Shown: one piece after another, positions 1-50,418 of the stretch
Layout: each line of letters starts with the position of its first letter
Numbering within the stretch: the stretch's first letter is position 1
Assembly: GCF_000003605.2 (NCBI RefSeq)
Contig: NW_003128865.1
Location: 92,090 to 142,507 of the forward strand
Origin: Saccoglossus kowalevskii
Lineage: Eukaryota; Hemichordata; Enteropneusta; Harrimaniidae
Length of the DNA: 50,418 nt
Direction of reading: 5' to 3'
Made by a program: the position numbers and the translations under genes
The notes under the pieces: generated by a model
Seen by the model: only the letters and a program-made list of their open reading frames with translations
Databases searched by the model: none
Told to the model about the DNA's origin: nothing

Positions 1-420
1 TTGGTACTTACATTAAACATAATAGGACCTTGATGCACGTCATTTTTTTCCCCGGATCAAGTCGAAATGGCCGACTGGCGGCCATTTTCTTAAAGAATTC
101 AGTTCTGGATCCGTATCCAAGACATGTCTGGATTGAACAAGTTCAAACTTCACATACACATGGTGCATCATGTCACAAATAAATATGTGCATTTGTTTCA
201 TGATCCGCTTAACAATAGCTGAATGATGGCCATTTTAAGACCGAAAATGCATTAAAATCACGTATTTTCACAATTCCGGAACCAGATCTCAGTCATGCAT
301 GGATGGATTTTGTTCAGATTTAGTACAATGTGTTGTACATATGCAGGTGCATTTCGGTCATGATCTGCTTTGAATGTATATGTCACTCAAATATGAACGG
401 AACGGGGACGTGTCATTGAC
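1..420. repeat. Satellite-like dispersed repeat (ATGGCCGA family), partial
   Basis: Imperfect units contain nggccgactggcggccattt, a 'gatctcagtcatgcatggatgg' type segment and 'catttgtttcatgatc'. The same family recurs at 3338-3983, 19190-19715 and 35840-36100. The window edge cuts it. Confidence 0.7.
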
Positions 421-1308
421 AATGACTTGTATCTTATGTTTTGGTATTATTAACACAATCTATTAATTGTTAGTAATCATTATGCCCATGAAGTAATGAC
501 AAAGAATGCTAAACATGTTGCTCATTTAATGTTGAACTACTTAATACAAAATGAAATTCTCTTTCTTCTGCATCAGAAAAATTACAATATGTTTTATTCA
601 AGCATGCACACTGCCAACTTGGTTTATACATTTGGCATATGTTGGGATCTCTATGAACACAATGGTTCATGTACACAACCAGTGTTGTGATTGGTGGCTT
701 TGACTTTGGCATTTAAAAGATGAATCACATTGGGCTTGGACTATGTTTAACTTGAGTTGAGAGGGCACCCACTTCAATACTGAAGAGCAGCATGGCATTT
801 GACTTTGATGTTTCTGTGAAGCCCTGTTTTTGACTCATCTTGTTATTCTTTCAAAGAAATATTGGAAATTATCAAAATGTTTTTGTTTAGTTCACTTCAT
901 TAAGAGAACATGTGTTGATGTAATATTCCACTGTTATATTTTCAAATAACTGAATATTGAATATATCTGTGAAATGTTTTGATGTCTCTATTGCATGTAT
1001 TACAAGTATAATATATATAAACAGAAGTAGAACTCTCTAAAGTATAAATAGTGGACAGAACTAAGTACATGTGCTATTTATAGACTCGCTTAAAGAGTCA
1101 TGCATGCATATCAAATTATATAGTGTTCTCGTGCCTTGTCTATTGTTCCTCATCTATTGTTCCTCATCTTCATGTATTTCCATTTAACATTTATTGAACA
1201 AAAGGTGCAATTGTGAACACATTCAAGCTTCAAGTTCATATTCATGGTGTAAACTTACTTTGTACTGTGTATGGTGAATGAAGTTAACTGAAATATGGTT
1301 CTTTGCAG
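421..1308. other. PLEKHD1 intron sequence, no feature seen
   Basis: AT-rich DNA upstream of the first visible PLEKHD1 exon. Short overlapping ORFs on both strands (about 496-712) have no protein-like composition. Confidence 0.6.
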
Positions 1309-4300
1309 GGTGTTATTTGTCTTGCAGCCGATACTGAAAATGAAAGAGAAAGATGGGTAGAAGTACTTCGTCAGTCTGGTAGAGTGTAAGTATACAAGTG
1401 TATAGTCTTACTGTATTGGGTCTTGCTGGATATAGTCTGTGGTCTTGTGGGGTGTAGTCTGCGATCATGCTGGGTATGGTCTTAGTGGGTGTGATCTGTG
1501 GTCTTGCTGGATGTAGTCTGCTTTTTTGCTGGGTGTGGTCTGCAGTCTTGCTGGGTGTGGTCTGTGGTCTTGATGGGTGTGGTCTGTGGTCTTGCTGGGT
1601 GTGGTCTGTGGTCTTGCTGGGTGTGGTCTGTGGTCTTGCTGGGTGTGGTCTGTGGTCTTGCTGGGTGTGGTCTGTGGTCTTGCTGGGTGTAGTCAGGGGT
1701 CTTGCTGGGTGTAGTCAGGGGTCTTGCTGGGTGTAGTTAGGGGTTTTGCTGGGTGTAGTCAGGGGTCTTGCTGGGTGTAGTCAGGGGTCTTGCTGGGTAT
1801 AGTCTGTGGAATTGCTGGATGTTGTTTGTGGTCTTGCTGGGTGTAGTCAGGGATCTTGCTGGGTGTAGTCTGTAGTCTGTGGAATTGCTGGATGTTGTCT
1901 GTGGTCTTGCTGGGTGTAGTCAGGGATCTTGCCGGGTGTAGTCAGGGGTCTTGCCGGGTGTAGTCAGGGGTCTTGCTGGGTGTAGTCTGTGGAATTGCTG
2001 GGTGTGGTCTGTGATCTTGCTGGCTGTGGTCTTGCTGGGTATACTCTGGTCTTGTTGGATGAGGTCAGTGGTCTATCTGAATATATATGTTGTCTTTCCG
2101 GGTGTGGTCTGTGGTCTTTCCGGGTGTGGTCTGTGGTCTTTCCGGGTGTGGTCTCTGGTCTTTCCGGGTGTGGTCTCTGGTCTTTCGAAGTGTGGTCTGT
2201 GGTCTTTCTGGGTGAGGTCTGTGGTCTTGCTGGGTGTGGTCTGTGGTCTTGCTGGGTGTGGTCTGTGGTCTTGCTGGGTGTGGTCTGTGGTCTTGCCGAG
2301 TGTGGTCTGTTGTCTTGCTGGGTGTGGCCTGGCTATTTCTTGAATGTGCATGTATCAGTGTATTTGAGTAATTTACACACATAAATGATAGTACATGTAT
2401 TATTTGTTGTCTTATCAATCCGAAATGTTAAAAATCTAATTTTTGACTTAAGTAGATAGAAATGTATATATTTGTTTATGTGTTTGGATGATTGAATCAA
2501 GGTTATTTTTCTTCTTCATTTAATTAGTCATGTGTCATAATCGTTTTCATGTCAGATGTGGCTTTCTCTAATCTGTTTCAACCTACTCCAAATAATCAGT
2601 TATTGTTAAGTGGATTATTCACTTTGTGATGCCGTATTTCATAATCAATAGCATTCCATTTGTAACCGACTTGGCAAATCCCCCACACCAATCAGATGTT
2701 CTTTAGGCTTTGAACCATGAATGTACTTTAATTTTAGTAAGTACAATCACAAATACACATCATCTAATAGTAAGAGAATTTATTATACAACCTAGACAAA
2801 AGAAAGCATGGTTTTCCCTTGCCATAATGATGCATTTAATTTTACCTGTACAAGTACATATACCTGTAACATGGTCGGGAATCCTACTGAATGGTATTTA
2901 GAGTTCACATCTGGAAATTCAAAATTTTTTAATTCTCCCTCCCCCGATAATTTTTAGCTTAAAAAAACTGAACAAATATACACAAATGCTAATGATGTTC
3001 CATGTAAAGTGATACTTCAGTCAGCTTACACTTGGAAAGTAGCAATTTCATAACAACAGTGCACATACCATCACTGTGTATTTTATCCAGGCTTAGAGCT
3101 TATAGCAACTGAAATATTTTCAACCAAGAGTTCAATCAACTTTTAAGTATTTCCCAATAGTTTGAGCAAAAGCAGACATGATCTAAATAAAGAAGGTGGG
3201 GCCAGTTTGTAACTGAAGCCATAACTAGTCTGTGAAGTCATAAGTAAATACACAGTATCCCAGTGCTGCCCGCTGATATGAGGTCACTGTAAATGTATTG
3301 AACTTAGCAACATGCATACTATACCTGATTGTAGTGTGTGAGTAGTAGTCAACGTATTACCATAAACACGATAAATTTAGGCATTTCAGTCTTTCCTGAT
3401 GTCTTTATTAGAGTTCAATTTTCACAGTCACTGACCATTTTAATGTTCAAATTAATCAAAATCAAACATTGTTGTCATTTTAAAGCCAGATCTCAGTTGT
3501 GTATGGATGGATTTCATCCAAACTTAGGACATACATTGAACATACTGACATCTTGATGCACAACATTTTGTTTTTCAGATTGGATTCAATATGGCTGAAT
3601 GGCAGCCGTTTTTAATCTCCAATTTGATATACATGAAGTCTGAAAACAAGGACTTACCATTTCATCTTCATGCATTCGTCTGTGTCCGTCCATAGCTGTA
3701 TTCTCAGACACGCCTAGGCTGATTTCATTCAAACTCCATTCTATACATATGGTCATATGCATTTGTTTCATGATCTAATTCAAGATGGCCAAATGGCAGC
3801 CATTTTAATGTTCAAAATCAAGAATTTGGCAGTCATATATTGCACTTATATTCATTTTGTTTGACAATCAGATTTAAGATAGCTGAATGGCTGCCATTTT
3901 AATGTTAAAATTCATCAAAATCAAGCATTTCTGCCATTACAGACTTTTGGTTATACATAGACAACTATTGTTATCTTGGTACATACCGTTAAAGTCCTAA
4001 TATAAACCGCTTACGTAATAGTAACCGCACCCCCAATTCCGGCTTCGGGGTTAAAGAGTTCTTAACAAAAATCGAAAACTTGAAAAGTACCTATTACTAA
4101 CCGCACCCCCAATTCAACAAGACCGTGACTTCATTGTTTCAACCAGCTGTTCCAAAACGGCATTGTTCCTAATCCTATTCATTTGTTTCCACAACATGCC
4201 TAAAAATATTCACACCTATTTATTGTTCAGCGGTGATAAGATGTCAAACAGGCAATGAAACTGCTTTTGTTCTGGCGGCGACCTCTGTCAATACTCTTTC

Positions 4301-7300
4301 TGAATACGTCTGTGTTTCGTAAGTTTTAGACAATGAGCTTTTATCACCGTAAAAGTGTTAAACTGAGCATTGAAGAATAATTTATCTTTCGAAAACAAAT
4401 AATTTCTTGATTTAAAAAAAAAATCATGCCGTTTTCCCATGGAAATCAAAGGCAAAAGATCGCACTACATTATCGGTAAATCTCTTCCGTGTTGCGTTCA
4501 CCATGAGGTCGCTGAACTGTCATTAACATATTTAAATGAGCTATGTAATTTGAACATGTGGGCACCATCCAGCATTTTAATTGGTTAATTAGCGACTTGA
4601 CCTATCCGGTCAATAATATGTCATGTGAGCATTCAAAAACATGGCGGATATCATATCGGCTGTTTACATGTGACTGAAATCATTTGCTTATGGGGAAACT
4701 AAGTTGAATTTTACTTGCAATATATAACAATTCAACGAATTTATTTTCCGTGCGTTATTGTAATCACTACTAAATAATAATCACCAATATCAACACTTCG
4801 AAAACAAGTAAGTTATTCACTTGTGACCCGTTATGTGATCATTTGCTACTAAGCAGTGCATTCGTGTTTTTATTTGAAACTTCTGTTAGAATATACTTTT
4901 CGTCACCAAGAAAATTAAAAAAATAAATGCATATTACATATTTTTTGTATCATGTGGAATTTTTTTTTGATTGACTGTAATTTTTCAACATTTCGTAACG
5001 CCTATTTTAGAACCAAAATAAGGCCTTTCACTCTTCCCCGACGCCTATTCAAGAGATTGTACGGTGTATTATTTGTTTTGTGCATGTGTTGTGGACAAAA
5101 AATGACCACGCCCATTTAGTGATTGCAATATGTACGTAATAGAAACCACACCCCGAACTTGAGCTTTTGATCCCAATGTTTAAATTGATACATTGTAATA
5201 TAAACCGCGGTTTATAACAGGACTTTAACGGTATATTGAACATGTACCGTATTTATCTGGGTAAAAGATGGGCCTGGGCAAACGCCCACCCCCCGCCCCC
5301 AATTTTGATACAATAAAGAAATTGAGGTCATGTCCAGGCATATACTTGTAATAACAAAAATAACAAAAACCTATTTTTTGTTCGTTGTATTAACAGTTGA
5401 CTTCCTTGAAGTCTTGTGATTCTGATAAAAATTCTTGAAAAATAATTTTCAAAATAGCTATGACAGCAAAATAGGTAATTTCACTTGCTGCATTCAGGGC
5501 AGAGTGTTCACTGCTGTTTACTTAATTTACATTTATTTTTCAAGATTTGTTATCAGAATCATAACAGTCAGCAAGTCTACAAAAATATATATTAAAGCAG
5601 AAACGGTAGTTAGATCTTTTTTGAAATATGTTGTGGCCCTGGAATAGGCTGGCCATTTGATTTGTGCTTCCTTAGAAACGATTCAAGCAAATCTTACAGT
5701 TTATGGAGCACTGCGAAGCAATTGTCGCATTTGTTTGGCTTTAGCATCATCGACAATGAAACCAATGTTGCAATATTGTCGCATCCATACCTCATACCTG
5801 GAAGAGTGGTTGAAATCATATTATTTTGGCTTTATAAGATAAAGCAGCTTGCGAATTCATAACTGGGGCCAGCAATTTTGCAATGTCATGCTGAAGACTG
5901 CCAACTTTTTTACCATCTTTCATCACATCTATTGCATTTCTGTCATGAAAATTCTTCTTCTTTCATTGGTGAAAAAAATTCTTCCTATCTCAAGGCCACC
6001 GGGAATATCCATATAGCAAGACATTCTAATCGCTGGAATTTGCTAACTTGATAACTTTCACCATGATTGATGAGCGTCTAGTCTGATAAGAAAGCAATAT
6101 TGACTTGACCTCTATAATAAAAACTGGAGTATTGATGTCATTCTTAGCCAATCAGTAAAGCAGATGCTTAAAGGTCAAAGGTGATTGACAGACTGTAAAC
6201 AAAAGCATCGTGTGCCATTGCAGCAGAGATGTTTTCTGCAAACCCATACTTCTAATGTTGCATATTGTTCATTTATTTGTGTTGCATGTTTCTATTAGCC
6301 GTTCTATTCCCTGACGCTGTTCGATCTGCATGTTGTCAATTTTCATGAATTTTTGTTCTATTTTTTGCAGAGGATGTCCGGGCATAGGCCCACCCCTATA
6401 TTTTATCAATTTTCCATGATCAGAACCCTGGGCTCTTACCCTTAATGTTTTTTCAGATCAAATTTAAAATAGGCAATAAAGTTACTGATTGCAATCAAAC
6501 ATTACAACTACATTACCAAAAACTAAATGTCATTTCTTTTATTTTCTGATTCAAAAGGCTGACTTATTTTATTTTTGTTTACTTTTGAACCAACAGGGAC
6601 TCTGTCATGCCGTGACATGACTTGTCTCCAAAGAATGTAAAAGTTGTGTTGAGTGAGTCAGTTTTATTCCATGCTGGTATCAAATGTTTATCTGAGAAGC
6701 AATTCCAGCAGCTGTCAAAGATCCCTCATTACTATAAACTTGTGTATACAATGCAGTATGCCAGTCTACATGAGACTCTACCAGACTGGCATTTGTAATG
6801 ATAAGGTCACTATTACATTTGTGATAGCTATGTAGGGATGTGACATTATGCATACTGGGGAAAGCCTGGGGTGATTTGCTTTTCACTATTTACCAAAATA
6901 CTGGTCACACTGAAAATATAGCATTGCCATCATAGTCCTATAAAATGATGACCCTAATGTAAATCTTTTGAGATTACTACAACGTATCTACCGGTAATTG
7001 GATAATTGCACTTGTTGTCCGTTACGTGACTGCCCACATACGCGACACTGTACATCATGTTATATAGTGGAATTTGTCTATCAGAAAATGAACTTCTGTG
7101 GCATGAAAAAAATCACATGATTGTGGCAGATGTTATAATTGGTACATTCCATCATTTCCCTTGAGTTCACCATACCAATCAAACTTATGCTAGAGGTAAC
7201 ATGTCAGACAGATGAAATATAATATTAGTGTTTATAATTATTAGACTCTCTTTGACCCAATATTTGCATTTCTGACAATATTTTATGTTATATGGTGTGT

Positions 7301-10300
7301 TTCTTGATTGAAGATTTTTATTCTCACAACAACTAGACATTTAGATTGTACTAAGCTTTTAACTTGAACAAGTTTTCAAGTAGATAAGTTTGTTTATGCT
7401 TGAATGGAATGTGGTGTCTTGTAATCTGTATTGCAAGCAGTCATTATGTTCATATGTATATGTTAGTTAATTCTTATCAGTTATATAATCTATCATTAAA
7501 ATGAGAAATACTTGTTTGTATGGAGAGGTACCCGGTATTTGGTCTTGTTAATTAATGTTTGATTAATTCTCATTAACTGACAGCTGCATATACATTTTCA
7601 GAACCTGGAAGAATGCTCAGCTTGGAGACACTATGATACAAACACTAGAAACACAGGGTTTACAGTTGGCCAAAGAAAGTCAAGATTACAAAGACAGATT
7701 ACACACAGAAATATGTGCACTACGTGATGAAATGGACAGGAATGAGGTATGCACGTCCTTTCAGGGATTCTCCATGATTTTATTATTCCCTGCGCGTTGG
7801 TGGGATAGGGGTGAGGGGTATAGTGGTTACGAGTGTATGTCTGTACAAAGTCATATCAGGAACACTATTGCATATATTGCATTGGTTATTTTGGTTTAGT
7901 TTATTTTATTTTATTTTTATTTTTAGACGACCATAGAACAAACAACTCACTGTAGTTGGTTTCAGTGTTGAATAAACATTATTATTACTTTATATAGAGA
8001 GTGTTTAATAAAGATATTGCACCCTAGATCTGATTAACATAAGTCTTGACCATACATGATAATGTTGATGTATATATTTCCCCAGGAATTAGAAAGGATA
8101 GCAGCTGAATTAGAAATAGAAAAAAAGAAAATTGAAGAAACTGCAAAGGAAATGCAAAATGACCTTGAAAGGAATAAACTGTAAGTGATGATGTTATATT
8201 ATATAATACAAAACAATTTTATTTATTTATTATGCTGTATTAAAAAATAATTCATTTTTAGCTGGGGTGTAATAAATGAGAATGAAAAAAAGAATGTAGA
8301 ATGCTGTGTAAAATAAACTTGGAATATTGGGGATACATGTACTTTATTTTATAATATGAAAATGTACATGTTGAGAATGCGTAAATATTACTTTGTTTTA
8401 ATAAATTAGTCGGCCATGTTTCCTCTTTGTTCTTACTTCTTCTGTTCATTCTATGCTTCCTGCAATGCATATTGTTCAGGGTTTGAACTTCAAATAGCCA
8501 TGATACTGCATGTACGGTAATATTGAATGAATTCCCAATAGTCTGACCACATACTATCTTGCCAGTCTGCGTTCTAACAGCAGTGAAGCCTGAGTCAAAA
8601 TGAAATCCCTGAAAATCAAGTTGTTAACAGATTGTTACAAGCCAGAAATACTCCTAAAAAAATATCCCTAAAATTCACAAAAACAGTTGCTACTCATGGG
8701 TTTATAAAACATAGTGACATGTATCTTGCATAGAATCTACTCTGTAGTATGGTAGTGGGATGCATGTAGGCAATATATCATGCTCACATATTAATAAGTA
8801 ATTATTTCATGTATTTATTGTCTACAGGGAATTGGAAGAGACTGTGCAATTGATGAAACAAGTTGAAAATGACAAACATAGTTTGAACAGAAATAATGAT
8901 AGGTTACAAGACAATTTACAGGTAATATTCATTCATTATAAATTATGGTGATATTGCCTTGCACCCCATCGTAGTAGGTGGTGGAATAACACTATTTGCT
9001 TTGCTTTTCTGTTCGGTAATCAACAAAATTCAATTTTTTTTATTCTTTTTAACTCTAAGCTTATAATATAACTCATTGTGCAATGTCCAGCATCAACTTT
9101 TTATAAATGAAAATTTATTTTTGTTGTAAAAGTGCCTTGGGATGACCTTACTGTCAGGGACAAACTATTGGTTGCCCTCACGCACATATAAACTTCAGCT
9201 TTGTCAGCATTGATGTATGAAATAATATGTGTCACATACCACTTGCAACAGTTACTATATTAACATTATATCATGGTCTTGCTAATGGCTAATTACCAAG
9301 CATTTCGAAATGAGTGAGAATACATTTATATAGCCTGCCCGCTTAAAAAAAATTCTATGAAATGCATTTGTTCATCTTACCTTGTTTAAAAAACACTTTC
9401 TTATTTCTAATTATTTTGTAGTTGCTTGCAAAAGAAAAAGAAAAGACTTTACAAGAACTACAACACAAGGAATTGGTCACAAAAAAATTGTCAAGTGAAA
9501 ACCAGTCACTGAGTCAAACCACAGAGTCCTTGAAATCTACATTGAATAGGATAGAGGAAAAAACCAAACAACTTGTAGATGAAAAAAAAAATACTGAAAA
9601 ACGGTTAGTAGTAATTTGATGTGTAATTGTGGTTCTGGATCAGCTGTTCATTACCATGACAACAGACTGTAAACACATTAATTATTCACTGTTTTTTAAT
9701 TGTGCTATTTTCATTGATTCACCAAATTAATACACATGAACATATACATTGTTTACCTGCAAGGTTTGCGACCTTAAAACCCAGTGAAATTGCTCAAAAT
9801 AGTGAAATTAATGCCATTGAGAAAAAAAGTGTTTTTACAGTAGTAACGTGTGTACTTGCAATTAATACTTTTATGGAGTCTTCTAATTACTCTGCTGTCC
9901 AAAACTCAGGACATTTATTCTGAACATACTCTGTGTTATCAGTTTTGAATCTCTGCTTAGATCTAGTTACAAAATATTAACAAAATATTAATTCAGTTGA
10001 TGATAAAATATTACGTGATTGTTAATACTAAGGTAATGGTTGTGGAAATGAATTTATCATTTTTTATGAAGATTTGCGTACTCCAGCACAACAATTATTC
10101 ATCTTTCCACAGAGTTCCCCATGTGCTATTTGAACAGCATTCTGATCAATAGCAAGGCATGAGCTCATCACAATACTCCGCTGTTAGTAAATATTTAGTC
10201 TGAAAATGTACTTTTGATACTTAGTATGTGCGTCTTTGATTGATTATATTGTGAAAAAGAGCCGCTCTTATTTTATATCATTTGGCAAGTCAAAAACACT

Positions 10301-13300
10301 GAAAAATTCATATAGAAAACAGCGTGGAGACCACCGCATATTGTTAGACTATGAACAATATTCAAATGTTTGATTCTGAAAAATTGCTTGAACTTTAATA
10401 CTATAAACTGCTTTAATTTGAAAAAAAAAAAAACTAATTTTTTTGTGAATTTTATGACCTTGCAAATGACATTAAATCAAGAACATTCCTAGCAGTGAAA
10501 ATTAATTTGTTTACAGATGAATGGTTTGTGAAGACTCTAGATGTAAGCTAGTATTATACCATGCTATTTTGTCTAACCATACTTATTCCTATTCTCACTT
10601 TTATTGAAGAACAGACACCCAGGTTTCAGGACTCTCTACTGAAATGTTCCCTGTAGAGCTAGTTACCCACCTGTCTATAACTTTTATGCATTTTTTATTT
10701 CTATAACAACTTTCAGTTTAAAGGAAAAAGAGAGAGAGGCTAAAGCTTTAGATGAAGAAAAGAAATTGTATGTTGTACATGCACAAGAACTTCAGTCATC
10801 ATTACATGTAAGTTTATCTGGCGTGTTAGCGCCCTCTGTGGACAAAATGGAAAATAATGAGGGCGCTGTCAAACAATTAAAGTCTGTTTTTATTTCATTC
10901 ATTGTTTTCTAACAAAAGGTTCAACACATCTATGAATATTTGTTATTATTAAATATGCCGAATAAAACCTGATCAATTTTAGGCAGAGGGTAAAATAAAA
11001 CAACACAGGATGAAAACTTGTATTGTTATTTTACAGGATTTAACAATACAGAAAGAAATGACAGATAATGAACTAAGAGAAGAAATCATAGCAAGACGAG
11101 AAGCAGAGAGGAGATTGAAAGATGCTGAAGCTGCATTAGCAAGATTAGAAATCGCTTTAGGACAGACAAGGCGTGATAGAACAAACAGTGTGGAAGTAGA
11201 AATTAGTCACAATGTAGCTACACTTAAAAGTAAGTTTACAATGTTGAGTTTCTTTTAAAGCTGGAGCTCCAGCTGGATACATGAATTCAACTGGGACAAA
11301 GTTTAATCCTATTTTGTACCTACATGATAATTGTTTGTTGTCTGCTGTTCCTGTGCATACTGACGATAAAACAATACCATAGTGCAAGTTATGATTTTGT
11401 CTGAATGAACTACTGTCAACTGCTTTAATTACGCAAAATCTGTGAAAATCGCTAAGTTTACTAGCAGTGAAATTCCTCTGGGCTTCTACGACATAGTGTC
11501 AGTGACTTTTGGAAAAAAATTTCTTCACAAATTAACAAATTATATGAACAATCCTGAATCAAAAAATTTATATCAGCGATAGAAAATTAAATGATGTAAA
11601 GTATGTATTATACCGGTACATTTGTTTCATGGGTCCCATATCCAATGATTGAATAAAAATGCAAGATATAGTTTAATGATTTGAAATCAAGACAAAGAAT
11701 TTATTTATTTTTTAGATAACACTCAACATATGCAAAGACATTTACACTGGTAGTGTACAGACCCGCCAGAAAGTATTTACGCACCACACTACATGCAGTT
11801 ACTACCTATGATATGATACAATAAAATAAACTCAATAACAGTTTGAATAAATATATTTATATAAAAACCGGTCACTGGTAGCATAGTGGTTGTCGCATCA
11901 GACTCATGATCAGTAGACCCAGGTTCAAATCCTACCTTAGGCTGAACATCACATACAAAAAAAAAAGTCAGGAGAGACAACAGTGACACTGAATGTCCGG
12001 AACTGTCGCCTGGCACAAAAAATATTTTAAAAAAAATATATATTTATATATCTAATAGAATATGCGTTTTTATCCACAATACAAACAACAAAATTGTCAT
12101 TGTCATGCAAGATTGAATAAAAACGGCAGTCTGAATGAAACAGTGAAAAAACGTTCAAATTCTCTATGGAGAATACCATGTAAACGCAAGCTCATGAATA
12201 TAGAACGCAACGATTTTCAATAATGAGTGTGTCCACCTTGTTGCTGGACAACTTCCTTAAGCCATTTTGGCATGGTATCGACGAGTTTCCAACACATCTT
12301 CACCTGGAACTGTCCCCAAGCTTCCATTATACTCGCGTATAAATCCTCGATGTTAGCGACTGGTCGGGAATGCACCTCTAAATCGATCACTTCCCAGAGG
12401 TTCTCAATAGGGTTCAAATCTGGAGACTGTGCAGGCCAATTCAAAGTGGTAAAGTTGTCAAAAAGATATCCGTACTTTTGTGGATTATTTAAAAAATCCC
12501 TCACTGCCAATGCTGTGTGAACGGGGGCATTATCCCGTTGGAAATGAAAATTGGGTCCAACGAGTCTTAGTGCCGACGGTATCATTTCGTTTTGCAGAAT
12601 ATCCAAATATTTCCATCGGTTCATGGTCGTCGGTACACTGACTAGCGACCCTAAGCTGGTAGCCGAAAAACATCTTCACACCATGACGCTACCACCACCA
12701 AATTTTATTGTAGGTTTAATGCATTTCAGCTCGTACTCTTCACCTGGTCTCCGACGTACAAATAATCTTCCACGGCTACGAAACACCGTAAACTTTGATT
12801 CGTCCGACCAGATATCTTGAGCCCACTGCGCCGGAGTCCAGTTGATGTGTTGTCTGGCAAATTGCAACTGCCTTGCGATGTGGCAAGGTTATATAGTCTT
12901 GATTTTTAGCTCCGCTGTTGACTTTGTCAAGCTTATCATATGAGTGATTGTCCGTCGTCGTCCGTCGTCGTCCGTGTCAATGTTTTACTTTTTCGACTTC
13001 TTCTTGAAAACTACAAGCCTGAATGCTTTGATACTTGGTGTATATGTACCTTGGGTAGACCTCTCTTAGGTTTGTTCATTTCATGTTGATATCTTCAATT
13101 CTCTAATTTTGGTGAATATTTTTATCATTTTTGGTAAAAAGTGATATTTTCGACTTCTTGTTAAAAATCACAAGTCCAATTGCTTTGATACTACATATAT
13201 AGGTACTACATGCGGACCTCTCTCAGATTTGTTCATTTTGTGATGATATCTTCAATTCTCTAATTTTGGTGAATATTTTTGTAATTTTTGGTAAAAAGTG

Positions 13301-16300
13301 ATATTTTCGACTTCTTGTTAAAAACCACAAGTCCAATTGCTTTGATACTACATATATAGGTACTACATGTGGATCTCTCTCAGATTTGTTCATTTTGTGA
13401 TGATANNNNNNNNNNNNNNNNNNNNNNNNNNNNNNNNNNNNNNNNNNNNNNNNNNTCACAAGTCCAATTGCTTTGATACTACATATATAGGTACTACATG
13501 CGGACCTCTCTCAGATTTGTTCATTTTGTGATGATATCTTCAATTCTCTAATTTTGGTGAATATTTTTGTAATTTTTGGTAAAAAGTGATATTTTCGACT
13601 TCTTGTTAAAAACCACAAGTCCAATTGCTTTGATACTACATATATAGGTACTACATGTGGATCTCTCTCAGATTTGTTCATTTTGTGATGATATCTTCAA
13701 TTCTCTAATTTTGGTGAATATTTTTGTAATTTTTGGTAAAAAGTGATATTTTCGACTTCTTGTTAAAAAACAAAAGTTCAATTGCTTTAATATTACATAT
13801 ATAGATACTACATGTAGACCTTTCTCAGATTTGTTCATTTCGTGATGATATCTTCAATTCTCTAATTTTGGTGAATATTTTAGTCATTTTTGGTAGAAAG
13901 TGATATTTTCGACTTCTTGTTAAAAACTGTAAGTCCGATTGCTTTGATACTATACATATTGTTCATTTTCTGATGATGTCTTCAGTTCTTTAATTGAAAT
14001 GTGCATTTCTAACAGCGGAGCTATCTCAGCCGATAGGCTGCTTGTTTAGTGCTCAAACTCAATCTTTTCACAGTGAGTTGATTAAAATTGGCACGCTAAT
14101 CACGGGCGGTGTGAAACCGATTCGCTAAACTAGACCTGATGAGTTACCTGGTCTTCGCGTTGCGTTGTACGCCTTGGTCGACCTGATCGACGACGATTGC
14201 CCATACTACCTCGCAGAAGAAGTTTTCGCAGGTTGAAACGTATGGAGCCTTCAGAAATTCCCAGTTTTCTTGCTATTTCCCTATTAGAAACTCCTTCTGT
14301 ATACAGTGCTTCAATGTTCCCTTTAGTAAATTCTGACAATTTCCTAACTTTCGGCATGGCTCAATGTTTGTTAATAAAAATTACGTATCTGACACTATGA
14401 CCTCGATAGGAATATTCATGAACTACAACTGACAGGTATTCCCGCCCAGAAGTGTCTGTTGAAATAATTTCAGCTTCCCAATTGGTTAAAATTTGCATGA
14501 GAAAGGACACGACTATCGCACATGTTTTATGGCGCGAAGTTTTAATAAGATGCAAATGTATGCAAATGAGCGCGCTCCCATAGAGTTAACCATGGGGATT
14601 TTCCCTCACTGAAAAAACGTCTACATATAAAAAAACTAAACACAAATCAACCATTTTATTTTGACTAAAATGCACTAGTTCTTCTTAAATTTAGTATATT
14701 TTAAAGTCAACACATCATGTTACCCGGAATTGTTATTTTTAGTTACGAAAACGATCAAATGACAGGTGCGTAAATACTTTCTGGCGGGTCTGTATATTGT
14801 TATAGCTTTATTAATAATTCAGACAACTTGTGTAGACACTCTGGATGGATTCACCATTCACTGCATTGATTCATGCAAGTAACATAGGAATATAACAACT
14901 TGTGTAGACACTCTGGATGGATTCACCATTCACTGCATTGATTCATGTACCTCATGGATGTCTCAGTCTACATGTCACAAATATCTGAATGTGCTGCTTG
15001 TCATTTTTATTTTTTTTCACTTTTCTCACTTAGGATTTTTTGAAGACATTGCAGAAGAAGCTAAGATTGACATAGACAAACCATTAATTATGAAAAATGC
15101 CTTGCATGCCAGGAAGTCTTTTATCAGGAAAACAAGAAGTTTTAAACATCGGAGAGCAAGAGCTAAATCAGCTGGTTAGTGAAATGAGTTTTTGCTGGGC
15201 TGCACTGTCTTGGTTTTGCTTCTTAGAACCACAAAACCTTACACTACAACATTTTGTTGTAGATAGTTTACTTGCATTCAATTTGAAAGTGCTGACATAC
15301 TTAATGTTTAAAGTGCCTGAGAAATGCCCCCCCCCCCCCAATAGGGTGAGAATAACTATGTTGAAAAAGGTGAACACAAGTAAAATGTTGAGTTTTCCTA
15401 TTGATTAATGACTCCTGTTTAGGTTTTTTTGTTGACATTTATGAGTCTTTGGTTAATGTTTATCTAGGACGTTTATTTGGCCGTAATCCTCAGTAGTAGT
15501 GACAAGTATACTGTATTTTAACAATTGACACATGCTGTGTAGCGCGATGTAGATGTGAAATCTACAAAAAAATAATCCACCAGGAACACACAGGGTGTTG
15601 TGTAGTAACTATTTTTGACCAGATAACTGTGTTTGTTTATTTTCAAACTATCATATGGTAATGTGATGTGTGTCCTCGAACTTTTGATATGTGTAGAAAA
15701 TAAAGGTCACACCGATGACCCTGATGCATGCTCAGATCATTAGATTTGTGTCTTACATCATCAGATAGTTTGGATTGCGACCGTTTATGACTATATATGT
15801 CTGCTGTTGACATGTTCATACATGTAGTATGACTTCCATTGAAAATTTAATCCTTTGGGTGTTCTTACAAGTTTGTTACTTTGGACAGTCAGAACTCAGA
15901 TTTATACTCCTTTTTCAGCCTTGACAAAAAATTCAATGACTACAAGGCCAACAGAACATGGTTATATTTCAATGCATTATAACCAAAATGTACGACATGC
16001 ATTTCTCAGCCACTTTAATAAAGCACTTATGTAACAATGAGAACAATGGTGTCATTAAATAGTACCTAAGTTGCAGGGTATGGTAGATGAATCAACCTCA
16101 TAAGCATATTGTACCTTATCAGTATGCAGTAGCAAACCACTCATTGATGTATTTGCACAATTTGCTTAGATGATATCATAATGCAATCCTAATTGTCTCA
16201 CTCTGTCTCATCTCTTGGTTTCTTTCTGCTTTTCATACATGTGTTGTGACTGTGTTCATTTTAGTAATTATGTAATACAGCACAGTAGTAAGCTTTTAAA

Positions 16301-18118
16301 ATGACACATTTGTTGTACATTTTTTGACTTCCTCACATTTTTTCTTCACATAAATTTTTTTCATTTCATATTTCTTTCTTTGCTGGCCCATATGTGTTTG
16401 TGTATCTCTCGTTCTGAAGAACCACGACTGTCTTCCAATGCTAAGAACAGGACAGATGATGACAGGCGAGCAAATATGTCTCCCAGTAATCAAGGAGACC
16501 AACATGTTGCCAATAGCAACATCATCAAAACTGCTCCAGTGTCTTCCAGCAGTAACAAAAGTGGCAGCAATATTACTTCCTCTTCAACCAGTAAAACAAA
16601 ACCACAATCTCGACAGACACAGTTGTAGGAAGGTAACTGTGTTGTCACATTACATTCAGTATGTATCAATGCCTGTTAATGCCCTTTAGTACCCCATTCC
16701 TCACATACACAACCTAGCATGTTGCATCAAACCCTTATCCAGACATATGTATATGTGTTATTTAAACAATAGTCAATCTAATGTTGTAATAGATAATGAG
16801 AACACTCAGTGAGTTGCTTGTTAACGCATCGTCTAATGAAACCTTCCACAGATAGCCAAAATGAATTGAAAAAGAAACTGCCCTCATCAGCGGGCAAAAC
16901 AACAAATACTTTTTGTGGGAGGGGCACCTGGCCTATTGCTGGATAGGAAGTGCCATCAAGCCCTCAAAATGTGATTATATTTATAAGTAGTAACAAAATC
17001 AAAAACTATAATTTTAGGTGTATACCCAGGGCTTGCATTAAATTATTGAAATCAATATTATTATGAATTATGTTAAATATTTACCTGAATAAAATGACAT
17101 GGTAACTTTCATGTATGATATTTGATATTGTGATTACTATCAAACATACAAAAGATATGATTATAATAAAGATTATTATTATTTTTACAATTATCTCACT
17201 CAGAATGGGATGAAAGTTAAATTTGTTGTGAATTTGAATCTGTCCGTTACATTTGTGAATAATTTTGAACTTTCCCATCCACGGAATTTACACATGAGCG
17301 AATTACCTCTATTGTATGCAAATTATTTCCATTTCTGAGACGGCTGGTGTCTATTTTTGACCATGTCCAAATTAATTGAGAATATTAGGAGATGTATTCA
17401 AGATTGACAATATATGTCCCCGAAGTGTGATGAAGTGTTGGCCAAATACAGTGTGGATTGCATTGTGTATAATTAGAATCAAAAGTTGAATTTTTGAGAT
17501 CCATTGCCACCTTCCTCAAAATAAACGCACTTAATTTGTTCTCAGAATTTTTATTCAAATCTGCAGAAATAGTTACAAATTATCTCTATTATCAAAAAAG
17601 ATTAAATATGAATACGTTTGCAGATAAAATCATCTTTTATCCAAAGTTTTTGCCAAAATACTTGCTCAATTTGTCTTTCTTTGCAAATCATTTTACATGC
17701 AACTCATTATTTTCAACATATCCTGGCTCATACTGCATGTTATGCATGTCCTATCAATCCGTCATTGGTCTAATATTTATGTCTTGCATTGTAATTATTG
17801 TATTATATTAACATGTAGATTTTGTGTGTTTTTTCAGATCACTGTGGATATTCAGTGCTAGTACATGAACCTGATAATATATATTAAAACAACATTCATA
17901 CAATGCATATAAAATACCTGATATTTCACTTTACAGGTGGCGACTATGTCAGGAAACGAAAAGAACACATACAAGGTGACATGACTGATATGAGAGAGGC
18001 AGCAACAGCGATATCAAACTATCCGTCTCTACGGAGGAGCATGATAGAAACAATCAACCATGATGACGATTTTGATGACATATTCACTGGTGGCATAGTA
18101 TTTGAAGATGATGTTTAA
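1309..18118 (+). CDS. PLEKHD1: PLEKHD1-like PH-domain/coiled-coil protein, 3' part (5' exons outside window)
   Basis: Exons read by splice sites and phase: 1309-1385, 7602-7746, 8086-8180, 8828-8921, 9422-9603, 10717-10807, 11037-11229, 15034-15174, 17937-18118 (TAA). These join without a break to 399 residues plus stop. The first exon is the end of a PH domain (GVICLAADTENERERWVEVL). Then comes the family hallmark TWKNAQLGDTMIQTLETQGL, followed by about 250 residues of Glu/Lys-rich coiled coil. The block LKRFFEDIAEEAK and PLIMKNALHARKSF leads into an Arg/Lys-rich segment and an acidic C-terminus (DDDFDDIFTGGIVFEDDV). I recognise the order and motifs from vertebrate PLEKHD1, a poorly characterised protein thought to bind lipid through its PH domain. 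Introns are large and full of repeats. Gene identity is firm; molecular function is inferred from the PH domain only. Confidence 0.9.
1405..2338. repeat. 22-bp minisatellite, about 40 copies, in PLEKHD1 intron
   Basis: Unit close to tgctgggtgtggtctgtggtct, most regular at 1540-1690 and 2220-2310. Variant blocks carry 'agtcaggggtcttgctgggtgt' (1690-1980) and 'tttccgggtgtggtctctgg' (2095-2190), so it expanded in stages. It is strongly strand-asymmetric: G/T-rich on plus, C/A-rich on minus. Long ORFs here on both strands only reflect the repeat. Confidence 0.95.
3338..3983. repeat. Satellite-like dispersed repeat (ATGGCCGA family)
   Basis: At least three imperfect units, each with a sequence like aagatggccaaatggcagcc followed by attttaatgttcaaaat and a 'ggtacatacattgaacat' segment. 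It is interrupted by the TIR element at 3984, and its sequence appears to resume at about 5234 (tattgaacatgtacc). Confidence 0.7.
3984..5233. mobile_element. Non-autonomous TIR element, ~1.25 kb, inserted in a satellite-like repeat
   Basis: The left end TACCGTTAAAGTCCTAATAT and the right end ...AGGACTTTAACGGTA are inverted copies. Sub-terminal 'aaaccgc' and 'acgtaatagtaaccgcaccc' / 'gggtgtggtttctattacgt' also match in inverted orientation. 'Taaccgcacccccaattc' occurs twice on the left (about 4021 and 4091). No transposase ORF inside. Flanking repeat sequence suggests a TA or ATA target. Confidence 0.75.
5250..7600. other. PLEKHD1 intron sequence with possible decayed repeats
   Basis: Two C/G-rich patches that share wording (gggcctgggcaaacgcccacc near 5270; gggcataggcccacccc near 6383) may be ends of an old element about 1.15 kb long. 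Short ORFs within (5435-5862) are not recognisable. The rest is unremarkable AT-rich intron. Confidence 0.3.
9666..9843. mobile_element. MITE of the TACTGTA family (copy 1)
   Basis: Starts actgtaaac...attaattattcactg and ends in aaaacccagtgaaatt...tttttacagta, a loose palindrome. Related copies at 45186-45373, 45648-45858 and 48542-48699. Weaker fragments sit near 10400-10515 and 11415-11470. Confidence 0.6.
10827..10873. repeat. Short inverted repeat ending in gcgccctct / gagggcgc
   Basis: agcgccctctgtgg...taatgagggcgct lies just after a PLEKHD1 exon. A larger palindrome with related gcgccctc ends is at 28244-28328, and a single end is near 42611. Confidence 0.4.
11866..12035 (+). mobile_element. 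tRNA-derived SINE inside the Tc1 element
   Basis: It has pol III internal promoter boxes: A box tagcatagtgg at 11879 and B box ggttcaaatcc at 11922, with a cat triplet (actcatgatc) in anticodon position, Met-like. The tRNA-like part is followed by a non-tRNA body (cagtgacactgaatgtccgg) and A-rich runs. It does not close into a good acceptor stem, so it is a SINE head rather than a tRNA gene. Confidence 0.7.
12217..12892 (-). pseudogene. Tc1-type transposase, catalytic domain remnant
   Basis: The minus-strand frame reads HIARQLQFARQHINWTPAQW, then IWSDESKF (first Asp), GGGSVMV, FQRDNAPVHTA (second Asp) and SPDLNPIENLWE (Glu), ending VVQQQGGHTHY. One in-frame TGA falls where the family has Trp in VMVWGCF. 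By my count 42 residues separate the second Asp from the Glu, against 34 in classic Tc1, because of extra residues in NNPQKYGYLFDNFTTLNW. The N-terminal part is at 14130-14357, beyond the nested insertion. Confidence 0.85.
12894..14048. mobile_element. TIR-bounded element with a 157-bp satellite core, inserted in the Tc1 transposase
   Basis: Inverted ends TAGCTCCGCTGTT (12907-12919) and AACAGCGGAGCTA (14011-14023) with more variable outer flanks. Inside, cgacttctt(g)ttaaaaa recurs at 12993, 13150, 13307, 13595, 13752 and 13909, an exact 157-bp period except across the N gap. A gtccgtcgtcgtccgtcgtc run leads into the array. No ORF. It splits the Tc1 transposase, so it is younger than that insertion. 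Confidence 0.8.
13406..13455. other. Assembly gap (50 N)
   Basis: Fifty N inside the 157-bp tandem array. The unit spacing across it is 288 bp instead of a multiple of 157, so the gap length is nominal and the copy number unknown. Confidence 0.99.
14090..14357 (-). pseudogene. Tc1-type transposase, N-terminal DNA-binding remnant
   Basis: MPKVRKLSEFTKGNIEALY, then a helix-turn-helix VSNREIARKLGISEGSIRFN and a GRPRRTT motif between the two HTH halves, as in Tc1. Downstream the frame is lost: a TAG follows at 14127-14129, and another frame continues with family-like residues (FHTARD). Hence a frameshift plus stops in addition to the large insertion. Confidence 0.8.
14823..14947. repeat. Perfect 53-bp direct duplication (72-bp period)
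   Basis: acaacttgtgtagacactct...attgattcatg occurs at 14823-14875 and 14895-14947 without mismatch. It sits just outside the right Tc1 end and just before a PLEKHD1 exon, and looks like a recent tandem duplication. Confidence 0.9.
16420..16632 (+). CDS. PLEKHD1: PLEKHD1-like alternative exon: Ser/Asn-rich, in-frame stop near its end
   Basis: The acceptor ...gttctgaag and the donor g|gtaact bound a 213-nt exon that enters and leaves in phase 1, the same phase as the junction between exons 15034-15174 and 17937-18118. Read in the gene's frame it encodes a disordered Ser/Asn/Lys-rich stretch (EPRLSSNAKNRTDDDRRAN... to ...SKTKPQSRQTQL). It then meets TAG at 16626-16628, just before the donor. 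It could be an alternative terminal exon, a poison cassette that triggers mRNA decay, or a normal cassette hit by a recent stop or base error. Skipping it restores the full C-terminus. Confidence 0.6.
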
Positions 18119-18119
18119 C

Positions 18120-19180
18120 AGGCATTGATCTTGTCATGTCACCCCTATTGTCAGAAAATGGAATGATCTTCCACTTGTGATCGACCTACATATTTCTAAT
18201 AATAGGGGTGGTTGGCTTACGTACAATGGGGTTGGATATGGACTGCTCTATTTTCTGTAACTATTTTAACAAACCTGAATCTTGGCCGATAATCCCTTAT
18301 GCATTTACTTCACTTCCTCTTGCCTTTTTTTCTGTCACTTGACATTCTGTATTGGTGAAATATAATTGGTTTCTTTGAAATGAGTTTTAATATTTTGTTC
18401 ACTAATAACTGCATTAGAACCAAAGATCAAGTCTATTTTACACCATTTCAAGGTACCATGTCTGCCACATATGTAAATCCTGGAAACCAAGGTGCAATCA
18501 TAGATTTATGTAATCCTGATGTGTTTGACACAAGAGTCTCTATTATACTGCATTTGCAACAATTTTAATTCCTATTTAGGACAAACTTGTAAATAGTATA
18601 TTAAATTATAAATATATGGACCCTTTCTAGCATTGTCACTTTTTATTTTGAAATTGGTGCATTTTATTATCATGAAAACCTGATGTTTTAAAGAAATATT
18701 TCTGATTTTACAAACATGTGCCTTACTTTATATGTTCAAATTATGTATTCAATATTTGTACTTGAAACATAAATAAAAAGTATTGTTAACATGTGCAAGA
18801 GAGTAATAGTAATGCCGAGTGCTTATTCAGCCTTTCAATTATGTGTTTTACCGTATGACTTGTAACAAGGGCATAGACTTGTTTGAAATCTTGCAAGGTA
18901 AGGATCTGCAATCCATGGGAGGTAATGTATGTATTTGGATTGGTTCATGACACTGTTGACCACATGGTGTGGTCACAGTACAATACCTATATCACCAATT
19001 TCATTGTGTGTTCTGTGACCTGAGAGTAATGTTCCTATATATCAAGAATTAACTTGCATGATTTGTAAGTGTATGAAATACTAATAACCTGACTGAACGT
19101 GACCACTACCATTAAACAAAAACAAATCAAACATGCAGTTATGCAGATCTGTTAACCCTCGTTAGTCCAAGGGACTTATA
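18120..19180. other. 3' UTR and intergenic sequence
   Basis: AT-rich DNA after the PLEKHD1 stop. Apart from the candidate AATAAA at 18772 I see no gene or repeat I can name. Confidence 0.5.
18772..18777 (+). terminator. Candidate polyadenylation signal for the PLEKHD1-like gene
   Basis: AATAAA lies about 650 nt after the TAA stop, at the end of an AT-rich 3' UTR-like stretch with no competing ORF. This is the first canonical hexamer after the stop that I noticed. No transcript evidence is available. Confidence 0.4.
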
Positions 19181-19189
19181 ATTCGGTCT

Positions 19190-19715
19190 CCGTTCGTCCG
19201 TGTGAAGTCATTTCTCAGAATTCTTTGGGCCGATTTCGTTCATTCTTTGCATGTGCCTATTACTTTCTGTGGGACATATGCACATGCAGTGGTTTAGCGA
19301 TTCGATTCAAAATGGCCGACTGACAGTCATCTTGTTTTTTGAAAATGTTCTATTTTGGACATGCTTTGTCAGTTTTCATTCAAATTTGGCAAATACTTTA
19401 TACATGTTAGGATACATGTCCAGGACAATTTGTTTTAAAATCGGATCAAGGATGGTCGATTGACAGCCATCTGAGTTTTTGGCCTTACTACTATATTTCC
19501 AAGATTTATGTACCATTTTCATTCGTGTTTGGCACATGTCAGTTTGTTTCATAATCAGATCAGAGATGGCCGAATAATGGTTGTTTTTAATTTTTGGCCA
19601 TATTACATTATCTCTGTCACCCATGTATCATTTTCATTGATATTTAGCATGTCATAAATGGATACATGTCAATTCAATTTGATCAAATATGGCCAACTGG
19701 CGGCCATCTTGTTTG
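19190..19715. repeat. Satellite-like dispersed repeat (ATGGCCGA family)
   Basis: Four imperfect units, each with atggccgactgacagtcatc-type wording followed by 'ttcattcaaatttggca' and 'acatgtca'. Preceded by gttcgtccgtgtgaagtcat. Non-coding, with conserved unit order. Confidence 0.75.
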
Positions 19716-19723
19716 TTTAAAAT

Positions 19724-20249
19724 GTGATAAGAGGGGAGGCAAGGGGGATAGCTGGTACGGTTTTACGGGAAATAAAAAGGGCTTTTCACAATTTACGAAG
19801 AAAAAAAAAGACATTTTTACAGTGTTAACAAATGGAACATTAAATGGTCCGAAGAGCTCTCTGACTCAAATTCTCTGCCATTGCTGCGTCGTGTGAAGAG
19901 ACGCATGCGCATATTACCCTCGTAATGCTCTTCATTCGGTTAGAGGGCCTTTTACGTCTTGACATTCAATTTTGTAGTGAATTGTGTCATCTAGTCGTTT
20001 TACAGTTTCTAAAATGTAATTTCCCTGGATTATTCTTTACGATTTTTTTATTTGGATGTGAATTTTTGTACGTATGAGAAAAATGACACATTTTTATAGT
20101 GTACGAAAAAAAGATTTGATTGATTACATTATATGTCTAGCCTGTGATTACTGAATTATGGAATTTATTTTTTCTATTTACGTTGTACGAACAAAAAAAT
20201 ATTGCAATTACGTTGAACGAAAATAACCCTTGCCCCCCCCTCTGATAAC
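19724..20249. mobile_element. TIR element ~525 bp with G-rich/C-rich ends
   Basis: The left end gataagaggggaggcaaggg and the right end cccttgcccccccctctgat are inverted matches. Inside, short motifs like ttacgttgtacgaa / ttacgttgaacgaa / tacgtatgag recur. No transposase. It abuts the ATGGCCGA-type repeat. Confidence 0.65.
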
Positions 20250-20936
20250 TTGTGATCTATGTTTTTTTTCTTTGCTATGTCTTAAACTAAACTGGAGGGG
20301 TCGTCACGCAACATTTTCAATGGGTTTTGAAACAAAATTATTAATAAGCAATATGGATGACTAAACAAAAAAAGAAATATATTGGAATCCAAAATCGCAT
20401 CTTAATAACATAAATACAAACATGGCCATTCGACATAACTGATGTGGAATTCTGTGCTTACAGATGTAAACCCATAGTTTCATTCGAGTAAATTATATGA
20501 TGTTGTGCACACTATCGGTTGAGTTATCAATATTTCAAGACATAATGGTGGCTTTTTTTAACAGTACCACAACATGGCTATAAAGTCTTGTTTTGGTGGA
20601 TTCTCATGGTCACTTTCTTCCATAAACACAAATATGGCTGCCAAAGCGGATGGGTACAAGATTAGTAACATAGAAAATATTGGGAACAAGCATGTTTTAA
20701 CAAAGCTGATTCCAATATAAATCATTTTACCAAAACCAGTTGTCTACATTTCATACGATTCCAATCCTTATCTCTCTGCAAGTTTGTAAATTTTGATTTA
20801 TATAGTGTATATTACCAAAATGATGAAACACAGAACACTAGTTCATATTGGTCTATATGGAAGGAAAGTGTTTCTATTCCAAATTCCACCACATTTGATT
20901 ATCACTAGTTATTCAGTAAGCGTTTAAATCAGCCAT

Positions 20937-21260
20937 GTGGTCTTTAAATGGGTTCAATCGTATATTGATTCTACACCAGTCAGTATTTACAACACAAACT
21001 TTTTAGCCTTGTTTGGGGATACCACAAGAAATACTGGGATTTCTTCTGTTCATCTATATATCACCATTAGGGAAGCTAATTCATTAACACAACAGATCCA
21101 TCAGTGTTCAGATGACAACTGGCTAACCATATGCGACCTGCATCGGAGATATAAAGCAGTAGGTGACCCAAAACAAGCTTTGACAAATCCAAGTTTCATT
21201 CAGCAGCTCTCATTTAACAACTCTTCATCAGCTAAAAATCGGTTACATCGACTGGTTTGA
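20937..21260 (+). CDS. Unrecognised 107-aa ORF
   Basis: Open for 107 codons, with fairly balanced composition and the segment LTICDLHRRYKAVGDPKQAL. I do not recognise it, find no acceptor/donor-linked partner exons nearby, and the region lies just downstream of ARV1 on the opposite strand. It may be an exon of an unknown gene, a transposon remnant or chance. Confidence 0.2.
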   Translation: MVFKWVQSYIDSTPVSIYNTNFLALFGDTTRNTGISSVHLYITIREANSLTQQIHQCSDDNWLTICDLHRRYKAVGDPKQALTNPSFIQQLSFNNSSSAKNRLHRLV

Positions 21261-21879
21261 AATGCAGGAATGGTCCTTGGCAATACAGTTTGTATTTGTA
21301 TGTTTACATGTCACATAAAGAACACGTGCAAACTTGCACTTCCCACCTCCAATGTAACATGGTATATATCAGAAAATATTTACGTAATACTTCTATTAAA
21401 TTTTAATTCATGATGTAGTGCAAACTATAAATAGCAAATTCATTATAAGAATTCCCTGACAATATATTTCATTCAACAAATAGAATTTTCTCCATTTTTC
21501 AACAATGAGGGCGTATACAGCATAAAATATGCTAAAAATAAACCAGTGGAAGTAAAATTCTATTCTCAAACTATTCTTACACATATAAAGGCTTGAGAAA
21601 TAGTTTTAGTTTTCTGTATGGTAAAAAATATTAAACATGCAGATTACATCCGACCATCTTTTCATCCTGAATGATGGTGAAGAATTTGGGGATGTTGCTT
21701 GACCTGTAAGTATGTATAGGTTGTATTATCGGAATACAAAATTAATCCCTAAAACATCATAGTATCCAACTATTGATAAATGGCTGTGAAAGATGCACAA
21801 CAAATTAATAACCAAGTCACAGTAATTCAACTTCAAATCTGTTTAATTTTAAATATAATACAGTGTAAATGATGGTAAA

Positions 21880-24800
21880 TTAGGTATTCGTCAAGAATAA
21901 TTGGAGTGCTGGAGAAATCCATTGCTCTATACATATCTGTACACCATATCCACATAGAACCAATATGCAATTGACAACAGTGTGACTCTGAAATAAAACT
22001 GTAAAAGTACACATTAATCAATCACATATAAAATCATACTACAATAAATTTGAATAAAGTTTGAATGCAATTAGTACAAGAATAAAAGATATTGTTCTGG
22101 AACAGCATTCTTTAAAATAAAATGGTAAAATTTATTTAAAGTTGTATTGTCTCTTATTTTAATTTGAAGGCCTTTGAAAATGTGTCAATTTGCTACATCA
22201 ACCAATTAAAACAAGCGCGGTGTTTGTGAGAAATCATGTTTTCTTTCTTGCGAAAAATGATGCTCAGAGCCTAAGTCATTTTTAGTCTTGATACTATAAA
22301 TCCCATGATGCAGTGCTGCTTAGTGTGCTGCTTCGGGTGAGTGCGCAGTTGATCATGCTATGCAAGGTTCAAGCCGAATACTGTTAACTCTACAGTTTTC
22401 AGAGTTGTCTGTACATGCCTCGTTCACATTGTTACATACCTTGTAAAGACTGTATACTTGATGTGAATACAAATACAGTGGTTATCCATCTGAGTAGGAT
22501 ACTACTACTAGCACCCCATATAACTGCTGGTAACACCAATAGTTTACCGGAATTAGACAACATCAATGCACGTACTTGCATACTTGTACTGTAAATGAAT
22601 AAATTTGTAATATTTGGTGAACAGCTTTGACAGATAGCCGAAATAAATTAGAAAAAAGGGCGTCGCCAGGCAATGTGTTGAACTAAAACTATTTAAAAAG
22701 CTAATAAATGTCAATACCTTGACTGTTAAAATTAAAGTGATGGGGAATATGGTTAATAAATCCTCTCTTTGTAATGTTGATTACATCGTACATGAATATT
22801 CTCGCATTCAGAAAAAAATATACGATATACTGAAAAAACTGATATACTTACCTTGGAGTAAGCATTGTATTTGTTGTGAATTTCTGATACAACTTACATG
22901 ATAGCACCACACCAAGTATAAAACATACAAATTCTGTAAAAATAGTAAATTGATAATTCAAATTCAAAATCAATTCACAACAATATTATTGGTCAATCGT
23001 AAACGCTTCATCTCTTACTACATATAGGATAGAAACCCAGCAGTAAAGTCCTCTATTCACAGCACACCCAAATGACTACTTGGTTCATGTTTGACAGCTG
23101 TGGTTTTATAGCATATTGACCTAGCACAGTAATGCCTCCACTTCTTAGTAGAAAAAAAGTGCCACAAGTATTTCTGAAATCTGTCTTGACAAAGTTGTTC
23201 AAATCAACAACTTTGTGTCTAGTCATTTGTCATCTAGATTATAGTATCACAGTTAACCCATGTCAGAGATCTTGTGTGAATACCAAATACATGCAATTAT
23301 TGATGTTTTATGAAAGAATATTTGAAAAATCAAAATCCATATCACTCGGTGAAGGTGCAACAACATCAGGGTCAAAGGTCGGCTCCAGTCATAAGAAAAC
23401 AAGTGTATGTATTTTTCATTAGAAAACTCAGCACAACATTCAATTTGATCTTTGAATAACCTTGCCTTTAAAACTATCCTGACGTGAAAAAAAGTATGTT
23501 CGCTTTATAATTTATTTGAAACAGAGGAACTTCTATTTGCTATTGTATTACACAAGAGAAAACAAAACACACCTGCAGACAAAAGCCTCAGGAAGGTGAT
23601 GCTTGAAAAAAAACTAAACCATGCATCCAAGACAAGAGGATTAACTATTTCATTTCACTTACCAAGACCGGCAATAAAAAACATGGCATAATAGTCCCAT
23701 TCTAATGCATAGTACAGGAAGTCTTTGGTACCATCAGCATTTTGTTCTTTTAGCTGAGTCCATTTCACATAAGCATCACAAAGTAAACATAACACACATA
23801 ATTTCCAGTGTACCTGTATAGATTGTAACCAAGGTTACACATAATGGTGGGATTCTAATTAATTTAATCCTATATGTGTACTTCCTTGAACCCCCGATTT
23901 AAAAGGGTTGCAACAGATAAATAAATTTTCTCATTCTCATGTGGGAAATCACATCCCAGACTCTTGAGGGTGTAGGATTTGTTTATACCCAGCTAATTCA
24001 CTATACTGTATACATATGCAGACATTTTAAAGGGACATTGTCTTTTTCGTTCAAATCATTAAGCCGAGGATTTTGTAGAGAGAATGTGGCAGATACAATG
24101 TGGTTAAATGCAACAGCATTATTACATGGATGATCTCAGTGTCACCTGCCTGATGTAGACCTCAGGTTTCAAAGAGAAACTATTTTATAATACATGAGCA
24201 GGATGTTTTACAAACATCTGACATGACTTCATGTAAGCCAGGAGGTTCATAAATATTCATTTCTTTGATGACCTCCACCCTTTAAAGTGGATAGAATGTT
24301 GAATCAACATTTTGCTGGGGAAAATCATGACATTAAATGATATGCAGGCAACAACAACTAATGCAATCTGATTAAAACAAGATCCTAGTTTGGGCTATTT
24401 TTTCAAATTTGTGTTTAATTATTTATTTTCGTTATACATTTTTTTTACTTTATTTTATATTAATTTATTATTTATTTTCTGGCAGTTTGGTAAAGGTTTT
24501 GGTAATCTCAAAAGCGATAGTTAAAAAAAATACCGAAGTACGTAACAAAAAACATGAAAAACAAACAACATAGTTAAATAATATACAATGTAGTAAAAGT
24601 AAAATAAATATATAAAATAAAATACACACTGTACAATACATCAGATTTTAATCAGATTGCAAGTAATCACGACTTGATGCTTTTGAATTGCTGATGCAGT
24701 GTACAAATAAATGATGGATCAAAATAGATTATTACTTACATTAATTAGGCTGTTATATAATATATGTCTATATGCTTGTTGTTTATGTAATACAGCATCC

Positions 24801-25798
24801 AGTAAAATGATAACAGGATCAAATTCTATGTACTTGTCAACAATCTTGTCACAGTAACCCTAGATGAGAAGTATTGAAATGATATTGAATGAAGAGAGTA
24901 TCATAGCAACGTTTTGAATTATAATATCATCAGTTTTGTATCCATGGTTACATTAGATTTATAACATAAAATAGTGATGTTTTTCACCGAGTTACAATAG
25001 AAGTTGGACATTAGAAACCCTTGCATGTTAAGAAAATAACATATATTTAAAGGGGAGTCGTCATTACCTGTGCATTCATGCCAAAAACGCAAAGCTTCAT
25101 GGGTAGTCACATGTTTGTAAACAGCAACACTATGGCTGTCTGTCACATGCACAGGAGTATTTGTGATTGATGAGAATGCAATTACTATGTTGTGTGCTAT
25201 TTTTTCTATAATTCTTTTTCTTCACAGTGTGAAATACCCCCCCCCCCCCAAGATTCAGGCATGCAGATTTTTTTCTTCTGTCATTATTCCGTGCATGATT
25301 TTTGTCTGTGTAATTTATTTCCCAATTCTGCCATCGCCCATTAGTTTCAAATGGTCCATCCCTAACCGTAGTCAAACAAAACTCAACTTGATTTGTAAAC
25401 GAAATAAAACCTTATTAATTTTTAATTTGAGGCTTTTGCACCACAACAAGATTCTTTTGTTAGTGTCAACTTTTGGCCACTTTGTTATTAGCCAGCAAAT
25501 ATACAAGTATTAGTTCGTTAATGTGTAGTAAAGCCATCCGATCGTCGGTTGGTGTGTTACAAGTATTGACACATACGAAGACTACATTACCCGGTATTTT
25601 GTGGTTAGCACTAGTCCCTCAACGCAAACAATCACTTACACAATGTGATATTTTCAATACATTGCTGCTGTAATATCGATACAATTCGCTAGCCTCTTTA
25701 CCACACTCTATGCAAACATAACTACCGTGTCGTTCAACGGCAGTTGATGTTTTTTCTTGCTCGGTAAATAACGTTGACGTTCTTGAGGACGCAGCCAT
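21880..25798 (-). CDS. ARV1: ARV1 lipid-homeostasis ER membrane protein, complete (six exons, 259 aa)
   Basis: Minus-strand exons, 5' to 3': 25798-25640, 24859-24740, 23813-23663, 22933-22852, 22588-22440, 21998-21880. Phases match at every junction and total 780 nt including TAA. ARV1 family proteins act in the ER in sterol and sphingolipid distribution and GPI anchor synthesis. The N-terminus has the ARV1 zinc ribbon: C29-x2-C32 ([14 protein letters not shown]) paired with C53-x2-C56 (HCGYC) across the first splice. Then come [18 protein letters not shown] and [12 protein letters not shown], which are signature ARV1 segments. Membrane segments follow around [37 protein letters not shown] and [14 protein letters not shown]. 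Length is close to human ARV1 (271 aa, from memory). The start has an in-frame TAA six bases upstream of ATG, so the N-terminus is fixed. The gene converges on PLEKHD1 and diverges from peptidase A. Nothing is broken. Confidence 0.93.
25050..25120. repeat. Half of a TTTAAAG CpG-type MITE in ARV1 intron 1
   Basis: tttaaaggggagtcgtcatt followed by acctgtgcattcatgcc and aaaaacgcaaagc matches the left half of the element at 28505-28670. Confidence 0.5.
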
Positions 25799-26018
25799 TT
25801 TTTATTCGCCCCAGTCTGACGTTGGTGGCACCCTCTCGAAAAAACATCGAAAGATCGAATTATGTTATCTACGTCAGATAACATAATTTGGTCAAATAGC
25901 GAATATCTTGTCGGAAAAGGGTATTTCAACTTGAAAACACAATACTAAACAACCTAACAGTATTCAATATATTGATTCATCAGTATTTACTTGTCTAACA
26001 TCTCATCGTTTGGGTTAA

Positions 26019-26453
26019 GGTAGAAGCCCACTCATAAAGTAAAAAAGCTAGAATTTATTCATTTTGCAATAAATTGTACTCCAAGGCAATATAAGGATAT
26101 TGACCTAAAAAAATCTAGCCTGGTGACATAGGCTGAAAACATTATATGTTGTTAAGGATGAAGTACTTTTTTGTTGTTCTAAATTATTTTAAAAATCTGA
26201 GTTTTAAAAAGTGTCCGTCAAAAAATGCAATTTTTCTTTAACATTGTGTTCTATGGAATTGTTCTAAAAGTAGCAATTTTCAAGAAATATTAGGACATGT
26301 TTCTCAAAAAGCTTAACTGTAATACACAAAATAATGCTATTTCATTGTACCATGGACATTAACTTCATGATTGTACATAATAAACTAATTAACATTAACA
26401 TTGTCACGTGATTTATGACCAATTTTGTCAAAAATTATGACTAAGCTTCTACC
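26019..26453. mobile_element. MITE flanked by TTAA, copy 1
   Basis: 435 bp between TTAA sites (26015-26018 and 26454-26457). Ends ggtagaagcccactcat and ...atgactaagcttctacc are inverted repeats. Copy 2 (27572-28106) is the same family in opposite orientation. A third fragment (gaatttattcattttgcaat) is at 48973-49007. TTAA targets are used by piggyBac-type elements, though the tips do not look like typical piggyBac tips. Confidence 0.85.
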
Positions 26454-27246
26454 TTAAGGTAGAGATGCATGTTCATGGGCACTTGGGAGTGAAATTTATT
26501 TTTTTTGCTTATTATTATCCAAACAGTCTTGGCTATAGACTGTTAAAATTTTGTAGAATTGTGAATAGTGGAACATACTCAAAAAACGATTTTAAAATAT
26601 AAATAACAGGTGTAAACATTATCTCTTTTGAATGCTTAGCAAGATTTAGCAAGGCTGTACATACATAATAAAAAAGAAACATGGTGAAAAAAGAAATGAC
26701 GGGATCTCCATATTATGCACTATATTTAACTTTTAACAAAACGATAATACATTTAAATTTGGAACTGTTACAGCCATTTTAATTATGAACATTAGCAAAC
26801 TTCTTACTGAGTTAATTTTTATCTCAGCTTCTTTTTAGTGCACATCCCAGAACTTTAAAAAAAATAGCTCCTAGACGCTTTGACCTTTTGTTTTGAAATT
26901 TTCACAAATGATAGACAATCTTCAAAACGCCGTCGGGCATTGTTTTTGGTTGAACGGTGTTACAACAATCGTACAGACAACTATCCTGGGTGTTAATTTA
27001 TGCATAAACTTGAAGTAGTGAAATTTGAGCTGCTGCCCTGCAAAATTGACAACTGGTAGACAGTTTTCAAGACGGCACTTTCTTCATAGTAAACAGATGT
27101 ACCCATAAACCATTCGTTGACCGATTTTCTGAAACATTTATAGATATTATATATAAAACAAATTCACGCATTGTTTTTATTTTAGTTTGATAAACTCCAA
27201 ATCAAACTACAACACAATTTCATTTTCGCTATGTGTAAGGCTAACA

Positions 27247-27277
27247 CACCTCATTTTTTTTTTTTTTTTTTTTTTAT
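27247..27277. repeat. Poly-T tract
   Basis: A run of nearly 30 T in the spacer between the two inverted MITEs. Confidence 0.9.
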
Positions 27278-27571
27278 CAGATTTGTTCTAATTTTTCAAA
27301 ATATATGATTTAGTATTGTGCCCAAAGACATCCACATTCACATTCCATCCAAGAGTACATAGCACATGTATCATAAACTTTCTGCTCGCGTTAGCTTTTT
27401 GGTGAAAATCCAAAAGTGCACTTTTTGAAGTGAAACCGACAATAGACTCCCGAGAAGGGTTTATGTAAGTTCTCTGGTGTCTATTCAGTTACAATTTTTT
27501 TCTAACAGAGGTTATGAATGTACCATCAGAAAATGTACAATATGTGGATGATAAGAAATCATTTTTATTAA

Positions 27572-28106
27572 GGTAGAAGCCTAGTCATAATTTCTGAGAA
27601 AATTGGTCATAAATCGCATGACAATGTTAATTGGTTTATTATGTACAATCATGAAGTTAATGTCCCATAGTACAATGAAATAGCATTATTTTGTGTATTA
27701 CAGTTAAGCTTTTTGAGAAACGTGTCCTAATATTTCTTGAAAATTGCTATTTTTAGAACAATTCCATAGAACACAATGATAAAGAAAAATTACATTTTTT
27801 GACACTTTTTAAAACCCAGATTTGTTAAATAATTCAGAACAAAAAAATAAACCTTATCATTAACGATATAAGATTTTTTTCAGCCTATGTAACCAGGCTA
27901 TATTTTGAGATATTGCATAATATCTCTGCCATAGGAACCTGTGGTAAAAGTGTTATAATAGTGTAAAAATGGCGACTTTCCACTAAAATACAACCATCAA
28001 TTTCTCGAAAAAAGGGCTGGTGAATATCCTTATATTGCCTTGGAGTATAATTTATTGCAAAATGAATACATTCTGGGTTTTTTTAATTTATGAGTGGACT
28101 TCTACC
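27572..28106. mobile_element. MITE flanked by TTAA, copy 2 (inverted)
   Basis: 535 bp between TTAA sites. It matches the reverse complement of copy 1 almost throughout, plus an extra internal ~100 bp (ttttgagatattgcataata...) that copy 1 lacks. With copy 1 it forms an inverted repeat of more than 400 bp arms around a 1.1-kb spacer. Confidence 0.85.
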
Positions 28107-28243
28107 TTAAGAAAGATGGCGGATTACAAAACAAGGCCTCATCCCTTAATCTGTCAATTGCACCAGGGAACCTTGGAACGCTATTGTTTACACAACTTTT
28201 GGTTTCAACTGTAATTTTAATCACGCTAAAATAAAAACAAGGT

Positions 28244-28328
28244 CGCGTGAGTTGCGCCCTCCGCGTTGCTCAAAACCCAACAAAGTGATATCTGATGCCG
28301 TTCGGCCGGCGAGGGCGCCACTCACGCC
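28244..28328. repeat. GC-rich inverted repeat
   Basis: gcgtgagttgcgccctccgc and ggcgagggcgccactcacgc face each other around a ~45-bp loop. It resembles a short palindromic MITE; CpG-rich within an AT-rich region. Confidence 0.6.
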
Positions 28329-28504
28329 TACATGTCAGGCTAGTTCAAATGCTTGTTATTTATTTGCGTCATATACGCTTTACCGGTCACAATTGTATCT
28401 GCAGTATTCGCAGTGAGCACTTCATTTCATGACAAATGTGACCGATGTCACCCGATCGACACCAAAAATTGAGGATAAGCATTAACTTGCATTAATTATT
28501 TTAT

Positions 28505-28670
28505 TTTAAAGCGGGGGAGTCGTCACCTGCGCATGCGTCAGATGGCCATGGCGTATCGTTATTTACACACAAGCGTCCACCCGTGAGCCTTTGCGTTTTT
28601 GGCATGCGTTGTTATCGTCGGTTGGGACTCAATTCCCACGCGTGCGCAGGCGACGACCCTTCCGCTTTAA
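28505..28670. mobile_element. TTTAAAG CpG-type palindromic MITE
   Basis: Left tttaaagcgggggagtcgtc...cctgcgcatgcgt; right acgcgtgcgcaggcgacgac...cgctttaa. Family members lie at 43649-43747, 44712-44873 and 45427-45555, with half a copy at 25050. It lies about 470 bp upstream of the peptidase A start. Confidence 0.75.
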
Positions 28671-29142
28671 TGCGATAATATGAGCAGTCAAAATAAACAT
28701 TCAAAGGAAACGAAGTCGTTGTTCTCCCTGTGGTTTGTAATTCCATGCACAAGTGTTTACCATATTCCATATTCTTTTGAAACAAATCGCCCGTAGACGT
28801 ATTTTCAGAAACCATATAATTGAAAAAAACCAAAAACAATTAGAAACTTTTGATAAATTTCCATTCAATATCACATGAAGTCAGCCAGACCCTCCCCTCC
28901 CTACACTATTCACATTACAGTCCACGGTGTCTCTGCAAACATTGAATGTTTTTACTAAAGTAAACACAAGTCTCAGTATTTATGATTTCCTGAGGCTCTG
29001 GTGTAAACGATTTATAAATATGTAAGCAGCGTCCACTCAGACGTGAAAGACCTCCGACCTATTGCATTACCCGTTGTTCCGAGAATAAAAACAACCAATC
29101 TTGATCGACTGTGGCGAACTATACAGTGAATGTGAAACTTCT

Positions 29143-32100
29143 ATGGTAGCAATGAAGAGCGAACAGTGTTTCTCCGTTCTTGTACTCGTGTTGGTATGTT
29201 TTTCAGGGAATGGCAAGGGAAGTGCCGGACTCGATACGTCACTGACATCCTGGGAAACATTAGATGAACTATTTGAGCTTTGCGATCTTCTTGGATGGGT
29301 ACCCCAAGGTAAATCATTATACAGTGTATGTATCTATACCTATGTGTTATGACGTCCACTCTGAATGTACTTGGCTGTTACGTGTTATTCAGTACAGGTA
29401 TATAATGTCGCTAACAATCTGTGTTTGCTTTTTAGTTCATGCAACCCCACAGTTTACCTTACGTGTTTTATAAATTACTATCTCACATACCCACTGTTTA
29501 GCGTTCAAATTTCGTGAAAACAAACAAACAATGTATTTTATACGCGTCGTGGATTGGAACTTATTTCTAATAAAACACTGTGCAACGATCATGAACTGCA
29601 CTTCATTGCTTGACCACACTGACCCAGAACCCGATGCGTCATTGACATTTATTATATGGATTCGTTTTCAGTAGAATACATACAAGTGATTATTGGTGTT
29701 TGTCTGCTGACAACAGTCATCGACATTAGTAGACGCCATTAGTATGAGCCGTGCCCCGTGCCTGCCTACTAATGGATTTTCCTTGTTGTTATTACTCTGT
29801 ATACATTTCCAGACTAGATGAGCTCACATTACATATCTCGAATAGTTTTAGTCTGACGATTTTTTTTCTCAGCTTGAGGGTAGGTTATTGAAAATTACGA
29901 AGTATGTACAAGCAAACTGTCATCGATTGATTGAATTGATAAATTTTTAAAACTTAAATTCAGAAAATTTAGATTATTATTATATTCCAAACAATTATCA
30001 TCAATTGAACTATCAGGGGGAAAATCTTCTTCTCTCGGGGTCTCTACACTGTCAGGGGAAAACTCGTCTCGTCTCTCTATCTCGTCCCCTTGAGGTACGG
30101 GATCGGGAAAATCACTTTAACTTTACAGTCAAATAAGACACACACAACGAAATACGTTTCAACTCTCGTCTTAGTCGATCTTTTGGAGCACTCTATAAGA
30201 CACAGCGCCCTGGGGAAAAGTCCCCAAGACTCTCACAAGGCTGAACCAAGACTAGCCCAAGACTGGACTGCCTCAAGGCTCGCTCCTGGACTCTCTCGGA
30301 CTGCGTCTGTCGTGGAGTATTCGCCAAGACCAACTCAAACTCTCTTTATTCATTTTCAAAACTCTAACCAATTACAAAACAGTAAAAGACTCTAGGGCGT
30401 AACCTTCAATCATAAAGCCAATCACACTAAGTACTGAATACGTCATATCTTTTGATTAATCGTTCACTACATTAATAACTATGATTATAAACTGTCAGAA
30501 TAATTAGTAATTAGTTCCAAATCACTTAGCCAAGTTCCGTCCAAAACTTCAAATAGGCCTACACGATGACAGACATAACACAGCAATTCGCTAATAATCA
30601 GTTAATTAAGTCGGTTAACAGATACGCAAAAACAAATTCATGACAGAACAATCATCATCCATTCTTCCATGTTTATTACCCAACCTTTCCTATTAAAAAC
30701 TTTCCAATCCGGCAGCAGTTTTCTTCTTAGGAGTAGACCAACAAAAACTCTTACTGGTAGCCACAAAGCTGTTCGCATCCTGCTATGTCTCCCACGCATC
30801 CTTGTCAAGTCTTGTACATTGACAAATATTTCACACCGTGGAAAAAATAACAGCAAATTCATCATGGGAAAAAAAACGTCAATTGAAGGAAAACAATATT
30901 TTGAACAGATCCCGCATCGCTCCCTGGCAGAATGTGCAATGACCCCCCCCCCCCCAATGATTCAACGTTCTCTGAGGCATGTCAAGCAGTAGTTGCCAGT
31001 ATTTAGTAGATGGTGTTTTTATAACTCACGCCTAAATCTTGATTCCATAGAAAAATAAATCAAGATGTGCTTCAATATCCGACACAGCAGTGTGTAATGT
31101 GATTGGAACAGATGTTGGACAATGTTTATTCAATGACTTCACCTTCTTATGAAAACTGTCATGTACTATGCCAAAAACACTCCAAAATGGGTTTCACGTT
31201 TAACAGTAAATTGTTACAATATTAATTACTCTCGAAAACATATTTTTTGGAAATCCAACTCATGTGTCTACTTTGGGTTCAAAAGTCATTACCTATGAGA
31301 CACGTTTTCATTTACACAGGGCATCCTCGACCAATTTACCGACAAGATCTACCTGCAGACTACATAGCATACTGGGAGCTCGAGGTCAATGACACCGATT
31401 ACGTCATCATATCGTCAAGTGCAAAAACCGGTGACTATCGATTGAACCAACAAGGCCCATTACCAAGTCCTACTACACTACTGGACAAGTATGCGTCATC
31501 AATTCAATGTCAATGTCATCGTTATTATATGCTATCTCCAGATGGACAGATGTATTGTCAGGATGAGGAAGACAGAATAGTTGCCATGACAACTGAAAAC
31601 TTGATTGACATTGGAAAAAACGATGAAGTATGTTCCATATTGTTTTGTAATATGACTATAAGACTTTAGCTCTGAAGTTTATACTCATTTGTGAAATGAA
31701 CTATGCGACGGTGCAAGTGTATTTTTGACGTGCAGTTTCCAGTTTGTTTTCAATGCTCCACAAGTTGAGGAGTTCTTGAGTTCTTGGTAATGTGTGATGT
31801 GGAATCATTGCGTGTGTCTGTTTGTTTAATGTGGACTGTAGACGTGGTTCGTGCAAGCGACACTTCGACTCTTGCTATTCCCGCTGGACTACATACATTT
31901 GATTAACTACAAGTGACTATAGTGATAAATAATGTATGACGTAAACCTTATTTAATTGACAAATGGACATATATGGGTAATTATTATGTGGTCTGAGACT
32001 TGAATAATATATGATGTGTCCAATTTCACAATCTTGGATTTTGGATGCGTTCCTGTATATCTTTACATTCATCCATCTGATATTCATAATTACGTTCTCG

Positions 32101-35100
32101 TAATTTCAAGATTTTGGCGTGTATTATAATACTAAAAGTTGTATAGATTGTTCGAATATCTTTTATTATCCATTTTGTGGCATATTGTTGCATTGCAGTA
32201 TACAAAGATGGACACTCTAGCAAAAATCTTGTTCGTACAACAAGACGAAATACGAGCGGAATGGGACCAGCGCCGAATTAAAGTTGAGCAATCAGCTGTG
32301 TGGTCTACTGTGACCAAGTTCAATGAAGCATTGTGGGATAGTTATGATGATGATAATGACGTCATCGATTTATTCCATAGTGACAGTTACTCAGAGCAAG
32401 CCATATCACCAGGTACGTGAAAACACTGTCGGATACTATTCAAAGATCGCTTTTTACCTTGCCTGTACCATCAAAGATGGAAGGGAAAGGTATATTAAGG
32501 GAAACATTTTTTGTCCGGCGTTGTCGTGGTCGTCGTCGTTGTTGTCGTCGTTAATAATTGATATCGTGTGCACAATAACTTTACTAATTCTATTCCGAAC
32601 TTTATCAAACCTGGTCACCTTATTCATCAGTATAAAGTCTTTCCTGAGTTTGAACAACAAATGTCATGTATGAAAATATCATGCAAAAATTGAGAAAATC
32701 TGATAAAATATTTTGACTGTTTCTACTTGACTGATCACTAGTGATACGCATCAAAGATCATTGATCTCAGTAGAAATATGCATTGTCGTCTGTGTTCAAT
32801 GAAGCAAATAATTTATCTTGTAATAATATCCTTGGTAATGTATCTCCCAAATCCCATGGGAATACTATACTGGGTTTCAAAACCAATTAATCCATGGAGA
32901 GATTTTTTTGCACAGTCTGATACACATTTGCAAACCTGCCAATAAAATCTTTACAGAAAACAAGCTGTCAGAAAATCAATAGAAGCACTCCTATGAACTG
33001 GGTGCCAAACTTTGATCAAGATCTGAAGCTAATAAAAAATCTGTTTAGTTCAAAGTTATCAAATCAAAAACAATACATAAAAAGCAAAACGTTGCATCCA
33101 CATTTTGAAAAAAAAAAATTTACTAAAATATGTGTATTCTGTATTTGACAAACAGTTTATTCGACAAATGAAAATTCACAGGAATTTGTTTCAGCTTTTA
33201 GAACAGAATGATATAGCTTTTATAATACTAATTTTAAAACGCACTTTAAAAACAAAGATTGCAGTGTTTGAAGATGTAGATTTTCAGGAGGCAACAGTAC
33301 CGTTGACTTCTCTCTCCACTGGACACTGAACTAACTATTTAGGTTGATTTGCATACAAAGCAAATTTTGCAACATGATAGCTATTCATAGAGAGTGTTTT
33401 TTTACTTTTCATATAATACAGTAGTCACACAATGGATATAATAAGGCAGTTCATATTTGTCTCAGTGAATCATTAATTTTTGACAGACACCTGTACAAAA
33501 TACTTAGACAAAAGCCAGCTAAGATTTTCTGTTATCTTGCATGTTTTATGAATCTATTCACGTCTAAATGCAGCACTTTTTTTCTACGATGAGGCATTTA
33601 TTTTTATACTAAAGTATCTGAATAAACTTGAATAAAGCTGGAAATTACATCCCTTAAAATAATTAAACAAATTAGGTACCAATGTTTTTGTAAGATATTT
33701 ACATCTACCAAGGACAATCGGTAGATTCCCCACTGTTGGTCCAACCCCAAAATTTTGTATTCAAAATTAATTTTGACAATGCATATTTATATTGAAACAA
33801 ACTGTGATAAAGGGAATAATATTATATAACAAAGGGCAAGGTCACCAGAGTTCAACTATGTTTAATTATATAATCATCGTATATAATCACGTTATAAATT
33901 ATTTTTAAACATTAATATTAAATTGGACTTGTAGAAATATGTTTTTTTAAGTATTAACATGCCTTCCTCGACGTAGCTTACCCGATGTGCTACGGGCACA
34001 GCAAACCTATTCATTTTCTTGAAAATATTTATAAATTTCAATGGCAGCTGGATCCAACCAGCGAGCGAAGTCCACAGGGACGTCATTTGAAAATGTTTCC
34101 AAGTTATTTCATCGGCTAAGAAGCTCTAAGTTTAAATTGCAAACTTTATAAATATTGGAATGGGGTTGTTGTGTCGACAGTAGATGTAACTGTTTCTTTT
34201 TTTATTGCCTGATTACAGGTGAGATGATACAAATTCCCCTTGGAGATGTAACACATACACCAAAAGTCAGGTTTCTACCATTTGAAATGAACATGACTGA
34301 AGAGGATAGGTCTGAGTGGCAACAAAGGTTGTGTCGAGTGCTTCTTGACATATGTAAGGTGAACAGTTATACAAGTATCGATGAGACCAAGGTGTCTGTC
34401 AACCACAAACTAGGCAGGCGTTCACTGGAATTGAAATTGCACGATGATGAGGAATTCGTAAAGGAAATACTGGATGGAAGAGAAATCGGTTTTCATATTG
34501 AAATCCATCTTAATAATGGAGAAGTCATTTTGAAGCGATTCGGAATAGATTTGAGTTCCCACATGAACCGATATAGGCGGCACACCAGCACCCGTCCATG
34601 GAATAGTTGGTCGTATTCTGAAATTAAAAATGAGGAATTGTTTCCTGACTACTGGCAACATAGCGTAGATGGGTGTATGAGTGGATGCGGCCCTGTATCA
34701 TGGACAATGGTGTTTGGATATTATGATCGTCTGGCCCATTCAAGTACTCCTCACGGACACTCTACAGCACTTTGGCGATGTGGGGAGGACGGTACCACAG
34801 GAAATGATGACTGCGTGGCGCCCGCTACGTTGAACGATACCACTAAAGAGTACGTGGAAGTAGTGAGGGAGCAAGTGGACACATTCTGTCTCTTAGGCCA
34901 AGGTGCTACTCCGCAGTGGGATATGGATGGAATAGCCAAATTTTACCAAAGTAGGCAAGGCGGCTCTTCGCATATAACGACTTGGAACACTGGTGGACCA
35001 CATGGTTTTCTGGGTTGGTACAGTGATCAAGTGGCAAATGGAATCGTTAATGCAATAAAAGATGCCCAACTGCCTGTAGTTGTTGGATATCGTGTCGGCG

Positions 35101-35306
35101 GGAAATTAGATCGCCAACATTATGCCGTAGCAACCAAACTACGACGTCGCTCAAGACGTTTCCGTCACTGTTATTTGTTTTTCTGCAATGACTGGAAAAC
35201 TGAATGGGACAATGATATGTACATCCATTTTGGGGGTCAGAATGGTTCTGGTAATGGTTGGCGTTCTTGCGAAGGATTCTTTGGCGGTGTAGCATACCCT
35301 TCTTAG
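29143..35306 (+). CDS. Secreted C39-like papain-fold cysteine peptidase, copy A (591 aa)
   Basis: Exons 29143-29308, 31320-31627, 32199-32412, 34219-35306 join with phases 1/0/1 to 591 aa. Start: the first of two nearby ATGs (29143, 29152); both precede a hydrophobic signal-peptide core SVLVLVLVCFSG. Residues 56-158 (exon 2) resemble the beta-rich prodomain/Spi-like segment found before C10-type peptidases (YWELEVNDTDYVIISSSAKT). Exon 3 is helical and charged. The C-terminal domain carries YWQ (Q376), SGCGPVSW (C386), RQHYAV (H530) and CNDW (D554), which fit the oxyanion Gln and Cys-His-Asp triad of papain-fold C39-like enzymes. Several further Cys (LWRCGED, DDCVAP, FCLLG, RSCEG) suggest disulfides and extracellular location. 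Family placement is by motif only; substrate unknown. Copy B follows in the same direction. Confidence 0.85.
29898..30116 (-). other. Unrecognised 73-codon open stretch, acidic with internal repeats
   Basis: No ATG. The minus-strand frame reads DFPDPVPQGDEIERRDEFSP and further on EEDFPPDSSIDD, a repeated D/E-F-(S/P)-P-D theme. It lies in intron 1 of peptidase A. It could be a piece of an old mobile element or an unknown exon. A separate unrecognised basic minus-strand ORF is at 30638-30865, and a C/T-rich block of caagact-like repeats lies at 30190-30320. Confidence 0.2.
32521..32552. repeat. GTC/GTT trinucleotide microsatellite
   Basis: Interrupted run of gtc and gtt triplets in intron 3 of peptidase A. 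Confidence 0.8.
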
Positions 35307-37666
35307 ATACATTAATTCAAATTTATCCTTTGAAGATATCACTGTATCTTAACTGCGTGTGTATATCTCGTTTATGAAAATGACATTGTTCCCAATATTC
35401 AAGAATATTGCATGCATCACACTACTCTTATTTAGATTAAAGTCTATACTAGTATACTCATCAGACCTCGTTTTATTCGTCATTTTTTAATAACTTACAA
35501 CAATGTATACTTCCATGCATACATAGATGAGAAAGTCGTTTCCTTGTGCGTTTGTATTGTCTAGCTGTTCATCTCACACGGCTGCCTCTTTGGGATCAGT
35601 TGACAATTAGATGATGATGTCATTAGCGAACTTTGCGGATTTATGATGGCGCCGTGTGTAATCATTGGATATTTGAGTTTCTGAGCTGTTGCGTCATACA
35701 GCAGTTTGATCTGATATTGATGGCCGCTTATATTTGGCCTTGTTTGATCAAATATGTTATTTTGCTAAAATTTCCGCATTTGTTTTGCCCTTTTACAGTT
35801 TCCGCGGTGTCACATTGAAAGCATACTACAATATAGTTGCGTATCGCAACTTGTATCCTGGACATTCTAGAACCGATCACGTTCAAATTTCACACATACA
35901 CCTTAGGATAGATATGTACGTCTATGCATTTCACGATCCGATTCGGGATGGACAAATGACAGATGGATTTTGTCCAAACTTGGTATATACATTGGACATT
36001 ATGGGATATTATGATGTANNNNNNNNNNNNNNNNNNNNNNNNNNNNNNNNNNNNNNNNNNNNNNNNNNTTAGTTCTAATTACTGATTTAAAATGGCTGAC
36101 TTGATTAAGTTTTGTTAAATATCATGCCACGCCATAAATTAAGTTTCGATTTATTTTATAATATACCTAATGACAAATGGTTGATTTAATTATATTACCC
36201 ATTTACACCTTGTAACGTTGTTGCAAATAAGTAACAGTCAATTCTAATTTTGAGTAGCCAAGTTGCCAAATGATATTTGAGTTATCAAAAATAAATCATT
36301 CCGGAAATGTTTGTTTATGGATTCACATTTCTGCCACAATTTATTGAATTCGTTCTTTGGTCAAGGGCAGCCTGTTCTAAAAAAATCCTGAGAACTTGAA
36401 CATTTATTTATTATTCTTTTTAGTCGAGTTTCTGTTGTGTAAGCGATATAGTCACGTGGTATTGTGACACTAGACATATTTTGACTGAAATGGGAAACCA
36501 TATGAGTTTATTTATTGAATCTCCACCCCCACATGTGACATACCATACTTTAACGGTATTTTTAACATAGACAGTTCAGAATAAGCTTTGAGAAAAAATA
36601 CATATCGTACAAATACACCAGGAAAAGAATAGAAATAATGCCGGTTATTTATACAGTATTACAACTGGGGATAACCTAATATATAAATGTACATGCCCGA
36701 ATACTCAATGCACATAAATGTGAATCATGTATTTCCTCTAGAATTCTGGTTACGTTACTGACGTTGGACATAGCATAGTGTTTTTGTCTGTCTACCGGGA
36801 ACAAGTAAATTTAAAACGTAGAGCAACTATACGGGACTATCGTTCAATTTAATCAGAAATGTTCAATGTTTTTGTGTCAATACATAGTTACAAGAGACTT
36901 CAGAAAAAAAAACATTTGCTTGATAGCATACAAATATAAAGTCGAAGAATGCTTTTCACTAAAATGGTCGCTTATATTGTATGACTAAACTAAATTTATT
37001 TTCTCAATGAGTTCGTGTACGAAATGCACATCGTGCCTTGGCGGACATTTTGTTCACAATTTTCAGAATATATTGTCGAGGCTGAACAATTCATAGATAA
37101 ATGAAACAAACACGATTCAGATAGAAAATATCAATAATGTATCTAAAGTGACGGTAGATAACATCTTTCAACTGAATCCTGATTCAATTTGGTGAAGGGT
37201 TTACACATTTCAAATCTGTTGGGGAGGGGAGGGGCTAAATAACTTATTTGCATATAAGTTAAATAAATAACTTATTTGCATATATTGTATTCAAACATGC
37301 CTGACCAATATTGTTGTATTCACATTTCCCCCAATTTAATTTATAATATGCAGTCGTGTTGGACATTTGTAATTGTACTATCTTCACCCACGTAAATTTG
37401 TTTTCCAAAAATCCTACAGCTTATCCCTAAGTTGTCAAACGGAAAATTCATAACATGTAGACTGCAGTAATTTTGGATTCTAAAGAAAATCTGTTGTTTT
37501 AAAATTAACATAACCAAACGGTTATATAACAAACTACAACCCAGTACAGAAATATTGTATCCAATGAGGACACAGTAGTTATTGACGACAGGTGCATTTG
37601 CTTTTAAAACAAGCCCAATGGAACGGCGGACTTAACTTTGGAATTGACACTGTAGCTTCGGTCGCC
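35307..37666. other. Spacer between the two peptidase genes
   Basis: Contains an ATGGCCGA-type repeat fragment (about 35840-36100) that holds a 50-N assembly gap (36019-36068), plus a short direct repeat ttatttgcatat at 37244-37283. No other gene seen; no third peptidase copy. Confidence 0.6.
36019..36068. other. Assembly gap (50 N)
   Basis: Fifty N within a dispersed repeat. Nominal length, as for the gap at 13406. Confidence 0.99.
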
Positions 37667-39998
37667 ATGGAGTATGGATGGGTTTTCGTCGTGCTTCACA
37701 GCCTGGCTTTTCTTCAAGAAGTATTTCTTGTGAATATCCAGTTTGAGACGACCCCATTAACTTGGGGAGCATTGGATACGTGGACGGAACTACAAGAACA
37801 CTCTGCATACAAAATAACAGGTAAACGAATCTCGCTACTAGTAATAGTATTAGTCAGAGCCCTGTCTGATATCCACAGTGTTGCAACGAACTAGGGAACA
37901 TACAAGGAATGCCCCATAACCGTAATAAATTAGTGTCTCGATCGGGGTCAGACCCACGGCACTGAGAACTTTTGATGACTCGTGTTCGTGAACTTGACGA
38001 TTATTTGAAAATAATAGCGGACTTGAATGTACCAAATTATACATTCATTTGAGAGAACGTCCCTGCATATTACGATGTAATGTTCATTTCAGGGAATCCT
38101 CGACCAATTTACCGCCAAGATCTACCTGCAGACTACATAGCATACTGGGAGCTCGAGGTCAATGACACCGATTACGTAATCCTATCATCAAGTGCTAAGA
38201 CTGGTGACTATAGATTTAACCAACAAGGCCCATTACCAAGTCCTACTACACTGCTGGACAAGTATGCGTCATTAATTAAATGTCAATGTCATCGTTATTA
38301 TATGCTATCTCCAGATGGACAAATGTATTGTCAGGATGAGGAAGACAGAATAGTTGCCATGACAACCGAACGTTTACTGGAATCTGATTGGAAGGTATGT
38401 ATCATCTACATGATTGCAATGTATAAACTTGAACGCCTTGTTCTGTATTAATTCGTACCATGTTGTCGGTACCAAGTTGCGTAACTGCCCTAGAATCTGA
38501 ATAATATGCGCCAATACTATTATTTCCCAGGATGCATCAATGAAAATGTCTAAAATGGAGACTATTGTACGCGAGCAGCAAACCGGGGTGCGAAGGATGT
38601 GGAAACAGCGTCGAGGTAAAGTCATACAATCGGATGTGTGGTCAACTATAACTGTTCTGGGGAGAGGACAAACACTATCCCGGGATGAGCGATACTCGCA
38701 GCAAGCTGTGTCACCAGGTTAGTAAATGTAAATACTCAATCTTGTATTTAATAACTAAAAAGTTCATTAAATTTGAATGATATATTTAAGGCTGGTAGGT
38801 TGTTCATCTTTGAAACGTTGTAAGCTTCTTCCCCACGACATAAGAATTGAACTTTTTTTATTACAATGATGACAGACTACTCGTATTTTTTTGTTTTTAT
38901 ACAATTATAGGCGAGAAATTAAAAATTCCACTCAACAACGCGACAGATACAGTCAAAGTTACGTTCCTACCGTTTAATGCAAATATGTCAGACATGGAAA
39001 AATCTGCATGGCAACGAAAACTATGTAGTGCCCTTGGAGACATTTGCACTGGTGAATATTTTACATATGTAAACGAAGGAAACTTCACAATTTTCAACGA
39101 ATATGGTGGGCGGGTTTTAATTCTACAGCTGCATGAAGATGGACAACATTTGTGGAAGCTACTCGAAGGAACGGACATTGGTTTCCAGGTGGAAATTCAC
39201 CATAATAATGGCGAAACTGTTTTAAAAAGATTTGGTATTGACTTAGGTAGCGAAAACCATCGCACACGGATCGTTAAAAGGTTCACCAAACGTCTTCCTT
39301 GGCACACAACTATGTCCCAAATAACGCACGAAGAACTGTTCCCGAATTACTGGCAGCATCGCATGGATGGGTGCAGAAGTGGCAGCGGCTCTGTAGCATG
39401 GGCCATGATTTTCGGATATTATGATCGCTTAGCGCATCTAAACGAGTCGTATGGATTTTCCCAGGCTTTATGGCGATGTGGGGAGGACGCCACCGACGGC
39501 AGTGATGACTGCGTAGCGCCACCTACTCAAAATGCAACTGTACAACTGTATGTAGAATCGATCCGACGTAAATTGGGAACGTTCTGTCTACTTGGAAGCA
39601 TTACACCACACTGGAAAATGGACCACGTAAAGAGGTTCTATCGTCGGCGACAAGGCAGCACTGCGTTCATATCGACATACAACTCCGGTAATTTGCAGGC
39701 GTCACTTGGATGGTACGGTGACAACGTTTCCAATAACATTATCAAAATACTGGGAACACAGTTGCCTGCTATTGTGGGATATCGAGTAGGTGCTCTTAGA
39801 CATTACGCCGTGACAACCAAACTACGGCGACGACATCGTCGGTACCGTCACTGTTTTTTGATTTGTACTGATTGGAAGAAAGAATTGGACAATGATATTT
39901 ACATCCATTTTGGCGACGAAAATGGTGATGGTAATGGATGGCGTTCGTGTGAAGGTTATTTTGCTGCCGTAGCATACCCACATAGTATACAGACGTAA
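37667..39998 (+). CDS. C39-like papain-fold protein, copy B, Cys-to-Ser at the nucleophile site (576 aa)
   Basis: Exons 37667-37820, 38093-38394, 38531-38717, 38911-39998 have the same order and phases (1/0/1) as copy A. ATG 37667 is chosen because it sits in good context (tcgccATGg) just before a signal-like core WVFVVLHSLAFL; the frame is open further upstream to 37592. Motifs: YWQ (Q363), SGSGSVAW (S373, S375), RHYAV (H512), CTDW (D535). Where copy A has Cys-Gly-Pro, B has Ser-Gly-Ser (agc for tgc, tct for cct), while Gln, His and Asp are kept. The reading frame is intact over 576 residues and structural Cys are conserved, so this looks like an expressed pseudoenzyme or altered enzyme rather than a dead gene. 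Exon 4 is 1,088 nt in both copies although only about half its residues match. Confidence 0.83.
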
Positions 39999-40348
39999 CG
40001 TGCATGTAAACCACAATCTGATGTACATATATTAAACCGAGAATTGTATTACCTGATTCTACGCCGGTAACAGCTGGACTGATATGATACAAACTAAACG
40101 AATGGTTGTCGATTTGATGCACTTAGTAAAACTTGGACAGCCGTGCTGTGCATAAGTGTTATACTGTTGGATAATTCCAACATTAAACGTGTATATATCG
40201 TATAGTGACTGCCAGTCGTCCATTGTTAAACCCAGACATTTTAGACAATTATATTTGTAAAACCGAAGCATTTCAACTGTTTTATAGAATTATAGCTGGT
40301 CTTGTTTTCTACTTTGAATGTTACGTAAATGTTTTAGTGTTGTAAAAA

Positions 40349-40354
40349 AATAAA
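40349..40354 (+). terminator. Candidate polyadenylation signal for peptidase copy B
   Basis: AATAAA lies about 350 nt after the copy B stop codon. It is followed by a small GC hairpin (aaagccacc...tttggctt) and an A-run. Confidence 0.4.
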
Positions 40355-40396
40355 GCCACCTTTGGCTTAAAAAAAGATGTATCCATGACTGTGTGT

Positions 40397-40416
40397 ATAT
40401 ATATATATATATATTA
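40397..40416. repeat. TA dinucleotide repeat
   Basis: About ten TA units downstream of peptidase B. Confidence 0.85.
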
Positions 40417-40480
40417 AGGATATATTTGAATAAATTGACACCATAATTATGGTGTACAAGGGAACTCTATTCCCTGACTC

Positions 40481-40681
40481 GTGTTGACTATGGTTTTTTG
40501 TCGGTTATTTGTGACGAGAGCTAGGCAGTATGCGCATTTGAGAGCAAGTTGTTGTATAATCTGCAGAAAACTAACTACTACTGAAAATTCTACCTTTTTC
40601 GGCCAGTCGCGTAAACGGACACATGTACTCTGTAGTAAGCATGGAGAAGCCACTGCACCGAATAGTTCCAGAAACCTCTAG
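40481..40681 (+). other. Unrecognised ORF with Cys pairs, ending in a direct duplication
   Basis: 66 codons with CCIICRKL and THVLCSKHG, which could be a zinc-binding remnant. Its end overlaps the first of two 54-bp direct copies (atggagaagcca...ttgtgtatg at 40641 and 40697, period 56). Probably a mobile-element fragment; not identified. Confidence 0.2.
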
Positions 40682-40750
40682 GTTGTTGTGTATGAAATGG
40701 AGAAGCCAGTGCACCGAATAGTTCCAGAAACCTCTAGGTTGTTGTGTATG
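40641..40750. repeat. 54-bp direct duplication, 56-bp period
   Basis: The two copies, atggagaagccactgcaccg and atggagaagccagtgcaccg, continue with a common downstream stretch and only a single mismatch seen. Confidence 0.9.
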
Positions 40751-40919
40751 CATATAACAAAACTATGGGGATTACTTATTTGCATATGACAAAAATTTGA
40801 AGGGGGGGGAATTGTCATGTGACTAAGAGTGATACAAAATTCAGTAACTGACTGGTCTTCCTGTACTGTATGAAATTATTGAACACTCAAGGAGTTGAGC
40901 AACTTAACAGAACCAATAA

Positions 40920-41800
40920 AATAAACTTCACACCACATTTTTACCAAAAGTAAATATCAGGGCTTCCAATCTAGATTGTTTAGGTGAACTAGAAATACCC
41001 TATTGTTATGAAAAGTACTCAGCACATGATAAATTATTGGATGAGAATGAAGAATATGCCAGAAAACACAAGCTTTATTTGAAAATGCATCACTTGTGTA
41101 CGCCAAATTTGGTATGTGATGTGATTAAAATATTAGACAATTTAAAACTAAACCATGTAAAGAATTTATGCACAATGACAACAAAGGCACAAATTATAAA
41201 AATAAACTGAAAATGTACAAAGAATTTTTCGATAGAGAAATGATATTGCTCCGGAATGTCCAAAAATGAGGATAACAGTTTGCTTACAGTTTGAAATTGG
41301 AATGTTATAAAGAACCAATCTCTGCTAAAATGTTCAGTTTGTGAACTTAATGAAATTGAAAATAAGAAACATTTGTAATACCAGTTGCACGCTGAGAAAA
41401 CAATTTATTGACAACAAAAGCAATGGAAAGCTATTAATTTTCTAAGCAAAGATGAAAAATATTAATGTGGCAAAATACATTCATAACTGTTTTAATATAC
41501 GAGAACATTCAATTAAAAGTGGAGTACTTGAACAAACTGCTTCAGAAAATACAAATTTTAGCTTTTTTTATAACAAAGAATGGATTGATCAGTTTTAGAT
41601 CTATGCAACAGTAATTATAGGTCACATATTTCCAAGTGCAATAACACATACAAGAATGTCAAACCATAGATTACCATTTGAAAAGGGTCACAACAATAAC
41701 GTTCCTGTTGTATTTATAAAAATGAAATTGGTGATGAAGCTCAATATGAGTTGCTAAAAAAATAAAAAAAATACAGGGAAACAAATTGATGTAATTTTAT
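40920..41800 (+). pseudogene. Possible decayed LINE 3' end (zinc-ribbon tail)
   Basis: One frame near 41328-41385 reads LKCSVCELNEIENKKHL, like the CxxC...E...H tail at the C-terminus of many non-LTR reverse transcriptases. It is surrounded by A-rich, stop-filled sequence. No reverse transcriptase core seen. Weak call based on one motif. Confidence 0.3.
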
Positions 41801-41871
41801 GTTTTTGGTTAACGTTTCAGATGAAATTCTGTTTTTTAGTTTTCAAAAAATTCTCAGCTTTAGTATAAAAC

Positions 41872-42344
41872 AAGTAGATAATACTACGAAAACCGAGAAG
41901 GGCTTTCCTACTTCACTGTTCCAACTTCCGAGTTCCGACTACTAACTTCCAAGTTATTATTGTTGCAAACTGCAGGAGCAAAAAAGTACCGTCTTCTGTA
42001 GTGATGAAAATTCATAGAAGATAATCAGGGCACTTTTCCCAAAGTAGAATATAATCAGGCGACTTGTTCCCAGGTAGATCACAACGAAGGGACTTGTCCA
42101 TGGGTAGAATATTATTAGGTCACTTTTTCCAAGGTAGAATATATTCAAATGCAGATACAATATAAATATGGTAAGACAATGCAAAGATAATATAAAAATA
42201 ATTGATTGCGCTGATCTCACCCCATAACCTGTATGCAAAACAATTCTGTGCAATTCTGTTTCTATCACAAATGATAGAAACTACTATGAAGTTTCATCAC
42301 TACAGATGACGGTACTTCTCGGCTTTCGTACCATACTACTGTAC
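41872..42344. mobile_element. Fold-back TIR element with an insertion in its left arm
   Basis: The outer arm (tactacgaaaaccgagaag) and inner arm (taccgtcttctgtagtgatg) on the left are separated by about 85 bp, whereas on the right their inverted copies are contiguous (...atcactacagatgacggta then cttctcggctttcgta). The core has imperfect ~35-bp repeats of gtagaatataatcaggcgac type. The 103-aa minus ORF over it is a by-product. Confidence 0.75.
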
Positions 42345-42349
42345 TATTT

Positions 42350-43640
42350 CTAGTCAGTGTTGTGTTCTTGAATAAACGTATTTATTTGCAAAGCATGACG
42401 ACCGATAGTTGGGACCGTTGTGTTGTTATATTCACCTTGTCAAATCTGTTTGAGATTATTAATTATGTCATGGCGCGTAAACGTTTATTTTAGACAGTTT
42501 TGTGCAAAATGTTTCAAATGAACAAAAAAAGCGATGACGTTGCAATTCTGTTAATTCGCATTCATGAATGTAGCCGCCATACTGATTTTTGACCCCACTG
42601 TACGTATTGTAGCGCCCTCACACGACAAAATTGAGCGTTTGGGGGAACACGGAAAAGATAAATTAGATGACAAACCCAAAACACAGAAAAGCATTTACTA
42701 AATTAATAATTTTTTCTCACCAGCTACAAATTAAGCTCGGTAAATATACCATTACATCTATACATGTTTAAAAATTGACCCAGACTTTATCAAAATTTTT
42801 CGGCTAAATCAAAAACAATGTTAGCAACCTTTTCTCGTAAACGTAGACTTTCGACTCACGAATTCATAGCAGGGCGTTACACAAAATGACGTGTTCATCA
42901 GCAGAAAAAAGTACAGCAGTATGGTCTCAAAAACTAAGACATACAAAATACAACTGCGAATATATAAAACTACAAAAGTAAAAATAAAGGTTTAATCATG
43001 GAGCTAAATGGTTAGCTCCATGGTTTAATATTTCCTGAAAAATAGCATTATAACGGAAATTTGGACAATTTTGTTTTAATTGAGAAAATTACCTTTTCGT
43101 TTATTGTTTGATTATTTTCTTTCCCTTCAAAGAAAAATAGGTTATTGTCTATTGGATTTATTGAACACTATAGTTTTCGTTTTATTTAAAGTTTATAGTA
43201 AATTTCCAGTTATTGGTGTATTCTACAAGCTTCCTCTTGTTTCAACGTCACAATGTTGTCCGCGTAGAGAAGGTAGCTAATGGGATGTAAAGTAGGGTAG
43301 GTGGTTTACATTCACTTTGATCAAAAATACCTGAAAGATTGAAGTATTGGGCTTACTCCGGTAGATTACACTTTGCTTCACCCCGGAGTTTGATAAAAAT
43401 GGTATTGTAAGCCTTCCCAATTGTTTTTTTTTACTTTTACCGCTATATATGTTTTTAATGATTTAAGTTTATACATTTTACCATTTACTCCATATTCCAT
43501 TAATTTTAGATAAAAAGCATTATGTCACTGTCAAACGACTTGCTCAAATCAACGAAATGTGCATATGGAATGTTTGTTAGCATAGCGCGACACTCATGGC
43601 CATGCACTCACCTCGCGACTGTGTTACGAATATGCTTTTG
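42350..43640. other. Intergenic sequence, no gene recognised
   Basis: AT-rich with small CpG patches (gtagcgccctcacacgac near 42610). Short ORFs have no recognisable content. Confidence 0.5.
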
Positions 43641-43648
43641 AATATCTC

Positions 43649-43747
43649 TTTAAAAGGCGGCAGTCGTCGTATACAACGCGTGTAATATACATTGTTTATT
43701 TGCATGAAATTCGAACACGCGTGGCGCGACGACCACCGCGCTTTAAA
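43649..43747. mobile_element. TTTAAAG CpG-type palindromic MITE (short copy)
   Basis: tttaaaaggcggcagtcgtc ... gcgcgacgaccaccgcgctt then taaa. The inner part cattgtttatttgcatgaaa is shared with the copy at 45427. Confidence 0.75.
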
Positions 43748-44541
43748 GTTAAATTGATCTACTATTCTGGTACACGATTTGTACAAGTACAATCTCAGAT
43801 GTACTAGTATATACTCTCCGTGATTAAATTGACAACATAGAAACAAATTAATACACAGACGGTAATAATTTCGTATCCTTGTACTCGCATCTCTGACAAA
43901 TCCACTATAACATGAAAATTAAATTGTGTGTTATTTTACTCCACAAAACCAAAAACAATGTTGTGAATGAGCACACACTAAAATATTATGATAGCGATCA
44001 CCGTCCCCAGTACCTCGTCACCGAAAGACACGACATAATAAAATCTTTATTTCACTTTCAATTTTTACTCCCAGCTCAACAAATGCATTCCCTTTATAAA
44101 CATTTATAAATTGAATAGCATTGGTCCATTTTTAAATGCCATTGAATTTTTTTAAATGATTATAAAAATGAATGCCTTTGTTTCGCTGAGAGTATATCAG
44201 TCATTTAATGTTTCTATGGATTGTGTTTTTAATGAAAGTTTATGAAGCTAGTTCACAATGCATTACTTTACTGCCATACACAAATGTGCACTACCGTGCG
44301 AACTAAATATTGGCCAATAAAATTCAAGTGAATTTAGTATATACAGGTATTTTTAAAATGAACAGCCAAATGTAAGTTAAAATACGAATATACAACATTC
44401 AATATAGAATACACAAATCGACAATATTTTGCAGTCACGCCCGCACTATGCACTTCTCCTGATAGGAGGTTTCCAGTATATTCTGGAAACCGATGTTTCG
44501 ACAATACACCTAGGGGGTCTTGCGTGGCCTTCTGATTCAAA

Positions 44542-47500
44542 ATGGCGCTCCCCGTGAGATGTGTGGAAGATCTGGAGAAACTTCAAGAACAACGATTTGT
44601 GGCGGACGGAGTCCCAACAGCGAGTTCGATTGAACAGGTGAGTATATATTCGACGAGTTTCAATTACTAACCTAGGGTCATCAAATATATAACGGTATTA
44701 CTTAGTAATAACCGTAAAGGGCGGTGGTCGCCGCGCTGCGTCCTGTTCGAGTATGGGACTCCTAACGACGTACAAAACGCGCTTCCATTTTGCTACTTAT
44801 GATGACATATATGATGAAGATATTTTTTAAATGAAAGTCGAACACGCGCTGCGCGACGACCACAGACTTTTAATGCACGATAATGAACTCCCTTGTAATA
44901 CAACTAGTATATTTATTTTATTTATTTATTTATTTATTTATTTATTAACACTACTCACTCCCCGGAGAGAGTGGCAATGATTACAGATAATAGTAAAAGA
45001 ATACAGTATTAATACACTAATAAGGAAGTAATAAAAAACTAATAAACTAATCTACAAAAACAGAATATTAATGGACAAAAATAATAAAACAACTCCTTCT
45101 AGAAGAAAGATGTATATTAATCCAAAATTTGTTGTCCAATTTCAAAGCACAATACAATCATTATTTAACAGTCTAGACGTACTAATACTGTAGAATACTT
45201 TATTTTCGCTGAAGGGATGATTTTGTGAAAATATAATCCAACGCATACACTTTTTTTCCTATATTTCACATTAAACTCATCAGAAATCAGTGAAAATAAA
45301 TTCCATACAAAACGCCCAAAAAGCCTTTTCAGCGAAAATTAATTCCAGCGAAAATAAAGTATTCCACAGTAATATGTAATAACAGGCAATCCCTGGCATG
45401 CGAGCGCAGCTGAGCGGTTTATATATTTTAAAGGGCGCCAGTCATCGTGCCTTGTTCGATATAAGACTCATAGCGACGTGTACAACGCATGTAAAATACC
45501 GTGTTTATTTACATGAAATTCGAACACGTGCTGCGTGCTGACCACCGCGCTTTAATATACCCCTATGAGTTACTATAAATAGAACTAAGATAACCATAGG
45601 ACGTCAAAGTACGTGAACCACAAGAAGCCCCAGAACTGTATGCCAAGTACTGTAAAGCGGTTAATTATTCACTGGGTTTTAATTTTGCTTATTTCGCTGA
45701 CTGGAAAATTCGCTAAATTAAAACCCAGTGAATATGTCAAATTTAGCAAAGAAGACATTATCTAAATGATAAAACTGTGAATTTAAAACCCACTGAATAT
45801 GCCTGAAATGGTAAATCAGTGAAATTTAAACCCAGTGAAAATTTGTCATTTTACAGTATGTATGGTAATGGTGGTGGTGATGCGCTAGTCATTATATAAA
45901 CCCCGAAAAATCGATTTTTGGTTTCATGAGGTTACATAAGAAAAATACCTTTTTTTATATCCTCATCATATATGTATAACACGGTCTGGTGGTCATTTTG
46001 ACATAAACAAAACCAAATACAATTTTACGGTTCTTGATATTTAGAAACAGGTTATGCTAATTAGAGTTCAAATTTGAGATAAAAAAGAATAACCTGATAG
46101 AAAACAGACTTTATAGTTTTCATATGCTTTCGAAAACTCCTGTGTTCAACCAAGACTAAGATAGAACATCACATTGTCAAAATTGACACAAGATGGTCAT
46201 ATACAATTTTAATACCATACAACGATATAAAGTTACTCTTTATGGAGTGTTTAGTTGTGCTTGCATCTGATTAAATTTCTGTAATACCGGTAGATTATTA
46301 TATTTCAGTCAAAGATTATCTAACTAAAATATGATGTAACATATCTTTTGTATTTTTAATAGGAGAGAGTGGAAGCATCAGTTGGTGAACTCTTTGAAAG
46401 ATTCTCAATTGATTCAGATGCTAATCCAAAGTACGTGATATGTTTATAGACAGTTACTTTGTTTTGATTGGGTAAATTTTTTGAGGGTTGCATGTCTCAT
46501 GACTGAATCCATGTGTAGTAAGTATGGTTATATCCCATGTGTCATAAGTATGGATATATCCCATGTGTCGTAAGTATGGCTGTATCCCATGTGTCATAAG
46601 TATGGTTATATCCCATGTGTCATAAGTATGGCTGTATCCCATGTGTCATAAGTATGGCTGTATCCCATGTGTCATAAGTATGGATATATCCCATGTGTCA
46701 TAAGTATGGATATATCCCATGTGTCGTAAGTATGGCTGTATCCCATGTGTCATAAGTATGGATGTATCCCATGTGTCGTAAGTATGGCTGTATCCCATGT
46801 GTCGTAAGTATGGTTATATCCCATGTGACATAAGTATGGTTATATCCCATGTGTCGTAAGTATGGCTGTATCCCATGTGTCATAAGTATGGATGTATCCC
46901 ATGTGTCGTAAGTATGGATGTATCCCATGTGTCGTAAGTATGGTTATATCCCATGTGTCATAAGTATGGATGTATCCCATGTGTAGTATGACTGTAATAC
47001 ACATATTATAATGAGGCTATTGCATGACAATTATTTTATAATTAATTTACTCTACAGCAATGTTCTCCTTTTCCAGTTCATTTTTGTAAGAATAATATAT
47101 ATTTATGAAGAAGTATTTTCATTTCACATTGCTTTCACAGCCCACTACTATATAAAGACAGACATATACATTACTTATTGAAAGGACTAAAGAATCTGAG
47201 CGAGTCATATGAATGTTTAGACGCCAGTAGACCCTGGCTTTGTTATTGGATTCTACACAGTTTATATCTGCTTGGAGAACAGATATCTGAAGAACAATCC
47301 TCCAGGTAAGACCTGATACTATATGAACTTTGACCCTGTTGCATGTATATGTCATCATAGTGTGACTGACCAACAATGAAACAAGGCAAAAATTGATTGA
47401 AATTGTTCAGTTGGTGTTCTTGTATTTAGAAAAATGAACTGAAAAAATGTTTAATTGCCTTGCTTGATTAGATTGGGATCTTGATTTTTTACCATATGCT

Positions 47501-50418
47501 CACTAAAAAAAAATTGGCTTAACTTTCGCCCAGTAATTCAAAGTATAATAAATATCTCATAATGTTTTATTTTCTTACAACAGACATTAATATGCTGGCC
47601 ATTATATAATGTGCACAATCACGATGAATGATTTTTAGTTGACAAGATATTTCTGTCTTCTGTTTACCTTTGTATTCATTTAGGTGTTCATCATCACAAT
47701 CAGTAAAAAGTTGACAATTTTGGTCATGTTAAATGTCATACTAATGTACATACATATGGACATGTTCAAACCAAATGGCATGTACACATCTGTATCACAA
47801 ACTAAACTGCATGAAATTTAGACATGTGTTGTGAGGAGCAATTTTGAAATAAGTAAATGTAAATGCCGGTTACAATGTCATTCAAAATGCCGTTTAAATC
47901 AAACACATGTGAATAGCGTCATAACTTATGCTGGCATCCGCTGTTTAGGATGTGTTACTCGTGTAGGTAATTTTAATCCTATTAATAATGATTTTTACAG
48001 GGTTGTACAATTTCTTAAAAGATGCCAAGATCCAGATGGTGGATTTGCAGGTAACTCATCTGCTCATGAATCCTCCTTTCGTTTTTGGCTTTTGTGTGTC
48101 AAGCACAAATGAGGCTTATGTCATTAAGTTGTCTGTCTGTATGGATGTGTGCATGGATGGATGTGCGTGTCAAATTTTGATAAATCACAGATATGTGATG
48201 AACTCCAGACCTAATTTGATTTTCCTGCTTTGCGTATTAATTAGCTAATTTGCATAATAATTGACTACTATAATTAACTGTTTACTCAAATGGTCAAATG
48301 CATACTATTTGTGTAGTTGAATGTCTAACACTAGTTTGGTATTAATTTGAATATGTTAATGATCTAATTCGCATAATAATTAACTATTTTCAGCCTGTTT
48401 TCAGCATGATATTTTAACAGTTGCATAAATGTTTTATATACCTAGTAACAAGAATACTGTTTGTGTAGTTGCATGACTGATGATTGTTTGGCAACACATT
48501 GTACTGTTGTACATATGAATCTCTGTTATCATTTGTGCCTATTACTGTAAAATATTTTCACTTTATGCTTTGAAAATACCCTTTTTCCTCTATTTTACAT
48601 TTCAATTCATCAACGATCACTGAAAATAAACTTTGAATTGCCAAAATGTCTTTTCATCGAAAATTAATTACAGCTAAAATAATGTATTTTTACAGTAATT
48701 GACTTTTCATTTTGTTTATCTGTATTATAATAGTAATTTGTTTTAATGCATGCTGTGTGTTTAGTTGAATATCTGACACTATGTGAATATTAATTATTCA
48801 GCTTGTTTTATTTTGTACATGTGAATCTGTTTGGGTTAAATTATAAAACAGTGTGAGCAAAGCTAAGGCTAAGGTTTTATGTTAGTTGTTAGTTCAAAGA
48901 ACATTGAATTCACTTTACACAGGAGTATTTCTTGTAAAAAAAGGAAGAAGCATACTCATAAATAAAAGTACTCAGAATTTATTCATTTTGCAATAAATTG
49001 TACTTCTTGATTTAAAAAAAGTTTGAGGTCACCCTCCATCTTCTTTGATTACATTTTAGTGAATGATGTTCATTTTGTCAATGTTAAAATGATTTTACCT
49101 ATGGTTGACATAATATGCAAATATGCAAAGTCATCATTATTATCAATATTAAATTAATACTAACTGTGTATTGTTTTGGGATGGATATTATAAATGTATT
49201 TGTAATTGAATGTATATATATTTACTTGTTGGTATGGCAACATATCTTTGATACATTTTCAAAATGTTTTAGTAGATATTTTATGATAATTATAATCTAT
49301 TTTTCTACTTCAACATAGGGGGTCCAGGTCAATGTCCTCATCTAGCTCCAACATACGCTGCCATCAGTGCATTGTGTACACTGGGGTCTCAGGAAGCTTA
49401 TGATATTATTGACAGGTAAGTCACGATAGTTTTATTATTTTTCTTACTAAGGTTTGATTAGGCTGACTTTTTTTTCGATATGTGATTATGGTGCCCCTGA
49501 AAAACATGATTCATTATTCTGATAAAATATTCTTAATTATGACTGATCATTAAAATTATTATCCAAATTATGAGTTTGTTATAATTTCATAACAAATAAA
49601 TCTCAGATGTATGCTAATATCCTAGAAATATACAGGCATTTACATGTTTTTTTATGTGTTGAATCAAACTGATAAATATGTATCAGCCAATCAGTTGTAA
49701 ATACTATTTGTTTCCAATGAGTGTAGAATTGAGGATACAAAAAAGTGTGACTTATGGAGTGTTATTTTTATTTGCCACTCACTGTCAAGTTCTAGTTGTG
49801 TGAAACTGAGGCTGCTGTTAAAAACAAGTTACCAGTAGATGTCTTCAGTACTAACTCCTTAGCTCAGTCTGATGTCCTCAGTACTGACTCCTTAGCTTTG
49901 TCTGATGTCCTCAGTACTAACTCCTTAGCTCAGTCTGATGTCCTCAGTACTGACTCCTTAGCTCAGTCTGATGTCCTCAGTACTGACTCCTTAGCTTTGT
50001 CTGATGTCCTCAGTAATAACTCCTTAGCTCAGTCTGATGCCCTCAGTACTAACTCCTTAGCTCTACTGATGTCCTCAGTACTAACTCCTTAGCTCTGTCT
50101 GATGCCCTCAGTACTAACTTCTTAGCTCTGTCTGATGTCCTCAGTACTAACTCCTTAGCTCAGTCTGATGTCCTCAGTACTGACTCCTTAGCTTTGTCTG
50201 ATGTCCTCAGTAATAACTCCTTAGCTCAGTCTGATGCCCTCAGTACTAACTCCTTAGCTCTGTCTGATGTCCTCAGTACTAACTCCTTAGCTCTGTCTGA
50301 TGCCCTCAGTACTAACTCCTTAGCTCAGTCTGATGCCCTCAGTACTAACTCCTTAGCTCTGTCTGATGTTCTCAGTACTAACTCCATAGCTCTGTCTGAT
50401 GTCCTCAGTACTAACTTC
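44542..50418 (+). CDS. FNTB: Protein farnesyltransferase beta subunit, first five exons (3' end beyond window)
   Basis: Exons 44542-44637, 46363-46430, 47141-47305, 48001-48050, 49319-49415 join in phase (0, 2, 2, 1, 2) to about 158 residues. FNTB pairs with FNTA to attach farnesyl groups to CaaX-box proteins in the cytosol. Diagnostic segments: YECLDASRPWLCYWILHSL, FLKRCQDPDGGFAGGPGQ and HLAPTYAAISALCTLGSQEA, the first prenyltransferase alpha-alpha repeats. An in-frame TGA nine bases upstream of ATG (tga ttc aaa ATG) fixes the start. The zinc ligands and catalytic half of the protein must lie beyond position 50418. Introns contain palindromic MITEs and two minisatellites. Nothing in the visible exons is damaged. 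Confidence 0.93.
44712..44873. mobile_element. TTTAAAG CpG-type palindromic MITE in FNTB intron 1
   Basis: ccgtaaagggcggtggtcgc ... gcgctgcgcgacgaccacag then actttta. Same family as 43649 and 45427. It starts only about 75 bp after FNTB exon 1. Confidence 0.75.
44909..44947. repeat. TTTA tetranucleotide microsatellite
   Basis: About nine ATTT units followed by an A-rich segment, in FNTB intron 1. Confidence 0.9.
45186..45373. mobile_element. MITE of the TACTGTA family (copy 2)
   Basis: tactgtagaatactttattt-tcgctg and its inverted end cagcgaaaataaagtattcc-acagta. ~188 bp, FNTB intron 1. Confidence 0.8.
45427..45555. mobile_element. TTTAAAG CpG-type palindromic MITE
   Basis: ttttaaagggcgccagtcat ... 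gaacacgtgctgcgtgctga then ccaccgcgctttaa. Confidence 0.7.
45648..45858. mobile_element. MITE of the TACTGTA family (copy 3)
   Basis: tactgtaaagcggttaatta...cactgggttttaatttt, with the inverse at the other end (aaatttaaacccagtgaaaa...tttacagta). Inner 'aaacccagtgaatat' repeats. ~210 bp. Confidence 0.8.
46505..46990. repeat. 26-bp minisatellite, about 18 copies, in FNTB intron 2
   Basis: Unit close to atcccatgtgtcataagtat-ggatat, with variants tcg/tca and ggctgt/ggttat/ggatgt. Minus-strand ORFs with HTYDTWD repeats are produced by the array (26 is not a multiple of 3, so all frames are visited). It begins about 75 bp after exon 46363-46430. Confidence 0.95.
48542..48699. mobile_element. MITE of the TACTGTA family (copy 4)
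   Basis: ttactgtaaaatattttcac ... ttaattacagctaaaataat then gtatttttacagtaa. FNTB intron 4. Confidence 0.75.
48973..49007. repeat. Fragment of the TTAA-flanked MITE family
   Basis: gaatttattcattttgcaat then aaattgtact matches the near-end segment of the copies at 26019 and 27572. Confidence 0.6.
49837..50418. repeat. 33-bp minisatellite running off the window end (FNTB intron 5)
   Basis: Unit close to gatgtcctcagtactaactc-cttagctcagtct; about 17 copies seen with t/c and actaac/actgac variants. Because 33 is a multiple of 3, one frame stays open with an 11-residue repeat (DVLSTDSLAQS) until a 2-bp-shorter unit near 50062. It is intronic by position. Confidence 0.95.

Follow-up and report, generated by a model that had tools for sequence, protein, structure and literature searches.

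Tandem genes for predicted papain-fold proteins in Saccoglossus kowalevskii with Cys in one copy and Ser in the other at the nucleophile position

We identified two neighbouring genes, here called A and B, in a stretch of 50,418 nucleotides of the Saccoglossus kowalevskii genome (contig NW_003128865.1, positions 92,090 to 142,507; hereafter the window), which encode related proteins with predicted papain-fold catalytic domains and differ at the nucleophile position, where A carries Cys and B carries Ser. The B gene is open throughout and shows purifying selection averaged over its branch, and its second exon has undergone gene conversion with that of A. Based on comparative analysis and on precedent in other organisms, we consider it probable, though well short of certain, that B is a retained pseudo-peptidase with a regulatory function beside an active paralogue, A.

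Gene A (29143-35306) and gene B (37667-39998) lie in tandem on the + strand, and each consists of four exons arranged as a signal peptide, a pro-domain exon, a linker exon and a long last exon. When a few bases around the guessed boundaries were considered, one open GT-AG model was obtained for each gene. The features are as follows.

29143..29308, + strand: gene A exon 1, with a signal peptide recognised by eye and its ATG either at 29143 or at 29152 (tblastn homology to exon 1 of C and D, sequence, open GT-AG model)
31320..31627, + strand: gene A exon 2, the presumed pro-domain, resembling the bacterial N-terminal domain (gene model; hhalign E 1.3e-4, probability 54)
32199..32412, + strand: gene A exon 3, linker (gene model)
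34219..35306, + strand: gene A exon 4, beta region and predicted papain-fold catalytic domain (gene model, structure prediction)
34686..34688, + strand: A nucleophile Cys codon TGC (C383; C386 from the upstream ATG)
35118..35120, + strand: A catalytic His codon (H527/H530)
35226..35228, + strand: A putative third-position His codon (H563/H566; the bacterial relatives have Asn)
37667..37820, + strand: gene B exon 1, with a signal peptide recognised by eye (gene model)
38093..38394, + strand: gene B exon 2, the presumed pro-domain (gene model)
38531..38717, + strand: gene B exon 3, linker (gene model)
38911..39998, + strand: gene B exon 4, beta region and predicted papain-fold domain with Ser at the nucleophile position (gene model, structure prediction)
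39384..39386, + strand: B Ser codon AGC at the nucleophile position (S373)
39390..39392, + strand: B second Ser codon TCT (Pro in A)
39801..39803, + strand: B catalytic His codon (H512)
39906..39908, + strand: B putative third-position His codon (H547)

Two further paralogues, C and D, were found 21 kb apart on a separate contig with the same four-exon structure; both have two open models, two codons apart at the end of exon 2, and the first was taken. Two protein searches of the genome (572 Mb, 4830 contigs) give a family of four members, A to D, a count that is a lower bound. A run of N at 36019-36068 is intergenic between A and B. Elsewhere in the window there are tandem repeat arrays at 1419-2331 (22/66 bp units), 12990-13959 (157 bp), 46509-46984 (26 bp) and 49838-50416 (33 bp), the first of which is a probable source of part of the strong base skew seen over the first 2.5 kb, and a DDE_3 transposase fragment at 12217-12624 on the - strand (E 1.5e-11). 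On a 17 kb contig of the genome, where COX1 was located with its Pfam model, the other frames were read by eye: ND4L is placed between ND3 and ND4, ND6 runs on the opposite strand, and COX1 and COX2 have inverted orientations, a mitochondrial arrangement that points to a hemichordate or a cephalochordate.

The initial annotation had described paired peptidase motifs, SGCGPVSW in A and SGSGSVAW in B, and both were confirmed within intact four-exon genes. Its residue numbers for B (S373, Q363, H512 and D535) are correct, and those for A (C386, Q376, H530 and D554) hold from the in-frame ATG at 29143, becoming C383, Q373, H527 and D551 from the ATG at 29152. The Cys-to-Ser change (TGC vs AGC) and the nearby Pro-to-Ser change in B are each one base from the A codon, as had been noted, and B is free of stops over 576 codons with all its splice sites present. 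Among the four animal copies the nucleophile is Cys in A, C and D and Ser only in B, which thus lacks the catalytic Cys expected of a papain-like cysteine peptidase. In an alignment of 57 rows, duplicates included, this column holds Cys in 54 rows, Ser in two (both gene B) and a gap in one, and no Ser nucleophile was seen in its bacterial rows. Given the Cys of A, C, D and the bacterial relatives, the Ser is a derived state that arose on the B branch. The oxyanion Gln and both His residues are kept in B. The Pro-to-Ser change, which had been pointed out as well, is minor: this position is Pro in two, Ala in nine and Gly in one of 12 bacterial genes found by profile and not through the Cys motif, and since it is mostly Ala or Gly (10/12), the change in B carries little meaning.

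The claim that A retains an intact Cys triad holds for the Cys, the His and the accompanying Gln, but not for the third residue, for which D554 (D535 in B) had been proposed. C and D have Gly in place of this Asp, which sits close to the tip of a predicted hairpin. In model A it falls in the turn that links strands 299-318 and 326-336 and in model B close to the start of the second strand, 317-332, which would put it a long way from the first His, measured along the strands. In both models the second strand ends with a His (His 336 in model A, His 332 in model B). In the matching column, Asn is present in 24 of 24 bacterial rows of a structure alignment; in the 57-row alignment it is also found in all 44 bacterial rows that have a letter there, re-finds of one gene included, whereas His is present in all seven animal rows with a letter, which come from four genes. 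Since His takes the place of the bacterial Asn, the alignment and predicted secondary structure suggest that the third residue is likely His, giving a site of Cys-His-His in A and Ser-His-His in B. All four animal copies accordingly have His at the place where Asn, Gln, Asp or Glu would be expected. A third-position His is known from several papain-like families, such as NLPC_P60, amidase and LRAT (PMC10318531).

Fold comparison of both catalytic domains predicted a papain fold, with C10 as the nearest family followed by other clan CA peptidases including C39. As in clan CA, both predicted models begin the core helix with the nucleophile and place the first His close to where a later strand starts. 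The top-ranked fold matches of A and B are peptidases, and cathepsin chains appear as fold matches only. A Foldseek search with model A gave no match at E <0.001, and that with model B gave two, both to streptopain. The description of the pair as papain-fold or C39-like is thus supported by fold comparison, and no Pfam match shown reaches its cut-off. Membership of Peptidase_C39_2 (PF13529) was rejected, with member C scoring 17.3 bits (E 0.0076) against a gathering score of 24 and a best E of 0.0042 among the four members; a PF13529 scan of the genome gave no match. Peptidase_C10 (PF01640) was likewise rejected, with 9.2 bits for C against a gathering score of 26 and a best E of 0.17 among the four members, and the bacterial relative L048 reached 13 bits (E 0.13, profile 11-193 of 194). 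The papain family C1 profile was absent among the three families matched by the four exon 4 proteins (E up to 10, HMMER filters on), a combined bacterial and animal domain profile gave one chance match among PDB sequences (E 0.58), and a weak match to one NCBIfam model (E 0.027) was obtained for one of 17 members. Curated models cover this family poorly. A lectin-like role, which had been suggested for B, is not supported: galectin matches were at chance level (E 0.25 to 0.43) and ranked below an mRNA-capping enzyme (E 0.13). Counted over the whole domain, net charge is -5 in A, +5 in B, +3 in C and -2 in D, and the catalytic domain has three N-glycosylation sequons in B (N392, N422 and N486), two in A and none in C or D.

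We also found relatives of this family in bacteria. A degenerate DNA pattern for the motif led to 36 bacterial loci, which say nothing about the frequency of Ser because they were selected by the Cys motif. Thirteen of the 36, from Chloroflexota, Planctomycetota, Actinomycetota, Pseudomonadota and unplaced bacteria, match a profile of the four animal proteins at E <1e-20. Six of the 36 were left out of the reference list, 24 of the other 30 entered the structure alignments and 13 of the 36 a further alignment. Profile searches of 294, 400 and 294 genomes gave matches in two, eight and one genomes, respectively; the first and third returned re-finds only, and the second returned 12 further genes in seven genomes of one phylum, all with Cys. 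The bacterial proteins (for example L048, L016 and L051) resemble the animal family in a GCG-P/A-x-A-W motif, a His-Tyr motif and profile E values down to 2e-32, and the longer ones share the animal pro-domain layout; they differ in the Asn at the third position in rows with a letter. Exon 2 of the animal genes is read as a pro-domain because it aligns with the N-terminal region of these bacterial proteins (hhalign E 1.3e-4 over 83 columns), a match whose probability of 54 is modest. In four other loci (L040, L047, L022 and L044) the bacterial frame is 220 to 319 aa long without a recognised pro-domain, and another frame at the same loci has a weak match to the exon 2 profile (E 0.03 to 0.26), so that the pro-domain gene is possibly split there. 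In the catalytic-domain tree the four animal copies group with support of 100/100, C with D at 99/96, and A with B at 94/88, just under the mark of the program. No relative was found in viral contigs in three scans, in phages with C as query or in plasmids with a bacterial relative as query, and a contig scan with the animal alignment gave 129 pattern hits and no relative. A literature search with little reach found no report of an animal member.

The view that B is selected rather than decaying is supported by the intact frame and by an omega of 0.077 on the B branch (2dlnL 55.4 against omega = 1), which rejects neutrality at p about 1e-13 as an average over the whole branch, the time before the Ser change included. 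Neither a broken frame nor neutral evolution, the marks of a pseudogene, was thus found. The values come from a codon model written for this analysis and applied to exon 4, where 353 codon columns were kept after those gapped in one or more of the copies had been excluded. With all branches together omega is 0.157, and with B free it is 0.077 for B vs 0.201 for the rest; the same branch test gave 0.144 for A (2dlnL 10.7), and the catalytic part of B alone gave 0.065 (2dlnL 43.6). These omega values are rough because synonymous distances are partly saturated, the pairwise values among A, B and C/D being about 1.8 or more outside A-B exon 2, and the omega of 1.85 that the short C branch took when each branch had its own rate shows that single-branch values are no more than approximate. 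Other features speak against full constraint on B. Its protein branch is longer (0.47 vs 0.19 for A), its catalytic domain has at least three small deletions, and it alters four of 26 otherwise invariant columns, where every other row alters no more than two. Residues unique to B occupy 28 of 229 columns of the catalytic part vs 23 for A, a modest excess. The long branch, the deletions and the altered invariant columns fit relaxed constraint as well as they fit a new function.

Within exon 2, A and B share a gene-conversion tract.

31307..31597, + strand: gene-conversion tract, A side, common with B exon 2 (blastn, 93.8% over 291 columns)
38083..38370, + strand: gene-conversion tract, B side, common with A exon 2 (same blastn alignment)

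The conversion is recent, is confined to exon 2 and has sharp edges, with about half identity in the 300-base flanks. Synonymous distance between A and B is 0.28 in exon 2 vs 2.3 to 8.8 in exons 3 and 4, which indicates that the pro-domain was exchanged later than the split of A and B and that both copies remained coding. Fifteen codons differ in the tract, ten of them synonymously, and omega for the whole exon is 0.26 (p 0.0014), a constraint since conversion that is joint for A and B.

The reading that we favour places A and B in a small animal family whose papain-fold proteins are secreted and of zymogen type, with a layout like that of bacterial cysteine peptidases. A, like C and D on the other contig, retains the Cys and His pair and probably acts as a cysteine peptidase or amidase through a putative Cys-His-His site. 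On its own branch B exchanged Cys for Ser while keeping the predicted fold, the oxyanion Gln, both His residues and the pro-domain. We infer that B is probably secreted and folded with its cleft kept, that it is unlikely to cleave well with Ser, and that the cleft may bind substrate, inhibitor or the shared pro-domain and thereby tune A. In papain-type zymogens the pro-domain folds back onto the catalytic cleft. If this is so here, B could carry, or compete for, the inhibitor segment of A.

Other explanations for the Ser in B have to be considered. B may be an active hydrolase or transferase in which Ser attacks, the first His acts as base and the second His orients it, a reading we regard as unlikely. 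The Ser, both His residues and the Gln are kept and the catalytic part is under strong purifying selection, as such an enzyme would have them, and there are parallels: Cys-His-His sites in NLPC_P60 and LRAT, a Ser conserved in place of the Cys in menin and in certain further families, non-negligible residual activity after engineered Cys-to-Ser changes in bleomycin hydrolase and congopain (PMC10318531), and the silicateins, Ser enzymes with a papain fold (PMC4671257). However, the authors of PMC4671257 know of no cysteine-peptidase scaffold with significant activity after a Cys-to-Ser change, and the criterion of Gisdon et al. (cited in PMC10318531) is a negatively charged site, whereas the B domain is at +5, whole-domain charge being a crude and weak proxy for site charge that does not separate B from C. 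That B became a working Ser-His-His hydrolase by way of an Asn-to-His change in the animal family and a later Cys-to-Ser change in one tandem copy is quite doubtful. We also think it rather improbable that the loss of the nucleophile is recent and that B, whether expressed or silent, is heading for decay. The longer branch, the deletions and the four altered columns would agree with this, as would the inability of a whole-branch test to isolate the time after the Ser change, but the 576 open codons, the complete splice sites, the low omega of B, the joint constraint on converted exon 2 and the small number of additional B-unique residues argue against it.

A change of function could also lie deeper, if Asn to His had made the whole animal family a non-proteolytic group of amidases, transferases or binding proteins and the Ser of B were a further step. 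All four copies do have His for the bacterial Asn, and amidase and LRAT are among the families listed with such a residue (PMC10318531); nevertheless, A, C and D retain the Cys, the first His and the Gln, and the best-ranked predicted folds are peptidases, and we hold this to be very unlikely. An assembly or consensus error in the Ser codon is extremely improbable: the N run between the genes is a reason to consider it, but B is a coherent paralogue with many other differences from A, C and D, and the nearby Pro codon has changed too.

In comparison with known systems, a regulatory pseudo-peptidase is favoured for B because of the Plasmodium SERA proteins, of which SERA5 appears to be the closest working precedent for B. 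Like A and B, they include cysteine-type (SERA6) and serine-type (SERA5) papain-like paralogues in one tandem cluster (PMC3058004, PMC4671257). Unlike A and B, they belong to family C1 and have more serine-type members, and the SERA5 site is a putative Ser-His-Asn (PMC4671257). The Ser protein SERA5 was described as having no protease activity, as tolerating a Ser-to-Ala change without phenotype and as being indispensable (PMC4671257). The same group later called it 'important but dispensable', with premature rupture and poor egress in its absence, and SERA5 is proteolytically processed (PMC5500368). The C10 peptidases (streptopain, interpain) and the C39 and C39_2 families differ from A and B, which fall below the Pfam cut-offs, have a third-position His and are intron-bearing animal genes. 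Silicateins are cathepsin-L relatives of sponges, and this lineage separates them from B, in which nothing points to silica chemistry. Herpesvirus assemblin-type serine proteases have a Ser-His-His site; as a Ser-His-His hydrolase, B would share this composition in a different fold. The matrix proteins TINAG and TINAL are cathepsin-B-like. They are listed as inactive animal papain-like proteins (PMC10318531), and so resemble the role proposed for B, but belong to a different family. If our reading is true, A and B would give an animal a papain-fold tandem pair of Cys and Ser type that belongs to neither the SERA nor the silicatein lineage, and that can be compared with two more Cys copies and with bacterial relatives as an outgroup. 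With His for Asn across its animal members, the family would allow a direct test of how well a papain-type site tolerates a change of its third residue followed, in B, by a change of its nucleophile.
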